A DNA stretch of 64,000 bases from Labrenzia sp. R4_2. Its GTDB lineage: Bacteria; Pseudomonadota; Alphaproteobacteria; Rhizobiales; Stappiaceae. The stretch covers positions 744,001 through 808,000 of the forward strand of contig NZ_JAGHRJ010000002.1 of assembly GCF_017743865.1 (NCBI RefSeq). Direction: 5' to 3'. A program made the position numbers and the translations under genes. A model generated the notes under the pieces. The model was not told the DNA's origin, did no database searches, and saw only the letters and a program-made list of their open reading frames with translations. The first letter of the stretch is position 1; every line of letters starts with the position of its first letter. Positions 1 to 64,000 of the stretch are shown in pieces.

Positions 1-1
1 C

Positions 2-868
2 AAGGAACGGGTTGCGGAAGAAACCCGGCCGGAAATCGAGGTCGATGCCAAATTCACGGTGTCAGGCAAGGAGCTCCTCCAGAGCAAAGACTTTGCCCAG
101 ATGACTGCCGAGGAGATCAATGACGCCAAGAAGGCGCTCGCCTCCATGGCACTCAGCATGGACAAGATCCGGCTCCGCAGGCTGGTCCCCGCACACTCGG
201 GAAAGGTGGACCCGCGCCGCACCTTGCGGGCGTCCATGCGGGCCGGCGGGGATATCATTGACCTGAAGTTCCGCCAACCGGCTGAAAAGCGCCCGCCTCT
301 GGTCGCGATCTGCGATATTTCCGGTTCCATGAGCCAGTATTCGCGTCTGCTCCTGCATTTCCTTCATGCGGTCACCGCCGAACGCCGGGACGTACACACA
401 TTCCTTTTCGGAACACGGTTGAGCAATGTGACGCGTCAATTGCGGATGAAGGACCCGGACGAAGCGCTGGAAGCATGTTCTGAAGGGGTTCAGGACTGGT
501 CCGGCGGCACGCGGATCGCCTGGGCCCTCCATGACTTCAATCGGCATTGGTCGCGCCGGGTCCTTTCCGGCAAACCGACGGTGTTGTTGATCACCGACGG
601 ACTTGAGCGCGATTCCGATGAGGATCTGGCGCGCGAGATGGACCGCCTGCACCGGTCCTGCCGCCGCCTAATCTGGCTTAATCCGCTCCTGCGGTTCGAA
701 GGCTTTGAGGCCAAAGCCAAGGGCATCCGGGCCATGCTTCCGCATGTCGACGAATTCCGGGCGGTGCACAGCCTTGATGCCGTCGCGGACCTTGTCAGCG
801 CACTGATGGGCAAAAAGTCGGACAGCAAATCCTCAAATCCCAAGTCTTGGCTGAAGCGTCAAAGCTAA
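2..868 (+). CDS. CoxE-like vWA domain protein, 5' truncated by window edge
   Basis: The reading frame is open to the left edge, so this is the C-terminal part of a longer protein; the GTG at 59 is only an internal codon. The visible part holds a von Willebrand factor A domain with the metal-binding motif DISGSM (D-x-S-x-S) at about residue 100 and later TDG and GGTR motifs, the arrangement seen in CoxE-type proteins. In that family the vWA protein works with a MoxR-type AAA+ ATPase, for example in maturing carbon-monoxide dehydrogenase-type enzymes. The partner gene would lie upstream, outside the window. The C-terminus is Lys/Ser rich. The vWA assignment is firm; the client enzyme cannot be told. 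Confidence 0.85.
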   Translation, partial: KERVAEETRPEIEVDAKFTVSGKELLQSKDFAQMTAEEINDAKKALASMALSMDKIRLRRLVPAHSGKVDPRRTLRASMRAGGDIIDLKFRQPAEKRPPLVAICDISGSMSQYSRLLLHFLHAVTAERRDVHTFLFGTRLSNVTRQLRMKDPDEALEACSEGVQDWSGGTRIAWALHDFNRHWSRRVLSGKPTVLLITDGLERDSDEDLAREMDRLHRSCRRLIWLNPLLRFEGFEAKAKGIRAMLPHVDEFRAVHSLDAVADLVSALMGKKSDSKSSNPKSWLKRQS

Positions 869-997
869 AAAACCGCCGGTTCCGGTTGGGGCACACGAAA
901 CCAGCGGCATTTCGAGGAGGATCGTGCCGATCCGCGTATCACTATAATTTCATAGTTTCGAAAATATATGCGGCACGCTGTCCCAAGGCCGCCCTAG

Positions 998-1717
998 TCA
1001 GAAAAACAACTTCCAAACCAATGGAAGCAGGATCGCTGTGGCGAGGGCGTTGAGCCCCATGGCAAGACCGGAAAATGCACCCGCCAATTCGCTGACTTGC
1101 AGCGCACGGGCTGTCCCAATGCCGTGTGACGCAGTACCGATGGCCAACCCGCGAGCGGCCATGTCCTTTACGCCCATGAGGTTCAACAAGAGCGGTCCAA
1201 GAGCAGCCCCAGTTATCCCGGTCAGGATCACCAGAACAGCCGTCAAAGACGGCAACCCGCCCAGCTGTTCACTGATCCCCATCGCAACCGGTGCAGTCAC
1301 CGACTTTGGCGCAAGGGACACCAGCGTTTCCTTGCTTGCCCCAAACAGAGCGGCAATGCCGACCGCGCTGATTGCAGCCGTGAGAGACCCGGCCAACAAA
1401 CTGGCGAGAATGGCTATCGAGGAGCGGCGGACCCGTTCAAGCTGCCGATAGAGCGGCAAGGCCAACGCCACCGTTGCCGGCCCCAACATGAAATGAACGA
1501 ACTGGGCTCCTTCGAAATAAACAGAATACTGGGTGTCGGTGACGAGCAGCAGGCTAACCAACAACACAACGGCGATCAGCACCGGATTAAGAAGCGGATT
1601 AAATCCCGCCCGCCGATAGATCCAGAAACCGACCTGATAGGCGACAAGGGTCAGCGTCAGCGCCAGGAGCGGACTGGCAGAGAGATAAACCCAGATTTCC
1701 CGAAGTTCGCCCTCCAT
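998..1717 (-). CDS. lrgB: LrgB/CidB family membrane protein
   Basis: A 239-residue, very hydrophobic protein with about six or seven membrane segments. It has the family signatures FGASKETLVSLAPKSVTAPVA and GTASHGIGTARALQ. LrgB proteins were first described as antiholin-like regulators of murein hydrolases, and later members as exporters of small organic acids (pyruvate, glycolate). It is translated directly after lrgA: the lrgA stop and the lrgB start share one base (TAATG), so the two form one transcription unit and probably one membrane complex. Length is normal for the family. The substrate in this organism is unknown. Confidence 0.9.
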   Translation of the reverse strand: MEGELREIWVYLSASPLLALTLTLVAYQVGFWIYRRAGFNPLLNPVLIAVVLLVSLLLVTDTQYSVYFEGAQFVHFMLGPATVALALPLYRQLERVRRSSIAILASLLAGSLTAAISAVGIAALFGASKETLVSLAPKSVTAPVAMGISEQLGGLPSLTAVLVILTGITGAALGPLLLNLMGVKDMAARGLAIGTASHGIGTARALQVSELAGAFSGLAMGLNALATAILLPLVWKLFF

Positions 1718-2079
1718 TATTCGGCCTCGCTGTCAGCAGCATCGGCAGACCGGGACAAGAGGCGCATCACCACCACTGTCACAGCAATCGTTGCAAGCGT
1801 GCTGCCGATCAGTGCCAGGGTTATCGCAAGCCCTTCTTCACCGATCAGCGCAATATGCAGCATGACGCCAACGCCGGCAGGAACGAACAACAGGGAGAGG
1901 TTGGTCAAAAACGCATCACCAACCGTTGCAAGATCTTCCGGGATCCCCCCCTTGATCAACAAGCCTGCCAGCAACAGAACCATACCGATTACTGGGCCCG
2001 GGATCGGCAGTCCGCTCGCAACCGTGATCAGCTCACCGATGAGCTGACACGCCAAAATCACAGTCAGATAAAAAAGCAT
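1717..2079 (-). CDS. lrgA: LrgA/CidA family holin-like protein
   Basis: A 120-residue protein with four predicted membrane helices and the LrgA-type motif LPIPGPVIGM near the N-terminus. I start it at the ATG at 2079, which follows a GGGGG stretch on the minus strand; an in-frame TTG at 2091 adds four residues and is less likely. LrgA is the small partner of LrgB; together they are linked to cell lysis control or to export of overflow metabolites. It is the first gene of the lrgAB pair. Confidence 0.88.
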   Translation of the reverse strand: MLFYLTVILACQLIGELITVASGLPIPGPVIGMVLLLAGLLIKGGIPEDLATVGDAFLTNLSLLFVPAGVGVMLHIALIGEEGLAITLALIGSTLATIAVTVVVMRLLSRSADAADSEAE

Positions 2080-2185
2080 ATTTGCCCCCAATGCCTTGCA
2101 CTAAGGCACTACAGTGGCTTGGCGCCGGGGACCTGACAAGGGCACCTTCCAAGACGGATAACTTGCCCCGAGAACGAAGTGCCGA

Positions 2186-2698
2186 TTACGGCAACGCGAT
2201 CACCGGTGTGCGGACCTGTACACGGCGAAACAGATCCTGGATATCGTGATTGGCCATCCGGATGCAGCCATAGGAGACCGCACGCCCGATCGAGCCGGGA
2301 CGGTTGGTGCCGTGAATTGCATAGTTGCCGTTCGACAGCGTCATGGCAGCGACACCCATTGGATTGTTCGGAGCCCCCCCGCGGATCACGGCAGGAAGAT
2401 GCGGGAAGTCCCGGCGCACTTCCGGCGACGGTGACCAGTCCGGCTTGATGTATTTCGCCGTGATCTGCGCCCGTCCCGTCCAGGATTTCTGACGCTTGCC
2501 GACGGCCACCTTGTAACGGATCGCCTGACGTCCATTGAGCACAAAATAGAGCCGGCGCTCAGAGTTTTTGATCACGATTGTACCCGGTCGAAATTGATGG
2601 CCGTAAAAACCAACTACTTCTGCAGCTTGCGCTTTTTCAACCGTCAGACCGACTGCCACGAGCAAAACAGAGGCAAACAGCAAAGAAATGATACGCAT
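2186..2698 (-). CDS. L,D-transpeptidase (YkuD domain), secreted
   Basis: A 170-residue protein with a signal peptide (residues 1 to about 25, ending AQA) and a YkuD catalytic domain. The signature HGTNRPGSIGRAVSYGCIR carries the His and the Cys nucleophile (S-x-G-C-I-R). Such enzymes act in the periplasm, making 3-3 crosslinks in peptidoglycan or attaching proteins to it. The start is taken at ATG 2698; the GTG at 2701 directly before it is an alternative. Small YkuD proteins of this form are present in many copies in alphaproteobacteria, so the specific function is open. Confidence 0.9.
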   Translation of the reverse strand: MRIISLLFASVLLVAVGLTVEKAQAAEVVGFYGHQFRPGTIVIKNSERRLYFVLNGRQAIRYKVAVGKRQKSWTGRAQITAKYIKPDWSPSPEVRRDFPHLPAVIRGGAPNNPMGVAAMTLSNGNYAIHGTNRPGSIGRAVSYGCIRMANHDIQDLFRRVQVRTPVIALP

Positions 2699-2868
2699 CA
2701 CACACCCAAACCTTAACGCCTGTTAAGAGTTTATGCATGAGCGCGGATGCGGCAAGTGGCACTTCAGAATACTTCAAACCATGGTGAACGGCATTGTTCG
2801 TGACGGAAACAAGCCAATCTGCTGTCCCCTATCCATCGTAATGATTTTGGTCACGAGAGGAGACATTG

Positions 2869-3501
2869 ATGATAGGGAACACTGCGCGGAACATGTGGCG
2901 CTCACAGTCCTGCTGGGAACGTTTTCTTGCGCCGGTCCACCTCAGTTTTCTGGTTGGGCTTTCCCTTCTTGTGATGATCACCGGTGACAGCCGGGCAGAT
3001 ATCTTGTCGGGCCGTTATATCCTGCCACCTCAAGCCGTGGATACTCAGTTCTCTGTAAGGGTGTTGGGCGACCAACCAGTCAAAGGCCGGTTTGGTACAG
3101 TCAACGGCGAGATGGTTTTAAACGCGCAACGGCCGGAAACCAGCCGTGTTCGCGTCACCGTCGACCTCCGAAGTGTTGAGACCAACAATGACCGGGTCAC
3201 TGGTTTCCTTAAAAGCTCTGCAATGTTCAATGTGTCGGAGTTTCCAACAGCAGAGTTTGAGAGCTATTCGGTGCGTTTAACCGGCGAGACAACTGCAAAG
3301 GTCGAAGGGTTTCTTACCATGCGAGGAACCCGGCAACGCACCTCTTTGGAGGTCGAGCTCCAACCGGCCGGGAAAGGTCAGAACATCGCAATTGAAGCCA
3401 ATGGCGGTTTTTTCCGGAGCCTTTACGGCATGGACGCCGGGCTGCCGATCTATGCCGACAAAGTGCGCTTGCAGATCAAGGGCACTGGGAAAAGAAGCTA
3501 G
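2869..3501 (+). CDS. YceI family periplasmic protein
   Basis: A 210-residue protein with an N-terminal hydrophobic signal (residues about 25-45, ending SRA-DI) and a YceI lipocalin-like beta-barrel domain: FGTVNGEMVLN, VTVDLRSVETNNDRVTGFLKS and FNVSEFPTAEF are typical. Family members bind isoprenoids or other hydrophobic molecules in the periplasm. The ATG at 2869 is placed behind the ribosome site GAGAGGAG; the TTG immediately before it is unlikely. Its stop overlaps the stop region of the convergent LivJ-like gene by 4 bases, so there is no room for a terminator between them. Confidence 0.88.
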   Translation: MIGNTARNMWRSQSCWERFLAPVHLSFLVGLSLLVMITGDSRADILSGRYILPPQAVDTQFSVRVLGDQPVKGRFGTVNGEMVLNAQRPETSRVRVTVDLRSVETNNDRVTGFLKSSAMFNVSEFPTAEFESYSVRLTGETTAKVEGFLTMRGTRQRTSLEVELQPAGKGQNIAIEANGGFFRSLYGMDAGLPIYADKVRLQIKGTGKRS

Positions 3502-4601
3502 CGCTGAACCGGTTTGCCGGACTTCCACTCATAGATTGCAAATTGAGGAACGCTGCTGTCGCCTTTTTCGTCAAAGCTGATGTCACCTAGAATTGTCGGG
3601 AAAGCCTGTTCATCCATTGCTTTTGTCACCGCTGCAAAGTCCGGTGCGCCGGCCGCTTCTACCGCATCGGCCCAGGCTTCGACCGCGGCATAAGCGGCAA
3701 GCGCATAGCGCTCAGCAATTTCTTCGCGGCTTTCCAATGCCTCAATGACCTCGGCAACCGTTTGCAGGCTGCGAGGATCTAGCGGGTAGGAGAACGTTGT
3801 GCCCTCACCTGCCTCGCCCGTGACATCCCAGAAGGCTTGCGTCATCAGGGTATCGCCTCCGACCAGAACAGCTTCGACCCCAAACCGCTGCATCTCCAGT
3901 TTGATCAAGCCTGCTTCCGGATGATAGCCGCCGATAAAAACAACGTCAGCGCCTTCCAAAGCCAAACGAGAGACGAGAATGCGATAATCATTCAGGCCCG
4001 CGTCGAACCCCTCATAGAGCGTTTCGGTGACGCCATTTTGGTTGAGAACAATCCGAACAGCATCGGTAAGCCCTTTGCCATAGGCAGTCTTGTCGTGAAG
4101 CAGAGCAATGTCTTGCCCAGCAAAAGTGTCTGCGAGGTACTGCCCGAGTACACGTGCCTGTTCATCATCTCGTGGCGCCAATCGGTAAATGCCCGGCCCG
4201 GGGCGCTCGTCGGTATATTTCGGCAGCGTTGTGGCCGGAGAGATCTGCACAATCCCAGCGTCCGAATAGATCTCACTTGCCGGTATGGACGCACTGAAAC
4301 AAACGTGCCCCACCACCATCGACACTTGGCGGCCGATCAACTGGTTGGCAACCGCTTTGGCCTGGGTTTCGTCACAGCCATCATCGACGATGTCCAGCAC
4401 CAAGGGTTCGCCCAGGACACCGCCTGACATATTAATATCGACGACCGCTTGTTCGGCCCCTGCCCTGATTTGCTGACCCAAGTCCTCAAACTGCCCTTTC
4501 ATGGGGCCGGCCACCGCAATATGGATTTCGGCAGCAGCGCTTAATGGCCAGCTTAAGAGGGTTGCTGCCATCATGCCCGCCAAGCCACGGATAATCTTCA
4601 T
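3498..4601 (-). CDS. LivJ-type branched-chain amino acid ABC binding protein, orphan
   Basis: A 367-residue periplasmic binding protein (type I fold) with signal peptide MKIIRGLAGMM...SAAAE. Family features include IAVAGPMKGQ near the mature N-terminus, QAVVDINMSGGVLGEPL, GHVCFSASIPASEIY and IDISP-like SPATTLPKY. The ATG at 4601 has a GGAG site eight bases upstream and is preferred over the ATG at 4619. LivJ proteins deliver branched-chain or related amino acids to LivHMGF permeases; no permease or ATPase genes are nearby, so it works with a distant system or has a sensing role. The ligand cannot be inferred. Confidence 0.88.
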   Translation of the reverse strand: MKIIRGLAGMMAATLLSWPLSAAAEIHIAVAGPMKGQFEDLGQQIRAGAEQAVVDINMSGGVLGEPLVLDIVDDGCDETQAKAVANQLIGRQVSMVVGHVCFSASIPASEIYSDAGIVQISPATTLPKYTDERPGPGIYRLAPRDDEQARVLGQYLADTFAGQDIALLHDKTAYGKGLTDAVRIVLNQNGVTETLYEGFDAGLNDYRILVSRLALEGADVVFIGGYHPEAGLIKLEMQRFGVEAVLVGGDTLMTQAFWDVTGEAGEGTTFSYPLDPRSLQTVAEVIEALESREEIAERYALAAYAAVEAWADAVEAAGAPDFAAVTKAMDEQAFPTILGDISFDEKGDSSVPQFAIYEWKSGKPVQR

Positions 4602-4770
4602 TCTATTCTCCAGATCCATCCCTTGAGCGGCGCCGTAGGAACCATGGTCCTATGAAATCAATCAAAAGTTCCGAAAATTGCAAGGCTCGATTGGGTTTGA
4701 TAGGCACACGCAACGACATATAACAAGATCACGACCGGATGCCACGTCCGGACCATGGAGCATTGACCGC

Positions 4771-5298
4771 ATGGCGCCTTCAACCGGGATAGATCCCGCC
4801 GCCCAAAGCCTGACGCTCGACAGCCAGACGTTTCGCGAAGCGATGAGCCGCATCGCCGCCGCTGTTCATATCGTCACCACCGATGGTGACGCCGGCCGGG
4901 CGGGCGGCACAGTGTCAGCCGCCTGTTCGGTCAGCGATGACCCCGCCAGCATCCTGATTTGCCTAAACCGGCAATCCCGCCTTCACGCTGCAGTCTTGAA
5001 GAACCGCTGCTTCTGCCTCAACACTCTCTCAGATGATCATCAGGAAATGTCTGATGTATTTGCCGGCCGCGAAAGCGCGGATATGAGCGGACGATTTGCG
5101 CATGGCTCCTGGACAAACCTGGCCACCGGCTGCCCTGCCCTCGATACGGCACGGCTGAGCATCGATTGCGAAATCTTTTCTGTGTCCGAAGTCGGGACCC
5201 ACTCGATTATCGTTGGCACCGTCACGGATTTGCGGATGACGGATCCTGGAAAGTCTTTGATCTATGTGCGCAGGGGTTACAAAAGCCTCGACACCTGA
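4771..5298 (+). CDS. RutF-like flavin reductase
   Basis: A 175-residue flavin reductase-like domain protein. It matches the RutF/HpaC pattern throughout: FREAMSRIAAAVHIVTTDG, GTVSAACSVSDDPASILICLNR, NTLSDDHQEMSDVFAG, and GTHSIIVGTV. These enzymes reduce FMN with NADH and supply it to a two-component monooxygenase; RutF does so for pyrimidine ring opening. The other rut genes are absent here, so the partner monooxygenase lies elsewhere. The start at ATG 4771 fits the family length; an upstream in-frame start at 4678 would add 31 residues that do not resemble the family. Confidence 0.85.
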   Translation: MAPSTGIDPAAQSLTLDSQTFREAMSRIAAAVHIVTTDGDAGRAGGTVSAACSVSDDPASILICLNRQSRLHAAVLKNRCFCLNTLSDDHQEMSDVFAGRESADMSGRFAHGSWTNLATGCPALDTARLSIDCEIFSVSEVGTHSIIVGTVTDLRMTDPGKSLIYVRRGYKSLDT

Positions 5299-5357
5299 GC
5301 CCGGTCGGCGCAAACTCAAAGTCCTGCCTTTATTGAGTTTTCGCTGAAAGATAATTG

Positions 5358-6362
5358 ATGACCGGTCCCAGAAACCTGATCACCGATGTGCCTGGCCTCA
5401 AGGTCGGCAATGCGTCCGACCCGGATCTGAAATCCGGCGCAACCGTACTTGTGCCGGATGAGCCAGCTGTCGCTTCCGTGGCGATCCAGGGCGGCGCACC
5501 GGGAACCCGGGAAATTGCGCTTCTGGAGCCCGAGCAAACCGTCGAAAAAATCGATGCGATTGTCCTTGCCGGGGGATCGGCTTTTGGTCTTGATGCTGGT
5601 GCGGGTGTGCAGGGGCGTCTTGCAGAACTGGGCTATGGCTATCAAGTGGGCCCTGTCCGCGTGCCGATCGTGCCGACCGCGATCCTCTTTGACCTCCTGA
5701 ACGGCGGCAACAAGAGCTGGGGTCAAATGGCGCCGTATCGAGATCTCGGCCGCGCTGCGCTCGATTCCATCGGCCATGATTTTGTCCTCGGGTCAAACGG
5801 CGCCGGAATGGGTGCCACAACTGCGAACCTCAAAGGCGGCCTTGGTTCGGCCTCTGTGGTCCTGGAAAACGGCGTCACTATTGGCGCAATCGTTGCCGTG
5901 AATGCGCTTGGCCGCGCAACCATGGGCGAAACACCGCATTTCTGGGCGGCACCCTTCGAGGTCGGTGACGAATTCGGCGGACGCGGCATAACGCCAACAC
6001 TGCCTAACGACTGCACCACAGTCCGCACGAAACTGGACGCGCTTGAAGCGGGAGCCAACACCACCATCGCAGCCGTTGCCACCGATGCGATTTTAACGAA
6101 GGGCGAAGCCAAACGCCTTGCAGTCATGGCACACGACGGCTTGGCCCGTGCCCTTTGGCCGGCACACACACCGCTCGACGGCGACCTCGTGTTCGCTTTG
6201 TCGACGGGACAGCGCAAGCTGGAAAACGGCCTGGAGGATATGGTGCAAATGGGCGCTGCCGCCGCATCGTGCCTCGCAAGGGCAATTGCACGTGGGATCT
6301 ATCATGCAACCCCTGCGGATGGCGACACGCTGCCGACATGGCAGGAGCGCTTCGGAGGTTAA
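5358..6362 (+). CDS. P1 family (S58/DmpA-NylC type) peptidase
   Basis: A 334-residue Ntn-type hydrolase of the P1/DmpA superfamily. It shows NLITDVPGLKVGNA at the N-terminus, VLAGGSAFGLDAGAGV, GSNGAGMGATTANLKGGLGSAS, and the Asn-Thr pair in AGANTTIAAVATDA at about residues 234-235. By analogy with NylC the Thr would become the N-terminal nucleophile after self-cleavage. Members are aminopeptidases or amide hydrolases with narrow substrates. ATG 5358 is used; the TTG just before it is not needed. It follows the flavin reductase by 59 bases and may be co-transcribed. Confidence 0.87.
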   Translation: MTGPRNLITDVPGLKVGNASDPDLKSGATVLVPDEPAVASVAIQGGAPGTREIALLEPEQTVEKIDAIVLAGGSAFGLDAGAGVQGRLAELGYGYQVGPVRVPIVPTAILFDLLNGGNKSWGQMAPYRDLGRAALDSIGHDFVLGSNGAGMGATTANLKGGLGSASVVLENGVTIGAIVAVNALGRATMGETPHFWAAPFEVGDEFGGRGITPTLPNDCTTVRTKLDALEAGANTTIAAVATDAILTKGEAKRLAVMAHDGLARALWPAHTPLDGDLVFALSTGQRKLENGLEDMVQMGAAAASCLARAIARGIYHATPADGDTLPTWQERFGG

Positions 6363-6443
6363 GACCACCGCCCGGTTTTGAAAATCTAAGACAAGGATCT
6401 GCACGTACCCAAGGCATGTGAAACACACCATAGGCTTTGCAGT

Positions 6444-6989
6444 ATGTCCCTTTCTTTTACCAAACTGACAAACAAGACGACCTTCCTGATTGCGCTCACG
6501 TTCCTTGTGTTTGCCAGTTTTGCAGCGCCACCAGCGCAGGCTGCAAAACCGCTGGTCCTGGAGGAGTTTTTCCGCGGCAAGACCGTTGGCAAAGGCGTGT
6601 TTGAGAGCAAGTTTGCGGGCGTATACCGACCGTTCACGGTGTATCTGACCGGCACGTGGAACCCGAAGACCCGAATGTTCCGCCTGCGCGAAGACTTTGT
6701 TTATGACGACGGCGAGCGGGACACCAAGACCTGGTTTTTCGAAAAGGTTGGCAACGGCCGGTATGTCGGCCAAAGATCTGATGTAATCGCGCCAACCCTG
6801 GTTGAGACGGGTGCAGATGGAGCCTTGCGGTTTTCCTACATCGCCGATGTTCCGCTGGAAAACGGTTCAATCCTGCTGCGCTTTACCGATACCCTTACCC
6901 AGACCGATCGGCGGACGGTTCGCAACACTGCCGATGTCACGAAAGGTGGTTTCAAGGTCGGAACAGTCGATCTGACATTCAAACGGTGA
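6444..6989 (+). CDS. DUF3833 family exported protein
   Basis: A 181-residue protein with a signal peptide (hydrophobic stretch at residues 12-30, ending AQA-AKP). The mature part fits DUF3833: LEEFFRGKTVGKGVFESKFAG, FTVYLTGTW and EDFVYDDGERDTKTW. The family has a predicted beta-rich, lipocalin-like fold and no proven function; some members are lipoproteins, but no lipobox cysteine is seen here. It lies 81 bases downstream of the peptidase gene on the same strand. Confidence 0.82.
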   Translation: MSLSFTKLTNKTTFLIALTFLVFASFAAPPAQAAKPLVLEEFFRGKTVGKGVFESKFAGVYRPFTVYLTGTWNPKTRMFRLREDFVYDDGERDTKTWFFEKVGNGRYVGQRSDVIAPTLVETGADGALRFSYIADVPLENGSILLRFTDTLTQTDRRTVRNTADVTKGGFKVGTVDLTFKR

Positions 6990-7071
6990 GGCCGGATTAT
7001 TGCCCACCTCTGTCTTGAAAGCTCCACGCAAGTTTGATTGAGTTCCCTTACGGCACATCTGGGGGAGCGCC

Positions 7072-8544
7072 ATGATAAACTGTTTCAGCTTGCGGTATTT
7101 GGGGTCGCTGATCGCATTAGCGACCCTGGCACTTTTTCTCGTGCCTGCATCGCCGAACGCGATGGAGACCCGGCTTTCAGATGAACTCGAGCAAATTCTG
7201 CGCGAGCCTTTTACCGGTGACTTTGATGCGATTGCAGAACGCGGTTATCTCCGCGTTCTCGTACCCTTTTCCAAGACCTTCTATTTTATCGACAACGGCG
7301 TTCAACGCGGCACCGCCGTCGATATGACAACCGAACTCGGCAAGTTTCTGGAGAAGAAACACGGCAAAAAGGTTCGGGAAGGTCAAATTGTGATGATGCC
7401 AACTCCGCGGGAAACACTCTTCACCGATCTGGCTGCCGGCCGCGGTGATATTGCTCTTGGCAATCTCACAATCACTCCAGAGCGGCAGAAGCTCGTCGAC
7501 TTTTCCTCCCCGTTGTTTACGGGCGTGCGGGAAGTGCCACTGACGGCAGCTGGTATCGACGACCTGACCTCACCTGAGGCCCTTTCCGGTAAAGAAATCT
7601 ACGTTCGATCCTCATCGAGTTATCACGACAGCCTTCTTGCCTTGAACAAGAAGCTGGACGCCGATGGAAAAGCCCCGGTCAAGATCGTTCCAGCAGATGA
7701 AAAGCTAGAGGACGAAGACCTGATCGATCTGGTGAAAGCTGGTGGCGTTCCAATGATCATCATTGACGAACATAAGGCAGACTTCTGGATGCAGATCGTC
7801 GACGGATTGAAAATCCATCCGGACGCAGCCGTGCGCACAGATGCGCAAGTTGCTTTTGCGGTCCGCCCGAAAGCTCCTGATTTGCTGAAAGAGATGAACG
7901 CCTTTGCCAAGACCGTTGAAAAGGGGACATTGCTTGGCAACATAATCCTCAAGCGGTACCTGAAGGAAACCAAGTTTCTCAAAGACCTCAATGATGAGAA
8001 ACGCCGAGAGCAATTCGACAAACTGGCCGCAGTCTTTGAAAAATATGGCCAGCAGTTCGACATCGATTGGCTTCTGATCGCTGCACAGGCCTATCAGGAA
8101 AGCCAGTTCAAACAGGCCGCTCGAAGCAACGCCGGCGCTGTCGGTGTCATGCAGATCAAGCCGACGACCGCAGCAGGATCCCCGATTAACATCAAAGGTG
8201 TGGAGAAGGATGCTGATACGAACGTGCATGCCGGTGTGAAATACCTGCGGTATCTGGCCGACCAATACTTCGCAGACCTGGAGCATGATCCGGCAAACCA
8301 GACATTTTTCGCCCTCGCCGCCTACAATGCGGGTCCGAGCCGCTTCAAAAAGCTGCGGGCGGAAGCTAAAAAACAGGGCTATGACCCGAATTTATGGTTC
8401 GGAAATGTCGAGTGGATCGTCGGTAGACGCATCAGCCAAGAACCGGTTCGGTATGTCGGCAACATCTACAAGTATTATGTGGTGTTTGCCCAGGAGCAGA
8501 AGCGGTATCAGAACTCTCCTGAGGCCCAGAAAAAGGGCGACTAG
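7072..8544 (+). CDS. MltF-like membrane-bound lytic transglycosylase
   Basis: A 490-residue two-domain protein. After a signal peptide (about residues 1-30) there is a solute-binding (SBP_bac_3) domain to about residue 290, with RGYLRVLVPFSKTFYF and GDIALGNLTITPERQKLVDFS. It is followed by an SLT lysozyme-like domain with AAQAYQESQFKQAARSNAGA (catalytic Glu in YQESQF), GVMQIKPTTA and FALAAYNAGPSR. This is the layout of MltF, which cuts peptidoglycan glycan strands with formation of 1,6-anhydro ends; the binding domain regulates it. The ATG has a GGGGGAG site. A strong hairpin lies just downstream. Confidence 0.9.
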   Translation: MINCFSLRYLGSLIALATLALFLVPASPNAMETRLSDELEQILREPFTGDFDAIAERGYLRVLVPFSKTFYFIDNGVQRGTAVDMTTELGKFLEKKHGKKVREGQIVMMPTPRETLFTDLAAGRGDIALGNLTITPERQKLVDFSSPLFTGVREVPLTAAGIDDLTSPEALSGKEIYVRSSSSYHDSLLALNKKLDADGKAPVKIVPADEKLEDEDLIDLVKAGGVPMIIIDEHKADFWMQIVDGLKIHPDAAVRTDAQVAFAVRPKAPDLLKEMNAFAKTVEKGTLLGNIILKRYLKETKFLKDLNDEKRREQFDKLAAVFEKYGQQFDIDWLLIAAQAYQESQFKQAARSNAGAVGVMQIKPTTAAGSPINIKGVEKDADTNVHAGVKYLRYLADQYFADLEHDPANQTFFALAAYNAGPSRFKKLRAEAKKQGYDPNLWFGNVEWIVGRRISQEPVRYVGNIYKYYVVFAQEQKRYQNSPEAQKKGD

Positions 8545-8568
8545 ACTTAACTGTTCAGCAGTAAGAGA

Positions 8569-8600
8569 AAGACCGGTGCGCTGGCAGCGCCACCGGTCTT
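8569..8600. terminator. Hairpin terminator between convergent genes
   Basis: AAGACCGGTG pairs perfectly with CACCGGTCTT, and the inner GCGCT/AGCGC pairs extend the stem with one bulged base. It sits between the mltF-like gene and the convergent oxidoreductase gene. T-runs on both sides are short, so its strength as an intrinsic terminator is uncertain. Confidence 0.65.
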
Positions 8601-8650
8601 GTCGTTTAGCAGACTTTTGAGCAGCTACCGCAATCGCTGCGGACAACGCT

Positions 8651-9232
8651 TCAGATTGCTGCCCCGAGCTGCGCGGCTCTACGGATCATCTTGGCCCGTG
8701 CTTCGTCCGTTGATCCCTGGATTTGGGCGAACCAGGAATAGTTCTTCATTTTAAGCCCGCAGAAATCCAGGATTTGCATCTTGGTCTGCTTCTTGATGCC
8801 CTGACCATACACGAGCCTGAAAAACCAGCCCGGTGTGTCAGAGGTGACCAATACCTCAGAGGTCCGGCCAACCATGAGTTTTTCCGGTAGTGCCTTCCCA
8901 GAAACGTATCGAAACGCTTTGCCTGGCAAGAAAACCCGGTCGATCAACCCTTTCAATTTGGCTGGCATTCCTCCCCACCAAAGCGGATGTGCCAGAACAA
9001 AATGGTCGCACCATTCCAGGCTGGCCCAGAAATCTTCAAGATCGGCCTCCAGTGGTTTGACTGTCTTGAAGGACGCTGACCCCAGATCCGGGTCAAAAGA
9101 CAAGTCAGCCAGATGCACCATGCGCACGTCATGAGCGGTCTTCTTGGCCGCATCTGCATAGGTTTGGGCAAGCGCACCGCAAAAGCTGCCCTTCGCCGGA
9201 TGGCCATCCAGCACCAGTATTTTCTTCGCCAT
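8651..9232 (-). CDS. NAD(P)H-dependent oxidoreductase, flavodoxin-like fold
   Basis: A 193-residue protein of the Flavodoxin_2 (NQO1/MdaB/KefF) family. It begins KILVLDGHPAKGSF, contains DLEDFWASLEWCDHFVLAHPLWWGGMPAKLKG and LPGKAFRY, all typical FMN-binding elements. Such enzymes reduce quinones or electrophiles by two electrons. The ATG at 9232 follows a CGGAG site and is preferred over a start nine codons upstream. It is divergent from a TetR gene, with two identical palindromic operators in between, so it is probably repressed by that regulator and induced by an electrophilic or quinone ligand. Confidence 0.88.
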   Translation of the reverse strand: MAKKILVLDGHPAKGSFCGALAQTYADAAKKTAHDVRMVHLADLSFDPDLGSASFKTVKPLEADLEDFWASLEWCDHFVLAHPLWWGGMPAKLKGLIDRVFLPGKAFRYVSGKALPEKLMVGRTSEVLVTSDTPGWFFRLVYGQGIKKQTKMQILDFCGLKMKNYSWFAQIQGSTDEARAKMIRRAAQLGAAI

Positions 9233-9280
9233 AATTAAAACTCCGAAACCGAGCGTCAAAACGCGCCGGCTCTTAAAAAT

Positions 9281-9292
9281 TGACCACGGTCA
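9281..9292. promoter_or_regulatory. Palindromic operator, copy 1 (probable TetR site)
   Basis: TGACCACGGTCA is an inverted repeat TGACC-N2-GGTCA. An identical copy starts 51 bp further right. On the minus strand a TTGACC box (plus 9317-9322) followed after 17 bases by CAATTA would place the transcription start of the oxidoreductase gene inside this operator, as expected for repression. Confidence 0.65.
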
Positions 9293-9331
9293 TTAATTGC
9301 CGCAAGTATGGTACGAGGTCAAGCAATAAAT

Positions 9332-9343
9332 TGACCACGGTCA
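9332..9343. promoter_or_regulatory. Palindromic operator, copy 2 (probable TetR site)
   Basis: Second exact copy of TGACCACGGTCA, ending 15 bases before the tetR start codon. Both copies share the flanks ATTGACCACGGTCATT, so the conserved site may be 16 bp. Its position next to the regulator gene suggests autoregulation. Confidence 0.65.
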
Positions 9344-9358
9344 TTTTTAGAAGATGTC

Positions 9359-9994
9359 ATGGCAATAGAAACCAAACCACGGAAGCCCCAAGCACGCACC
9401 GCCCTCACCCGCGCCCGGATCCTGGAGGCGGCAGCGCACCTTTCCAAAAAGAAATCCTTGGAAGAGATGACCGCAGAGGCGATCGCTCGAGAGGCAGGCG
9501 TCGCCAAAGGCACCATATTCGCTCATTTCGGCGATATGGATGGCCTTCTCTCCTATCTGCTGTTGGGCGAGTTACAGAAACTCCGGGAAGCCGCCGACAA
9601 GAACGACAAGCTTTCGGCTCAGGACCTGGAAGATCCGGTTGGGGGATTGGTGAACCGAATGATGGCGCTCATTGCCGTCATCACCGAGAGCCAGACCATG
9701 CTGCGCGTATTTATGGAAAACATCGGCGCAACCAAGGGGCATTGCGCTCCCGAATTTATCGAACAGCTGGATGCACTTGATGAGAAGTTGCTGCAATTTC
9801 TAGGGTTTTGGCAATCGTCCGACGAAATCACCCCAAAGCTCCGATCAGATCGCGCACCGCAAGAGATGCTCGACGGTTTGGTCGCCTTCGTCATTCACGG
9901 AGCAATCATTTTCCGGTCGCATCAGCTGAAGGATCTAAAAGAATTGCAATCCCGCCTCGAACGGCATGTAGAAGCTTTTTTGGTGAGGCCTTAA
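9359..9994 (+). CDS. TetR/AcrR family transcriptional regulator
   Basis: A 211-residue regulator with an N-terminal TetR helix-turn-helix at about residues 15-60 (ARILEAAAHL, MTAEAIAREAGVAKGTIFAHFGDMDGLL). The C-terminal ligand domain is not assignable to a known ligand. It is divergent from the NAD(P)H oxidoreductase and the shared 126-bp interval carries two identical palindromes, so it most likely represses both genes. It ends 7 bases before the convergent ycgN-like gene. Confidence 0.9.
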   Translation: MAIETKPRKPQARTALTRARILEAAAHLSKKKSLEEMTAEAIAREAGVAKGTIFAHFGDMDGLLSYLLLGELQKLREAADKNDKLSAQDLEDPVGGLVNRMMALIAVITESQTMLRVFMENIGATKGHCAPEFIEQLDALDEKLLQFLGFWQSSDEITPKLRSDRAPQEMLDGLVAFVIHGAIIFRSHQLKDLKELQSRLERHVEAFLVRP

Positions 9995-10001
9995 AGGGGG
10001 C

Positions 10002-10490
10002 TTACTCAGCCTCCGGTATTTCTCCGGGCCATGTCACGACGTGATTTTCGTACTCTTCCAGTTCCATTCCATCTTCGGACACGGTGCGGTTTTGGACGGA
10101 TACCCCCGCTTGGTGCACGGTTTCTGGATCGCCGGACACGAGCGGATGCCACCAGTAAAGATCTGCGCCTTCGCGCACGAGGCGGTATCCGCAAGTCGGC
10201 GGAAGCCAAGTCAGCGTGTTCACTTCAGACGGTGTGAGTTGAATGCAATCCGGAACGGTCGCAGCGCGGTTTTCGTAATCCCTGCAGCGGCAAGACGTAC
10301 CATCCAGAAGCGTGCAGGCAACATCGGTCCAGACAATATCGCCTGTATCCCAGTCTTCCAGTTTGTTGAGGCAACACCGGGCGCAACCATCGCAGAGGGA
10401 TTCCCATTCAGCGTTGGTCATCTCTTCGAGCGACTTTGTTTTCCAGAACGGAAGCTCACCGTCCTTATTCACCGAATTGCCAGACCCCAT
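10002..10490 (-). CDS. YcgN family cysteine-cluster protein (UPF0260)
   Basis: A 162-residue protein matching UPF0260/YcgN along its length: [62 protein letters not shown] and [10 protein letters not shown]. The eight or so conserved Cys (CDGCARCC ... C ... CRC ... C) suggest a bound metal or iron-sulfur cluster. The biochemical role of the family is unknown. The start has a GAGAG site. Not obviously in an operon. Confidence 0.9.
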
Positions 10491-10684
10491 TGGGTTGCTC
10501 TCTCCTGCGCGCCCTTGGTTTGATCCGTGCGCCTATCACGCATACGGGCGGCCAGCAACAATGATAGGTCTGAAGCGCCCCGACGATGCCAAATCAAATA
10601 AGATTTATCCCATTCCCGAAGCATTTCCGCCGTTGTCTTCAGTTTTCACTGTAGTAAAAACGGGTTACGTTAAAGAAGCTGTTG

Positions 10685-12898
10685 ATGCGCGGAGATTCTG
10701 CAAGCTTGGCATCCGATCCAGACACAAAAGAAGGCAATGCCCAGCCGCGGCCCGGTATCGGACAACGGATCCGGCGCTTTCTGCTTTCGATCGACTCCAT
10801 GGTCGATACAGGCCTCTGGCGGTCCTGGTCGATCATCCGCCGAAGCTGGGAAGCCTATGATGGGTTTTTGCGCAGATTTCGCGCAAAAGGGATCTGGCGC
10901 GGGCTCTCCGAGGTCACATCCGACGGCCTGACTTACGGAACAATCGGTTTTGTTGTCGTTCTGGCCTTCGCGCAGCCGGCCATCGAAGCAACCCGCTACG
11001 CGGACTGGAAGACGACCGACGACTTTGCCGTCACTTTCCTCGACCGCTTTGGCCAGGAAATCGGCCGGCGCGGTATCGTTTTGAACGACAGCGTACCGCT
11101 GGAAGAAATCCCAGACTCTCTCGTGAAGGCGACACTTGCAACGGAAGACCGCCGCTTCTTCATGCATTTCGGCATCGATTTTGTCGGAACGTTCCGGGCG
11201 ATGGTGGAAAACGCGCGCGCCGGCGGGGTTGTCCAGGGTGGCTCAACGCTGACCCAGCAGCTTGCCAAAAACCTGTTCCTGTCCAACGAGCGCAGTCTCA
11301 GCCGCAAGATCAAGGAGGCCTATCTCGCGCTTTGGCTAGAGGCGAATCTCTCTAAGCAAGAAATCCTGAAGCTCTATCTCGATCGCGCCTACATGGGCGG
11401 CGGTGTTTTCGGGGTGACAGCAGCGGCTGAGTTCTATTTCAACAAGAACGTTCGCGAGCTGACCCTGGCCGAAAGTGCCATGCTTGCCGGGCTCTACAAG
11501 GCCCCGACCAAATACGCACCGCACATCAATTTGCCGGCTGCGCGTGCCCGGGCAAACGAAGTCCTGACCAATATGGTGCAGGCCGACCTTCTAACGGAAG
11601 GCCAGGTGATCGGCGCAAGACGCAATCCGGCCCTTGCTGTCGACCGATCTCAAGAGCAGTTGCCGGAGTACTTCCTCGACTGGGCGCTGGATGAGGTCAA
11701 GAAACTGGCCCGGCGGAAACCGGCCATGGCCCGCGATAGGATCGTCACGGTCCGAACCACATTGGACCCCGCACTCCAGCGCCAGGCTGACCAGGCGGTC
11801 GAGTCAGTCCTCAGGGAAAATGCCAAGCTCCGGGACGCCAACTCAGCTGCATTGGTGGCAATGGTTCCGGATGGCGCGGTTGTTGCGATGGTTGGCGGCC
11901 GGTCTTATGGCGAGAGCCAATTCAACAGGGCTGTCAACGCCCTGCGCCAGCCCGGTTCCTCGTTCAAGCCGTTCGTTTACATGACCGCATTCATGAACGG
12001 CTTTTCGTCGAGTTCCATTGTTCCTGACCGGCCATTCTGTTTGGGCAACTGGTGCCCGCGCAACTACACCCGCAGCTACCGGGGTGCTGTCACCTTGAAG
12101 CTGGCACTGACGAAATCCATCAACACCATCCCCATCAGGCTCGCGCAGAATTTCGGCCGCGAGAAAATCATCGAAACCGCCTACGCAATGGGCCTGACGC
12201 ACGAATTGGAAAACTCTGTTTCCCTGCCGATTGGCTCCTCAGAAGTCACGGTCATCGACATGGCCTCATCCTATTCGGTCTTTGCAAATGGCGGATACAA
12301 GGCCAAAGGCTACGCAATCCTGGAAGTCACCAACAGCGACGGCGAAGTCCTCTATCAGCGGGAGGTTGATGAGCCAGAACCCCAGAGAATCTTCCCGGAA
12401 GAAAAAGTCCACGAGATGAACGACATCCTCGTCAACGTGGTCGAGGCTGGAACCGGCCGCCGGGCCCGGATTGACGGCGTCGTAGCGGCTGGAAAAACCG
12501 GTACTACAAACGCTTATCGCGACGCCTGGTTCGTCGGCTACACGGGCAACTTCACAGGCGCTGTCTGGTTTGGAAACGACGATTTCACATCCACCCGGCG
12601 CGTCACCGGTGGCAGCCTCCCTGCCATGGCATGGCAACGGTTCATGGCATATGCGCACAACGGGATTGAGCTTGTGGCCATGCCCGGCGTTGAAGCCGAT
12701 ACGCTGCCCCGGCTTGCCCAACCGGCCCGTCCGCTGGTCGCCGCAGCCGACGCGGCGGCCGTCCAGCCAAGGGTCCTCAGCCGACGGACACAGCGGCTTC
12801 TGCTTGATATCGGATCGGATCTGCGGGAACTCACCCAATCCCGGGACCAGGCGGCAGAGCCCGACGATGGCGACACCGAATATGCGGCTGCGCAATGA
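10685..12898 (+). CDS. Class A penicillin-binding protein (PBP1-type)
   Basis: A 737-residue bifunctional cell-wall enzyme. A cytoplasmic N-terminus of about 75 residues and one membrane helix (near LTYGTIGFVVVLAFA) precede a GT51 glycosyltransferase domain with EDRRFFMHFGID, GGSTLTQQLAKN and AESAMLAGLYKAPTKY. The transpeptidase domain has SSFK (in RQPGSSFKPFVY), SIN and KTGTT motifs. It polymerises and crosslinks peptidoglycan on the outer face of the inner membrane. The start is ATG 10685, directly after a TTG. Its stop overlaps the next start (ATGA), so it is translationally coupled to the two DUF genes downstream. Confidence 0.93.
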   Translation: MRGDSASLASDPDTKEGNAQPRPGIGQRIRRFLLSIDSMVDTGLWRSWSIIRRSWEAYDGFLRRFRAKGIWRGLSEVTSDGLTYGTIGFVVVLAFAQPAIEATRYADWKTTDDFAVTFLDRFGQEIGRRGIVLNDSVPLEEIPDSLVKATLATEDRRFFMHFGIDFVGTFRAMVENARAGGVVQGGSTLTQQLAKNLFLSNERSLSRKIKEAYLALWLEANLSKQEILKLYLDRAYMGGGVFGVTAAAEFYFNKNVRELTLAESAMLAGLYKAPTKYAPHINLPAARARANEVLTNMVQADLLTEGQVIGARRNPALAVDRSQEQLPEYFLDWALDEVKKLARRKPAMARDRIVTVRTTLDPALQRQADQAVESVLRENAKLRDANSAALVAMVPDGAVVAMVGGRSYGESQFNRAVNALRQPGSSFKPFVYMTAFMNGFSSSSIVPDRPFCLGNWCPRNYTRSYRGAVTLKLALTKSINTIPIRLAQNFGREKIIETAYAMGLTHELENSVSLPIGSSEVTVIDMASSYSVFANGGYKAKGYAILEVTNSDGEVLYQREVDEPEPQRIFPEEKVHEMNDILVNVVEAGTGRRARIDGVVAAGKTGTTNAYRDAWFVGYTGNFTGAVWFGNDDFTSTRRVTGGSLPAMAWQRFMAYAHNGIELVAMPGVEADTLPRLAQPARPLVAAADAAAVQPRVLSRRTQRLLLDIGSDLRELTQSRDQAAEPDDGDTEYAAAQ

Positions 12899-13581
12899 AG
12901 CAGCAGACCATGCGACACGCTTCAGGCCATGTTGAAAGCGGCTGGCACAAGGAAGTCCTTCCGCGCGCCATTCGGCCAGAGCGGCCGCACCCGCTCAGAA
13001 CCCTGGTCTTTCTCACCTCAATTATCATTCTCAGCGCACTGATCGGGGTCAGTTCGGCTTACATTCTGATCGAACGCGAAGAACCGCTTGATTCAATTTC
13101 GGTCGGTGCGTGGAAAGCGTATCCCACAGCGGGCACTCCGGAGGCCGATCCCTATTCCGTCGCCATTTACACCCGTGGCGGCTACATCCCGCTCGCTTCC
13201 GGGGAAGGCTTGTCACTGACAGCCCGCACAGACAGCAGCGGACAAGCGCTCGACCCGGCCTGCAGCTACCGCATTGCCGGGCGCACCCCGACGGCACGGC
13301 TTTGGACCCTGACGGCTGTTGACGGGCATGGCCGGCTTCAGCAAACGATGCCAGGACGCAATCACCTGGACAGCCAGAACCTTTTGCGGCGCGGCGATGG
13401 CTCGTTTGAAATCACCGCAAGTGCGCAGATCAAATCGGGCAACTGGCTCCCCTTGCCCACCAACCCAGCGCCGGGCAGCGGACTTCGTTTCGTCCTGCGG
13501 CTCTATGATGCCCCGGTCACCACAGGGGCAGCACTCGACGGTGTGAGCGTTCCGGACATCGACAGGATCAGCTGCCCATGA
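12895..13581 (+). CDS. DUF1214 domain membrane-anchored protein
   Basis: A 228-residue protein with one N-terminal membrane helix at about residues 38-60 (LRTLVFLTSIIILSALIG) and a periplasmic DUF1214-like domain: DPYSVAIYTRGGYIPLASGEGL and CSYRIAGRTPTARLWTLT, then NWLPLP and FVLRLYDAP. DUF1214 and DUF1254 are often fused in larger proteins; here they are separate, adjacent and coupled by 4-base overlaps to the penicillin-binding protein gene. No enzymatic activity is known. The linkage suggests a cell-envelope role. Confidence 0.83.
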   Translation: MKQQTMRHASGHVESGWHKEVLPRAIRPERPHPLRTLVFLTSIIILSALIGVSSAYILIEREEPLDSISVGAWKAYPTAGTPEADPYSVAIYTRGGYIPLASGEGLSLTARTDSSGQALDPACSYRIAGRTPTARLWTLTAVDGHGRLQQTMPGRNHLDSQNLLRRGDGSFEITASAQIKSGNWLPLPTNPAPGSGLRFVLRLYDAPVTTGAALDGVSVPDIDRISCP

Positions 13582-14138
13582 CCCTGTCGCCCCGCTTCAC
13601 CCTGACTGCCGGTGCGCTGGCCGTGCTTTGTCTCGCAGCGGTCATTCATATCCTTGTCGTGCTCACCATCCCGCAGAATGTGCAGCACAGCGCTTATGAT
13701 GACGCCCTGACGTACGGCCCTGACAGGCAGTTCAACCTGTTGCCGGATGTCAGACCCGGGGAAGAAGCCCTACCCGGTCTTGATCCGGCCATGAAACATG
13801 CGATTTGCCGGTTCCAGCTATCGGCCGGCCCGGTCTTTTTCGATGCTGGAATTCCAGCATCTTTCTGGTCTATCGGAGTGTTCAATCAGGCAGGCGAGAC
13901 GGTCTACAGCCTCAACAACCGCACCGCTGGCGCTGACAGGCTCTCCATGCTTCTGATCACATCAGAACAGCTGTCCATCCTGCGCCAGAACCCGCCAGCC
14001 AACTTGGAAGACCTGATTGTCATTGAAACAGAAACGATCAGCGGAATTGCCCTTCTGCGCGCCTACGTTTCCCATCCCACACAAGCCGAAACGATCGAAA
14101 ACGCCATGAGCATCGCAAGCTGCGACGTTCTCGGTTGA
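13578..14138 (+). CDS. DUF1254 domain membrane-anchored protein
   Basis: A 186-residue protein with an N-terminal membrane helix (residues about 10-32) and a periplasmic part that fits DUF1254-type partners of DUF1214 proteins (AICRFQLSAGPVFFDAGIPASFWSIGVFNQAGETVYSLNNRTAG). The start overlaps the stop of the preceding gene (ATGA). It is the last gene of the penicillin-binding protein operon. The function is unknown. Confidence 0.78.
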   Translation: MTLSPRFTLTAGALAVLCLAAVIHILVVLTIPQNVQHSAYDDALTYGPDRQFNLLPDVRPGEEALPGLDPAMKHAICRFQLSAGPVFFDAGIPASFWSIGVFNQAGETVYSLNNRTAGADRLSMLLITSEQLSILRQNPPANLEDLIVIETETISGIALLRAYVSHPTQAETIENAMSIASCDVLG

Positions 14139-14210
14139 CTAGTTTGGGCCGGTCAGAGGCTAAAGTCACAGTCGACGGGGAACGCTACCGGCTATACATG
14201 CCAAGCCGCG

Positions 14211-15080
14211 TTATTTTTGCGGTGGCGGGCGCTCATTGCCCCAACCCTTGTAAATCCGTGAGCGGCGAACCGGCTCTTCAGTGCCATACCGGTTTTCAGT
14301 CTGGCATTCGGACTCGGCCAGAAGCACCTGTCCTTCCAGCTCCCGGATCGCGGTGTTGACCTTCCATTGCCGGTCACGGCTTGGCGTTTCGATCTCAAGG
14401 GCATCCAAAGCGTTTTTATAGGCCTTGATGCGGTAGCGCAGAGCCTGTCCCACCCACTTGATCATGACCCGGTTTTCCCAAACCCGGGCTTTTGCACCTT
14501 CATACATTTCTTCCGTCGTGAGCGGTTTGTTCTGAAGAACACGCAAACGCTCATCGTCGGCCTTGCGCACCCTCAAAGCAACCTCACAAAACGGCATCAC
14601 CAGATCCGCATCTCCGCTGGCATCAGATGCAATCTTGTCAAATCTTGCGTCTGAGGACCGGAATTTGTCTGACCGGAGATAATGATAATAAAGATCGGGC
14701 GGGATACGACCTTCCGTCTCGGGAATGACACGGGTTCGGGCGAGTTCGGCCATGGTGCCGCCGATCCAGTCTTTCGTCCATGGCGGACGGATCAGTGTCC
14801 AGCCACGGTCCCGCAGCAGCTTCTCATCGTTTGTGTAATTGAATTTGGAGACAGGGTCTTCGCGCATGCGCGCCGCGCCTTCGCCGATCGCCGGCATGAC
14901 ACTGTCGTGAATGACCGACGGCCTTGCGCGGTCGAAATCACCTGTAGGCCGAACACACCCGGCCAGAAGCAACGCCAGTATGGAAACAGTTACGCCTGAC
15001 CGAGCCAGACCGGAAACAGAGGCGCGGCAACACCCTTGTGTATGCACATGCCTTTTTCCAACCGCGTTCCTCGTGCCCAT
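14211..15080 (-). CDS. Hypothetical lipoprotein
   Basis: A 289-residue protein with a lipoprotein signal: a hydrophobic stretch then LLAGC, lipid-modified at the Cys near residue 42. The mature part is charged and mostly helical, with Asp/Arg-rich stretches (FRSSDARFDKIASDASGDADL). I do not recognise a named domain. The ATG at 15080 has a GGAG site; an upstream TTG at 15095 is less likely. It lies 62 bases behind the small conserved ORF on the same strand and probably shares its transcript. Confidence 0.75.
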   Translation of the reverse strand: MGTRNAVGKRHVHTQGCCRASVSGLARSGVTVSILALLLAGCVRPTGDFDRARPSVIHDSVMPAIGEGAARMREDPVSKFNYTNDEKLLRDRGWTLIRPPWTKDWIGGTMAELARTRVIPETEGRIPPDLYYHYLRSDKFRSSDARFDKIASDASGDADLVMPFCEVALRVRKADDERLRVLQNKPLTTEEMYEGAKARVWENRVMIKWVGQALRYRIKAYKNALDALEIETPSRDRQWKVNTAIRELEGQVLLAESECQTENRYGTEEPVRRSRIYKGWGNERPPPQK

Positions 15081-15142
15081 GGGGCGTTTCTCCAAACCGC
15101 ATGCGTAATGCTTGTTGCCTGCAGCTGGAGGGGCTCGAACCG

Positions 15143-15352
15143 TCAGTCCTTGTCGGACCCAGCAGGTCCAGCAGCTTTTCCGATGGTCGCGATTCGTGCG
15201 GCAAGATCAAGGTCGTGGTGCTCGTAACGGACACCTGGGAAGAGGATAACTTGCCCAAACTCTTCCGGGTTCGTCGAACATTGCGGTGTTGAACGGGGGT
15301 CAACGCGCGCTGTCGGGCGAGGTGCGGAAGCGAAATCTAACAATGTGCCCAT
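15143..15352 (-). CDS. Small conserved protein with FPGVRYE-type motif
   Basis: A 69-residue ORF preceded by an excellent ribosome site (AAGGAGGAGACG directly before ATG). Its centre reads VILFPGVRYEHHD, a motif I recall from short uncharacterised alphaproteobacterial proteins (FFPGVRYER-type). The rest is Pro/Ala/Arg rich with a short C-terminal helix. No function is known. It is the first gene in front of the lipoprotein gene. Confidence 0.65.
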   Translation of the reverse strand: MGTLLDFASAPRPTARVDPRSTPQCSTNPEEFGQVILFPGVRYEHHDLDLAARIATIGKAAGPAGSDKD

Positions 15353-15570
15353 CGTCTCCTCCTTCGGTTCTGGTTCCCGCTGGAGCGATGGGCAGCGGAA
15401 ACGGTCAACGGGCGACGCAATACTACCTGCAACTCAATTAAGACGGCGTTCAGGTTAACAAGATGCTAACGGTTTTGGTTCAATTTGAAGGAACGGTCGT
15501 GGACTTATCCGCCGTTAATTAGTGTTTTTAGTCAGGTGGGCTGCCCACCAGAAAACGGTTCGAACAAGCT

Positions 15571-16722
15571 GTGCAGACCTTCAATTCAACGATTAGAAAG
15601 CCCTCCTCTCCGCCATCGGACAGCGGGATCTTGCTCTCCGCGGCCGAGCTTTTCACAGGCAGAACCGGACACAACGCTGAAGAAACACGCGTTTTTCTGG
15701 AGCTGGCGAAAAACCTGATATCGGCGACATCCGTTCGTGACCGGCGCCAGATCGCGAACATGCTGGTGACTTATCCGGAAGCACCGGATGCGCTTATCGA
15801 CCTTCTGGCAAATGACAAAGACGATCTCACCGCTTTCCCCATTTTGCGGCACAGCACCAAGGTTTCTGTGGACGTGCTTGTGGAGATCGCCAAAGGAGGG
15901 TCCGAAGCTGCCCGCAAGGCACTCGCCGGACGATCCCATCTACCGCGCCCGATTCTGGCCGCACTGTGTGAGACGGCCGATGCGCAGACCATTCGGCTGC
16001 TGATCGACCGGAAAGACCTGACGCTGGACCAACACCTGAATGAACGCTTGAGCAAGCGAGCCGACCTGATTGCCGAACTTGGTGAAGAGCTCTCCAAACG
16101 CCAGGCGTTGAATACGGAAAATCTGATCAGTCAGTTTCTTGTATTGCCTGCTTCCTTGCGTGCAAAGGCAATCGCCGCAGCTGAAACGATGAGCGTGATC
16201 AGATCCGCACAGGCGCCTGCGCATGCAAGCATTCCTGCAATAGACACCGCCCGCCTCCGCCTTCATGGCGCACTTTTGAAAGCTGCACTGCTTCAAAAGC
16301 GAAACCGCTTTACCGATAGCCTTGGCCAAGGTCTGGGTTTGCCAAGCTCGGTCAGTGACATGTTTTTACAGGAGGGCCAGGGCGAGGCACTTGTCATTGC
16401 TCTCAAATCCCTGGGCCTCGATCGGCCAAGGACTACAACGGTCCTTGTCCGGTTGCTGGGTGAGCACATGGCCGTTGAAGAAATCCGGAAGCTCTTGTTC
16501 CTGCACCGAAATCTCAGCACAGGTGCCGCAAATGTGCTGACCAGTTCTTGGACTCTTTTTGGCACCTCTGCGAATTCGGCAGAAATCGACGGCACCGGAG
16601 AAAAAACTCCGCGGCACGTAGGACAATTCGAGGACGCAAGCCGGCCGTCCAGAGATGCCCGATCTCACCGTATCAGCAGCGGAACGACAAGCGCGCAGCG
16701 TGTGCGCCGGGGGATCGGCTAA
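15571..16722 (+). CDS. DUF2336 domain protein
   Basis: A 383-residue, helix-rich soluble protein starting at GTG 15571. It has the DUF2336 pattern of HEAT-like helices: VRDRRQIANMLV, VSVDVLVEIAKGGSEAARKALAGR, RPILAALCETADAQTIRLLIDR and LSKRADLIAEL. The family is widespread in alphaproteobacteria and has no established function. The region before it (15353-15570) is a divergent promoter interval shared with the small ORF at 15352. Confidence 0.82.
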   Translation: MQTFNSTIRKPSSPPSDSGILLSAAELFTGRTGHNAEETRVFLELAKNLISATSVRDRRQIANMLVTYPEAPDALIDLLANDKDDLTAFPILRHSTKVSVDVLVEIAKGGSEAARKALAGRSHLPRPILAALCETADAQTIRLLIDRKDLTLDQHLNERLSKRADLIAELGEELSKRQALNTENLISQFLVLPASLRAKAIAAAETMSVIRSAQAPAHASIPAIDTARLRLHGALLKAALLQKRNRFTDSLGQGLGLPSSVSDMFLQEGQGEALVIALKSLGLDRPRTTTVLVRLLGEHMAVEEIRKLLFLHRNLSTGAANVLTSSWTLFGTSANSAEIDGTGEKTPRHVGQFEDASRPSRDARSHRISSGTTSAQRVRRGIG

Positions 16723-16738
16723 TTTGGGCTAAGCGGAT

Positions 16739-17128
16739 CTAGAGCCGGAAGAAGTCATCGGCAGGGTTTCGCGATTGCTCAGGTTCCGCGGTAGGCAATT
16801 CCACGTTTCCCGCCTCGGCCTCGATATCAACAACCCAGAAGTCCGGATCCATTCGGGCTTCGCTTTCCAACCGTTTATCAACAGCCTCTCGCGCGGCCGC
16901 CTCTAACGTCTTTTCAAACAGCCGGCCGCCGTCGCCTTGTCCGGCATCATCATCGAAAAACGACTGTGGAGCTGGCGAATACAAGTCGAATGTGCCGTCG
17001 AGCCGGTCGACAACAATCAAGATCGCTCCGGCTTCCGCATTGCCCTTTCGGGTGACGGCTGCAAATCCATTTTCAGAAAAAATCCGGCGCACCAGCGCAC
17101 TTACGAAAAGCTCAGACGTGACGCGCAT
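16739..17128 (-). CDS. DUF1491 family protein
   Basis: A 129-residue protein that fits DUF1491: RVTSELFVSALVRR at the start, then VTRKGNAEAGAILIVVDRLDGTFDLYSPAP, and a DPDFWVVDIE motif. The start at 17128 follows AGGAAGGG; an ATG eight codons upstream is less likely. It is a small cytoplasmic alphaproteobacterial family with no known role. It lies 47 bases downstream of the peptidoglycan-binding gene on the same strand and may be the last gene of that unit. Confidence 0.85.
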   Translation of the reverse strand: MRVTSELFVSALVRRIFSENGFAAVTRKGNAEAGAILIVVDRLDGTFDLYSPAPQSFFDDDAGQGDGGRLFEKTLEAAAREAVDKRLESEARMDPDFWVVDIEAEAGNVELPTAEPEQSRNPADDFFRL

Positions 17129-17175
17129 CCAACCCTTCCTGACTGACCACATACGCTACTGAAAAGGCAAAGTGC

Positions 17176-17925
17176 CTATCCATCAAAGCGTTGACCGCTG
17201 ACCATTTCGAGACGTTCGAGCGTTTCGGGATTGGCCTCTCCCGTGATCGGCAATCCACGATCGAGTTCAAACCGCTTCAAGGCCGCCGCTGTATTGGTGC
17301 CCATCAGTCCATCTACCGTCAACGGACCGTAGCCAAGTTCCGACAACGCATGCTGTATCTTCTTCAAACGCGGATCAGAATCGACCCCGGTTGCCGCCTC
17401 TTCCGGGGTGTTCTGCCGCTGTGTGCCGGACGTTACCGGTTTACCTCTGGGGATTGGTGGCGCGTTGAGTGCCGCCGGATCGGTCCCATGAAGCCAGATC
17501 AAAGCGAGAAGGCTCTCGCTTGCTTCACCGGTCTCAACCCGCCCAGCTTTGCGTTCAAATGCGCGGATTGCACGTTCCGTCGCGGGACCATTGATCCCGT
17601 CCAATGGGCCTTCATAAAGACCCGCCTTCCGCAGGGAATTCTGCAGATCGAGGACGAGCGTCGAGATTTCCTGAACTGTGACACCGCCCTCCGCCTCGGA
17701 CAGAGGCTCAGGCGCGGTATCCGGCCAGTCGCGCGTTGTGTAGTAAGGCGCTGGATGGCGGCCGGGTTGCAGCCCGAGGGCATTTGCCACGATCAAACAG
17801 GCGGTCAAACCCATGACAACAGTCCCGCCGGCAGCGACAGGATTGTCCCGGGCGACATTGCCAGCCCGGCTCATCATGGTTTCCGGTGGCTCCGGCTTTT
17901 TGTTTTGTTTTTTTCGTTTTGCCAT
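17176..17925 (-). CDS. Membrane-anchored protein with two peptidoglycan-binding domains
   Basis: A 249-residue protein: a Lys-rich cytoplasmic N-terminus (AKRKKQNKKPEPPE), one membrane helix at about residues 32-52 (AAGGTVVMGLTACLIVANAL) and two PG_binding_1 repeats. The first is LQNSLRKAGLYEGPLDGINGPATERAIRAFE, the second IQHALSELGYGPLTVDGLMGTNTAAALKRFE. No catalytic domain is present. The ATG at 17925 has AGGCAGGG ahead of it and lies 7 bases after the stop of the upstream membrane gene, so the two are an operon. Confidence 0.87.
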   Translation of the reverse strand: MAKRKKQNKKPEPPETMMSRAGNVARDNPVAAGGTVVMGLTACLIVANALGLQPGRHPAPYYTTRDWPDTAPEPLSEAEGGVTVQEISTLVLDLQNSLRKAGLYEGPLDGINGPATERAIRAFERKAGRVETGEASESLLALIWLHGTDPAALNAPPIPRGKPVTSGTQRQNTPEEAATGVDSDPRLKKIQHALSELGYGPLTVDGLMGTNTAAALKRFELDRGLPITGEANPETLERLEMVSGQRFDG

Positions 17926-17932
17926 GCCCTGC

Positions 17933-19054
17933 CTATGCCGACTTCGCTCGTGCTGCCTGCGCTGGGATGTTTTCAATGGATACTTCTGGCATGAACTCCG
18001 GCAATTGCTCAACGTTATCCGCGATCTCTACCGGTGCACCGCCGCCGGTTTCTGATGTCACTGGATCAATCGCCACAAGGACCGGCTGCGTTTCAGTTTG
18101 ATCACGTGCACCTGCCCGAAACGCCTGCGCCGGGATCAGTCTGACCGTCATCGCTGTAAAGTTCGGCGCTCCGTTTTCTTCCATGTTTTCGTGAAACGTG
18201 CGCACCCGAAGAACCAGTTCGGAGGCAAGACCATCATGCCGGGCTTCAGAAAGCCGGGTCAGGTAAACGGGCCGGTCAGTGACATGAAGCCGCGCAAAGA
18301 TCCAATCGGGGCCGCTGGAAGCAAATGCAGGCCCGAAAAGCCGGCGTGCAGGACCGCCAAGGAGACGCATGTCTCCATCCGGCTGCACTTTGCAAACGAC
18401 GCCCGATACCGCCTGCCCCATCGTTTGGAAATCTTCGGTCGCACTTTTGATCAGCACCCTGGTTCGGCTCCGGTCCGAAATCAAACGACAGGCGAGCAGT
18501 CCTGCGTAAAGGATCGCGCCAAGCGTCGCGACCGGATCAAGTGCTGCAGGCAAACTGAACCCAATTGAGCCTGCGACCGGCAACAAAATCAAACCGGCAT
18601 AAACCGCTGCGCAAATCCCGGTGGTGATCACCGCGGTACGTCTTTGACCGGCAAAAGCAGCTTCAACGCAGGGAATGAGCAACCAGATGACAGCAAAGGA
18701 CTGGGCTCCGCCGGTCATTGCGCAAATCACACCCGTGAAGGCCGCAAACAGAACCGAAGAGATGGTTATGGCGCGTTCCAGGTTACCGGACCGGGACAGG
18801 TACAACGCCAATGGCCATTGGCCCAACATCCAGGCCAGCATCAGTACCGCTGCAGAGTGCGGTGCGCCCGCCAGGGCAAGATGTAGCGGCAACACGAAAA
18901 GTGCCACCGCACCAGAAAAAAAGCAGCCAACCAGGAATGATCTGTGCAGTGGCCCGGCCAAAGGATCCGAGACAGCGTCAGGGTGAATCATCCCGTCAAT
19001 GCGACTCGCCCAAGTCGTCCAGGCGTTTTGCAGATATTTCAGATGGTTACTCAC
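17933..19054 (-). CDS. Membrane protein with PAS-like domain, DivJ-like sensor part without kinase
   Basis: A 373-residue protein starting at GTG 19054. Residues about 35-190 hold roughly six membrane helices (FLVGCFFSGAVALFVLPLHL, ITISSVLFAAFTGVICAM and others). They are followed by a soluble part with a PAS-like stretch (MGQAVSGVVCKVQPDGDMRLLGGPARRLFG). This resembles the sensory half of alphaproteobacterial DivJ-type histidine kinases, but no dimerisation His box or ATPase domain follows; the frame ends cleanly 7 bases before the next gene. It may be an adaptor or a remnant. Identification is by general pattern only. Confidence 0.6.
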   Translation of the reverse strand: MSNHLKYLQNAWTTWASRIDGMIHPDAVSDPLAGPLHRSFLVGCFFSGAVALFVLPLHLALAGAPHSAAVLMLAWMLGQWPLALYLSRSGNLERAITISSVLFAAFTGVICAMTGGAQSFAVIWLLIPCVEAAFAGQRRTAVITTGICAAVYAGLILLPVAGSIGFSLPAALDPVATLGAILYAGLLACRLISDRSRTRVLIKSATEDFQTMGQAVSGVVCKVQPDGDMRLLGGPARRLFGPAFASSGPDWIFARLHVTDRPVYLTRLSEARHDGLASELVLRVRTFHENMEENGAPNFTAMTVRLIPAQAFRAGARDQTETQPVLVAIDPVTSETGGGAPVEIADNVEQLPEFMPEVSIENIPAQAARAKSA

Positions 19055-19381
19055 AATACACTACCGATACGCGCGCGAGAATCGGGTCTCGCCAAGCTGT
19101 TGGTGTTATTTTCGCCCGCACCGCTTAAGGAACGTTAAAGGATAAATCTCTTTTCGCTCAGAAATGCACTTTTCTCTTTGTTTTCAGTCCGTTGCTCGAA
19201 GTTCATTCAAATTTGAATCAAATTCTCAGAAAATTCGACTTAAATGCATGTTTTATTTTATGAAAATTGGATCCGTCAGCTCAACCGGGTGTTCTGAAGT
19301 CAGTGCTACAACGACCCCATAACGAGTGCGCCACCAACAAAAACGGCGCACCTGACATTCAAAGAACTATGGGTAGCAGCA
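19055..19381. other. 327-bp intergenic region with AT-rich palindrome
   Basis: Divergent interval between the membrane/PAS gene and the DUF5330 gene. No credible coding sequence was seen. It is AT rich to the right and includes a perfect 14-bp palindrome at 19205-19218. A TTAA-N6-TTAA sequence at 19125-19138 has the wrong spacing for a CtrA box. Confidence 0.6.
19205..19218. promoter_or_regulatory. 14-bp perfect palindrome
   Basis: ATTCAAATTTGAAT is self-complementary over its whole length and lies in the divergent promoter interval. It could be an operator for either neighbour, but AT-rich palindromes of this length can occur by chance. Confidence 0.35.
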
Positions 19382-19825
19382 ATGTTCTTTCTCTTGAGAA
19401 CCGCCTTCTGGCTGACTTTGGTTTTGGTCCTTATCCCGATCGGGTCTGAGACCGAAAGCACTCCAGTAGAACCAATCAATCCGGTCTCGGCATTTATCGC
19501 CGCGCAGGCAACCATGTCTGATATTGGCGGATTTTGTGATCGCAATCCGCAGGCATGCGAAACCGGCGGAAATGCTCTGACAGCGATCGGCAGCCGCGCT
19601 CGTGACGGCGCCCGGATTGTCTATGAGTATCTGGACACACAAATCGCTGACGCTGATCCGTCCGGAACTGTGATCACCGGGTCCACAAACGTCCAGCCGA
19701 CTTCTGATCAAACCAGCATCGCTGGTCCACAGCCTGCCGATGGTGTGACCGAAACCACTCAAATCCAAGAATCTGATATTGGGCCAACGCCTAGGCCCAA
19801 ACCCCGCTCAGGTCAAAAGACCTGA
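19382..19825 (+). CDS. DUF5330 family protein
   Basis: A 147-residue protein with an N-terminal membrane anchor or signal (FFLLRTAFWLTLVLVLIPIG). A core with SAFIAAQATMSDIGGFCDRNPQACETG follows, the pattern of DUF5330 proteins found in Hyphomicrobiales. The C-terminal third is Thr/Pro/Ser rich and low in complexity, probably unstructured in the periplasm. No function is known. The stop codon sits in the stem of a hairpin (19807-19826) that opens a run of further hairpins. Confidence 0.78.
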   Translation: MFFLLRTAFWLTLVLVLIPIGSETESTPVEPINPVSAFIAAQATMSDIGGFCDRNPQACETGGNALTAIGSRARDGARIVYEYLDTQIADADPSGTVITGSTNVQPTSDQTSIAGPQPADGVTETTQIQESDIGPTPRPKPRSGQKT

Positions 19826-19947
19826 GTTAAAACCGTTCCCAGATCCTGAGACCTTCAGGACCAAATGAACGGTTGATTGCGCCCCGCGAAGGCAATGCAA
19901 ATCCGTTGCATTGCATCAGACGGCTTCACTTCAGCGGTTTTTCCGCT
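19807..19947 (+). other. Cluster of four consecutive hairpins
   Basis: Four stem-loops follow one another: CTCAGGTC/GACCTGAG (19807-19826, over the stop codon), AACCGTTC/GAACGGTT with an inner TCCTGA/TCAGGA (19831-19874), AATGCAA/TTGCATT (19894-19912) and AGCGG/CCGCT (19933-19947). A strong terminator follows at 19948. This could be a structured 3' UTR or a small RNA; no promoter of its own was recognised. Confidence 0.45.
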
Positions 19948-19997
19948 ACGCCGCAGACGAACAGCTGCCCATTTCGTCTGCGGCGTTTCTTTGTTTT
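19948..19997 (+). terminator. Rho-independent terminator
   Basis: ACGCCGCAGACGAA pairs perfectly over 14 bp with TTCGTCTGCGGCGT around an 11-base loop, and the sequence TTCTTTGTTTT follows. It ends transcription from the DUF5330 gene, or from a small RNA within 19807-19947, before sufE. Confidence 0.8.
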
Positions 19998-20104
19998 CAC
20001 GCGCTCAACAAACATCCAAACCTAATAAAACCCCGGCGCCAGGATAGGCAGATTGGGTTCTGCGAGCTATATGGAGCTCAAAGCGACCACAAAAGACGGA
20101 TGCC

Positions 20105-20536
20105 ATGACAACGACACTCGATGACATTCTGGAAACATTCGAGTTTCTGGATGATTGGGAAGACCGCTACAAATACCTCATCGATCTGGGCAAGGAGCTT
20201 CCGCCTCTGACCGATGCCGAGCGCAGCGAAGAACATAAGGTCCGCGGGTGTGTTTCGCAGGTCTGGCTGATTACAGGGATAGAAAAGAACGCTGAAGGCG
20301 CTCCGGTGCTGACGTTCCGCGGTGACAGCGATGCCCTCATCGTACAAGGACTTGTAGCAATCGTAACAGCAGTCTTTTCCGGCAAGACCGCTGAGGACAT
20401 TCTGAAGACCGACGTTGAAGGCGTTTTCAATCAACTCGACCTGCAGGAGCATCTCACTCCACAACGTTCAAATGGCCTCAGGTCCATGGTTGGCCGGATC
20501 CGGACCGACGCAGAGGCTGCCTTGGCCGCAGCCTAA
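20105..20536 (+). CDS. sufE: SufE family cysteine desulfurase sulfur acceptor
   Basis: A 143-residue protein matching SufE over its full length: LDDILETFEFLDDWEDRYKYLIDLG, EEHKVRGCVSQVWL and the C-terminal HLTPQRSNGLRSMVGRI. The active-site Cys is residue 49 in VRGCVSQ. SufE takes persulfide sulfur from SufS and passes it to the SufBCD scaffold for Fe-S cluster assembly. The suf operon itself is not in the window; stand-alone sufE is common in alphaproteobacteria. It ends 10 bases before the convergent DUF6456 gene. Confidence 0.92.
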   Translation: MTTTLDDILETFEFLDDWEDRYKYLIDLGKELPPLTDAERSEEHKVRGCVSQVWLITGIEKNAEGAPVLTFRGDSDALIVQGLVAIVTAVFSGKTAEDILKTDVEGVFNQLDLQEHLTPQRSNGLRSMVGRIRTDAEAALAAA

Positions 20537-20546
20537 ATTCGTGTCA

Positions 20547-21386
20547 TCATTCGCGCTCTCCCGGTGTGGATGACCAGCTTCGAACGCCAGACGGCCGTGA
20601 CAGGGCTTGCGTACGTTCTCCATAGCGGTCTGCCAAAGCGGACAGAGCAATTTGCAGGATGATTTTCGCGCACCTTGCAGGCCATCCGCGCTCTGCCTCG
20701 ACTTTTTCAAGACCCTTCAGATGACAACACACGTCCACTAGAACACCCGCCAGAACCGGCTCCAGGCTCTCAAGAACAGTTTCCACACGCTGGCGTGCGG
20801 ACAGCACATCGTCGTTCAAGTCTTTTAGGCCACTCCCTCTAGAGCTTGTGGTGACCCGCTCGGTGCGCCAGCCCTGCCCGACCGTTGGCATCATCGACGC
20901 GAAGGTAAAGTCGGCGCGCAACCGTTCCCCCGCCCAGACCTCTTCCGGCTTCAAAAGCGGCTGGCCATTCTTCTTCTTTCGTGCCGCCAAACGGGCGAGC
21001 GGACTTTCCGAAAGATTGACCCTGGCTGTTGTTGGCCGCTTTCCAGTTTCATTGGCGCCCTTACCGTTACAAGGCACAGTTCGTATCTCGCCATGTTGAT
21101 CGGCTATGTCCTCAGATCCACTCAAGGCGCGACGGAGCGCTGCACGCCCCTCCGGACTGATCCGGCAGATGCTCTGTTCCACTCTTTTCAGAACGCCGGC
21201 CGAAAGGGCCTCTTCTATCAGCTGATTACTCCAACATGTTGATCTTGTTTTGGAATCACGGACCAATATCCATTGTGACTGCGCGCTGGAACAGTCCCGG
21301 ACAATCTCCGATCCATTGGACGACAAACAGCGCAAAAGACGAACTCGCGCGCGCCGGTCGGAGCTGTTGGCTGAAAGGAAACTCAT
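20547..21386 (-). CDS. DUF6456 domain protein
   Basis: A 279-residue protein. The N-terminal third looks like a winged-helix region (LIEEALSAGVLKRVEQSICRISPEGRAALRRAL). The C-terminal half fits DUF6456: SPLARLAARKKKNGQPLLKPEEVWAGERLRADFTFASMMPTVGQGW, then LNDDVLSARQRVETVLESLEPVLAGVLVDVCCHLKGLE. It is probably a DNA-binding or regulatory protein, but no target is known. The start overlaps the stop of the upstream HTH gene by 4 bases (ATGA), so they are one operon. Confidence 0.82.
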   Translation of the reverse strand: MSFLSANSSDRRARVRLLRCLSSNGSEIVRDCSSAQSQWILVRDSKTRSTCWSNQLIEEALSAGVLKRVEQSICRISPEGRAALRRALSGSEDIADQHGEIRTVPCNGKGANETGKRPTTARVNLSESPLARLAARKKKNGQPLLKPEEVWAGERLRADFTFASMMPTVGQGWRTERVTTSSRGSGLKDLNDDVLSARQRVETVLESLEPVLAGVLVDVCCHLKGLEKVEAERGWPARCAKIILQIALSALADRYGERTQALSRPSGVRSWSSTPGERE

Positions 21387-21796
21387 TGCGCCCCCCAGAT
21401 GCTGGCTCCGAAGAGCGGATCGCGGCGCAATGTGATCAGTGCCTCGATCTCACTGACCAACTCATCAAAAAAGGGATCTTCCCTCATGATCTCTATTTTC
21501 TTGCATGCGTGGGAAGCTGTTGAACGGTCTCTGAAATAGCGGCGCCCAACCATCGCAAGTGACAAACCGAACTCAACATGCGCGAGATACATCATCAGTT
21601 GCCGCGCACCAGAAACATGCTTGGGACCGCGATTGTGGGTAAAAAAATCCATGGGTTTGATGCAGAAGGCGCGGGATACATACCCCTCAGCAAGATGCAA
21701 ATGGGCCTCCAGCCTGTTCTCCTCTAGCAAGCAAAGTGGTTTTGCTCGCAAAGGTCTGTAGTGGTCGTGTATTGCCCCTCCCCTATCATTGAACAT
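21383..21796 (-). CDS. DnaA domain IV-like helix-turn-helix protein
   Basis: A 137-residue protein whose C-terminal half resembles the DNA-binding domain IV of DnaA: ARQLMMYLAHVEFGLSLAMVGRRYFRDRSTASHACKKIE, including the basic helix and the signature-like DRSTASHA. No AAA+ ATPase part is present. It is probably a transcription factor or replication modulator that uses the DnaA-type HTH. The ATG at 21796 follows AGGAGG, better than the start eight codons upstream. An IS1595-type element is inserted 64 bp upstream and may have displaced its promoter. Confidence 0.8.
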   Translation of the reverse strand: MFNDRGGAIHDHYRPLRAKPLCLLEENRLEAHLHLAEGYVSRAFCIKPMDFFTHNRGPKHVSGARQLMMYLAHVEFGLSLAMVGRRYFRDRSTASHACKKIEIMREDPFFDELVSEIEALITLRRDPLFGASIWGAQ

Positions 21797-21852
21797 ATTC
21801 GCACCTCCTGTCGTGAACATTAGGAAATATTCGCCTGAACTACCGAGATAGG

Positions 21853-21860
21853 CTTAAATT
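21853..21860. repeat. Target site duplication, left copy
   Basis: CTTAAATT directly precedes the left inverted repeat, and the same eight bases follow the right inverted repeat at 24831. Eight base pairs is the duplication size known for the IS1595 family. Confidence 0.9.
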
Positions 21861-21883
21861 GGCGTTATTATATTTGACAAACC
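21861..21883 (+). repeat. Left terminal inverted repeat
   Basis: Identical over 23 bp to the reverse complement of 24808-24830; the next base differs. It contains the -35 box TTGACA (21874-21879) of the transposase promoter. Confidence 0.93.
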
Positions 21884-21902
21884 CAACTTAGATTCCTATA
21901 TT
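21874..21902 (+). promoter_or_regulatory. Transposase promoter starting in the left inverted repeat
   Basis: TTGACA (21874-21879), a 17-base spacer and TATATT (21897-21902) form a near-consensus sigma-70 promoter. Transcription would begin about 12 bases before the transposase ATG at 21922. The -35 lies inside the inverted repeat, the -10 just inside the element. Confidence 0.75.
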
Positions 21903-21921
21903 GGAGTCAAGGAGTTGGAAA

Positions 21922-22890
21922 ATGTCTGTACTGTCTCGCCCGTATTTCCATTGTGAAGCCGCAGCTTTCGAGCATGTGGAGGAAATGCTGTGGCCGAACG
22001 GCCCGCATTGCCCGCACTGTGGCAACGCTGGAAAGATCTATGAATTGAAGGGTGTTCGCTCCAAGCCTTCCAAGAAGAACCCGGAAGGTGTTGAGCGTTA
22101 CGGCCTGAAAAAGTGTGCAGAGTGCCGGAAGCAGTTCACCGTCCGCATTGGAACGATCTTTGAAGAAAGCCACATTCCGCTGCACAAGTGGTTGCAGGCA
22201 ATCTATCTGATGTGTTCCAGCAAGAAGGGTATCAGCTCCAATCAGCTCGCCCGCGTTCTGGAAATCACGGTAAAGTCCGCTTGGTTCCTGTCTCACCGTA
22301 TCCGTGAGGCAATGCGCTCCGGCGAGCTTGAGCCGATGGGTGGCGCTGGCAAAGAAGTTGAAGGCGACGAAACCTATTTCGGCAACAAGGACGTAATCAC
22401 TACGCGCACCAAGCGCGGCAAGGCTGGCCTGTCCAGTAAACGTGCTGTTGTTTCTCTGGTTGAGCGCGGTGGTTCTGTCCGGTCTTTCCATGTTGATCGT
22501 GCCGACAAGCAGACCGTTACGAGCATCGTAAACGAGAACGTGAATAAGGAATCTGCGTTCTACACCGATGAAAGCCGCCTGTATAACGATGTGCATGGCA
22601 CGTTTGCTGGTGGCAGCGAGCGGGTGCACCACGCAGCAAGCGAATATGTACGCGGCCCGGCTCACACCAACACGCTGGAAGGCTATTACAGCATCTTCAA
22701 GCGTGGCATGAAGGGCGTCTATCAGCATTGTTCCGAGAAGCATCTGCATCGGTATTTGGCTGAATTTGACTTCCGGTATAACAATCGGATTAAGTTGGGT
22801 GTGGCAGATCCAGAACGCGCGGAAAAGGCGCTGAAAAATGTTAAGGGGCGGCGGTTATTGTACCGGGACTCGTTCCAAGCTCTGTCCTAA
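21922..22890 (+). CDS. IS1595-family (ISXO2-like) transposase
   Basis: A 322-residue transposase starting at ATG 21922 behind AAGGAG. It has an N-terminal zinc ribbon (CPHCGNAGK ... CAECRKQF), a helix-turn-helix-like stretch (SSNQLARVLEITVKSAWFLSHRIREAM), and a DDE-type catalytic core. Core motifs are VEGDETYFGN, FYTDESRLYN and GPAHTNTLEGYYSIFKRGMKGVYQHC, as in the ISXO2-like domain. No frameshift or stop interrupts it, so it should be active. It moves the surrounding element by recognising the 23-bp repeats. Confidence 0.94.
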   Translation: MSVLSRPYFHCEAAAFEHVEEMLWPNGPHCPHCGNAGKIYELKGVRSKPSKKNPEGVERYGLKKCAECRKQFTVRIGTIFEESHIPLHKWLQAIYLMCSSKKGISSNQLARVLEITVKSAWFLSHRIREAMRSGELEPMGGAGKEVEGDETYFGNKDVITTRTKRGKAGLSSKRAVVSLVERGGSVRSFHVDRADKQTVTSIVNENVNKESAFYTDESRLYNDVHGTFAGGSERVHHAASEYVRGPAHTNTLEGYYSIFKRGMKGVYQHCSEKHLHRYLAEFDFRYNNRIKLGVADPERAEKALKNVKGRRLLYRDSFQALS

Positions 22891-22910
22891 GTGAAACGTG
22901 GCGAATCGAA

Positions 22911-23648
22911 ATGCGGATTGGTAGGGAGATAAGCTGGATATTGCAGGGCAAAAGCCCTGACCAGATCCCTATGGTCCGGCTTGGCGAATATCTTCAGCAG
23001 CTTGCAATCATGCTTGGTGAGGAAGATGGTGTTCACTTCGCTCGCGTTGAAAAGGGCAGTACGAAAGTAGTTGCTACCCTCGACGCTGGTCAGCCTGCTC
23101 AAAATGTTCATGCGAGAGCTTATGCCGTTAGAGATGGCCGCGCGCCGCGTGATTCCATGAATGCTTTTCGCCGCATTGAAGAAATGGTTGCGCAGGACGG
23201 TGGTCGTGCCCGGCTGCAATTCGGTACGGCTACGGTACTGCGATTTACCGGACGGAATATCCTGAAAGCAGGCGCTTTCAAACTTATCGACACTGGAACC
23301 GTTACAGGTCGCCTATATTCTCTGTCTGAGGGCTCTGACCAGAGCATAAGGGGCCGAATTAGGCCTCAATTTGGCAGCGGGTATATCTCCTGTACGGCTG
23401 GCCCTGAGTTCTCTGCGATATTGCGTCGTCATTTGTTTGAGGCAGTCAGAGTCACCGGGAAAGGCGAATGGACGCGCTCTGAGGAAGGCGGCTGGACGTG
23501 CCAGCACTTAGATGTCATCGAAGTTAAGCCGGTCAAAAACACGACGCTACGTGAAGCTATTGAGACACTAAGGGCGATTGATGCGCAATGGGGTGATGAC
23601 CCATTGGCAGAGTGGGAAGAAATGGAAATGAAGGACGGGGCTGCTTGA
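22911..23648 (+). CDS. Conserved hypothetical passenger protein, upstream of PIN gene
   Basis: A 245-residue protein within the IS1595-type element. The N-terminal part (GEYLQQLAIMLGEEDGVHFARVEKGSTKVV) and the tail (DAQWGDDPLAEWEEMEM) resemble uncharacterised proteins I recall beside PIN-domain genes in proteobacteria. Its middle part is beta rich. It may be an antitoxin-like partner of the following protein, but it is longer than usual antitoxins and shows no clear DNA-binding motif. The start could be ATG 22911 or ATG 22971. It overlaps the next gene by 4 bases (TTGA). Confidence 0.65.
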   Translation: MRIGREISWILQGKSPDQIPMVRLGEYLQQLAIMLGEEDGVHFARVEKGSTKVVATLDAGQPAQNVHARAYAVRDGRAPRDSMNAFRRIEEMVAQDGGRARLQFGTATVLRFTGRNILKAGAFKLIDTGTVTGRLYSLSEGSDQSIRGRIRPQFGSGYISCTAGPEFSAILRRHLFEAVRVTGKGEWTRSEEGGWTCQHLDVIEVKPVKNTTLREAIETLRAIDAQWGDDPLAEWEEMEMKDGAA

Positions 23649-24238
23649 TCGCGGCCATTGATAATACCTTCCTGACTTTGCTGTTAAACCCTGCGGCGAA
23701 GCCCCGAACGAATCCGGCAACGAAAATACCCGCAACGCATTGCAAAGAGCGCATTGAGGGGCTGGTGGATACCATTGATAAACGGGGCGGCCGGTTGCTT
23801 GTCCCCGCGCCTTGTTTGGCCGAGGTGCTAGCATCTGATGAAGCAACGGACGCTTACATCACAGATTTGCAGTCTTATGGTGTAATTGAGATAGCCGACT
23901 TCAACGCCCGTGCGGCTTACGAGCTTGGGCACATAATCAGGAATGCTAATTTTGCCGGGGACAAGCGATCAGGAGAAAAGGGAAACTGGCAACACATAAA
24001 AATGGACCGGCAAATAGTTGCTATCGCGAAAGTCCATAATGTGGATACGTTTTATACCGATGATCAACGCCAGCGTAATTTCGCAGAGGCCGCAGGGCTG
24101 AAGGTTCTTTCCACCTGGGATTTGGATCTTCCATCCAAATTCGCTCAGATGGATATGCTCAAGGATCATAAGGATGGGCAAATTGGACAAGCCGCAGATC
24201 GAAAAATTCAAGGAAGCAGCGAAGAAACTCGGCTGTGA
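23645..24238 (+). CDS. PIN-domain protein (putative VapC-like ribonuclease)
   Basis: A 197-residue protein starting at TTG 23645 behind AAGGACGGGG, coupled to the upstream gene by a 4-base overlap. It has PIN acidic residues in order: Asp6 (LIAAIDNTFL), Glu60 (CLAEVL), Asp121 (KMDRQIVAIA) and Asp139/140 (FYTDDQ). The C-terminal strand LKVLSTWDLDLP closes the fold. PIN domains are Mg2+-dependent RNases, often toxins of VapBC systems. It is longer than typical VapC (about 130 residues), so a toxin role is an inference from fold, coupling and mobile context. Confidence 0.72.
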   Translation: MIAAIDNTFLTLLLNPAAKPRTNPATKIPATHCKERIEGLVDTIDKRGGRLLVPAPCLAEVLASDEATDAYITDLQSYGVIEIADFNARAAYELGHIIRNANFAGDKRSGEKGNWQHIKMDRQIVAIAKVHNVDTFYTDDQRQRNFAEAAGLKVLSTWDLDLPSKFAQMDMLKDHKDGQIGQAADRKIQGSSEETRL

Positions 24239-24332
24239 CGAGTCCGAGGCCGCTTTTGATGAGAAGCTAAGGCGGATCGCGAAAAAGCCACCGCCCAAAG
24301 ACGAAAATACGAAAACCAAGCCCGGCCAGTGA
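24174..24332 (+). CDS. 52-residue Lys/Glu-rich passenger protein
   Basis: A small ORF starting at ATG 24174 behind AAGGATCATAAGG and overlapping the end of the PIN gene in another frame. The product (KLDKPQIEKFKEAAKKLGCDE, then EAAFDEKLRRIAKK) is a charged helical peptide followed by a Pro/Lys-rich tail. The pattern of FKEAAKKLGCDESEAAFDEKL recalls small uncharacterised proteins on mobile elements. The stop codon lies in the loop of the terminator that ends the passenger operon. The function is unknown. Confidence 0.65.
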   Translation: MGKLDKPQIEKFKEAAKKLGCDESEAAFDEKLRRIAKKPPPKDENTKTKPGQ

Positions 24333-24345
24333 GCCGGGCTTTTTC
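24319..24345 (+). terminator. Terminator of the plus-strand passenger operon
   Basis: AGCCCGGC and GCCGGGCT form a perfect 8-bp stem with a 6-base loop, followed by TTTT. The stop codon of the 52-residue ORF is in the loop. Confidence 0.8.
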
Positions 24346-24421
24346 ATGGAGCAGCCAGTGTTCAAATATTGGAAAAGCCGCTTGATCAGATGGGTAGCAA
24401 GAATATTGCGGGTCCCAATCG

Positions 24422-24757
24422 TCATCCACCAGAGCTACTACGTCTCGAAGCCATGATTTTATCGAGATCGCTATCGGTGTAAGTGCCAAGCGTTTTGAAG
24501 CCGATTTTCGTCAGGTTTATGATCAGGATCAAATCAAGGTTTTCATCGTAGACCGCATTTTGCTTAAGGGCGCTTCTCACCTCGTCAGAGCTATCGAATT
24601 GACTGTCTATCAGGATGAACGAAGTGGTTTCATCCCAATATGTGCCATTGGTCGCGCACTGGCGGATGCACTCGTTCACAGAATCATAGCGCGTGTCATA
24701 TCCGCCATAGGGCGAGTTCTCATCTCCGATGCGAAATGAAATAGCGAAAACCGACAT
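24422..24757 (-). CDS. Small VapD/Cas2-like fold passenger protein (SinR-family type)
   Basis: A 111-residue protein starting at ATG 24757 behind GAGAGG, transcribed inward from the right end of the element. It begins VFAISFRIGDENSPYGGYDT, continues YDSVNECIRQ, TYWDETTSFILIDSQFDSSDEVRSAL and LDLILIINLTKIGF. This beta-alpha-beta pattern resembles small proteins often called SinR-family and related to the ferredoxin-like fold of VapD and Cas2. I cannot confirm catalytic residues. It converges on the terminator of the other passengers. Confidence 0.6.
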   Translation of the reverse strand: MSVFAISFRIGDENSPYGGYDTRYDSVNECIRQCATNGTYWDETTSFILIDSQFDSSDEVRSALKQNAVYDENLDLILIINLTKIGFKTLGTYTDSDLDKIMASRRSSSGG

Positions 24758-24787
24758 ATCAAATCCTCTCAAATTGCAATGAGAGGG

Positions 24788-24817
24788 ATTACACACTTAT
24801 GAGGCGTGGTTTGTCAA
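24788..24817 (-). promoter_or_regulatory. Inward promoter in the right inverted repeat
   Basis: On the minus strand the repeat supplies TTGACA (plus 24812-24817), then an 18-base spacer and TGTAAT (plus 24788-24793). It would transcribe the small passenger gene starting at 24757. Confidence 0.65.
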
Positions 24818-24830
24818 ATATAATAACGCC
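24808..24830 (-). repeat. Right terminal inverted repeat
   Basis: Reverse complement of 21861-21883 without mismatch over 23 bp. It is followed directly by the second copy of the target duplication. Confidence 0.93.
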
Positions 24831-24838
24831 CTTAAATT
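24831..24838. repeat. Target site duplication, right copy
   Basis: CTTAAATT, identical to 21853-21860. Confidence 0.9.
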
Positions 24839-24986
24839 CCTACAGTCTAGACTCACAATTCAGAGGCGTGGATAAGTTCATATACAACCTTAATGCAAGA
24901 CAGAAAGCTGCGACCGAGGGGCCGAGTGAAACCGCTGTCGGGCACGCTGGAACTCAAGACATCTGGTCTCGGCAGCCGGTCAGGCA

Positions 24987-25013
24987 CAAAAAAGGCCGCT
25001 CAAAAGCGGCCTT
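24987..25013 (-). terminator. Terminator of mucR
   Basis: AGGCCGCT and AGCGGCCT form an 8-bp stem with loop CAAA; on the minus strand the hairpin is followed by TTTTTTG. It lies 29 bases after the mucR stop. Confidence 0.85.
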
Positions 25014-25041
25014 TCGGTTATCCGGTTTGTCGACGGATCAA

Positions 25042-25458
25042 TTACTTCGCGCGCTTGCGCTGTTGGCCGAGGCCCATCTTTTTCGCCAGTTCAGACCGCG
25101 CAGCAGCGTAGTTCGGGGCGACCATCGGATAGTCCGGCGCCAGATCCCACTTCTCGCGATACTCTTCCGGCGTCATGTTGTAATGGGTGCGCAAATGACG
25201 CTTGAGCGACTTGAACTTCTTGCCGTCTTCAAGACAGATGATGAAATCTGGCATGACTGACTTTTTCACAGGCACTGCGGGTTTAAGCGGCTCCGGTTCC
25301 GGCTCGTTTGAGGCTGCTGCTGTTTTCTGAAGCGCGCCATACACTTCGTTGATCAGGCCCGGAAGTTCTGTGGAAGCAACGGTATTGTTGCTGACATATG
25401 CTGAAACAATATCTGCAGTAAGGTCAATCAAATTGGCTTCAACCAGATTATCAGTCAT
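25042..25458 (-). CDS. mucR: MucR/Ros family zinc-finger regulator
   Basis: A 138-residue protein of the Ros/MucR family. The N-terminal oligomerisation region ([18 protein letters not shown]) is followed by a linker and the zinc finger [32 protein letters not shown]. The second Cys of the Ros finger is replaced by Asp, as in several rhizobial and Brucella MucR proteins, so ligands would be Cys, Asp, His, His. MucR proteins act as H-NS-like silencers binding AT-rich sites, control exopolysaccharide, motility and virulence genes, and usually repress their own gene. It has its own terminator. Confidence 0.92.
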
Positions 25459-25779
25459 CTCACACCTGTTCTCTACTGAAATTCAAAACTGCGGCTATGA
25501 TTACCTGCAAGTCCAAACTCCGTAAGCAAACATAAGAATAGGGATACTTACAATGGCGAGAATCGACAAAGACTCTACTTTGCAGGCGTTGTTGACAGCC
25601 TTATATAGACCAAGGCTTGCACAGACAAGCCCCGCTCTCAAATAAAAGTCTAATGGATGCAATAAAAAACTAGGTCTCGGAAATAATGATCATTCTACGG
25701 ATCATTGATCCACACCTAATCAAAAGTATTACCGCAAGGTCAAGACTGCTGCGCTTCGGCAGTCACAACCGGTTTCAAA
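25459..25779. other. 321-bp intergenic region upstream of mucR, downstream of mrpG
   Basis: No credible gene. It is AT rich near mucR, as expected for autoregulation by an H-NS-like protein. It contains an inverted repeat AATGATC-N8-GATCATT (25685-25706) and a short hairpin GACTGC/GCAGTC (25744-25764) that could end the mrp transcript weakly. A TTGACA at 25592 has no -10 at suitable distance. Confidence 0.55.
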
Positions 25780-26124
25780 TCAGTCTTTTTGCGGAAAAAC
25801 CTCGGCCATGGCGTCTTCTTTCGTATCCGCGCAAGGACGGTATCCAGCTTCATAAGCAGCCTTAGCAAGCAGATGCGCCGAAATCGGGGCAGTCAAAAGA
25901 AAGAATATGACACCGGCCAAAGCGCGTGTTGCAACGGCCAAGTCTGCCGCATAGACCGCAAGAGCGATGAGCATGAGACCTGAGCCAAGCGTTCCAGCTT
26001 TTGAAGCCGCATGCGTGCGCATGTAAACGTCTTCCAACCGAACTATGCCAATGGATGCAACCAGAGCAAACAAGGAGCCGATGACGAGCATGGTCCCGGC
26101 GAGGATCGTAACAACCGCGCTCAT
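25780..26124 (-). CDS. mrpG: Na+/H+ antiporter subunit MrpG
   Basis: A 114-residue protein with three membrane helices and the MnhG/PhaG pattern [31 protein letters not shown]. It is the small subunit G of the multi-subunit Mrp cation/proton antiporter. It overlaps mrpF by 4 bases and is the last gene of the operon. Confidence 0.92.
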
Positions 26125-26477
26125 TGGCCTGCCTCCCGCCGCCTAATACTATCTTTGACCTCATCCATGATCGTGGCATCCCCTGCCGCACCCCGGTTCA
26201 AGATGAAGCGGGCGAAGGCAACGGTTGCCAGAAACCCGACCAGGCCAAGTGTGATTGCGATATCGATATAAAGGTAATAGCCGGTCAGAAGGCCGACCGC
26301 GGCAATGAACCCAATGCCAACCGCAACCAGCATATCAAGGGCAACCACGCGATCCGGCAAGCTTGGCCCCTTCACGATCCGGTACACAATGATCAGGAAT
26401 GAGATGCTCAGGATCCCGAGCGATGCCTTTACGGCCCAGGCGAGATACGCATCTGCAAAAGCGTCGAGAGAGCTCAT
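26121..26477 (-). CDS. mrpF: Na+/H+ antiporter subunit MrpF
   Basis: A 118-residue, three-helix protein with the MrpF motif [25 protein letters not shown] and [12 protein letters not shown]. It is subunit F of the Mrp complex, linked by 4-base overlaps to mrpE and mrpG. Confidence 0.92.
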
Positions 26478-26953
26478 CTGAACACCTCCAGGATCTTGCG
26501 TTCAAAGCCGTTCTTGATGTCGTCAATCGTGGCTTGCGGATCCGGTACATCGATACAATGAACATAAAGCGTCTTGCGGTCTGCAGAGACATCCACCGAC
26601 AGAGTACCTGGCGTCAGGGTGATCAGATTCGCCAGCATTGTGATTTCAAAATCACGGTCCACCGTCAATGGATAGGCAATAAAACCGGGCTGCAGCTCGA
26701 TCTTCGGCCGCACAACGATGGTCGCCACCCGCCAGGCGGACAATACCAACTCGTAAACGAAGGTTGCGGCCAGGTTGAACGCCTTGCCGACACGGCTGAA
26801 GTAGGCCGTGGTCCCGACCTGTTCACGGATCAGGTAGAGAGCAGCTGTTCCGAGAACGAAACCAAGGGCCAGATTGATCTCGCTGAAACTCCCCGTCACA
26901 GCCGCCCAAGCAAGCGCCATGAGGATATTGATCAAAAATAGGCTTGTCATCAC
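26474..26953 (-). CDS. mrpE: Na+/H+ antiporter subunit MrpE
   Basis: A 159-residue membrane protein with family motifs [17 protein letters not shown] and [27 protein letters not shown]. MrpE is needed for assembly and activity of the complex in the inner membrane. It overlaps mrpD and mrpF by 4 bases each. Confidence 0.92.
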
Positions 26954-28560
26954 AGCCCCCCGAATACAGAGCGCAGGTAGCCGCGCGGTTCCACCAGACC
27001 AACAGCTCCGCGTGTTGAGAGTTCAAGCATCCACTCCGGCTGCAAACCGAAATAGACAATCATTGCCGTCAAAATGCCAAGCGGAAGCCAAACGGCTGGC
27101 CCCGCCAGTCCCGCAGCCCGTCCACCAGCAACTGCGGCGGCCGCCCCCGGCCCCACACTCTCGCCGTCGGGCGTCCCTTCCGGTCCGCCTCGCCAGAACG
27201 CGTAGATCCACACACGGCCCATCGCGATGGTCGTCAAGAAGCCACTGAGCAGAATGGCGGCACCAAGCAAGGCCCTGCCATCGGCGAACGCAGCATCGAC
27301 CAACAAGACCTTCGGCCAGAAACCGGAAAAGGGCGGCAGTCCCGAAACAGCGAAGGCAAGCACCAGGAAAACGGCCGCAAAGGCAACGTTCCTTTGATAG
27401 AGCCCACCCAACTGACGTAGATCGTAGGTGCCCGACATCATGTTCACGATCCCGCTGGCCATATACAACGCTGTCATCACGATGATCGAATGAACCGCAT
27501 AGAAGATCGCTCCCGACAGCGCGAGGGTGGTCCCCACTGCAATGCCCGCCAGCATGGAGCCAATCCCGGCAATCACAAGATAACCGAGCAAACGCCGGAG
27601 CTCACTTTGCGCCAAGGCGCCGAAAGCGCCAGTCATAAGCGTCAGGATCGCCACCAGGGCAAAGAGGTCTGCGAGTGCTTCGCGGGATCCCGGCATGATC
27701 AGTACGAAAATCCTCAGCAGCGCATAGACACCAACCTTGGTCAGAAGCCCGGCAAACACTGCAGACACCACAATGTTTGGCGTGTGATAGGACGCGGGGA
27801 GCCAGAAATTGACAGGGAAAGCCGCCGCCTTCATTGCAAACGCCAGGAAATAAAGCACTGCGATGGTGAGAAGCGTTCCGGACGCCGGGCTGTCGAGCTC
27901 AGACATCTTCATCGCAATGTCCGCCATGTTCAGCGTGCCGAACACGCCGTAAATCATGCCGGTTCCGATCAGGAAAAAGTTCGTGCCGATGAGATTCAAA
28001 ACGCCGTATTTGACGGCGCCGTCCAACTGGGGCTTTTCATTGCCGAGAACCAGCATGCCGTAGGACGAGATCAGCAATACTTCGAACCAAACATAGAGGT
28101 TGAAGATGTCCCCGGTCAAAAACGCGCCGCACACCCCGGCCATGAGCAAGACAAGAAACGGATAAAACCCGTATCTGCGCCCCGTAGCCCCAACGGTCAC
28201 AATTCCATAAAGACCGGCGCAAAACGCAACAATCGAAGCAATCAGCGACAGCGTGGCACCAAGCGCATCAACGGTAAAGGCAATCCCGAACGGCGGCAGC
28301 CAGCCTCCCATCACCATCGTGATAACACCTTGATCCAAAACACGGATCAAAAGCCCGAAGTTGACCAAGACGAGAAGCGCCAGGAAAAGCATCGCCAGTT
28401 TCGGCTGGGCGTCTGTGTTCTTGCGCATCATCAGGCAGACGGCACCGCCGATCAGCGAAACCAGAACCGGCGCCACGATCAACCAGTCCGCGGCCGCCAC
28501 AGGCTCAAGGTTCATGGCTGCGGAATAGTCGACTTTTTCAGAAGAATAAGTGCTGGCCAT
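26950..28560 (-). CDS. mrpD: Na+/H+ antiporter subunit MrpD
   Basis: A 536-residue, about 14-helix protein homologous to NuoM/NuoN proton-channel subunits. Motifs include GVCGAFLTGDIFNLYVWFEVLLISSYGML (conserved Glu in WFE), FPVNFWLPASYHTPNIVVSA and SELRRLLGYLVIAGIGSM (Lys/His positions of the channel). It forms one of the two large ion-translocating subunits. The ATG at 28560 lies 6 bases after the mrpC stop; an internal ATG at 28515 lacks a ribosome site. Confidence 0.93.
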   Translation of the reverse strand: MASTYSSEKVDYSAAMNLEPVAAADWLIVAPVLVSLIGGAVCLMMRKNTDAQPKLAMLFLALLVLVNFGLLIRVLDQGVITMVMGGWLPPFGIAFTVDALGATLSLIASIVAFCAGLYGIVTVGATGRRYGFYPFLVLLMAGVCGAFLTGDIFNLYVWFEVLLISSYGMLVLGNEKPQLDGAVKYGVLNLIGTNFFLIGTGMIYGVFGTLNMADIAMKMSELDSPASGTLLTIAVLYFLAFAMKAAAFPVNFWLPASYHTPNIVVSAVFAGLLTKVGVYALLRIFVLIMPGSREALADLFALVAILTLMTGAFGALAQSELRRLLGYLVIAGIGSMLAGIAVGTTLALSGAIFYAVHSIIVMTALYMASGIVNMMSGTYDLRQLGGLYQRNVAFAAVFLVLAFAVSGLPPFSGFWPKVLLVDAAFADGRALLGAAILLSGFLTTIAMGRVWIYAFWRGGPEGTPDGESVGPGAAAAVAGGRAAGLAGPAVWLPLGILTAMIVYFGLQPEWMLELSTRGAVGLVEPRGYLRSVFGGL

Positions 28561-28566
28561 GTCAGA

Positions 28567-28944
28567 TCAGTACCCTTGCGGCGGAAGCGGATCGTTCTCA
28601 GGCTCGGCGACGCGCATTTCGTTGACGTCGTCCGTGCCGACTTCCTGGTAGGCCCGGAAGGCCAGCACAAGGAGGAACGCAAAGAAGGAAAAGGAGATCA
28701 CGATAGCAGTCAGCACCAGCGCCTGCGGCAACGGATTGGCGATCACCTCTGTTGGCACCATCAACCCTTCCGGAATGACGGGCGGCACCTCACGGGTCAA
28801 ACGGCCATTGACGAAAATCGACATGTTGACCGCGTTTCCGAGGATAGCGATGCCGAGCAACATTCTCACCAGCTGCTTGGAAAGCATGAGGTAGACGGAG
28901 ACAGCGAAGAACAGCCCGACAAGGATAGAAAGACCGGTTTCCAT
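28567..28944 (-). CDS. mrpC: Na+/H+ antiporter subunit MrpC
   Basis: A 125-residue NuoK-like subunit with three helices: SVYLMLSKQLVRMLLGIAILGNAVNM and DPLPQALVLTAIVIS-type NPLPQALVLTAIVISFSFFAF. The start is placed at 28944, where the ATG overlaps the mrpB stop; an upstream extension to 29079 would run through mrpB in another frame and is not MrpC-like. Confidence 0.92.
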   Translation of the reverse strand: METGLSILVGLFFAVSVYLMLSKQLVRMLLGIAILGNAVNMSIFVNGRLTREVPPVIPEGLMVPTEVIANPLPQALVLTAIVISFSFFAFLLVLAFRAYQEVGTDDVNEMRVAEPENDPLPPQGY

Positions 28945-29363
28945 CAGTCGCTCTCCCTTTCTTCCAGCGCCAACGCAATCGAACTGATCGCGCCCACCAC
29001 CACCAGGTAGACGCCAATATCGAAGATCAACGGTGTCGACAGCTTGATCTGGACATTGAACAGATCGATCGGCCACCACTGGCTGGTCATGAAAGGCTGA
29101 TTGGTGAACAACGAGATCACGCCTGCTGCAGCTCCCATGAACAAGCCAAAGCCGGCGATGCTCATGGGATGCACCTTGATCGCGCGGCGCACAGCTGCAA
29201 CCCCGCAGGCAATACCGAAAATTGCGAGTGCAGAGGCTGCAATCAGCCCACCGATGAAACCGCCGCCCGGTTCATTGTGTCCGCGCAGAAGGACGAAGAT
29301 GGAATAAAGCACCATTAGAGCGGACAGATACGGCGCAATGGTTCGGAAAATGACGGTACGCAT
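28944..29363 (-). CDS. mrpB: Na+/H+ antiporter subunit MrpB
   Basis: A 139-residue protein with four helices and MrpB motifs: LYSIFVLLRGHNEPGGGFIGGLIAASALAI and LINVQIKLSTPLIFDIGVYLVVVGA-type FNVQIKLSTPLIFDIGVY. It starts on the overlap TAATG with mrpA and ends on the overlap TGATG with mrpC. Confidence 0.92.
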   Translation of the reverse strand: MRTVIFRTIAPYLSALMVLYSIFVLLRGHNEPGGGFIGGLIAASALAIFGIACGVAAVRRAIKVHPMSIAGFGLFMGAAAGVISLFTNQPFMTSQWWPIDLFNVQIKLSTPLIFDIGVYLVVVGAISSIALALEERESD

Positions 29364-31747
29364 TACACGGCCTCCTTCTTTGCGCCTGTATCGGACGGAT
29401 CAATGACCTCGTCCTCAGGAAGTGTCTTTTTCGTGTGCACGCGGATCAGCGCAAGGACACAAAGCCCGGCCAGGGCAACCACCGCGATTTCACCGAGCGT
29501 ATCAATGCCGCGGAAGTCAACGAGGATGACGTTCACGATGTTCCGGCCGTAGGCAATTGAATTGCTGTACTCGGTGAAGAAGTCCGAAAGTCTGCGGTCG
29601 AAGGGCTGCTGTGTAATCGCCATCAAGGTCAAGCCAAGACCAAGGCCGACCGATACGGAGATAGCGCCGGTAACCAGTGTGGAGACACCATTGCGATGAT
29701 CCCGTGGAGACAGGTTCAGGCGGGTCATCACAAGCGCCAGAATAACCACCGACAGCGTTTCAACCATCAACTGGGTGAAGGCCAGATCCGGAGCACCAAA
29801 TAGCAGGAAGATCAGGGCAACGGCAAAGCCCTGGATGCCGAGAGAGACGATGGCGGTCAGACGTGTCTTTGCGACCAGCACCGAGATCAGACCGAGCACC
29901 GCGATTAGGAAAATGCTCCACTCATAGAACGTATAGGTCGGCATTTTCGGCATGGCTGGCCATCCGCCGCCAATATACCCCGGCACCAATACCGCGGCAC
30001 CGGCGGCCAGAAAGGTCAGCGCCATATAGGTCTGCATCTTACCGCCCTGCACCACCCTGGTAATGGCCGAAGACAACGACACAATACCGGCGATTGCCTG
30101 GTCAAAGCCTTTGTCCGGTCCCCAACCGATGGCGGTCAGCGTTCCAGCTATGAAAGCTCTGAGCTTGTCGAGCTGGGTAAACAGGAAAATCCCCATGCCG
30201 ATCGTGATCAAAGACAAGATCAACGGGGCGTTGATCTTGGTCGGCCAAAGATGCAGATCGATCTCGGTGAAAGATCCGATCAAGGATGACAGAGTTGGTC
30301 CGATAAACAGAACGCCTGTTGTGTGCGGGATGACCGCAAGGATGAACCCCAACACAGACAACACCACCGGACCGGCAAACAACAACACCGGCCCCTCGTG
30401 AGCGTGTTTCGGAGTGTCCACCGCTGGGCCGAAGAACGGCTTTATCGCAACGGCCGCTGCGATCACCAGCATCAATGAGTTGCCGACAACGGCCACGACA
30501 GTGATTAGGAGGCCAAAGTCCGGCCATCCCCATGTACCGTAGTAAAGAACTTCCTTGGCGATAAAACCAATGAAGGGCGGAAGTCCTGACATCGACAGCC
30601 CTGCCAGACAGGCAGCCCCGAACGTGATCGGCATCGCGGAGCGCAAGCCACCAAGATATCGGATGTCCCGGGTGCCGGCTTCGTGATCGATGGTTCCGGC
30701 AACCATGAAAAGCGCGCCCTTGAACAGCGAGTGCGCCAATAGATACAGAACCGCGCCCTCAAGCGCTTTTTCATGGCTTGTGCCGGTCAACATGACGAGA
30801 AGACCGAGAGACGCCACCGTTGTGTAGGCCAGCATCAACTTCAAGTCGGTCTGACGCACGGCCAGAATGGTACCCACCAACAAAGTGACACCGCCAAAGA
30901 GCGGCAACACCGTCGTCCAGAGCGCGGTGTCTCCGAGAAGCGGGTGCATGCGCATAAGGAGGTAAACACCTGCCTTGACCATCGTTGCGGAGTGAAGGAA
31001 CGCGGAGACGGGCGTCGGCGCTTCCATCGCATTGGGAAGCCAGAAATGAAACGGAAACTGGGCTGATTTCGTAAACGCTCCGCCGAGTACCAGCAGGAAA
31101 ATTGGCACATAAAGGCCTGTGTCCTTGATGATATCGGGCGAAGCCAGAAGCACCGACATCTCGATTTCACCGGTCGCAGAAATGATGACAATGAACCCGG
31201 CCAGCAAAATCAAGCCGCCACCGCCTGTCACCACCAAGGCCTGAATTGCTGCTCGTCTGGACGCCGCCCGAAGGTGGTCAAAGCCGATCAACAGGAAGGA
31301 CGTGATCGACGTCAACTCCCAGAAAATAAACATGGAAATCAGGTTGTTGCCGAGCACGAGCCCAAGCATTGCGCCCATGAAAAGAAACAGGAACGAAAAG
31401 AACCGGCCTTGCTGCGGATGGCCTTTCAGATAGCCACCGGCATACAGAATAATGAAGGTTCCGATCCCTGAGATCAGAAGCGCAAAAAGCGTAGACAATC
31501 CATCGACATAAATGGAGAAGTTCACACCATAGCTCGGCGCCCAAGCGACCGCTGCAACGAAGGACTGGCCCTCCGAAACAGGTGCGACAAAACCTGTGAA
31601 ATGCAGAAAGATGAGCGCGGGAACCACCGCCAGCGGCCACGCCGCGTTGTGTTTGAACCACTTCGTCAAGAACGGCGCGGCCACTGCAGCCGCGAACGGC
31701 GCAAGCACAGCCAGAAGCGTGGTTTCGTCAGTAACTGCGGGCGTCAT
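29363..31747 (-). CDS. mrpA: Na+/H+ antiporter subunit MrpA
   Basis: A 794-residue protein, the largest Mrp subunit. The N-terminal two thirds are NuoL-like (IDGLSTLFALLISGIGTFIILYAGGYL, WELTSITSFLLIGFDH, GGAFTKSAQFPFHFWLPNAMEAPTPVSAFLHSATMVKAGVYLL). The C-terminal part carries the MrpA/MbhD-type region (FAVALIFLLFGAPDLAFTQLMVETLSVVI, FRGIDTLGEIAVVALAG). It is the first gene of a complete mrpABCDEFG set. The complex exports Na+ in exchange for protons and supports pH and salt tolerance, fitting a marine habitat. A GAAAG stretch precedes the ATG. Confidence 0.94.
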   Translation of the reverse strand: MTPAVTDETTLLAVLAPFAAAVAAPFLTKWFKHNAAWPLAVVPALIFLHFTGFVAPVSEGQSFVAAVAWAPSYGVNFSIYVDGLSTLFALLISGIGTFIILYAGGYLKGHPQQGRFFSFLFLFMGAMLGLVLGNNLISMFIFWELTSITSFLLIGFDHLRAASRRAAIQALVVTGGGGLILLAGFIVIISATGEIEMSVLLASPDIIKDTGLYVPIFLLVLGGAFTKSAQFPFHFWLPNAMEAPTPVSAFLHSATMVKAGVYLLMRMHPLLGDTALWTTVLPLFGGVTLLVGTILAVRQTDLKLMLAYTTVASLGLLVMLTGTSHEKALEGAVLYLLAHSLFKGALFMVAGTIDHEAGTRDIRYLGGLRSAMPITFGAACLAGLSMSGLPPFIGFIAKEVLYYGTWGWPDFGLLITVVAVVGNSLMLVIAAAVAIKPFFGPAVDTPKHAHEGPVLLFAGPVVLSVLGFILAVIPHTTGVLFIGPTLSSLIGSFTEIDLHLWPTKINAPLILSLITIGMGIFLFTQLDKLRAFIAGTLTAIGWGPDKGFDQAIAGIVSLSSAITRVVQGGKMQTYMALTFLAAGAAVLVPGYIGGGWPAMPKMPTYTFYEWSIFLIAVLGLISVLVAKTRLTAIVSLGIQGFAVALIFLLFGAPDLAFTQLMVETLSVVILALVMTRLNLSPRDHRNGVSTLVTGAISVSVGLGLGLTLMAITQQPFDRRLSDFFTEYSNSIAYGRNIVNVILVDFRGIDTLGEIAVVALAGLCVLALIRVHTKKTLPEDEVIDPSDTGAKKEAV

Positions 31748-32233
31748 ACTGATCTTTCGTTACGGTTGCCGATGGAGCATCGCGGATATGCTGAACGAAT
31801 CGATGTCTTTGGGGGGCATAATAGCGGGATAGGAACTGTCAGGTGCGTAATTGGGACCCGTTTTTTGGACTTCAAGGCACAACGCGTGACCATTCAATAC
31901 CTTACTCAACGCTAGGGTGCTTCCTCCCTTGACGCTGCGAGCTTCGTGCAAAAGTATTTAAAAATTGATTCCATTTGTCTTTTTGCGACATTCAGCCTTG
32001 GCCCGCCCGCCGGTCAACCAAATCAGCAGGAAGCATCCCACTGCAAAGCAACACCTAAGATGAAACTGGTCTCATACGTAAACAACGATTTCTACGGGAC
32101 TGCGTGCTGGATCGCGCAGTAGATCCGCGAACAATCCCCTAATACCGTAAGCCTCTTGATTTCACGCCCCTAATACCGTTCACTTTAAGAAACGTCGCGG
32201 TGGTTTCAGCGGCAAAATTAAGCGAGGCAACGC
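31748..32233. other. 486-bp intergenic region between mrpA and PAS-GGDEF gene
   Basis: Divergent interval without a convincing gene. Near its right end it holds two direct copies of a 13-bp sequence (listed separately). The left half should contain the mrp promoter; no near-consensus promoter was recognised. Confidence 0.55.
32136..32179. promoter_or_regulatory. Direct 13-bp repeat upstream of PAS-GGDEF gene
   Basis: CCCCTAATACCGT occurs at 32136-32148 and again at 32167-32179, 31 bp apart, about three helical turns, so both lie on the same DNA face. The second copy ends 54 bp before the start codon. A dimeric activator or repressor site is plausible; the protein is unknown. Confidence 0.5.
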
Positions 32234-33208
32234 ATGGCTTTGGACCAAAATGGGGGGACAGCGTCCGGAGCTGCAGCTTCGCAGCCGAGCAATTTGAATT
32301 TCGAAACACTGTTGTCTCTCAGCGGCGACGCAATCCTTCAGCTGAGCCTCACCGGAACCTTGGAGTATGCCTCACCGTCCGCTTCCCGCTTGTTTGGCTG
32401 GGACTCCGAAAAGTTGCCGGAACATTTAAGTGACCTCGTCTACCTTGGCCCTCCCAACCCGGAGGCGGAGACGCTTCACAAGATTCTGTCTGGATCTGCA
32501 ACACCAGACGTCAGCTTGCCCCATGCCGACCTACAGCTTCGCTCGGCACATGGCTCGCTTGTTTGGGCCGAAGTGACCACGCACCTCATCGAAAATGACG
32601 GAGAACCGGCCGCTTTTGCTGTCTTCTTTCGGAGCATTGCACGGCAAAAGGAACTCGAAGGGCTGCTTGAAGCGGCCACGCAGACGGATGCCTTGACCGG
32701 TCTCTTCAATCGCCGCGCTTTCGAAGACACATTGAACAGGGAGTGGGCGATCGCACTACGCGAAAACACCCACACAACTCTTATCAAGGTTTCGGTCGAC
32801 AAGTTTGACGCGATTTCCGAACAGTATGGACAAAGCGCTGCAGACGACTGCGTGGCGAAAGTGGCAGACGTTCTGAAAGACACAGCGCGCCGACCCGCCG
32901 ACGTTGCCGCCCGGATTGCGATGTCGGAGTTCGCATTGCTTTTGCCTCGAACACACGAAATGGGCGCTGAAACCATCAGCGCCTATATACAAGTCGCGAT
33001 TCAAGACTTGGGGATCCCCAACCCGGGGAACGCCGCTCATAACGGTGTCGTTACCGCTTCGGTCGGTACAGCCTGCGCAGTTGCCGAACACAAAGGCGTG
33101 GCGGAAAGCTCAGAGTTTCTGTTAGCTGCTTCAGAATCTTGTGTTTTTCAGGCCCGTCAGGAAGGCGGAAACCGTGTCAAATTCTCAATGAGCGTCCTTG
33201 GCGGATGA
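32234..33208 (+). CDS. PAS-GGDEF protein with degenerate active site
   Basis: A 324-residue soluble protein. A PAS domain spans about residues 23-135 (SLSGDAILQLSLTGTLEYASPSASRLFGW, FRSIARQKELEG) and a GGDEF domain about 145-318 (TDALTGLFNRRAFEDTL, DKFDAISEQYGQSAADDCVAKVADVL). The catalytic GGDEF loop reads AMSEF (RIAMSEFALLLP), so the two glycines and the Asp are lost. It is therefore unlikely to make cyclic-di-GMP and may be a c-di-GMP or GTP sensor or a structural relay. The start has a GAGG site. A repeated motif lies just upstream. Confidence 0.85.
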   Translation: MALDQNGGTASGAAASQPSNLNFETLLSLSGDAILQLSLTGTLEYASPSASRLFGWDSEKLPEHLSDLVYLGPPNPEAETLHKILSGSATPDVSLPHADLQLRSAHGSLVWAEVTTHLIENDGEPAAFAVFFRSIARQKELEGLLEAATQTDALTGLFNRRAFEDTLNREWAIALRENTHTTLIKVSVDKFDAISEQYGQSAADDCVAKVADVLKDTARRPADVAARIAMSEFALLLPRTHEMGAETISAYIQVAIQDLGIPNPGNAAHNGVVTASVGTACAVAEHKGVAESSEFLLAASESCVFQARQEGGNRVKFSMSVLGG

Positions 33209-33275
33209 GCTTCCGCCTCTTGCCGGTTCCAGTGATTTTCTTATCTTTTAGTCGGTACAAAGCTAGGAAAAGACA

Positions 33276-33686
33276 ATGAGCGACGACACCGACACAAAAA
33301 TCAAAAAATCAACGGCTGAATGGATGGCGCAGCTCACGCCCGAGCAGTTTTATGTCACCCGTCAATCGGGCACGGAACGCCCCTATACGGGCCCCTACTG
33401 GAACAGCTTCAACGCCGGCCGCTACGATTGCGTCTGCTGCGGTGCCGAGCTTTTCCATTCGGACACCAAGTTTGATGCGGGCTGCGGCTGGCCGAGCTTC
33501 TTCGAAGCAGCACATCCTGGTGCGATACGCGAGATTGAGGACCGGTCCCACGGCATGATCCGTACGGAAATCAGATGCAACAAATGCGATGCACATCTTG
33601 GGCATGTCTTTCCAGACGGCCCGCCGCCAACAGGACTGCGCTATTGCCTGAACGGCCACGCGATGTCCTTTGAGCCAAAAGAGTAG
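33276..33686 (+). CDS. msrB: Peptide-methionine (R)-S-oxide reductase
   Basis: A 136-residue MsrB. The catalytic Cys124 is in [12 protein letters not shown]; the zinc site is formed by C52/C55 ([10 protein letters not shown]) and C101/C104 ([12 protein letters not shown]); [11 protein letters not shown] is the substrate region. It reduces the R form of methionine sulfoxide in oxidised proteins. No signal peptide, so cytoplasmic. Confidence 0.95.
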
Positions 33687-33849
33687 TGCCGCAGAGTTTC
33701 GTTGCGGCAAATGGCGGCTTTCAGCGAGACATTATGAAAGCCCAAACCATTGAACTCATTCATGACACTTCTTTGCGGGACTTTAGGCCTCCTTTAACAT
33801 AACACTGGTATTTCCCCTGATAACTCGCCGCACTTTCAGGGGAAACACC

Positions 33850-34584
33850 TTGCCTATTCTTCGGATACTGGGACATGTCCTGTTGGGGGCAAGCTTATAC
33901 GCTGCCTTCACCGCAGGGGCCCGAAGCCAAGACAAGATCATCGCCTACACTGGGTTTCTTCCCCCCTTGTCGATCAATGCCGAGGAACGGGGCATCGCCG
34001 TTGAGATCATGGAACTGGTCGCGAAAGAGGCGGATATCGAACTCGATATCCGGTTTGCACCTTGGAAACGAGCGCAGGTGCTCGTCGAAAACACGCCGGG
34101 GTCTCTCATTTTTTCCCTGGCCTACACGCGAAAACGCAGCGAAAAACTGAAATACATTGCCCCTCTGATTTACACGGAAAGCGCCTTCATCACTCTCGAT
34201 GAGCAAATCGACAGCTTTGAACAGGCGCTGGCAGACAACAAGGTCATCGGAGTGCATCTGGGCAGCCAGAGGGCCCGTATCTTACGGCGAAATGGCCTGA
34301 CAAACCTAACCGAGATTGCCACCGCAGAACAGATGGCCCGGATGCTCCAGGCCGGACGTGTAGACGCCTGGTACACCATTTCGATGCGCGCAAGTTACAT
34401 CACTCGCAAGCAGGGCTTTGATCACACCCGCCTTCAGGTCGGGGCCCCACTTTCGCACGGGGTGCAATGGCTGGCTGCCAACAAGTCTGTCTCCCCCGCC
34501 CTGAAAGCCCGCTTGTCAAAGGCTGTTTCAAAGGTTTGGCGGGATCCAAGATATTGGCAGATCGTCGACAGCTATCTGCAATAA
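33850..34584 (+). CDS. Orphan periplasmic solute-binding protein
   Basis: A 244-residue protein starting at TTG 33850 behind AGGGGAAACACC. It has a signal peptide (to about residue 26) and an SBP_bac_3-like domain: IAYTGFLPPLSINAEERGIAVEIMELVAKEADIELDIRFAPWKRAQ and GSLIFSLAYTRKRSEKLKYIAPL, then IGVHLGSQRARIL. The size and the WKRA motif match orphan periplasmic proteins without transport partners. No permease is nearby; it may feed a sensor. Confidence 0.8.
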   Translation: MPILRILGHVLLGASLYAAFTAGARSQDKIIAYTGFLPPLSINAEERGIAVEIMELVAKEADIELDIRFAPWKRAQVLVENTPGSLIFSLAYTRKRSEKLKYIAPLIYTESAFITLDEQIDSFEQALADNKVIGVHLGSQRARILRRNGLTNLTEIATAEQMARMLQAGRVDAWYTISMRASYITRKQGFDHTRLQVGAPLSHGVQWLAANKSVSPALKARLSKAVSKVWRDPRYWQIVDSYLQ

Positions 34585-34707
34585 ACCGCGCGTAACGAAG
34601 GATTTACCCCACAAACATCTACACGTGAGTACCGTCAGGAAAATGGAAGCGAACAGTTTGGCTCCGCGGGCCAACGGCTTCTCTTCTTGGCTCGCAAAGG
34701 ATATGTG

Positions 34708-35571
34708 ATGACGGTAACGGCTTGCTTGAAACTCCTGATGCTGCCAGCGGTGCTGATTGGCGCCCTGGCAATGAAGGATAGCGTTGCAGCACAGGACCGG
34801 TTGCCGGACGGTGACGTCGCAAAACTTCACCACAATGGAACGACCTATGCCGCCTGGTACGGCACCCCCACGGATCGCTATGGTCATGCGATTTTGGGCG
34901 ATGGGATTGAGGGCGGATCGCTGCATCTCAAAGTCGGCGGAAACGATTACACTGTGACCCTGCCACACGATCAGGTGTTTGAAGATCGCACACCGCGAAT
35001 TGTTGATCTGAACGGCGACGGTAAGCCGGAAATCGTGACTATCCGCGCCTTTCTGTCAGCTGGTGCGAGTGTAGCTGTTTTTGGGCTTCAAGGCGATCAA
35101 TTGGTTGAACTTGCAAGTTCCCGGCCCATCGGCCGGACGAGCCGCTGGCTCAACATTGCCGGGATCGCGGATTATCTCGGGACCGGACAAAAGCAGATTG
35201 CGTTCGTTGAAACGCCGCACATTGGCGGAACATTGCAAATCGCACGCTGGCAAGGGAATAAACTGGAGCTGGCGCACGCGCTCCGTGGATTTTCAAATCA
35301 CAAGATTGGCGCGCGAGAGCAAAACCTGAGCGCAACGGTCAAAGCCGATGCTCAATTCCTGCCCTTCATCATACTGCCATCCAACAATCGCAGAGCCCTG
35401 CACCTGGTTGGATACAAGGATGGAGAATTTTGGAGTTTGGGCCAGAAAGCTCTCACAGCCCCTGTCGCAAGGCATATCCCGGGCGCACAAACAGAAACAG
35501 ATTGTGCAGCGTTTGAGCTTGAAAACGGCGAGCGGACACAAATGTGCGCGAGCGATATCAACGCTGGGTGA
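34708..35571 (+). CDS. Secreted FG-GAP/VCBS-like repeat protein
   Basis: A 287-residue protein with a signal peptide (residues 1-28, ending SVAAQ). The mature part contains one clear calcium-binding DLNGDGKPEIVTIRAF loop of FG-GAP/VCBS type and beta strands consistent with a propeller (LNIAGIADYLGTGQKQIAFVETPHIGGTLQIARW). It is probably periplasmic. The ATG at 34708 lies behind AAAGGAT; TTG 34687 is an unlikely alternative. No specific function can be assigned. Confidence 0.7.
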   Translation: MTVTACLKLLMLPAVLIGALAMKDSVAAQDRLPDGDVAKLHHNGTTYAAWYGTPTDRYGHAILGDGIEGGSLHLKVGGNDYTVTLPHDQVFEDRTPRIVDLNGDGKPEIVTIRAFLSAGASVAVFGLQGDQLVELASSRPIGRTSRWLNIAGIADYLGTGQKQIAFVETPHIGGTLQIARWQGNKLELAHALRGFSNHKIGAREQNLSATVKADAQFLPFIILPSNNRRALHLVGYKDGEFWSLGQKALTAPVARHIPGAQTETDCAAFELENGERTQMCASDINAG

Positions 35572-35697
35572 CACCTGGAAGCCAAAACAGTTCCGGGGAT
35601 CCATTCACGCTGCTTGTCGATCGCTTCAAGGATATTCATTGGCCGCAAAGGACCTGACCTGATAGTCATTCCGGCAAGTTTTCCTTGAGAATTGCCG

Positions 35698-36930
35698 ATG
35701 TCTACCACCGCCACTAACGATCCTTTTGCGCCCGATGGGTCATACGCCTGGTTTCGCTTGGCTGTCTCGATCCTGCTGAGCACGCTTGGTGGCGCGGGAA
35801 TGTGGGCGGTGGTGATTATCATGCCGGCTGTCCAAGTGGACTTTGGCATTGACCGGGCCGGATCTGCCCTACCCTACACGCTGACGATGATCGGCTTTGG
35901 TCTTGGCAACTACCTTCTCGGAAGGGTTGTCGACAGGTACGGCATTGTCCTGCCGGTCATCGCTTCAGCCGTTAGTCTCGGCGCAGGTTTCGCGCTCGCT
36001 GCCGTCGCGCCAAACATCTGGGTGTTTTCGCTCGCACAAGGATTGCTGATCGGCCTTGGAACCTCGGCAACCTTCGGCCCGCTTGTCGCTGACGTTTCTC
36101 ACTGGTTCGTCAAACGACGTGGTTTGGCAGTTGCCTGCGCTGCCTGCGGAAACTATCTGGCCGGCGTGCTCTGGCCGTCCTTGATCAAATGGAACCTTAA
36201 CACGGGAGACTGGCGCGATACCTACTTGCTCATCGCTTTCATTTGTCTCGTCACGATGATCCCGCTCGCTTTGGCATTGCGCAGAAGGCCACCAGAATCG
36301 GCGTTTAGCACAGCTCCTGCTCCTTCCGCTTTCCACCACGCTTCTGCAGGATTGTCACCGCAAGCGCTTCAGCTGCTGTTGTTTGTGGCAGCGTTGGGCT
36401 GTTGTGTCGCCATGGCCATGCCCCAAGTCCACATTGTCGCCTACTGCGTCGACCTTGGATATGGTGTTGCGCCGGGCGCTGAAATGATCGCAATCATGAC
36501 AGCCGCAGGCGTTGCCAGCCGGCTGGTGTCGGGTGTATTGGCCGACAAGATCGGCGGCGTTCGAACCCTGCTGATCGGCTCAGTCTTGCAATGCGCTGCC
36601 CTGTTCTTGTTCATACCTTTCAACGGGCTTGCATCTCTTTATCTCGTGTCCCTGATCTTTGGGCTGAGCCAGGGTGGGATCGTCCCGAGCTATGCCGTAA
36701 TTGTCCGCGAATACCTCCCTGCCCGTGAGGCCGGACAACGGGTCGGGCTCGTCATTATGGGAACCATTCTCGGAATGGCGTTGGGAGGATGGCTATCCGG
36801 CTGGATTTACGACCTGACGGGTTCATACCAAGCAGCGTTTCTTAACGGCATTGCCTGGAACTTCCTCAACATCACCATCATGATATTCATTCTGATGAAG
36901 GGTAAGCGTCGCCTCGCAGCGGCTGTCTGA
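35698..36930 (+). CDS. MFS transporter
   Basis: A 410-residue major facilitator with 12 predicted helices. The loop 2-3 motif appears as GNYLLGRVVDRYG, and the repeat in the second half as GVLADKIGG. The first helices carry GGAGMWAVVIIMPAVQVDFGIDR, similar to the OFA/monocarboxylate-type branch. The substrate is unknown. ATG 35698 is used; a TTG two codons upstream is the alternative. Confidence 0.88.
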   Translation: MSTTATNDPFAPDGSYAWFRLAVSILLSTLGGAGMWAVVIIMPAVQVDFGIDRAGSALPYTLTMIGFGLGNYLLGRVVDRYGIVLPVIASAVSLGAGFALAAVAPNIWVFSLAQGLLIGLGTSATFGPLVADVSHWFVKRRGLAVACAACGNYLAGVLWPSLIKWNLNTGDWRDTYLLIAFICLVTMIPLALALRRRPPESAFSTAPAPSAFHHASAGLSPQALQLLLFVAALGCCVAMAMPQVHIVAYCVDLGYGVAPGAEMIAIMTAAGVASRLVSGVLADKIGGVRTLLIGSVLQCAALFLFIPFNGLASLYLVSLIFGLSQGGIVPSYAVIVREYLPAREAGQRVGLVIMGTILGMALGGWLSGWIYDLTGSYQAAFLNGIAWNFLNITIMIFILMKGKRRLAAAV

Positions 36931-37185
36931 ACTGTTCAACAGTTTCAGATGCCCCCTCAATCGAGAGCGCCGACCTATCAAGGCCGTAGTTCTACGAGCC
37001 AAATTTGAATGCCGAGCTCATAAAGATAGCCCTTATCGGCAAATATACCTAATATTTCAGAGACATAAGTCGCAAAAAGCTAAGTTTAATGAAATGGATT
37101 CATAAGACTTTGTGAAATAGGATTGTGCCGACAACCTGCATACACCCGACCAAAACCTTGAAAGCTATCTCACAAGCGGGAAGAC

Positions 37186-38163
37186 GTGTTTCGTATTATC
37201 GAAAAGACCCTGACATTATTACTGATGGCGTCGTTCCTATGCTTGGCATTCCCTGGCGGCGGGTCTTCCGCCTCTGATCAACAGGACATCCAGATAATCA
37301 CGTGGCGTGGAATGACCCCCGCTGAACAAGGTTTTTTGTCGCGGCTGAGCGAGCTCGGAATAAAGGCAAAATTCCATCATTTCGACGCCGGGCGGAGTGA
37401 AACCAATCTTGCAGGCTTCTTGAGGGCCAATCGGTCCGATCTTGAAAAGAGAAACCTTATCTACACCTTCGGAACAACTGCAACCAATACCCTTCTCAAT
37501 TTCGGGGTGGGCAATGTTCCGGTGGTTTTTAACATCGTGTCAGATCCGATCGGCAATAACATCACGCTGTCGATGCATATGCCAACGCGCGGCGCGACCG
37601 GTGTCAAACAATCCCTTTCCGCAGAAGTCATCTTGCAGTTGCTGGAGCAGGTCTACCCGTATGAAACCATAGCGGTGTTGTTCGATCCTAGAGAACCCAA
37701 CTCCACCACAGAAGCCGATAAGGTTACAAATGTCGCGGATGTTTTGGAAAAACAAACGCTGCGTGTGCGGTTCATTCCCGATGTGGAAGATGCCGAACTG
37801 CATGTGGAACTGATGAGGTCACAGCTGGAAGCCGCAGATGTTGTCTATGTCACCTCGACATCATCATTCGTACAGAAAGCTTATCTTTTGAAGCAAATAT
37901 TGCCGCCAAACATCGTGAGTGTGACAGCGTCCCCGGCGCTGGTGGACCATGGTGTTTCTTTGGCCTTTGGCGAAGCGTATTGGCAGCGCGGCGAGGCTGC
38001 TGCGGAGTTGGCGGCAGAAATACTGCTGAACGGCAAATCTCCCTCAGAAATTTCAATTAACGAGATCAAGGCAAACGAGTCGATCCTCTTCATCGGAAAA
38101 ACGAGCCCAGTGGCGGACAGGCTCGATCTGAGTGCGTTTCCCGATCGCGTGAAATACAGGTGA
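37186..38163 (+). CDS. ABC transporter substrate-binding protein (ABC_sub_bind type), orphan
   Basis: A 325-residue protein starting at GTG 37186 behind GCGGGAAG. It has a signal peptide (residues 1-30) and the fold of the ABC_sub_bind family: LIYTFGTTATNTLLNFGVGNVPVVFNIVSDPIG, TRGATGVKQSL and VYVTSTSSFVQKAYLLKQI. Family members bind aromatic amino acids or other small ligands. The usual permease and ATPase partners are not present here. Confidence 0.82.
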   Translation: MFRIIEKTLTLLLMASFLCLAFPGGGSSASDQQDIQIITWRGMTPAEQGFLSRLSELGIKAKFHHFDAGRSETNLAGFLRANRSDLEKRNLIYTFGTTATNTLLNFGVGNVPVVFNIVSDPIGNNITLSMHMPTRGATGVKQSLSAEVILQLLEQVYPYETIAVLFDPREPNSTTEADKVTNVADVLEKQTLRVRFIPDVEDAELHVELMRSQLEAADVVYVTSTSSFVQKAYLLKQILPPNIVSVTASPALVDHGVSLAFGEAYWQRGEAAAELAAEILLNGKSPSEISINEIKANESILFIGKTSPVADRLDLSAFPDRVKYR

Positions 38164-38231
38164 TGTGGCAGGACACAGGCCACGCTTGATCGCCCTTGCC
38201 TTGACCGGGCAAACACCTTACCTCCGATTTC

Positions 38232-40316
38232 ATGAAAAACGACACGCTCCCTCCACGCGCTGAAGCGCGCCCCGTCCAAATTGAAACCCACGGCATTACC
38301 CGGCAAGACGCCTACAGTTGGCTGCGGGCCGACAATTGGCAGGAGGTCATGAAAGACCCCAGTGTCCTAGATGCCGACATCCGGGCGTATCTTGAGGCGG
38401 AAAACACCTATCACGAGGCGCAAATGGCGCCGACGAAAGCTTTGCAGGAAACGTTGTTTTCCGAAATGCGAGGACGCATCAAGGAAGATGACAGCGCGGT
38501 TCCCTCCCCTGATGGCCCTTATGCCTACAGCCTGAAATACAAGACGGGCGGACAGCAGCCGATCTTCTACCGGACGCCGCGCGATGGTGGTGAAGAGACT
38601 ATCTTGCTGGATGGTGATAAGGAAGCCGACGGCAAAGCCTATTTCAAGATCGGCGGCGCTAGCCATTCCACGGACCATAAGCTGTTGGCTTGGGCCTACG
38701 ACGACAAGGGGTCTGAGTATTACTCCCTCCAGTTCCGCGATCTGGAGACAGGCAAAGACACCGGTTATGTCATCGAAGACACGAGCGGCGGCGGTGTTTT
38801 CTGCGCGGACAGCAAATATGTCTTTTACATCCGCCTTGATGCCAATCACCGGCCGTCCAAACTGTTCCGCCATGAAATTGGTGCGGACCCAGCAACGGAT
38901 GTGCTCGTCTACGAAGAAAAAGACCCTGGCTTCTTCATGGGTGTCGGCAAAACGCAGTCCGGCGACACGATTGTCATCGACATTCATGATCACGAGACGT
39001 CCGAAATCTGGATGATCCCGGCGGATCAGCCCACAACAGCGCCCGCCCTGATCGCTGCTCGCGAAACCGGCATCGAGTATTCCGTCGATGACCATGGCGA
39101 CACGCTTTACATCCTGACCAATGCCGACGGGGCGGAAGACTTCAAGATCGTGACGGCTCCGAAAGCCACACCAGGTCGGGAAAACTGGCGCGATCTGGTG
39201 CCGCACAAGGCCGGGTGCCTGATCCTGTCCCACTGTGTCTACAAGACATTCATGACCCGTTTGGAGCGGGAAGATGGCTTGCCGCGGATCGTCATCCGTA
39301 ACCTTTCACACGGCAACGAACATTATGTCGCCTTTGACGAGGAAGCTTATTCGCTGGGATTGTCTGGCGGGTATGAATTCGACACAGAGACCATCCGCTT
39401 TTCCTATTCATCCATGACGACGCCGTCACAAACGTTCGACTACAATGTCGCAACAGGCGAACGCACCTTGCGCAAGGAACAGGAAGTGCCCTCCGGCCAC
39501 AAGGCAGATGATTACGTCACGCGGCGGCTGATGGCACCGGCGGCTGACGGCGAAATGGTGCCGGTCTCAATTCTCTACCGGAAGGACACACCGCTGGACG
39601 GCTCCGCACCGCTCCTGCTTTATGGATACGGGTCTTATGGCATTTCCATCCCGGCCAGCTTCAACACGAACAGTCTTTCGCTGGTCGATCGCGGGTTTGT
39701 CTATGCCATTGCCCATATCCGCGGCGGCAAGGAAAAAGGCTTCGGCTGGTACAAGGCCGGACGGCGGGAGAACAAGAAGAACACCTTCACAGATTTTATC
39801 GCGGCGGCAGATCATCTGGTCAAGGACGGCTTCACAAGCCACGAGAAGATCATTGCGCAGGGCGGATCGGCCGGCGGTATGCTGATGGGTGCGATCTCGA
39901 ACATGGCGCCAGAGAAATTCGGCGGCATCGTTGCTGAAGTCCCGTTTGTCGATGTGCTGGCAACCATGCTGGATGACACATTGCCCCTCACCCCGCCGGA
40001 ATGGCCTGAGTGGGGCAACCCCATCACCGACAAGGGCGCCTATGAGTACATCGCTTCGTATTCGCCTTATGACAATGTCGAAGCCAAGGACTACCCGCCG
40101 ATCTTCGCCCTTGCAGGTCTGACCGACCCGCGTGTGACCTACTGGGAACCGGCCAAGTGGGTTGCCAAACTCCGCGCGACAAAGACCGGTGACAGTCTCG
40201 TAATGCTCAAAACCAATATGGACGCCGGACATGGCGGGGCATCGGGACGTTTTGACCGGCTGAAGGAAGTTGCCCTCGTGCAAGCCTTTGCGCTTCAGGT
40301 GACCGGCAAGGCGTAA
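38232..40316 (+). CDS. ptrB: Oligopeptidase B (prolyl oligopeptidase family)
   Basis: A 694-residue S9A serine peptidase. Residues about 70-400 form the beta-propeller; the C-terminal alpha/beta-hydrolase domain has the nucleophile in GGSAGGM (about residue 545), Asp in LTDPRV (about 630) and His in DAGHGG (about 665). LLYGYGSYGISIPASFNTNSLSLVDRGFVYAIAHIRGG is the family signature. It cleaves short peptides after basic residues in the cytoplasm. A terminator follows. Confidence 0.93.
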   Translation: MKNDTLPPRAEARPVQIETHGITRQDAYSWLRADNWQEVMKDPSVLDADIRAYLEAENTYHEAQMAPTKALQETLFSEMRGRIKEDDSAVPSPDGPYAYSLKYKTGGQQPIFYRTPRDGGEETILLDGDKEADGKAYFKIGGASHSTDHKLLAWAYDDKGSEYYSLQFRDLETGKDTGYVIEDTSGGGVFCADSKYVFYIRLDANHRPSKLFRHEIGADPATDVLVYEEKDPGFFMGVGKTQSGDTIVIDIHDHETSEIWMIPADQPTTAPALIAARETGIEYSVDDHGDTLYILTNADGAEDFKIVTAPKATPGRENWRDLVPHKAGCLILSHCVYKTFMTRLEREDGLPRIVIRNLSHGNEHYVAFDEEAYSLGLSGGYEFDTETIRFSYSSMTTPSQTFDYNVATGERTLRKEQEVPSGHKADDYVTRRLMAPAADGEMVPVSILYRKDTPLDGSAPLLLYGYGSYGISIPASFNTNSLSLVDRGFVYAIAHIRGGKEKGFGWYKAGRRENKKNTFTDFIAAADHLVKDGFTSHEKIIAQGGSAGGMLMGAISNMAPEKFGGIVAEVPFVDVLATMLDDTLPLTPPEWPEWGNPITDKGAYEYIASYSPYDNVEAKDYPPIFALAGLTDPRVTYWEPAKWVAKLRATKTGDSLVMLKTNMDAGHGGASGRFDRLKEVALVQAFALQVTGKA

Positions 40317-40343
40317 GCCCCTTCACAGTCTTGTGAAATTATT

Positions 40344-40375
40344 ACCGGGTCCGGAAACGGATCCGGTTTTTCTTT
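40344..40375 (+). terminator. Terminator of ptrB
   Basis: ACCGGGTCCG pairs with CGGATCCGGT (one G-T pair) around a GAAA loop and is followed by TTTTTCTTT. Confidence 0.85.
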
Positions 40376-40414
40376 GGCCGTGAAGTCGCTTAGTGTGATC
40401 GGAGTGACTTCATA

Positions 40415-42025
40415 ATGACAAGCAGGGATATCATGACCCGTACATCGTCCAGATGGTTTCGGCGCACCGCCGGTTTCACGCTGACCGCCGCCCTTCTCAC
40501 GTCCGCCTCGGTAACCCAGGCTGCTGAACTGCGCTGGTCGTCACCGACCGATCCGCAGACGATGGACCCGCATGCAGTCAACTCCGCACCGGTGCTCGGG
40601 TTCTTGAACAATGTCTATGAAGGTCTTGTCAGGCGCGGCAAGTCCATGGACATCGAGGGGTCCCTTGCCGAGAGCTGGGAGCCGATTGGAACGGACGGAT
40701 GGCGCTTTAACTTGCGCAGGGGCGTGAAGTTTCATGACGGAGCTGAGTTTACCGCTGAAGATGTCTTGTTCTCCTATCAACGCGCTTCATCCGAGGCCTC
40801 AGACACCGCATCCTGGTTTGCTCCGGTAAAAAGCGTTGAAGTGGTCGATGACTTTACGGTCGATTTCCTGACCCACGCCCCCGACCCGATCTTTCCCGAT
40901 TCCATCGCAAACTTTATGATCCTCGACAAGGATTGGGCCGAAGCAAATGATGCCGCCCTTCCCGCGAAGGATGCAGAAACTTACGCCACGCTGAACACAA
41001 ACGGCACGGGGCCGTTCAAGGTCGTCAGCCGGCAACCCGGCGTCGAGACCGTGCTGGAACCGTTTGATGGTTGGTGGGATACCAAGGAGCACAATCTCAC
41101 CAAGGCCACCTTCTTGCCAATCGCCAATCCGGCGACGGCCGTTTCTGGACTGCTCTCCGGTCAGGTCGATCTGATCAATCCGGTTCCGGTTCAGGACGTC
41201 AATCGGGTTGCCAATCAGCAAGGACTGAAACTGCATCAGGGCATTGAAGCCCGGGTCATCATGCTCGGCTTCGGGCACGCCCACGACACCTTGAAGTATT
41301 CAAAGGAAACGACCGGCAAAAACCCCTTCCAGGACGTTCGGGTTCGCAAAGCGGTGCAAATGGCGATCAATACCGAAGCCATGATCGACAAGATCATGCG
41401 CGGCAGCGCGGAATTGGCAACGCAACTCGTCAGCCCGCAAATGAAAGGATACAGCTCTGCAGCATCAGACCGGTTTGGCTATGACCCAGCCGCTGCCAAG
41501 GCCTTGCTGGCAGACGCTGGTTATCCGGATGGCTTCTCTTTCGGACTGATGTGCCCCAACGACCGCTACATCAATGATGAAGCGCTGTGCAAGGCAATCG
41601 CGGCGATGCTGACACAGGCAGGTATGCGCGCAGAGTTGAATGCCATGCCGGTCCGCAGCTACTGGCCAGAACTTCGCTCCGGCAATTTCGACATGTATCT
41701 CCTGGGTTGGTCACCCGGAACGTTCGACGCCGAACACCCAATCCGGTTCCTCGTCACCACGAGAAATGATGAGAAGAAGCTCGGCAGCTGGAACTTTGGC
41801 GGCTACTCAAACCCCGAGGTGGATGCGCTCTTGCCGCAAATCCAGCGGGAGATTGATCCGGCCAAACGGCAGCAAATGCTGGATGAGATCGCTCTCACCG
41901 TCCGCAACGATGTGGTCTACGTGCCGCTCCACATCCAGCCCCTGCTGTGGGGCTCCAAGGACACGGTCGATCTGACCCAGCGGGCCGATAATTTCCTGAT
42001 GCTGCGCTGGATTACAGTCAACTAG
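40415..42025 (+). CDS. DppA/OppA-type peptide ABC binding protein, orphan
   Basis: A 536-residue family 5 solute-binding protein with a signal peptide ending TQA-AEL. Motifs: WSSPTDPQTMDPHAVNSAPVLGFLNNVYEGLV, WRFNLRRGVKFHDGAEFTAEDV and the C-terminal RNDVVYVPLHIQP. Two starts are possible: ATG 40415 (GGAG ten bases upstream) and ATG 40433 (AGGGA close upstream); the second gives a shorter signal with RR. It binds peptides or similar oligomers in the periplasm. No permease genes adjoin, and a terminator follows. Confidence 0.88.
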   Translation: MTSRDIMTRTSSRWFRRTAGFTLTAALLTSASVTQAAELRWSSPTDPQTMDPHAVNSAPVLGFLNNVYEGLVRRGKSMDIEGSLAESWEPIGTDGWRFNLRRGVKFHDGAEFTAEDVLFSYQRASSEASDTASWFAPVKSVEVVDDFTVDFLTHAPDPIFPDSIANFMILDKDWAEANDAALPAKDAETYATLNTNGTGPFKVVSRQPGVETVLEPFDGWWDTKEHNLTKATFLPIANPATAVSGLLSGQVDLINPVPVQDVNRVANQQGLKLHQGIEARVIMLGFGHAHDTLKYSKETTGKNPFQDVRVRKAVQMAINTEAMIDKIMRGSAELATQLVSPQMKGYSSAASDRFGYDPAAAKALLADAGYPDGFSFGLMCPNDRYINDEALCKAIAAMLTQAGMRAELNAMPVRSYWPELRSGNFDMYLLGWSPGTFDAEHPIRFLVTTRNDEKKLGSWNFGGYSNPEVDALLPQIQREIDPAKRQQMLDEIALTVRNDVVYVPLHIQPLLWGSKDTVDLTQRADNFLMLRWITVN

Positions 42026-42355
42026 ATCAGCGGGCGCTTAATCGAAATCGATTGAGCGCCTAAAGCTGATCGTTTCGAAAGGAGCCGAGCATCCGAGACT
42101 TATGAAACATACCGGCGCCGCTCGCGCCGGTATTTTTCCTTCCAGTCAAATAACAACTATTCTTCTCCAATATTTCTTCAGAATATTTATTCGGATAACG
42201 AAATATAGATCAGAGACATTGAAGAATAATATTAATATTACAGGCATTTAATGAAGACAGTTTAATTTGAAATCTTCTCCGATCACGACCAAATCGTAAC
42301 CGTCACAACCGGACAACAGTGTCCAAAACGATGGTCCTTGCGGAGGAGCAATACA
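42026..42355. other. 330-bp AT-rich intergenic region
   Basis: It holds a hairpin just after the stop (GGCGCT...GAGCGCC, no T-run), the terminator at 42109, and a strongly AT-rich stretch (42140-42260) that probably contains the promoter of the acidic protein gene. No coding sequence is seen. Confidence 0.55.
42109..42139 (+). terminator. Terminator after peptide-binding protein gene
   Basis: ATACCGGCGC pairs perfectly with GCGCCGGTAT around a 5-base loop and is followed by TTTT. Confidence 0.85.
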
Positions 42356-43420
42356 ATGACTTACCAGCCTACCCATCCCCTGCCGTTTTCAATCAACACC
42401 GCGCCAGTCATGCCGATAGACCTCTATATCCCGGCTGGGCCGCCAGGTGATCAGAACGGAACCACCAACACCTCTTCCTTCATGAACGATCTGGATGAAT
42501 TCGGCTGGACGGTGCCGGACGCATTGGATGTTTCAACCAGTCCGGTCGAGTTCAACGATCTGCCGTTCTTGAACCTGGATCCTTACAATCTCGACGGTAA
42601 AGACAATCTGCCGACTGGCGACCTTGCAGAAGGGCCGCAGGGCGGTCTCAGTTCCCAGGTCGATGTCCAGGCAGGCTCCGGCGAGCAACAGGTTAACTTC
42701 AGCCTGGAGATGGAAAACTACACGTACACCACAGAGTACGGACAAATTAACATCCTCACGCTGGCCGAAGAACGCACGACAGAAATCAAGACCATCAATT
42801 TCAACGGCCAAGAAGTCGCGGTGGAGTATCAGGCTGGCATCGCGCATGAATTTGAAGGCAGTTTCTACGACAATGCCTTCCGGGAGCTCTATGTCGAGAT
42901 GGCTTTCGAAACCGGGATGGAGATACAGGCTGAAGCCTTCGACGCCAACGGCAACCCGATCATGACTGCGTTCGGATACGAGCAAGCGCTTGAAATCTAT
43001 GGCGAGGCCTTCGATTACGGCATTGAAGAATTCGAAATGGCCTTCGAACTCGGAATTGAGCTCGAGCTGAACGATTTCGGCATGTATGAAATGACACTGT
43101 CGGTGATGTTTGAAGGCGAAATCGTCTACATGAATGGCGCCGAGCGTTTTTATGAGTTTGAAGACGAGCTGTTCTTTATGTTCTCCGACCAGGACCAGAT
43201 CGACTTCAACCAAATTCCGGACGGGCTGTACAACGAGATCCAGAAATTTGCTGCCGGCATGGGAGATGCTTGGGGCGGTATGGAAATCCTGAACGCTCAG
43301 CTGGAAGCAATTTTCCTCCAGCTTCAGGAAGACGGTCACTACCAGGCATGGGATGACGTGGATCAGGGACTGGACAATCCGTTCGACTTCAACGTCCCGC
43401 CGTCCGACTGGCTGACCTGA
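42356..43420 (+). CDS. Very acidic orphan protein
   Basis: A 354-residue protein with a strong ribosome site (GGAGGAG). I recognise no family. By my count it has about 68 Asp/Glu against six Lys/Arg and no Cys. The first 100 residues are Pro/Asn/Asp rich and probably unstructured; the middle (residues about 105-290) alternates Phe/Tyr with Glu (YVEMAFETGMEIQAEAF, YGIEEFEMAFELGIELEL), suggesting amphipathic beta strands. There is no signal peptide, but an RTX-like or other C-terminal secretion signal cannot be excluded. It is flanked by its own AT-rich promoter region and a downstream hairpin. Confidence 0.75.
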   Translation: MTYQPTHPLPFSINTAPVMPIDLYIPAGPPGDQNGTTNTSSFMNDLDEFGWTVPDALDVSTSPVEFNDLPFLNLDPYNLDGKDNLPTGDLAEGPQGGLSSQVDVQAGSGEQQVNFSLEMENYTYTTEYGQINILTLAEERTTEIKTINFNGQEVAVEYQAGIAHEFEGSFYDNAFRELYVEMAFETGMEIQAEAFDANGNPIMTAFGYEQALEIYGEAFDYGIEEFEMAFELGIELELNDFGMYEMTLSVMFEGEIVYMNGAERFYEFEDELFFMFSDQDQIDFNQIPDGLYNEIQKFAAGMGDAWGGMEILNAQLEAIFLQLQEDGHYQAWDDVDQGLDNPFDFNVPPSDWLT

Positions 43421-43479
43421 TAGACGCCAACCACTCCGCAGAATTCATCCCTTTTGGAAGATCTGCCTTTCTCTTGAAC

Positions 43480-43504
43480 GGACCGGTGGCTTTGCCATCG
43501 GTCC
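43480..43504 (+). terminator. Hairpin after acidic protein gene
   Basis: GGACCGGTGGC and GCCATCGGTCC form an 11-bp stem (one G-T pair) with loop TTT. No T-run follows, so it may be an mRNA-end hairpin rather than a classical terminator. Confidence 0.45.
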
Positions 43505-43655
43505 ATTGTCGTGTTTCAGAAGGCCAACAAACTGGTCATATCGGATTTTGCGCCACAATAGCTTTTGACGTTTCGACCAGATGTTTGTACGACGGAACTC
43601 TGATTTGAAAGACATCTCTGAACAGAGATGCCGTCCGCGATTGCCAGAGGTCTTT

Positions 43656-44024
43656 ATGCCGAATTTTGTGAGAAAAACTCGAAATGCCGGAAACCGCCTT
43701 GGACTCATTGCGGTTGGCACTCTCGCATTCGCCCTAAGTGCCTGCCAGATCCAGTCGCCTTCAGATATTCTTTTTGCACCAACCTATAATACCGACCGCG
43801 GCAGCATTCCGGTCGTATCCGGAACTCAGTATGACTGCCGCACGTTTCAGGGCAGCGGTTGGAAAGGAATTGCCGGCGGCCGCGCAGCGAACTGGGGAGA
43901 GCCTTTCCCGGTTGCCCGGACAGCCTGTTTTAAGACGCGGGACGAGTGCCAGGCTTTCCTGACCCTGATGAGCGGTTACATCGACTATCAGCCCTACTAT
44001 CGCTGCCAGCCCCACACAGCCTGA
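43656..44024 (+). CDS. Small Cys-containing lipoprotein
   Basis: A 122-residue protein starting at ATG 43656 behind AGAGG. It has a lipoprotein signal ending LSAC (lipid Cys near residue 30). The mature part has four further Cys (YDCRTF, TACFKTRDECQAF, YRCQP), likely two disulfides. I recognise no named family. An ORF extension to 43581 is not supported by a ribosome site. Confidence 0.72.
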   Translation: MPNFVRKTRNAGNRLGLIAVGTLAFALSACQIQSPSDILFAPTYNTDRGSIPVVSGTQYDCRTFQGSGWKGIAGGRAANWGEPFPVARTACFKTRDECQAFLTLMSGYIDYQPYYRCQPHTA

Positions 44025-44123
44025 TATGATCAGTTGATCTACCGCGCTATTGTCCTGGTGTTGCCGGAACATGTGCACAATCAATTCTCTGGTGCGGCAT
44101 GATCTGACCGCTTAAGTCAAAGT

Positions 44124-45032
44124 TTATACTGCGGGCAGCTGTCCTTGAAACACAGGTCGTTCGGCCAGATAGGTCCGCATAAACTCCCGCAGACACTTCG
44201 CACGCGCGCTCAAGAGCCTACCGGTTGGCCAGACAGCATAGATATCCCTTTGCTGACCCTGCCAGTCTGGTAGAAGAAGTTTTAGTCGGCCCTGCTCTAG
44301 CGGCTCAGCAGCTTCAGTCACACTCAATAGACACACGCCAAACCCGTCCTCTGCAAACTGACGGACGAGCGCGATATCATCAACAATCACATCTCCCTTG
44401 AGATGCAACTCGGAAGTGCTGCCAGTCAACCTGTGGCTCAACCGCCAGGCCGGGATCGTTCGGACGGCGATGATGGCATGCTGCCCGAGATCGTCTGGAC
44501 TTTCCGGCATGTTGCACCCCTCAAGATAGGATGGGGCTGCCATCACCGCTGTCGAAATGGATCCAATCTTTCTTTGATAAAGACGCTGATCCTGCTGCGG
44601 GCCAATTCTCAGGGCCAGATCAATTCGCTCATCCAACAGGTCGATGTTGAAATTGCTCAGTCGCAAGTCCAGACGAATGCCTGGATACTGCCGCATGAAG
44701 GCGGTCCACATTGGCTGCAAGGCCCCAACAGAAATATTGGTTGGCGCAGCCACAACGAGGGGCCCACTGAGTTCGTGCATCTCGGCGCTCAAGTTGCGCG
44801 CGGTGACCTCCGCCTGTTCCACGATCCCGGCAAAGGCCTGAAAATAGGCTTCTCCTTCAGAAGTCAGTCCGAATTTGCGGGCTGAGCGATGAACCAGTTG
44901 ATGCCCGAGCTTGTCCTCCAGTCTTTGCAATCGCCTGGTGACGGTCGCAGCCGGCAAGCCCAGCGCTGTGGCGGCACCCGTTAAGCTGCGGGCTTGGGCG
45001 ACGTGTACAAAGAGCGCAATATCATCCAACAT
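44124..45032 (-). CDS. LysR family transcriptional regulator
   Basis: A 302-residue LysR-type regulator with the N-terminal HTH (ALFVHVAQARSLTGAATALGLPAATVTRRLQRLEDKLGHQLVHRSARK) and a C-terminal periplasmic-binding-like effector domain (VAAPTNISVGALQP onwards). It is divergent from a small operon (ABM, DUF2798, RidA), which it probably controls. Confidence 0.92.
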   Translation of the reverse strand: MLDDIALFVHVAQARSLTGAATALGLPAATVTRRLQRLEDKLGHQLVHRSARKFGLTSEGEAYFQAFAGIVEQAEVTARNLSAEMHELSGPLVVAAPTNISVGALQPMWTAFMRQYPGIRLDLRLSNFNIDLLDERIDLALRIGPQQDQRLYQRKIGSISTAVMAAPSYLEGCNMPESPDDLGQHAIIAVRTIPAWRLSHRLTGSTSELHLKGDVIVDDIALVRQFAEDGFGVCLLSVTEAAEPLEQGRLKLLLPDWQGQQRDIYAVWPTGRLLSARAKCLREFMRTYLAERPVFQGQLPAV

Positions 45033-45059
45033 GATTACATTTTCGGAATTTAAATTGTC

Positions 45060-45076
45060 GATAATCGGTATTTATC
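45060..45076. promoter_or_regulatory. Candidate LysR-type binding dyad
   Basis: GATAA-N7-TTATC is an imperfect dyad in the 99-bp interval between the lysR gene and the divergent operon. It is AT rich, as LysR boxes are, and placed for joint control of both promoters. Confidence 0.4.
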
Positions 45077-45131
45077 ATGAAAAATGAAATTCATATACCT
45101 CCCCTGTCCCCAAACAGATCAGGAGATGATC

Positions 45132-45455
45132 ATGAGCCACTACTTTATCAGCGCCGGTATCGAAATGACTGCAGGCTCGAAGCTTGAGCAGGTAGAATCC
45201 GAGCTTCAGAAGCTGGTTGCGCAAACGCGCGAAGAACCAGGCTGCATCTTGTTTGAAATTCGCCAGAACCTGAAAGAACCAACAAAATTCACCTTGTGGG
45301 AGTGCTGGACCAATCCGGATGCCTTGGCCGCACATTTCGAGGCACACCACACCAAAGCCTATCTGGCACAAAATCTCACGGAGGTAAGGCACATCGAAGC
45401 GCTTGGAGAAATTGGAGACAAAACCTTCGCCGATGCGATCAAGGCACACGCATGA
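45132..45455 (+). CDS. Antibiotic biosynthesis monooxygenase (ABM) domain protein
   Basis: A 107-residue ABM/YgiN-like protein: YFISAGIEMTAGSKLEQVESELQKLVAQTREEPGCILFEI, TLWECWTNPDALAAHFEAHH. Small ABM proteins are dimeric ferredoxin-like enzymes or detoxifying oxygenases of quinones and aldehydes. The ATG at 45132 follows AGGAG. It overlaps the next gene by 4 bases (ATGA). Confidence 0.87.
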   Translation: MSHYFISAGIEMTAGSKLEQVESELQKLVAQTREEPGCILFEIRQNLKEPTKFTLWECWTNPDALAAHFEAHHTKAYLAQNLTEVRHIEALGEIGDKTFADAIKAHA

Positions 45456-45673
45456 GACATCGTCTGATCTCGACCGCTTTGATGTCCTTCTTCTTGTCGT
45501 TTCTGATGTCCTGCTGGGTCACCCTGATAAATCTCGGCTGGAGCGACGCTTTCCTTGGTCAATGGATGTCTGCCTTCCGGCTGGCATGGCCGGCTGCCGC
45601 CGTAATTGCATTCTGCTTTGGCCCTTTTGTCCAAAACGCCACCACCTACATCACGCAGCGCATCCCGGGTTAG
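45452..45673 (+). CDS. DUF2798 family small membrane protein
   Basis: A 73-residue protein with two membrane helices (ALMSFFLSFLMSCWVTLINLG and LAWPAAAVIAFCFGPFVQ), the DUF2798 pattern. Its start overlaps the ABM gene stop. The function is unknown. Confidence 0.82.
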   Translation: MRHRLISTALMSFFLSFLMSCWVTLINLGWSDAFLGQWMSAFRLAWPAAAVIAFCFGPFVQNATTYITQRIPG

Positions 45674-45696
45674 GTGCTCCGATCATGAGAGAAATC

Positions 45697-46080
45697 ATGT
45701 TTCCAATTCGCCAAAACGTCGATCAACTTGGCCCCGTTGCCGGGCCATACAGCCATGCCGTGATTCACGGCGATACGCTCTACACGTCGGGTCTGACAGC
45801 CTTTGGCTCAAACAGCCAGTCCGAAGGCGCTGCGGAGCAAACACAAACCATTCTGGACCAGCTCTCCATTCTAGCTGAGAGCTGCAACACATCCCTGCAG
45901 CACCTGATCAAGGTCACGATCTTCGCAGTGGATCCGGCTGACATTCCCGAAGTCCGAAAGGTGCTCACAGACCGCTACGATGAAAACGTGCCGGCCAGTT
46001 CTCTTGTGTTTGTGAAGGAGCTGTTTTCACCGGATCTCCGGCTGGAAATCGAGGCAGTGTTCGCAGTGCATCCCGTCTAA
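45697..46080 (+). CDS. RidA family protein
   Basis: A 127-residue YjgF/RidA-type protein (AGPYSHAVIHGDTLYTSGLTAFG, TQTILDQLSILAESCNTSLQHLIKVTIFAVDPADI, RLEIEAVFAV). RidA enzymes hydrolyse reactive enamine/imine intermediates from amino-acid metabolism. ATG 45697 (with AGAGA) or ATG 45685 may be the start. The conserved Arg of canonical RidA appears replaced: the sequence reads PASSLVFVKELF where P-x-R is expected, so it may be a non-deaminating subfamily member. Confidence 0.84.
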   Translation: MFPIRQNVDQLGPVAGPYSHAVIHGDTLYTSGLTAFGSNSQSEGAAEQTQTILDQLSILAESCNTSLQHLIKVTIFAVDPADIPEVRKVLTDRYDENVPASSLVFVKELFSPDLRLEIEAVFAVHPV

Positions 46081-46134
46081 AGTCCCAATGCTGCCACGGC
46101 GGGGTTGATCCTGCAGTGTACAATACGCTTAATC

Positions 46135-46170
46135 AAAACCGGTAATGCAGCCATCAAACTGCATTGCCGG
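46135..46170 (-). terminator. Terminator between ridA-like and GNAT genes
   Basis: CCGGTAATGCAG pairs with CTGCATTGCCGG (12 bp, one G-T pair). On the minus strand it is followed by TTTTGATT, so it best serves the GNAT gene. Confidence 0.75.
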
Positions 46171-46193
46171 AACCGCATAATTCGGTGGCGACT

Positions 46194-46670
46194 TTACAAA
46201 GTACACTGGAGAAAGACTGTCTCTTTAATGGGCGTATCATAGTATGCCGGGATCTCCACAAACCCTGCAGCCTTGTACAAACGGATAGCGCCTTCCATGG
46301 TGGGAAGTGTATCGAGCCGCATATACCGGTAGCCTGCGCTTCTGGCCCGTTCGAGAACGGCGGACACCAGGCTGGAGCCGGCCCCGCTTCCCCGTCCCTC
46401 AGGCGCGACATACAAGCGTTTCATCTCGCAAATGCCGTCATCAGCCATGGGCCGCAGGGCCACACAGCCGATCGAGACATCAGAGCTCGTCTTCGCCAGT
46501 ATCAGCGCCCCTAAGGGCGGTACATACTTGCCAGGCAATGCAGCCAATTCTTCCTCAAAGCCCTGATACGACAAGTCAATGCCAAGCCAGTCCACATAGG
46601 CCCGGAACAACCGTTTGACGTCTTCAAGGTCGCGGGACGGATCAGCATCCGTAACGGTAAAATCAGTCAT
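46194..46670 (-). CDS. GNAT family N-acetyltransferase
   Basis: A 158-residue GNAT protein with acetyl-CoA binding motif A (CEMKRLYVAPEGRGSGAGSSLVSAVLERARSAGYRYMRLDT) and the end motif AIRLYKAAGFVEIPAY. The substrate is unknown. A terminator follows. Confidence 0.92.
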   Translation of the reverse strand: MTDFTVTDADPSRDLEDVKRLFRAYVDWLGIDLSYQGFEEELAALPGKYVPPLGALILAKTSSDVSIGCVALRPMADDGICEMKRLYVAPEGRGSGAGSSLVSAVLERARSAGYRYMRLDTLPTMEGAIRLYKAAGFVEIPAYYDTPIKETVFLQCTL

Positions 46671-46703
46671 GCTGGGAAAAATCTTGTCCAGTTCAACTCG
46701 CGA

Positions 46704-47636
46704 TCATTGGGCAGCGCCCGAAACAGCCGGGATTGCTTTCAAATAAACCCCGATCGCCTCGCGGTCAGAGGCCTGAAGGCGGGCCATGTTTTCCTGTACC
46801 GGCACCATCTCCCCACCCACAGAATCGTAATCCGGTGTAAATCCACTTTCCAGGTAATAGGCAATGTCGGATGCGCTCCAGCTGCCAAATCCTCCCGAGA
46901 CAGGGGTGATGTTCGGCACCCGCCCCTCACCCGTTGCAGCCGGAGCCCCGCCCAACCAGTCGGAAAGGATCAAACCGCCAACAAAATCGCGCGGCGTATG
47001 GCATTCCCCGCAATGACCCGGGCCTTCCACGAGATACCGTCCCCGCTCCCAAATTGCCGGATCCACATCTTCTCCACCGACAGGTGCCGCAACAACCGGA
47101 GCCGGATCCAGAAACATTCGTTTCCAAAGCCCGACGCCCCGCCGGATGTTGAAAGGAAAGGCCAGTTCATTCGGTCCGGCATCTCCGCCGACAGCTGGCA
47201 GGGTCTTCATGAAGCTGAAGAGATCATTGATGTCCGCGAGATCCATCCGGGCGTAAGAGGCATACGGAAAGGCCGGGTAGTAATTCTGGCCATCCGGAGA
47301 TGTCCCGTGTGTCATCGCATTGGCCAGATCAGCGACCGACCAGTTGCCGATACCGTCATTCGGATCTTGCGAGACATTTGGTGCCACGAAAACGCCGAAC
47401 GGAGTTTCAAGACGCAGCCCGCCACCGAGTTTCAGCTTGTCATCGCCTTTCGCCTCAGGGGCTGCGTGGCAGGAACTGCATCCAGATGCCCAGAACACAA
47501 GTTCACCATTGACGGGATCGCCCGGTCCGAGATTGGCAACTGTGTTTTCGTCCAACCGGGTTGGGGCGGAGAGAAACCAGCCCGCGAGCGCCGCAGCAGC
47601 GCCCAGCACGATCACGAACAGCAAGAGCTTTTTCAT
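46704..47636 (-). CDS. Dihaem c-type cytochrome
   Basis: A 310-residue protein with an N-terminal membrane anchor/signal (LLLFVIVLGAAAALAGWFL) and two haem-binding sites, CSSCH (about residue 53) and CGECH (about residue 210), each followed by its domain. NVSQDPNDGIGNWSVADLANAMTHGTSPDGQNYYPAFPY and NITPVSGGFGSWSASDIAYYLESG are typical of cytochrome subunits of membrane alcohol/sorbitol dehydrogenases. It probably passes electrons from a periplasmic dehydrogenase to the respiratory chain. It lies 41 bases after a class II cytochrome gene on the same strand. Confidence 0.9.
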   Translation of the reverse strand: MKKLLLFVIVLGAAAALAGWFLSAPTRLDENTVANLGPGDPVNGELVFWASGCSSCHAAPEAKGDDKLKLGGGLRLETPFGVFVAPNVSQDPNDGIGNWSVADLANAMTHGTSPDGQNYYPAFPYASYARMDLADINDLFSFMKTLPAVGGDAGPNELAFPFNIRRGVGLWKRMFLDPAPVVAAPVGGEDVDPAIWERGRYLVEGPGHCGECHTPRDFVGGLILSDWLGGAPAATGEGRVPNITPVSGGFGSWSASDIAYYLESGFTPDYDSVGGEMVPVQENMARLQASDREAIGVYLKAIPAVSGAAQ

Positions 47637-47677
47637 GACGGTTCTCCCCTCACCCCGAATTATGGATCCCGGAAATC

Positions 47678-48136
47678 CTAGTTCTTGACCCGGAACCCTT
47701 CATGGCACGACTTGCATGTCCCGAAGACTGGACCCATCGCCGCTTTGAAAGCATCGAGATCGGCTGGTCCGGCGCGTCCGGCTGCTTCCATCGCCGTGCC
47801 GGTCGCAGCAGCGAACTTCGCGATCTCGGCATCAAATCCGGCCCGGTTGTCCCAGATCGCCGGAGCGGCTTCTGTGTCGCTCGCGTTTGATCCATCCGGG
47901 AAATAGTCTCCAAAAGTAAGGGAGGCTGCACGCATGGCGGCAATGGCCGCTTTTCCGGCAGCAGGCGAATAGGCGATTTCGCCCTTCATCAAGCCGCCGC
48001 CAAGCCCAGCGGCTGCACCAACGGACGACATGATCGCCTGCCGGTCACCAATTGGATCATCGTCCGCCTGGGCCGCCCCAAGGCTGGCTGCAATCGCGAT
48101 CGAAACAATGGAAATGCACTTCGAAATGGTCCGCAT
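47678..48136 (-). CDS. Cytochrome c' (class II c-type cytochrome)
   Basis: A 152-residue protein with a signal peptide (ending AAQA-DDD) and a four-helix cytochrome c' domain. The single haem site CKSCH is near the C-terminus, as in class II cytochromes; DRQAIMSSVGAAAGLGGGLMKGE and FPDGSNASDTEAAPAIW fit the family. It is the first gene of a two-gene unit with the dihaem cytochrome. Confidence 0.9.
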   Translation of the reverse strand: MRTISKCISIVSIAIAASLGAAQADDDPIGDRQAIMSSVGAAAGLGGGLMKGEIAYSPAAGKAAIAAMRAASLTFGDYFPDGSNASDTEAAPAIWDNRAGFDAEIAKFAAATGTAMEAAGRAGPADLDAFKAAMGPVFGTCKSCHEGFRVKN

Positions 48137-48302
48137 GGTCCTCTCCTCACTGACAGGTCTCAGCTTTGCTCAAGCGGATCTGCGTGTGGGAGCGTCCATC
48201 CCGGCAGCCGCATAGGTCTAGGGGAGCGGAAAGTTGCGGGCGTTGCAAGCTTTGAAATGTAACAACCGTTATCAAGAAATAGTGCGCAGACGCCTGCCGA
48301 AG

Positions 48303-48339
48303 ACAAAAAAGCCCCCGGTCTCGATTGAGGCCGGGGGCG
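48303..48339 (-). terminator. Terminator of sodB
   Basis: GCCCCCGG pairs with CCGGGGGC (inner bases extend the stem), and on the minus strand TTTTTT follows. It lies 23 bases beyond the sodB stop. Confidence 0.88.
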
Positions 48340-48361
48340 GAAACGTCACAGAAACGAAGGT

Positions 48362-48964
48362 TTACTTCGTTGCAGCTTCGTACATCTCCAGGACGTAGTC
48401 CCAGTTGATCATGTTGTCGATGAAGGCTTCCAGATACTTCGGACGCGCGTTGCGGTAGTCGATGTAGTAGGAATGCTCCCAAACGTCACAGCCCAGGATC
48501 GGGCTTGCGCCGTGCACCAGCGGGTTTTCCCCGTTCGGGGTCTTCATGATTTCCAGTTTGCCGTCCTTGACTGCCAGCCATGCCCAGCCAGAACCGAACT
48601 GGCCGACGCCAGCTGCAATGAAGTCCGCACGAAACTTGTCGTAGCCGCCAAGGTCGCTTTCGATCGCAGAAGCCAGAGCGCCCGGCAGAGAGGTGCCGCC
48701 ACCGTCTTTCTTCATCCACTTCCAGAAATGGATGTGGTTGTAGTGCTGGCCGGCGTTGTTGAAGAGAGGCGCGTTCTTGCCGAAGCTTTCTTTTACGACG
48801 TCTTCCAGAGACTTGCCTTCCAGGCCGCTGCCTGCGAGCAGCTCATTGCCTTTGGTGACATAGGCCTGATGGTGCTTGTCGTGGTGAAACTCGAGAGTTT
48901 CTGCAGACATATACGGGGCCAAAGCGTCGTAAGCATACGGCAGATCAGGCAATTCAAAAGACAT
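48362..48964 (-). CDS. sodB: Superoxide dismutase, Fe type
   Basis: A 200-residue Fe/Mn superoxide dismutase. Metal ligands are His27 (LEFHHDKHH), the His in NNAGQHYNHIHFW, and Asp/His in CDVWEHSYYIDY. The residues AGQHYNH and GSGWAWL suggest iron rather than manganese. It is cytoplasmic. The ATG at 48964 follows AGGAG. It has its own terminator. Confidence 0.95.
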   Translation of the reverse strand: MSFELPDLPYAYDALAPYMSAETLEFHHDKHHQAYVTKGNELLAGSGLEGKSLEDVVKESFGKNAPLFNNAGQHYNHIHFWKWMKKDGGGTSLPGALASAIESDLGGYDKFRADFIAAGVGQFGSGWAWLAVKDGKLEIMKTPNGENPLVHGASPILGCDVWEHSYYIDYRNARPKYLEAFIDNMINWDYVLEMYEAATK

Positions 48965-49097
48965 GGCAAACTCCTCATGTGTTCTATGAACAGCGGCGCT
49001 GACCAAACCGGCCGCGTACCGTGTTGAGCCGCAAAATAGGTTCGTCACCTGCGCTCGGCAAGGCGCGTTTTGAAAATAAAGAAAAATTTTCTTTGTT

Positions 49098-49961
49098 TTA
49101 TCGCTTGTCCGGCTGAAATGCGTTCCGGATCAAGCGGGAATCGAAGTTGAGCGGCATCTCCCCCTCGACGGCGTAGATATAAAGCGCAGCCCGCAAGATG
49201 GCGCTGAGTGTGGTCACGACGACAGACCCGACGAGGATCAGGGTCACACCCACAGTGGCCAAACCACTGCCCAAAGCCGGGTTTTGCTCAAAGGAAAAGA
49301 TCCCCAGCATCAAGATTGGCATCGCCACAATCAAAATCAGGAAATTCAAAGCCCCCAAGCCTATATGTCCAACCAGCGCTTCGCCCCAGGTTTTTCGAAC
49401 GGCTTGAACTGATCGCTTGATTGCGGTCACCGGACCGACACCATCCACCACCAAAATCGGCACGGCGAAATACGTGGCAACAGCCCAACCGGCCCCGAGC
49501 AAGTTGATGAAAAAGCGCATCAGCCCCTTCAACCGGCTTTCAAGAAGCTGCAGAACCCAACCGACAAATGCGGTCACCAAGGCCCAAAGCAGGATCTGCG
49601 GCAGTCTGCGCATGGACAGGCTGAGACCGTCCATGACCGTCGGATCTCCCCCGGCGAACCGGATCAGGGCACAGCCAAGAAGCGCCGCGTTGAAAAAGAT
49701 CATGATGAAGTAATTGATGAACAGGAAAACGAACATCAGCGCCCAAAACCTTGGATCCTGATCCGGTTGCTCGCTGTCGAAGATGCTCTGGAAGAAAGCT
49801 TGAAGTTCGGGCGTCGTGTAAATCGCCCAGCCTCCGGACCCAATCACAAGAGCAAGTGCCAAGGCGCTCATGATCGGAAACAAGAGCATCTCCTTGTCCA
49901 GGAGCAACACTTTCCAGCAAGCCGCCCCAAGCGCCAGGGCCCGTTCCAGTTTCTCAATCAT
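49098..49961 (-). CDS. DUF6159-type multispanning membrane protein
   Basis: A 287-residue protein with about six membrane helices. The N-terminus (EKLERALALGAACWKVLLLDKEMLLFPIMSALALAL) is typical of the family, and VDGVGPVTAIKRSVQAVRKTWGEALVGH is an amphipathic loop seen in related proteins. It has no known activity. The start at 49961 is chosen over an ATG 27 codons upstream, which would add a charged stretch not seen in the family. Confidence 0.72.
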   Translation of the reverse strand: MIEKLERALALGAACWKVLLLDKEMLLFPIMSALALALVIGSGGWAIYTTPELQAFFQSIFDSEQPDQDPRFWALMFVFLFINYFIMIFFNAALLGCALIRFAGGDPTVMDGLSLSMRRLPQILLWALVTAFVGWVLQLLESRLKGLMRFFINLLGAGWAVATYFAVPILVVDGVGPVTAIKRSVQAVRKTWGEALVGHIGLGALNFLILIVAMPILMLGIFSFEQNPALGSGLATVGVTLILVGSVVVTTLSAILRAALYIYAVEGEMPLNFDSRLIRNAFQPDKR

Positions 49962-50168
49962 GCGTGGTTCCGTCCGCCGTACAATTCGACGCGGTACGTA
50001 ACCACATCTTCCGTTAAGGAAGCCCGAAGACAGACACTTCACACTTCAGATGCGCCCGCGTCCATCCACAGACATCGGTCGCCCTGGCGGTCAGTTCTGT
50101 TGTTGTAGCGGTGCGACCAAGGCAAGAATCCGCCTGTTACACCATTTGATTCGTTGAGTTTTTCCAAG

Positions 50169-50849
50169 ATGGGCAGTGTTTATCCTGGCGCGGTGAAGCC
50201 AGCCCTGTGGCTGTTTGCTTTTACGATTATCGCTGTGTCCCAGACCCAACAGATCCAGGCGGCTGACGTTCGGGTTGTTGACGGAGATACGCTCGTTGTG
50301 AACGGAGAGCGGGTCCGCCTTGAAGGAATTGATGCGCCCGAACTGGCCCAAACCTGCCTCACGTCTGCGGGCAAAAGCTATCGATGCGGCCTGACTGCCA
50401 AGGAACACCTGCAATCGCTGATAAAACAAGGTTATGTCACGTGCAGGGGAGATGAAACCGACGCCTACGACCGGATAATCGCCACCTGTTTTTCCGGCAA
50501 AAAGAACCTGAACAAAGCCATGGTCGCAGATGGTCATGCGTATGCGTTCTTGCGATACTCTGATGCCTATCGGACCGAACAGGAAATGGCTCGGCTGAAT
50601 GGCGCAGGTCTTTGGGCGGGCATTGCTGAAGCCCCTTGGGACTTTAGGCAGCAAAAATGGCAAGTTGCAGGGTCAAAAGCACCGGCAGGCTGTCCCATCA
50701 AGGGGAACATTTCGGCGCGCGGACGGATCTACCACACACCCTGGTCACCGCACTACAGCCGGACACGGATCAACGAGGCTGCTGGAGAGCGCTGGTTTTG
50801 CTCTGAAGAAGAGGCGGTTGCCGCTGGCTGGCGTTCACCGCTGAGCTAA
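50169..50849 (+). CDS. Secreted thermonuclease-family protein
   Basis: A 226-residue protein with a signal peptide (hydrophobic residues 10-30, ending IQA-ADV) and a staphylococcal nuclease domain: VRVVDGDTLVVNGERVRLEGIDAPELAQTC, DAYDRIIATCF and NGAGLWAG. The C-terminus (CPIKGNISARGRIYHTPWSPHYSRTRINEAAGERWFCSEEEAVAAGWR) is an extra module often found on these nucleases. It should act on nucleic acids outside the cytoplasm. The ribosome site is weak. Confidence 0.88.
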   Translation: MGSVYPGAVKPALWLFAFTIIAVSQTQQIQAADVRVVDGDTLVVNGERVRLEGIDAPELAQTCLTSAGKSYRCGLTAKEHLQSLIKQGYVTCRGDETDAYDRIIATCFSGKKNLNKAMVADGHAYAFLRYSDAYRTEQEMARLNGAGLWAGIAEAPWDFRQQKWQVAGSKAPAGCPIKGNISARGRIYHTPWSPHYSRTRINEAAGERWFCSEEEAVAAGWRSPLS

Positions 50850-50907
50850 TGCAACGCTTAATCGACTCTGATCCTGAGGTCATGCCGCCAAGGCCGGGTT
50901 CGAGTTT

Positions 50908-51663
50908 TCATTGCGTATTCGGTAAACCAGGGTCGGATTGGCCCTCGTCACCCGACGTTGTGAGATGATGATTGAACAGCTCCCGCGCCTCACGGCCGGC
51001 CAGTGAGTTCTCAAAACACACATAAAGACTGTGGTTGATCAGCAGCTTTTTGTGAAACTGTAAACTATCCGCCACGAAGGCCACGCCAGCGTCTTCGGCC
51101 TTCAAATAGTTGAAGACATTTTTGTCGATCACAATGGCATCAGCCCGCCGAGCGGCGACCTTCAAGATATTCTGTGTGTCGTTTTCAGCCAGTTCACCGA
51201 TGATGTCCCCGTCTGCGATCATCTGATCGAGCTTTGCTTCATTCACATAACCTCGAACCACGCCGATGACGAAAGATCGCAAGTCATCGTGCGTTTCCCA
51301 GTCGAAAGAGCTGTTTAATGGTGTCAGAAACCCAACCGGGCTTTCGCCGAATGGTTTTGAAAACAGGCAACGGTCTCCGTTGGCTTCTGCGTCTATGTCA
51401 GCCGAATAATACTCTGGATAAACACCGATCCAGTTCGGGTCATCAGCGGCAAGCATGATTGCGCGGTTCCAGGGAAACAGTTGAACATCAACCTCTATTC
51501 CGGCCTTTGCAAACGTTGACCGCACCGTGTTGGTATTCGGCCCCTCGCCGGTCGCTTCCACGTACGGCGGCCAGTGAAGCGTGGTCAGCCTCAGCGTGTC
51601 AGACGCAAAGGACAGCGAGGGAGTTGCAATGATCAAGGCACTTAAGGCCAATGCGCAGCGCAT
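50908..51663 (-). CDS. Orphan periplasmic binding protein, tandem copy A
   Basis: A 251-residue SBP_bac_3-like protein with a signal peptide ending SFA-SDT. Motifs: LRLTTLHWPPYVEATGEGPNT, VDVQLFPWNRAIMLAADDPNWIGVYPEYYSADIDAE, GDRCLFSKPFGESPVGF and VCFENSLAGREARELFN. It has a clear paralogue directly upstream; the two are a tandem duplication that has diverged. Each has a matching Cys pair. No transporter genes are nearby. An ATG at 51663 follows a TTG. Confidence 0.83.
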   Translation of the reverse strand: MRCALALSALIIATPSLSFASDTLRLTTLHWPPYVEATGEGPNTNTVRSTFAKAGIEVDVQLFPWNRAIMLAADDPNWIGVYPEYYSADIDAEANGDRCLFSKPFGESPVGFLTPLNSSFDWETHDDLRSFVIGVVRGYVNEAKLDQMIADGDIIGELAENDTQNILKVAARRADAIVIDKNVFNYLKAEDAGVAFVADSLQFHKKLLINHSLYVCFENSLAGREARELFNHHLTTSGDEGQSDPGLPNTQ

Positions 51664-51768
51664 CAAATTCTCTCAGTTATGATCCGTATTACACCGCGGG
51701 TAATCGGAACTGTCTGAAAAGCGCAGCGTGCCGCGCTTTCCATGTTTTAGTGAGCTCTTTAGCGCTCG

Positions 51769-52473
51769 TCAGAGAGCGGAGTTGAACTTGTCCCGTGCGG
51801 CCTTTCCGGCATCGGAGTTTTCGAAGCAGATGAAAAGACCGTGTTCAATGAGCAGATTGTCGTTGAACTTCAGATCACCGGCAACCTTGGCAACAGCCGG
51901 ATCGTTCTGCGCAAGATGCTCAAAAACCAGCTTGTCGATAACGCCTGCAGCAGAACGGCCGCCCGCGACTTTCAGAATGTTCTGCGAATCGTCGTCAGCT
52001 TCCTCTACCGCGATGTCGCCAGCTGCCACCATGCCGTCGAACTTCTCTTCGTTGTTGTATCCTCGAACAACGCCGATTTTGTGCGCTTTCAAGTCGTCAT
52101 GGGACGACCAGGAGAAGTCTGAATCCTTACGTTGAACGAACCCAACCGGGCTAACCCCAAAAGATTTGGAGAACAGGCAACGGTCGCCGCCCTTTTCCGC
52201 ATCACTGTCTTCGGCATAATACTCAGGGTAAACGCCGATCCACTCAGGGTCCTTTTGCGCCAGGTTGATCGCCCGGTTCCAAGGGAAAACAGCCACTTCA
52301 GCGGAAATTCCGGCCTTTTCAAACGCTGCCTTGACAGCGTCCGAGCTCGGACCGCTGGCATCAGCCATCACGTAAGGCGGCCATTCCAGCGTCGTGAGTT
52401 TTACGGTCTCGGCCTGAGCGGCCAAGGGGCTCATGAGAAAGGCTGCGGTCGCAGTAGCCAATAGAAGACGCAT
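51769..52473 (-). CDS. Orphan periplasmic binding protein, tandem copy B
   Basis: A 234-residue paralogue of the preceding protein: VKLTTLEWPPYVMADASGPS, AEVAVFPWNRAINLAQKDPEWIGVYPEYYAEDSDAE, GDRCLFSKSFGVSPVGF and FICFENSDAGKAARDKFN. It has a signal peptide ending AQA-ETV. The start at ATG 52473 follows AGGACG; a start 24 codons upstream would spoil the signal peptide. The role may be sensing or ligand delivery to a distant system. Confidence 0.84.
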   Translation of the reverse strand: MRLLLATATAAFLMSPLAAQAETVKLTTLEWPPYVMADASGPSSDAVKAAFEKAGISAEVAVFPWNRAINLAQKDPEWIGVYPEYYAEDSDAEKGGDRCLFSKSFGVSPVGFVQRKDSDFSWSSHDDLKAHKIGVVRGYNNEEKFDGMVAAGDIAVEEADDDSQNILKVAGGRSAAGVIDKLVFEHLAQNDPAVAKVAGDLKFNDNLLIEHGLFICFENSDAGKAARDKFNSAL

Positions 52474-52765
52474 GTGTTCGTCCTGCCTTAAATCTAATAG
52501 TGTTTCGTGCCCACGAGTGAGCGCGTCAACACTACGAGCGAACAATGAATAAGAAATTTCCGAAGTGAAACCATGTCGCTTTTACGCACGTTCAGTGCCG
52601 CGAATATTTGTTTTAACTGTTAATAATACTTATCTACACACCAGACAATTTGATTAGACACAATCAACGGAACCCTTCGGCTGGAGGCTTGCAGGGCCCT
52701 AAACCGGCATCTACAACCAATTTCGGATATTTCCGCCCGCCGTTCCAGACACAAGACATCCTTCC

Positions 52766-53941
52766 ATGAAACAGTCCTTTTGGAGTTCGGTTTGCCTCGC
52801 GCTTGGTGGGTTGCTGGCGCTGGCCGCGGCCATGGGCATTGGACGGTTCGTCTACACCCCGATCCTCCCCTCCATGGCCGAGGGCATCCCGCTGACGCCG
52901 AGTGCGGCCGGGCTCATCGCATCTGCGAATTTTCTCGGTTATCTGACTGGCGCTCTTATTGGCGCATCCCGTTTTTTGGGCGGAACACCCAGAACCTGGT
53001 TCCTTGCTGGGCTCGCGCTCAGTGCTCTGACGAGTGCAGCCATGGCCCTCACCAGTGATGTGTGGTTCTTCATGATGATACGCTTCATCAGTGGCCTGGC
53101 CAGCGCCTTCGTTCTCGTTTTTTCGACCACTCTCATATTGGAACGGCTGACCACAGCCGGTCACAGCGCCCTGTCTGCAGTGCATTTTTCTGGAGTTGGC
53201 ATTGGCATTGCCCTGTCCGCTGTCCTGATCGCGGCTCTCAATCACTCCGCGGCAGATTGGCAAACCTTGTGGCTCGCAAGTGGCCTGGCGACCGCAATCC
53301 TTCTGGCCGGGGCCATTGTTCTCGTTCCGGCAAGATCAAACACTTCACCGACGGGCCCAACAAATGGCAATCACACCCCAGAACACGGCCAACGCACCTG
53401 GTCTCCAACGGTTATCCGTCTGGTTGCCGCTTATGGTCTGTTTGGATTCGGGTATGTCATCACAGCGACTTTTGTTTCGGTCATGGCACGCACGACCCCG
53501 TCCCTGACAGAGATCGAGCCTTATGTCTGGCTGGTTGTTGGTCTTTCGGCAGCGCCATCAATCTATGTTTGGAACTTGATCGCCGCCAAACTCGGTGCCC
53601 GCCGGGCCTTCGCGTTGGCATGCCTAGTAGAAGCAGGCGGCGTTGCGATGACAGCAGTCAGCACCTCGCCAACTATCTTTCTGATCGGAGCAGCACTACT
53701 TGGCGGAACCTTTATGGGCATCACAGCCCTTGGTCTTGCCGAAGGACGCCGTTTGACGGCAGAAGCCGGGACGGCCGCGGTTCGCCAGATGCTGGCGACC
53801 CTGACAGCCAGTTTCGGCCTGGGTCAGGCGGCAGGACCATGGATCGCCGGGCAATTGCATGGCGTGACGGGCTCCTTCCAGGCACCATCCATTGCCGCAG
53901 CCATTGCACTTGTGATCGCGGCCGTTCTTGCCGGGCTATGA
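52766..53941 (+). CDS. YbfB/YjiJ family MFS transporter
   Basis: A 391-residue transporter with 12 helices. The opening AAAMGIGRFVYTPILPSMAEGIPLTPSAAGLIASANFLGYLTGALIGA is the YbfB/YjiJ signature. It is similar in shape to sugar-efflux-like carriers, but the substrate is unknown. It is a single gene with no close partner. Confidence 0.9.
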   Translation: MKQSFWSSVCLALGGLLALAAAMGIGRFVYTPILPSMAEGIPLTPSAAGLIASANFLGYLTGALIGASRFLGGTPRTWFLAGLALSALTSAAMALTSDVWFFMMIRFISGLASAFVLVFSTTLILERLTTAGHSALSAVHFSGVGIGIALSAVLIAALNHSAADWQTLWLASGLATAILLAGAIVLVPARSNTSPTGPTNGNHTPEHGQRTWSPTVIRLVAAYGLFGFGYVITATFVSVMARTTPSLTEIEPYVWLVVGLSAAPSIYVWNLIAAKLGARRAFALACLVEAGGVAMTAVSTSPTIFLIGAALLGGTFMGITALGLAEGRRLTAEAGTAAVRQMLATLTASFGLGQAAGPWIAGQLHGVTGSFQAPSIAAAIALVIAAVLAGL

Positions 53942-54086
53942 GCTACTGCAAAGCGCCCCTCACCAAAAAATGATCGAATTTTATCTAAATTGAAAACGTG
54001 TGATTTAAAACACGTCAGATGGAGAATTCCGCCGCTACATTCCGCGTCACAGTCAATGACGACTGCAAATGACTTGGGAGAAAGAT

Positions 54087-54422
54087 GTGAAACTTGTAAA
54101 TTCGATTATTAAAACTGCAGCACTTGCAGGTTCTATTTCATTCGGCGCTACCGCAGCATTTGCTGCACCACCAAGTGATGGATCAACACTTGGCGAATGC
54201 TACAACAACTGGATTTCTCATTGTAACCAGACCACACCGGGCTACCCGAACAGCTGTTACGATGAAGTTTTGAACCATTGCGACAGCGTGCACAGCGCAA
54301 GCCTTGGGACACTCTCAGGCTACAAGATCAAGTCCATGCAACGCTCCGCTCTCACGAAAGCCAAGCGTGCTAACACGACACTCGTTGCCCCGAAGGTTCA
54401 GCCGGTTCGCGTTCAGAACTGA
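54087..54422 (+). CDS. Small secreted Cys-rich protein
   Basis: A 111-residue protein starting at GTG 54087 behind GGGAGAAAGAT. A signal peptide ends at AAFA. The mature part begins with two copies of C-Y-x5-H-C (CYNNWISHC and CYDEVLNHC), likely disulfide-linked helices, followed by a basic tail rich in Lys, Arg and Thr. I recognise no family. A long terminator follows. Confidence 0.68.
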   Translation: MKLVNSIIKTAALAGSISFGATAAFAAPPSDGSTLGECYNNWISHCNQTTPGYPNSCYDEVLNHCDSVHSASLGTLSGYKIKSMQRSALTKAKRANTTLVAPKVQPVRVQN

Positions 54423-54441
54423 CCGGGCGCTACAGCTCAAC

Positions 54442-54476
54442 AAAAAGCCCTGCAATGGACGCATTGCAGGGCTTTT
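54442..54476. terminator. Bidirectional terminator
   Basis: A perfect 15-bp stem, AAAAGCCCTGCAATG with CATTGCAGGGCTTTT, and a 4-base loop. T-rich on both strands, so it can end the small secreted protein gene and the convergent aminotransferase gene. Confidence 0.9.
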
Positions 54477-54500
54477 GTCTGTTCAATTGAGCGCCTCCAA

Positions 54501-55358
54501 TCAGGCGTGGGAGAACTCCCAATAAAGGTCACGTGCACGAGCGGCGATCGGACCTGGCTGCAGATCACGTTCCTCGATCCGATTGACCGGCGTCACCTTG
54601 TTGTAGTTGCCGGTTGAGAAGATTTCATCGGCTTCCAAAAACTCGTCATAACCGAGTGTACGCTCAAAGACGTCATATCCGGCAGACCGCAGCAGATGAA
54701 TGACGCGCTGGCGGGTGATCCCGTTCAGGAATGTGCCGTTCGGCGCCGGGGTATGAACTTTCCCATCCTTCGCCATGAAAATGTTCGCAGAGGTCAGCTC
54801 TGCAACATTGCCCAGCATGTCGCGGACCACGGCATTGTCGAAGCCCCGCCCTTTGGCCTCCAGCATCGCACGCGCATTGTTCGGATAAAGGCACCCAGCC
54901 TTTGCATTGACCGGCATGCATTCCATGGTCGGACGGCGGAACGGAGAAAGTGTGATACTGGACGCTGCATCCTTCGGTGCCATGGGTGCGTCGAACAGAC
55001 ACAAACAGAACCGTGTGCTGTCCGGATCACCGCTGATGACACCCGGCCCGTCACCTTCCACCCAGTACATCGGTTTGACGTAGATCTGCTTGTCGCTGCC
55101 GAACTTGGCACAGCCCTCTTTGGTCAGCTCCACCATCTCCCCAACCTTCATGGTTGGCTTCATGCCGAGAGCGACTGCGGAATCGTTCACCCGTTGGCTA
55201 TGGAGATCGATATCCGGCATCACGCCATCGAAAAAACGGGCGCCATCAAAGACGCTTGACCCGAGCCAGGAAGCGTGGGTCCGCGGGCCCATGATCGGCG
55301 GGTTCCCTTCGTGCCAAGTCCCGTCAATCCAGGTCCAGGTGTCGCTCCAGCCGCTCAT
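54501..55358 (-). CDS. Branched-chain amino acid aminotransferase (class IV)
   Basis: A 285-residue class IV pyridoxal-phosphate aminotransferase. The PLP lysine is in VNAKAGCLYPNN; other motifs are SSVFDGARFFDG, YVKPMYWVEG and ELTSANIFMAKDGKVHTPAPNGTFLNGITRQRVI. It fits IlvE-like enzymes that interconvert branched-chain amino acids and keto acids; D-amino acid aminotransferase or ADC lyase are less likely given the substrate loop. Single gene. Confidence 0.86.
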   Translation of the reverse strand: MSGWSDTWTWIDGTWHEGNPPIMGPRTHASWLGSSVFDGARFFDGVMPDIDLHSQRVNDSAVALGMKPTMKVGEMVELTKEGCAKFGSDKQIYVKPMYWVEGDGPGVISGDPDSTRFCLCLFDAPMAPKDAASSITLSPFRRPTMECMPVNAKAGCLYPNNARAMLEAKGRGFDNAVVRDMLGNVAELTSANIFMAKDGKVHTPAPNGTFLNGITRQRVIHLLRSAGYDVFERTLGYDEFLEADEIFSTGNYNKVTPVNRIEERDLQPGPIAARARDLYWEFSHA

Positions 55359-55687
55359 CGTTCTCCCTTTCGATTATTCTGGGTGTTTGTTATCCGTGAC
55401 CGGACAGAACACCGCCACCGCCCGCGGGTCAATAGCTTACCCACAACATCTGGATCGCAAGTCATATTATTCCTCCAGCCGGCTTTTTGGGACCGAAATC
55501 GGTCTCATGATCACGCAAACCAGGACATTTCTTCCAGACGAGTTTATTGCGATTGAGCAGGATTGGCGTCCCACTTATCGCTAATGAACAATTTCATTGA
55601 GGTGCGAATTTGCGATCAGCGCTTGCAAGAATTCCGTGCACTAGATAATTTGTTCCCTCTTTGTTCGTTAATTTGGAGAAACTCGTA
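55359..55687. other. 329-bp divergent intergenic region
   Basis: Lies between the aminotransferase and VOC genes. No credible coding sequence or repeat was seen. It should hold both promoters. Confidence 0.5.
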
Positions 55688-56125
55688 ATGGATCAGCGCA
55701 TTTCAATGATCACTCTCATTGTTCCCGATATCATGACAGCGCGGGCTTTTTTTGAGACCGGATTGGGGTGGCAGGTGAATGCCGCGCCCTCCCCGCATGT
55801 CGTGTTTTTCCAGATAGCTGGCGGCGTGTTTGCACTATATGATCGCAGCGCGCTTGAGGACGAGATCGGCTCTAAGGTCACGGATGCACCCTTCGGTGCA
55901 ATGACATTGGCATGGAACGCCAAAGAGCGTGGTGATGTCGACGCGATGTTTGAAAAGGCGGTTGCTGCGGGTGCCCGCCCAATAAAAAACCCTCAAGAGG
56001 CGTTCTGGGGAGGATATTCCTCCTACGTTGAAGTTCCCGGCGGGCATCTGCTGGAAATCGCATTCAACCCGTTCTGGACCGTCAACGACGACGGCTCCGT
56101 GCAGCTCCCTGAGGCCCAGCCGTGA
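55688..56125 (+). CDS. VOC (glyoxalase/dioxygenase) family protein
   Basis: A 145-residue vicinal-oxygen-chelate protein: RISMITLIVPDIMTARAFFETGLGWQV, VVFFQIAGGVFALYDRSAL, and the end PGGHLLEIAFNPFW with the metal Glu in LLEI. Reaction unknown. The start at 55688 follows GGAG. The haloacid dehalogenase gene lies 115 bases downstream on the same strand. Confidence 0.88.
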   Translation: MDQRISMITLIVPDIMTARAFFETGLGWQVNAAPSPHVVFFQIAGGVFALYDRSALEDEIGSKVTDAPFGAMTLAWNAKERGDVDAMFEKAVAAGARPIKNPQEAFWGGYSSYVEVPGGHLLEIAFNPFWTVNDDGSVQLPEAQP

Positions 56126-56240
56126 TGGGATGGCAACGGCGATGAACATTTGATTTTATTCGAACGGCTTTTGCTTGACCTTGTTCCAAGTTCAAGGTTC
56201 TCTGCCGCGTTCGTGTATTTCTTATGCTGAAGGATCCGTT

Positions 56241-56903
56241 ATGGCTCACGCCGCTTATGTCTTTGATGCTTATGGAACTTTGTTTGATGTGCATGCCGCT
56301 GTGCGCAAACATGCAGCCAAACTGGGTCCCGATGCGCAACGGCTGTCCTCTCTGTGGCGTGAGAAGCAGCTAGAATATTCCTGGGTGCGGGCCTTGATGG
56401 GCCAGTACAAGGATTTCTGGGAACTGACCCAGGAGGGTTTGGACACCGCGTTTGCGCTGGTCCCAACGGCTGATAAGTCGATGAAAGACGACCTCCTGAA
56501 TGCGTACTGGGAACTGGATTGCTATCCGGAAGTCCCGCAGGTTTTGACCGACCTGAAAGCAACGGGTGCCAAGATCGCGATCCTGTCCAACGGGTCACCG
56601 GCCATGCTTGACGCAGCGGCCAAAGCTGCAGGGCTCACTGAACTGTTTGACGAGATCTTTTCAGTCGACGAGCTGCGGACCTTCAAGACCAACCCGCAAA
56701 CCTACGAAATGGTGACGACCCACTTCCGCATTTATCCGGAAGAAGTCTCCTTCCAGTCTTCCAATCGCTGGGATGTTGCCGGTGCAACCGCGTTTGGTTT
56801 CCGGACGGTCTGGATGAACCGCACCGGAATGCCGGATGAATACACCGACCTTGCCCCAAAGGCAGTTCTCGCAGATCTGACCGGCCTGGCAGCTTTGGGC
56901 TGA
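56241..56903 (+). CDS. (S)-2-haloacid dehalogenase (HAD type II)
   Basis: A 220-residue haloacid dehalogenase. The nucleophile Asp9 is in YVFDAYGTLFDVHAAV; other sites are SLWREKQLEYSWVRALMG (Arg), ILSNGSPAMLD, and VSFQSSNRWDVAGATAFGFRTVWMNR. It hydrolyses short 2-haloalkanoates to hydroxyacids, a common trait in marine bacteria. ATG 56241 follows AAGGATCC; the upstream in-frame start at 56175 lacks a site. Confidence 0.92.
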   Translation: MAHAAYVFDAYGTLFDVHAAVRKHAAKLGPDAQRLSSLWREKQLEYSWVRALMGQYKDFWELTQEGLDTAFALVPTADKSMKDDLLNAYWELDCYPEVPQVLTDLKATGAKIAILSNGSPAMLDAAAKAAGLTELFDEIFSVDELRTFKTNPQTYEMVTTHFRIYPEEVSFQSSNRWDVAGATAFGFRTVWMNRTGMPDEYTDLAPKAVLADLTGLAALG

Positions 56904-57224
56904 CCGGGTCTTCATCGCTGACAGATAACTTTTCAAAATGGATAGTTTCCATTACGCTCATCTAAATTGATAGTCGAACCGATTATTTCTAAAAAAGAAA
57001 AAATATTTATCTGAGATCGCATAGTTGCCGAACTTTGAAACTGTCCTATCCTTTTATCTTGCTGGGAGATAAAAAACTGAGGGCAATCTACTAACCCGTT
57101 AGATTTGTTGAACATTCGCAGCATTGCTTCGAACAATAAAAAACGGGCACACTCTACGGCATGGTTGGGAGGCCTGCCGAAACGCTCTTCAGATGATCTC
57201 TCTCAAGCGAATTGGGAGGAATTT
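56904..57224. other. 321-bp intergenic region upstream of TRAP operon
   Basis: AT rich in the first half, with no credible gene. It probably contains the promoter of the TRAP operon and a long leader before the strong ribosome site GGGAGG at 57213-57218. Confidence 0.55.
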
Positions 57225-58331
57225 ATGACGAAGCTTACGACCCGCCGCGACGCACTTCGCGGCATTGCGGGCGCTGGCGTTGCCGGTGCCGCGACTCTTG
57301 CAGCCCCGAACATCGCGACTGCCCAAGGGCAAACGACCACCTGGAAAATACAGACCTCTTGGCCAGGCGGCGCTGGCCTGCAGATCTTCAAGGACTGGTG
57401 CGCAACAATCGTCGAGAAAACTGGCGGCGAATTGGCGTTCCAGCCGTTCGGCGCGAACGACGTGGTCGGTGACTTTCAGCTCTATGACGCGGTGAAAAAC
57501 GGTGTTCTTGACGCCGTAAACCCTTTTACGATCTACGCGCAGGGCATCATTCCGGCGGCAACATTCTTGACATCGATCCCGCTTGGCCTGCGCAACCCGC
57601 ATGAATTTGATGTTTTCTACTACGGCCTCGGCGGCATCGATATCGCCCGTGAGCTGTACGAGAAACAAGGCATGAAATTCGTCGGCCCGGTACACCACGG
57701 CCCGAACATCATCCACTCCAAGGTTCCGATCCGGTCAATCGATGACTTCCGCGGCCGCAAAATGCGCCTGCCGGGCGGCATGGTCGCCGAGGTCTTCACC
57801 GAGATTGGCGCGGAAACAACGGTTTTGCCGGGGTCCGAGATTTTCCCCGCACTTGAAAAAGGCACCATCGACGTTGCCGACTATGTGGGTCCGGCGGTCA
57901 ACTATGCCCTCGGGTTCAGCCAGGTTACCGACTACATCGTCATGGGTCCTCCAGGGTTCATGTCGCTCTACCAGCCGGTCGACATCATGGACATCACCGT
58001 CGGCATGGACGCCTGGAACAAGCTCAGCCCGCAGATGCAGCAGTTCGTCGAGATGGAAACACATGTTTACTCCGACGCACACCATGCTGCGATCCAGAAG
58101 GCCGACCAAGATGCCTGGGCGAAGTTCGAAGCAGACGGCACGGAAGTTACCCGCCTGACGCAGGACGACGTCGAGCTGATGACCGAGGTCGCTGTTCCGA
58201 TCTGGTTCAACTATGCAAACCGCGACGCAGACAGCGCCCGTGTGTTCAAAATGCAGCTCGACTACATGATGTCCGGCTCGCTGGGCTATGTGGATCCGTC
58301 GTTGACGGAAGGCCTTGAGCTGAAGCTCTAA
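57225..58331 (+). CDS. dctP: TRAP transporter substrate-binding protein (DctP)
   Basis: A 368-residue DctP-type binding protein with a Tat-like signal peptide (TTRRDALRGIAGAGVAGAATLA). The mature part has IQTSWPGGAGLQIFKDWCATIVEKTGGELAFQPFG, RKMRLPGGMVAEVFTEIGAETTVLPGSEIFPALEKGTIDV and EADQDAWAKFEADGTEVTRL-type TRAP motifs. It binds a carboxylate in the periplasm for the downstream permease. The start at 57225 follows GGGAGG. The ligand is unknown; related proteins take keto acids or organic acids. Confidence 0.93.
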   Translation: MTKLTTRRDALRGIAGAGVAGAATLAAPNIATAQGQTTTWKIQTSWPGGAGLQIFKDWCATIVEKTGGELAFQPFGANDVVGDFQLYDAVKNGVLDAVNPFTIYAQGIIPAATFLTSIPLGLRNPHEFDVFYYGLGGIDIARELYEKQGMKFVGPVHHGPNIIHSKVPIRSIDDFRGRKMRLPGGMVAEVFTEIGAETTVLPGSEIFPALEKGTIDVADYVGPAVNYALGFSQVTDYIVMGPPGFMSLYQPVDIMDITVGMDAWNKLSPQMQQFVEMETHVYSDAHHAAIQKADQDAWAKFEADGTEVTRLTQDDVELMTEVAVPIWFNYANRDADSARVFKMQLDYMMSGSLGYVDPSLTEGLELKL

Positions 58332-58362
58332 GCCACAAAGCGGCTCCGTAGGAAGTCACCAA

Positions 58363-58386
58363 GTCCGCGCAGGAAACTGCGCGGAC
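58363..58386 (+). other. Intercistronic hairpin between dctP and permease genes
   Basis: GTCCGCGCAG pairs perfectly with CTGCGCGGAC around a GAAA tetraloop. No T-run follows, so it is more likely an mRNA-stabilising or partial-termination element that keeps the binding protein in excess over the permease. Confidence 0.6.
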
Positions 58387-58529
58387 ATCTCACCTCGACG
58401 TTAGGTTCGCCGAACAACAATGCACGCCACCCTGAGCTGTGCGGCTTTTCATAAAGCCGGGCGGCAACAGGTGTCAGGGCAGACGCCTCCTCGCGTGGGG
58501 ACTGCGACTGTCCGGGGGAAGGACAAGGC

Positions 58530-59852
58530 ATGCCTCAATTGGATTTCACTCTGCCGCACTGGGCCTATTGGCTCGGCCTGATCCTGTTTCCGATCATCGC
58601 GGCAACTCTGGCCAAGCGGCCAAAACCCAAAGAACGGAAATATTCAACCGTTCTGGGCTATTTCATCTTGGTGACCGGCGGCATATTGGGACTGCACAGG
58701 CTTTACCTCAAAAGCATGATCGGCCTGCTCTATATCCCGGTCTTCATTGTCATTCTTTTTGCCAATTCCCAGGGGCAGGATGCGCGGTCGGTCGCCTCCG
58801 ACATGTCCAACCTCGTTCGCCAGGCAGAACGGACACTTGACCGTGAAGGCGGCCGGGTCAGCTCTGCCGAAGCTGAACTGCCGGAAATGCGCCAAAAGCT
58901 CGCGGAAGCTGAAGCCGGAAGCTTTGCCGAACGGCGAGCTCAGCGCGATGTCCGCAGAGCCGAACAGAGGATCGAACAAGGCCGCGAACGCATGGCCGAG
59001 GCCGAAGCGGACCTGGAAACCGCACGGCCGGCAGCTGAAGAAGCGCAAGCCAATCTGGAATTCTGGCAAAACATCGCGAAATATGCCTTCTGGCTTATCC
59101 TCGCCGGGGTGGCGATCGACGCGATCCTTCTGCCCGGTCTTGTGCGAAAGGCCAACGCCAACCTGCCGCCAGAACCGGAACTCAGCGAAGCCGAGCTCAA
59201 GCTGAAAGCCCTTGAAGAGGCGGAGCGGAAAGACGACGCGAGTTACGTCTCGAGCGGCTGGACCGGATGGATCGACCGCCTCTCCCTTTTCTGCGGTGAG
59301 TTTGTGGCCTATTGGGCCGTGATCGCGGTGATTGTCTACTATTTCGAGGTTATGAGCCGCTATGTCTTCGGCAGCCCCACGAACTGGGCGCATGAAGCCA
59401 TGTACCTCATGTTCGGCATGCAATACCTGATTGCGGGTTCTTATGCGATGCTGACGGAGTCCCACGTCCGGGTCGACATCTTCTACGCGCCACTTTCCAA
59501 ACGCCGCAAGGCGATCGTGGATCTGCTGACATCAGTCTTCTTCTTCATCTTTGCCGGCACGCTTTTGGTGACGTCTTGGATTTTCGCGTTCGACGCGATT
59601 GCCGTTCCCTCAGGAAACTCCCTGATTTCGGATTGGGCCCGGGGCGAGATCGGCTTTGGAGAAGTCATCACAAGCTGGAACCTTGCGCAGTGGACTGACC
59701 CGAACATCCGCTGGGGCGAAATCAGCTTCAACGAGTGGGAAGTCCCCTTGTGGCCGATGAAAATGGTCATGATCATCGGTGGACTGCTTCTGGTGCTTCA
59801 AGGCATATCGAAATTCGCGCAGGACCTCCGCGCGCTTGTGGGGAGGACCTAA
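58530..59852 (+). CDS. TRAP small permease (DctQ) with TM2-like/coiled-coil N-terminal extension
   Basis: A 440-residue protein. The C-terminal part (about residues 245-435) is a DctQ small permease: YYFEVMSRYVFGSPTNWAHEAMYLMFGMQYLIAGSYAMLTESHVRVDIFY and PLWPMKMVMIIGGLLLVLQGISKF. Before it is an unusual N-terminal region: two or three membrane helices with a TM2-like motif (GGILGLHRLYLKSMIGLLYI, residues 50-70). A long Glu/Ala/Arg-rich coiled coil follows (about residues 90-175) and then another helix. Usual DctQ proteins are about 170-230 residues. It is 3 bases upstream of the large permease gene. Confidence 0.88.
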   Translation: MPQLDFTLPHWAYWLGLILFPIIAATLAKRPKPKERKYSTVLGYFILVTGGILGLHRLYLKSMIGLLYIPVFIVILFANSQGQDARSVASDMSNLVRQAERTLDREGGRVSSAEAELPEMRQKLAEAEAGSFAERRAQRDVRRAEQRIEQGRERMAEAEADLETARPAAEEAQANLEFWQNIAKYAFWLILAGVAIDAILLPGLVRKANANLPPEPELSEAELKLKALEEAERKDDASYVSSGWTGWIDRLSLFCGEFVAYWAVIAVIVYYFEVMSRYVFGSPTNWAHEAMYLMFGMQYLIAGSYAMLTESHVRVDIFYAPLSKRRKAIVDLLTSVFFFIFAGTLLVTSWIFAFDAIAVPSGNSLISDWARGEIGFGEVITSWNLAQWTDPNIRWGEISFNEWEVPLWPMKMVMIIGGLLLVLQGISKFAQDLRALVGRT

Positions 59853-59855
59853 AGA

Positions 59856-61211
59856 ATGGGTCTTGAAATTGGCATTGAGTGGCTGACACTCATCATGTTC
59901 GGATCACTGCTGGTGCTGTTGATGGCGGGCCTTCCGCTCGCCTTCGTGACGGGCGGACTGGCCTGTGTGTTCCTGTTTATTTTGGGCGACGAACGCGCGT
60001 TGAATATCGTGCCGTCGCGCATCTTCCCGCTGATGACGAACTACCAGCTCTCAGCGATCCCCTTGTTTATCTTCATGGCGTCGATGCTGGAGCGAGCCGG
60101 CATCATCAACGACATGTTCGATGTCATCTACAAGGTGCTCGGGGGCGTTAAGGGCGGACTGGCGGCCGCAACCATCATTGCGTCCACAGTTCTGGCAGCG
60201 ATGGTGGGGGTGATCGGTGCGGCGGTCGTTACCATGGGCATCATCGCCCTACCTGCCATGCTGAAACGCCACTATGACCCGAAAATCGCAATGGGATCGA
60301 TCATGGCCGGGGGTACGCTCGGCATTCTGATCCCGCCGTCGATCCTTGCGATCATCTATGCCGTCGTGGCCGAACAATCCGTCGGAGAGCTGTTCATCGG
60401 GGCGGTCGTGCCCGGGCTGTTGCTCTCGGGGATGTACATCCTCTACGTGATCATTTCCTGCACGATCAGCCCTCATAAAGGCCCGCCGATCCCGGAAGAA
60501 GAGCGCATTCCCTTCAAGGAAAAAATGCGGCTCATGTCCGGCATGTCGGCGCCGATTGCACTGATTGCAATCGTTCTCGGGGTCATCTTTACCGGTGTTG
60601 CAACGCCGGTGGAAGCGGCCGGGATTGGGACTTTCGGGGCCATCATCGTCGCCGCCATTCACCGGAATCTTGACTGGCAGACACTGCGCGAGGCCTCTCT
60701 GACAACCCTCAAGGCCTCCGCCATGGTCATCTGGATCATGTTCGGTGCCACCATCTTTGTCGGGCTCTATGTCCTGGAAGGCGGCCAGCAGTTTGTGCAA
60801 GGCGCGTTGGAAGCCACCGGTCTTGGCCCCTGGGGCATCCTGATCCTAATGCAGGTGGTGCTGGTGATCCTTGGCATGTTCCTCGATTGGGTCGGGATCC
60901 TGCTGCTCTGTGTGCCGATCTTCGTGCCGATCGTCAAAGCGCTCGGCGCAGCAGCCTTCGGGCTCGACAACCCGGACGACCTCGTCCTTTGGTTCGGGGT
61001 GCTTTATCTCGTCAACATGCAGATGAGCTTCTTGTCGCCACCGTTTGGCTATGCGCTGTTCTATCTGCGCGGTGTTGCGCCCCCGGACATCCCGATGACG
61101 GACATCTTCAAGTCCGCCCTGCCCTTCCTGGCGCTGCAAATCATCGGACTGGTGCTCTGTATGATGTTCCCCGGGATCATCACCTGGCTGCCAAATCTGG
61201 TCTATGGCTAG
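59856..61211 (+). CDS. dctM: TRAP transporter large permease (DctM)
   Basis: A 451-residue, about 12-helix transporter subunit. Motifs: GLPLAFVTGGLACVF, SRIFPLMTNYQLSAIPLFIFMASMLERAGI, GTLGILIPPSILAIIY and QMSFLSPPFGYALFYLRGVAP. It drives Na+-coupled uptake of the acid bound by DctP. The start has GGAGG. Confidence 0.94.
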   Translation: MGLEIGIEWLTLIMFGSLLVLLMAGLPLAFVTGGLACVFLFILGDERALNIVPSRIFPLMTNYQLSAIPLFIFMASMLERAGIINDMFDVIYKVLGGVKGGLAAATIIASTVLAAMVGVIGAAVVTMGIIALPAMLKRHYDPKIAMGSIMAGGTLGILIPPSILAIIYAVVAEQSVGELFIGAVVPGLLLSGMYILYVIISCTISPHKGPPIPEEERIPFKEKMRLMSGMSAPIALIAIVLGVIFTGVATPVEAAGIGTFGAIIVAAIHRNLDWQTLREASLTTLKASAMVIWIMFGATIFVGLYVLEGGQQFVQGALEATGLGPWGILILMQVVLVILGMFLDWVGILLLCVPIFVPIVKALGAAAFGLDNPDDLVLWFGVLYLVNMQMSFLSPPFGYALFYLRGVAPPDIPMTDIFKSALPFLALQIIGLVLCMMFPGIITWLPNLVYG

Positions 61212-61235
61212 GAACTACTGAAACAAAAAGACCTA

Positions 61236-61263
61236 CGGCTGCGCGTTTATCGATGCGCAGCCG
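61236..61263. terminator. Terminator after TRAP operon
   Basis: CGGCTGCGC and GCGCAGCCG form a 9-bp stem. The downstream bases on the plus strand are CAGTAATTTTC and on the minus strand TAGGTCTTTTTG, so it can serve both the TRAP operon and the convergent barrel gene. Confidence 0.7.
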
Positions 61264-61288
61264 CAGTAATTTTCAGTGTTGGAAGTCG

Positions 61289-62050
61289 TTAGAAGGCACG
61301 CGAAATACCGAGCATCAAACGATGGTTGCCGGCTGTACGCTTGGCCTGCGTTCCGGCAAAGGTTTCCTTGGTGTCGGCGATCCCGGTCAATGTGTAATCC
61401 GCTCGAAGCCGCCAGTTATCGTGCATGGCGACTTCAACACCAGCGCCAAGAACCGCACCAAGCCCGACCGAACTCTCGGTCCGGCCGTTCGCCTTCAAGC
61501 TGTGATCAGTCGCAGCGACGCCGACACTGACATACGGCATGAAGTTGTTGATTGGCAGACCGAGCCGGGTCTTTGCAGTCACCGACCACTTTGACCCGGT
61601 CTCGACCGTGCCAAGCACCGGATGCTGACCTTTTTTCGTGTCGCCAATATAGGTCGCGGCCCCTTCCACACCCAAGATCACCCGGGAAACTTCCCAGTTG
61701 TAGCCGCCAAAAACACCAAACGCGGCATCGAAACGGGAATAGTCTTTCTTCTGACCGCCGGCTTTCACATCCGTGACAGTTTGAGACCCTCCGGCCTCAA
61801 ATCCGAGATACGGTCCTGCCCAAATGGACCCGGCAGGAGCCATTGGAACAAAATCAGTTCCACCAGCGACTGGCATGTCGGCGGCTTTGGCTCCGCCGAC
61901 CAGAACAGCCAGGGCTGCGCATAATACAAAGGGCTTTACCAGCCAATGCCTTGTATTCGGTAAGGAATTCCGGAGGCGCCGAAACGGTTTTGGCCGCGGC
62001 GAACAGCCATAAAAAACGCAACTATCGCGATTGGTAAAGGAACTTACCAT
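61289..62050 (-). CDS. Omp25/31-like outer membrane beta-barrel protein
   Basis: A porin-like barrel protein. The hydrophobic core of a signal peptide (PFVLCAALAVLVGGAKAAD) and the mature part (WAGPYLGFEAGGSQT, FGVFGGYNWEVSRVILGVEGAATYIGD, AKTRLGLPINNFMPYVSVGVAATD and RLMLGISRAF ending in Phe) fit the Omp25/31/Opa-type family. The start is unclear: the only in-frame ATGs are far upstream (62050 or 62095), giving an odd 38-residue lead with no ribosome site, so the true start may be non-standard. Confidence 0.78.
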   Translation of the reverse strand: MVSSFTNRDSCVFYGCSPRPKPFRRLRNSLPNTRHWLVKPFVLCAALAVLVGGAKAADMPVAGGTDFVPMAPAGSIWAGPYLGFEAGGSQTVTDVKAGGQKKDYSRFDAAFGVFGGYNWEVSRVILGVEGAATYIGDTKKGQHPVLGTVETGSKWSVTAKTRLGLPINNFMPYVSVGVAATDHSLKANGRTESSVGLGAVLGAGVEVAMHDNWRLRADYTLTGIADTKETFAGTQAKRTAGNHRLMLGISRAF

Positions 62051-62353
62051 GGGAGGTCTCACTTCGGTTATCTCGTCAAACCCGAAACACAACAATCAAA
62101 AATTATTGCGAAACGATAATTTTAAAAATCACAACGATGATTATTTTGTCAACTGCAATGTTTTGAGTTTGCGTTTTTTTTCAAAATGGACTAGAGGCTC
62201 TTTTCGTCAAAGGGCAGCACTCACCCGCGTACCAAGATCTTCCCTTGAGGATGAACGCGCGCTGAACGCACTGGCCCAAAGGCTCTGAGTTCGTAGAACG
62301 AATTGATTTATCAAAGTGTATTGGCCTTTTCCCAATCAAGGCCGGAGGAAATC
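62051..62353. other. Divergent AT-rich intergenic region
   Basis: Between the barrel gene and the DUF2975 genes. It has an AT-rich core (62080-62180) and a minus-strand TTGACA (plus 62148-62153) without a convincing -10. A plus-strand ORF here (62031-62288) looks like chance. Confidence 0.5.
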
Positions 62354-62935
62354 ATGACAGAGATGGAATGGTCCGAACGCGAAAAACGACTTACACGGAT
62401 CAGGCGGGTATCTGCGTTCATGAAATGGATGGTCAGCGGAATTCTGGTCCTGATCTTGATTTTCGGCCTTATCGTGATTGTCGGGATTTCTCTGCCGAAC
62501 GAACTGATGATCGCACCTGACGAAACCATTGATTTCGCCGACATTGAACGTCCACTTGGCGAGATCCCTCAAATCCAGCGCTTCGGCTTGTCGATTGTAT
62601 CCGGAATCGCATTTGTGCTTTTGATGCTGGCCGGCTGGAACATTCGCCAGGTTTTCAAGCGGTTCCAAAGCATGGAGTTTTTCTCGCCCCAAACGCTCGC
62701 CAGTGTCATTTCCTTTGGGGTCTGGCTCATCGCCTTTGCAACTTTTGACCTGATCAGCGATCCAGTTGGTTCTGTGCTTTTGACGTATGATTTTCCACCC
62801 GGCGAACGGTCAATTGATGTGACCCTGGATGGGGGAGAACTGTTCTTCTTTGTTCTTGGGGCCCTGATGCTGCTTTTTGGCTGGATCTTGCGGGAAGCAG
62901 CGCTCATCGCGGATGAAAACCGCCAATTTATCTGA
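62354..62935 (+). CDS. DUF2975 family membrane protein, copy 1
   Basis: A 193-residue protein with four membrane helices (MVSGILVLILIFGLIVIVGI, GLSIVSGIAFVLLMLAGWNI, TLASVISFGVWLIAFATFDLI, LFFFVLGALMLLFGWILREA). FKRFQSMEFFSPQTLASV and LREAALIADENRQF fit DUF2975. The start at ATG 62354 follows GGAGG. It has a close paralogue downstream. Confidence 0.85.
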   Translation: MTEMEWSEREKRLTRIRRVSAFMKWMVSGILVLILIFGLIVIVGISLPNELMIAPDETIDFADIERPLGEIPQIQRFGLSIVSGIAFVLLMLAGWNIRQVFKRFQSMEFFSPQTLASVISFGVWLIAFATFDLISDPVGSVLLTYDFPPGERSIDVTLDGGELFFFVLGALMLLFGWILREAALIADENRQFI

Positions 62936-62954
62936 TTTGGGCCGAGGGATAAAA

Positions 62955-63536
62955 ATGGTCGACGCATCCATCAACGAACAGAGCAAACGCCTGAAGCGCA
63001 TTCGTATTGTGGCAAGACTGGTCAAGTGGATCGCAACCCTCTCCCTATTAATCACCTTGACGGTCGGGATCGGCCTGACCTTTGTGTTCCTTTTTCCTCA
63101 AGGGCCAGCGTGGAGCGTCGACGAAACAATCTGGGTTGGCGAAGGCGAAAGAGCGCTTGCGGCCATCCCAATTGAGCAACGGTTTATCCTGGCAGTGCTG
63201 CTGGTGGTCAACTTTGTGCTTGCTCTTGGAATCATTTGGGCGCTGCGATCAGTATGCCGGCATTTTGAATCTGGGGACTACTTTTCCCCGCAGGCTTTGG
63301 AAAATGTCTTTTCGCTCGGCGCATGGATGATTTCATTTGCGGTATTTGATATTGCCAGTGATCCGGTCGGGATCATGGTCGCGACACTTGATTATCCGGA
63401 AGTGGAGAGAGTCATTGACGTTTCCCTCGATGGCGGCGAAATTTTCACAATGATTCTTGGGGCGCTTATGTTGTTGTTTGGATGGATCTTTCGTGAGGCG
63501 GCCCTGCTTGCGGAAGAAAACCGGCAAATCGTCTAG
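62955..63536 (+). CDS. DUF2975 family membrane protein, copy 2
   Basis: A 193-residue paralogue of the preceding gene with the same four-helix plan and shared motifs (FDIASDPVG, VIDVSLDGGE, ILGALMLLFGWIFREAALLAEENRQ). The start ATG 62955 has GAGGGAT. It is followed after 24 bases by the XRE regulator gene; DUF2975 proteins are commonly paired with such a small regulator, which probably controls them. Confidence 0.86.
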   Translation: MVDASINEQSKRLKRIRIVARLVKWIATLSLLITLTVGIGLTFVFLFPQGPAWSVDETIWVGEGERALAAIPIEQRFILAVLLVVNFVLALGIIWALRSVCRHFESGDYFSPQALENVFSLGAWMISFAVFDIASDPVGIMVATLDYPEVERVIDVSLDGGEIFTMILGALMLLFGWIFREAALLAEENRQIV

Positions 63537-63560
63537 CATCAACGCATCAGGGTCTCGAAT

Positions 63561-63776
63561 ATGCCGATCATTATCGAACTGGATGTGATGCTCGCCCGCC
63601 GAAAGATGCGGTCAAAAGAGCTTGCCGAACGGATCGGCATCACCGAGCAGAATGTGTCCCTACTCAAGTCCGGAAAGGTGAAGGGCGTCCGCTTCGAAAC
63701 TTTGGAAAAGATCTGCGAAGTTCTGGACTGTCAGCCGGGCGACATTCTGATCTACCAAGCGCCAGAAGATCCATAA
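63561..63776 (+). CDS. XRE family (YozG-like) transcriptional regulator
   Basis: A 71-residue single-domain Cro/C1-type helix-turn-helix protein: LDVMLARRKMRSKELAERIGITEQNVSLLKSGKVKGVRFETLEKICEVLDCQPGDILIY. The small regulators paired with DUF2975 are of this YozG type. It is the last gene of the three-gene unit. Confidence 0.92.
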   Translation: MPIIIELDVMLARRKMRSKELAERIGITEQNVSLLKSGKVKGVRFETLEKICEVLDCQPGDILIYQAPEDP

Positions 63777-63801
63777 CCCGTCAAATTTTCTTCAAATACA
63801 T

Positions 63802-63831
63802 ATGAAATTGCGGGGATTACTGTAATTTCAT
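63802..63831. promoter_or_regulatory. Inverted repeat upstream of truncated gene
   Basis: ATGAAATT and AATTTCAT form a perfect 8-bp inverted repeat with a 14-base spacer, in an AT-rich interval 67 bp before the gene at 63898. It could be an operator. Confidence 0.4.
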
Positions 63832-63897
63832 CGCAAATTTTGACAATTAAAACGCTCCGGGATTATTGCGCATCATATCCTTTGGAGCCCATTTCTT

Positions 63898-64000
63898 ATG
63901 TATGCACCGTCAGTTACAGACAATACTGGAATACGGCTGGCACCGGCCTCCCGAACACGGTTGAGGCACGGAAAACTCCTCACAGTCGACAAAACCGACA
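63898..64000 (+). CDS. 5' end of an unidentified gene, truncated by window edge
   Basis: A frame open to the right edge starts at ATG 63898 behind a GGAG at 63884. Only 34 residues are visible (YAPSVTDNTGIRLAPASRTR, then basic residues), too short to identify. No signal peptide is seen. Confidence 0.5.
   Translation, partial: MYAPSVTDNTGIRLAPASRTRLRHGKLLTVDKTD

Follow-up and report, generated by a model that had tools for sequence, protein, structure and literature searches.

The 64,000-nucleotide stretch of Labrenzia sp. R4_2 DNA analyzed here (the window) contains a passenger-carrying ("transporter") insertion sequence (IS) of family IS1595, a kind already known, which appears to be part of an alphaproteobacterial clade whose frame is fixed and whose two slots are rapidly renewed. 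As judged from sequence comparison, the group resembles a natural carrier of cassettes and not one odd element; it is probably best read as exchanging cassettes that are nuclease modules of the toxin-antitoxin or phage-defense type, a reading in which both the function and the exchange mechanism are deduced.

The element spans 2970 bp (21861-24830), about 2 kb of it non-transposase DNA, and is bounded by perfect 23-bp inverted repeats (IRL, 21861..21883, + strand, the inner end of which contains a -35-like TTGACA; IRR, 24808..24830, - strand) and by a target duplication, CTTAAATT, at 21853..21860 on the left and 24831..24838 on the right. Its transposase gene (tnp, 21922..22890, + strand) encodes a zinc ribbon and a DDE domain, with matches to PF12762 (3e-30), PF12760 (4e-12), and NF033547 (4.7e-56); the DDE_Tnp_IS1595 domain, the N-terminal position of the zinc ribbon, the 8-bp length of the duplication, and the terminal inverted repeats are all those of the IS1595 family. 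The family's usual content is a single transposase gene, according to the definition in PMC8101967, whereas four further open reading frames (ORFs) lie between the repeats here; these are no bar to membership, because the definition says "usually" and passengers are the known exception. The transporter IS (tIS) label fits as well, since an IS-type transposase and ends accompany passengers unrelated to transposition (the A-PIN pair described below is also found away from transposases). At the same place in the three genomes of the genus in which both flanks match over their full length, an empty site with a single 8-bp CTTATATT is present, as the preliminary description had proposed to look for, and its claim that the element is of the IS1595 family, carries passengers, and has exact ends is borne out by the repeats, the duplication, the transposase, and these sites. 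Ends, duplication, and empty sites point to a DDE transposon inserted as one unit. Although the roughly 2 kb of non-transposase DNA inside might suggest two nested insertions or a composite, there is only one repeat pair and one duplication, the empty sites contain none of the element, and 72 like-sized bounded elements have duplications of their own (8/8 in 68 of them); we regard such an origin as extremely improbable.

Those 72 elements come from a sample of 116 distinct transposase loci, with the genome-contig search queried with seven transposases; the 72 have accepted ends (the present element included), and the other 44 do not, so that bare or decayed copies could hide among the latter. 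The end pairs of L063 and L143, which passed the rule, were dropped before counting because the family sequence is missing from their repeats, and the genus regions L115, L116, and L118-L121, which hold no full transposase, were left out of the counts. With the downstream part reversed as a control of end calling, 2/116 loci passed, both at the minimum of 17/24 and 7/8.

Every one of the bounded elements carries cargo, at sizes of 2.0-4.3 kb, and none among the 72 is a bare IS. Their constant blocks are IRL with tnp, a gene of about 50 amino acids (orf52), and IRR, which gives the frame IRL - tnp - [slot I] - orf52 - [slot II] - IRR, the two slots being fast-changing. As the comparison of bounded elements has shown, slot content turns over far more quickly than tnp diverges: among the 25 closest transposase pairs (85-94%), 1 has a cargo cluster in common. 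Cargo ORFs were picked by length, and some may be spurious; the largest slot II ORF lies on the minus strand in 46/52. This particular set of genes is indeed unusual, as had been supposed, but cargo carriage as such is the rule (72/72 relatives with definable ends). Other copies with the same four cargo genes, which the preliminary description had suggested seeking, are absent from the other bounded elements, A, PIN, and the 52-aa ORF occurring together in 5/72, this one included.

The first reading of the 52-residue ORF (orf52, 24174..24332, + strand, the second constant block) as cargo gave way, as the gene is present in 65/72 bounded elements, on the same strand and downstream of tnp, with a distribution that follows the transposase tree. 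Its codon-position mismatches of 0.45, 0.37, and 0.61 argue that it encodes a protein and is not shared non-coding DNA. It is a small gene of the clade's core and probably assists transposition or the handling of cargo. A hairpin with a T-run (24317..24345, no strand assigned) overlaps its stop; it is terminator-like by eye on the + strand, and the scan called a terminator only on the - strand. At the left end, a promoter-like TTGACA-17-TATATT (21874..21902, + strand) reads into tnp, and such a promoter-like pair (-35 of at least 5/6 with -10 of at least 4/6) is present in 60% of the 72 left ends versus 16% of shuffled controls. A promoter-like TTGACA-18-TGTAAT (24788..24817, - strand), running from IRR inward into the slot II gene, was found in the window by one scan and left uncalled by another; a right-end promoter general to all elements is unsupported (17% of right ends versus 8% in controls).

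Several cargo families recur across the elements, namely DUF3800 genes (24/72, 6/24 of them with known DUF3800 RNAs of Rfam), PIN pairs (14/72, with another pair type besides A-PIN), and SocA-like antitoxin genes (5/72), alongside methylase genes with an Mrr-like part, NYN genes, and HNH genes. Taken together, the cargo labels are slightly more clustered on the transposase tree than by chance (34 changes versus 38.4, as low in 5/200 shuffles); the class "other" is also clustered (as low in 6/500), and DUF3800 weakly so (as low in 63/500). This scatter of cargo classes, nearly as in shuffles, would fit a random pick-up by which IS1595 copies capture neighboring genes by chance and nothing but tnp and the ends makes up a frame, yet the recurrence of DUF3800 genes and PIN pairs, the minus-strand preference in slot II, and the placement of orf52 on one strand downstream of tnp, with a distribution that follows the transposase tree, all argue against it, and we consider it improbable. 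On the preferred reading of a cassette-exchanging carrier, new cargo would most likely enter when elements recombine within the tnp and orf52 blocks that they share, no exchange having been caught. A more specific and rather doubtful extension holds that orf52 and the conserved tnp end together act as a frame dedicated to cassettes. Resident elements would then trade nuclease modules (A-PIN, other PIN pairs, DUF3800 with its RNA, SocA) at the two fixed slots while orf52 aids exchange or guards the cargo, somewhat like gene exchange by integrons, but transposon-built.

Slot I of this copy holds a mobile two-gene module. Gene A (22911..23648, + strand, 245 aa) belongs to PHROG 19868 and the PIN-domain gene (23645..24238, + strand) to PHROG 21691, both of unknown function, and the TTG start of the latter overlaps the stop of the former (TTGA). 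The PIN acidic residues D6, E60, D121, and D140 are invariant in 11/11 sequences and, going by the PIN family, are presumably the catalytic ones, so PIN is probably an RNase. At E<=1, A has no match in Pfam or NCBIfam, and its full alignment holds no conserved stretch; its structure model predicts a C-terminal OB-fold (residues about 123-210), which makes it a probable nucleic-acid-binding partner. Since its best PDB structure matches are OB-folds of many different proteins, no target such as tRNA or single-stranded DNA is claimed; whole-A Foldseek TM-scores are low (about 0.25), and the N-terminal part was barely tested. Nothing useful was returned by PDB sequence searches for A, PIN, or the Cas2-like protein of slot II. 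With the C-terminal part of A, hhalign gave 81.5% against all partners of the other PIN type together, 78.5% against cluster 11 alone, and 6.4, 0.9, and 2.4% against clusters 16, 20, and 25 (controls below 1%), which is suggestive only of homology; the two PIN groups themselves give no profile alignment (hhalign 1.0%).

The A-PIN module also occurs in phages, plasmids, and genomes with no transposase in view, at other places; away from transposases it was sampled in plasmids, phages, viral contigs, and family and order genomes. Among the matches listed, A is in 2/87 family genomes and 10/397 order genomes, its own included, and a search with six closer A sequences found it on 20 viral contigs. 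Cargo at the same place in relatives lacking the transposase and repeats, which would have spoken against the element as described, was not encountered; A-PIN without transposase exists, but elsewhere, and the same place is empty in the three relatives. Across five elements, A and PIN are more alike the more alike the transposases are (r of identities 0.75 and 0.70, respectively), so the module may be partly inherited and not exchanged; likewise, the A proteins of the elements fall into a single clade together with that of one locus where no transposase is in view (91/89, not starred), so capture of A may have happened once.

The cargo is most likely a toxin-antitoxin or phage-defense module in which A would direct or restrain the PIN nuclease. 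An addiction module benefiting the transposon, in which A neutralizes a PIN toxin and a cell that loses the element is harmed, is possible if somewhat short of probable: the genes overlap with PIN second, PIN lies downstream of A in 32/36 loci, and SocA-like genes are found in other elements. The organization resembles VapBC in its PIN protein with four conserved acids as second gene of an overlapping pair; however, VapB antitoxins are small and DNA-binding, whereas A is far larger than is usual for them, has a predicted OB-fold, and matches no antitoxin family, and one may also argue that a single chromosomal IS copy gains little from addiction. Tentatively, A-PIN could instead act against phages, by superinfection exclusion or abortive infection, and move via prophages, plasmids, and these transposons, as suggested by the presence of A on viral contigs, the position of the pair in phage Ostro, adjacent to the CI repressor gene and in line with it, and the DUF3800, methylase, NYN, and HNH genes of other elements, although the five proteins of the element have no PADLOC model match at E<=1 and the other viral contigs with A differ in their upstream ORFs (ORFs only, unannotated).

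Slot II of this copy holds, on the opposite strand, a gene for a 111-aa protein (24422..24757, - strand). Its earlier description as a VapD/Cas2-like small protein stands as a predicted fold, the model having the Cas2-type ferredoxin-like form, but not as a Pfam sequence match, there being 0 families at E<=1, CRISPR_Cas2 included; the slot II protein of element L057 reaches that family at 0.0025 (18.4 bits, below the cut-off of 23.8). The relatives found are two in other IS1595 elements (L052 and L181) and a weak one, next to a broken IS1595 transposase, in 86 other family genomes, with none in plasmids or viral contigs. The protein differs from Cas2, VapD, and GhoS ferredoxin-fold proteins in that no cas1 is among the five element genes, no repeat array lies in 21700-25000, and each of the three aligned sequences has Arg at residue 9, where strand 1 ends, a place taken by Asp in Cas2 proper.

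Insertion sequences are usually viewed as bare transposase carriers. If the present reading is true, a widespread clade in which no bare form was found, and which keeps a small gene and renews its slots at a pace above that of its transposase's divergence, would act as a reservoir for small nuclease systems, and its slots would show where new ones sit. One testable mobile setting would also take in some of Rfam's orphan DUF3800 RNAs, as well as an uncharacterized pair of OB-fold and PIN proteins that a temperate phage has too. As far as the literature was searched, no description turned up of an IS1595 clade in which a small second gene is conserved and slots are exchangeable; the frame may already be published.

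The consensus inverted-repeat tip of the clade, GGCGATT.TATA, appears to fit the tip of the ISNwi1 subgroup, from which the clade differs in size (near 1-1.2 kb there, 2.0-4.3 kb here). The modular IS231-MIC231 elements likewise combine constant ends with an exchangeable inside, a likeness of organization, and belong to another IS family. MICs are without transposase (PMC3129680), a further difference. The tIS of the IS1595 family is defined as an IS whose passengers are unrelated to transposition (Siguier, Gagnevin and Chandler 2009, as cited in PMC3129680, PMC11891212), with ISNha5 of the same family cited in the latter as carrying a transcription regulator (PMC11891212). The present element shares with the tIS the zinc ribbon and DDE_Tnp_IS1595 transposase, the 8-bp duplication, and the passengers, and is set apart by a clade-wide frame, orf52 as a second core gene, two fast-changing slots, nuclease-type modules, and the count of 0/72 bare elements.

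The IS1595-family element at 21861-24830 is bounded by perfect inverted repeats of 23 nt each (21861-21883 and 24808-24830) and by the target duplication CTTAAATT on both sides (21853-21860 and 24831-24838), which are the exact boundaries claimed in the preliminary description; the family assignment made there also holds, the first gene inside (tnp, 21922-22890, plus strand) being an IS1595 transposase by domain match. A single copy is present in its own genome, flanked on the left by a gene whose product has a DnaA C-terminal domain (21383-21820) and on the right by a MucR gene (25042-25458). When the element with 1 kb of each flank was queried against 45 genomes of the genus, its own included, three others (G051, G035, and G066) carried both flanks whole and abutting with an 8-bp overlap (flank identity 96% and 98% in G051), and in these three the junction was read; many other genomes of the genus gave partial flank matches only. 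All three junctions hold a single CTTATATT, the empty site anticipated earlier, and the element thus transposed in as one unit. As both target copies in the window read CTTAAATT, versus CTTATATT in the three empty-site relatives, the CTTATATT/CTTAAATT base change probably predates the insertion.

Relatives were collected with the transposase, which has matches at E<=1e-40 in 67 of the 397 genomes searched within the order, the element's own genome among them. Regions were fetched round 40 of the best-ranked order matches, from the genus, and round the best 80 of 501 confirmed contig loci, 78 of these 80 being from Alphaproteobacteria and two lacking a class assignment. Among the 123 loci entered, 116 were distinct (seven contig-search loci duplicate order-search contigs, among them Pelagibacterium, Hyphomicrobium, and Mesorhizobium); 74 had ends, defined as repeats of at least 17/24 with a 7/8 duplication or 16/24 with 8/8, and removal of two spurious cases left 72 bounded elements, a sample of near relatives (46-73% transposase identity) alongside 44 loci without accepted ends. 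The duplication is 8/8 in 68 of the 72, and a reversed control of the end rule gave 2 passes in 116. Bounded elements measure 2003-4306 bp (median 2881), and all 72 contain an ORF of at least 70 aa beyond tnp and the 52-residue ORF (orf52), chosen by length, such that single ORFs may be spurious. Relatives of the transposase are also encoded on fourteen IMG/VR contigs (L239-L252).

Around two cargo slots these elements keep a constant frame, of which orf52 (24174-24332, plus strand; family consensus Q.DKFKEAARELETD.DEERFD) is the second fixed gene. It occurs in 65/72 bounded elements, always on the tnp strand, versus 3 matches in 510 kb of flanking DNA, and at 98 of 113 scorable transposase loci when those without ends are included (three with too short a downstream part being excluded); no consistent Pfam match was found among 35 members. 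Its presence requires 2 changes on the transposase tree versus 14.4 in shuffles, and its identity climbs with transposase identity (r 0.44; 0/2000 permutations as high). Across the 397 genomes, 23 of 30 strong orf52 matches (E<=1e-10) share the strand of a strong transposase match and lie within 4 kb downstream of it. The remaining seven comprise three near a transposase remnant, two near other IS1595 transposases, one at a contig end, and one with no transposase in view. In a phylum sample of 398 genomes, whose in-class share is not stated, 15/16 orf52-positive genomes belong to the window's class. Mismatches by codon position (0.45, 0.37, 0.61) fit a protein under selection.

The slots, one on either side of orf52, turn over rapidly among the bounded relatives. 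In blastn comparisons of 12 element pairs, picked mostly from the closest ones, the DNA common to 11 was restricted to the left repeat with tnp, the region of orf52, and the right terminus (the last two merging, with slot II absent, in two pairs); in the twelfth, the window element and L113, tnp and orf52 are common to both. One of the 12 pairs, L153/L160, has a DUF3800 cluster in common as protein, not as DNA. Among the 65 orf52 elements, the 25 pairs closest in transposase sequence (85-94% in amino acids) include one with any cargo cluster (blastp 1e-5, single linkage) in common. Cargoes of the A-PIN, other PIN, SocA, and cluster 6 groups change as many times on the transposase tree as they have rows. 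Cargo labels are slightly clustered, because changes are lower than in shuffles for DUF3800 (18 versus 20.5; 63/500 as low), 'other' cargo (16 versus 21.0; 6/500), and all groups jointly (34 versus 38.4; 5/200). Slot I is at most 150 bp in 3/65 elements and slot II at most 120 bp in 8/65, both being small in 0/65; in 46/52 the minus strand encodes the largest slot II ORF, and slot I ORF strands are mixed (32 and 30).

By cluster, with Pfam applied to representatives, the 72 elements carry DUF3800 (24, L149 being assigned by eye), PIN pairs unlike the window's (9), A-PIN (5), SocA (5), an unknown family (4), and other cargo (25), with DNA methylase, NYN, HNH, P63C, or Beta-protein genes in a few. 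DUF3800 is reported to have a predicted RNase H fold and an earlier association with putative ncRNAs (PMC10910872). An Rfam scan of all 24 DUF3800 loci placed an RNA inside six elements (L076, L128, L067, L159, L153, and L055), DUF3800-VII in five and DUF3800-VIII in one, those of L067 and L153 scoring just over the curated threshold; IS1595 elements with DUF3800 genes provide these orphan RNAs with a mobile context. A tRNA-Thr (GGT; L149:6371-6444) lies in slot II of the L149 element (4191-7300, uncultured Rhizobiaceae bacterium). Two other elements carry relatives of the window's Cas2-like protein (cluster 9); three hold a second cluster of small Cas2-like proteins (cluster 10), whose L057 member resembles Pfam Cas2 with a score under the cut-off. 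Within the genus, a broken IS1595 transposase adjoins a weak Cas2-like relative at L116 (G040:C6:23000-30500).

In the window, slot I holds gene A (predicted OB-fold) and a PIN gene; the two are linked, and the PIN acids are conserved. Their nearest relatives (47% and 51% identity) are at L117 (G077:C5:670-1934), a contig start where orf52 was not found and the IS1595 frame is out of view. An upstream partner, from four subfamilies, likewise precedes 9/9 other PIN genes. The PIN protein is probably an RNase, with A as its probable nucleic-acid-binding partner that would restrain or aim it; the cargo most likely serves in defence or addiction, and the defence and toxin-antitoxin readings of A-PIN carry equal weight. 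The left repeat terminates in TTGACA, followed at the right spacing by a -10-like hexamer in 60% of elements versus 16% of controls, and a promoter there would drive tnp, A, PIN, and orf52. The right repeat of the window element has the same promoter-like layout, pointing at the Cas2-like gene, a layout that is not general across elements (17% versus 8% in controls). Cargo is most likely exchanged through recombination between elements with tnp and orf52 in common.

On the features examined, the element belongs to IS1595 and qualifies as a transporter IS. No description of an IS1595 clade with a constant second gene and a pair of rapidly changing slots was found in the literature searched, the founding IS1595-passenger paper lying outside that search. 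The element works in the same way as other passenger-carrying insertion sequences; what its clade adds is this gene that stays in place and these slots whose content turns over quickly.
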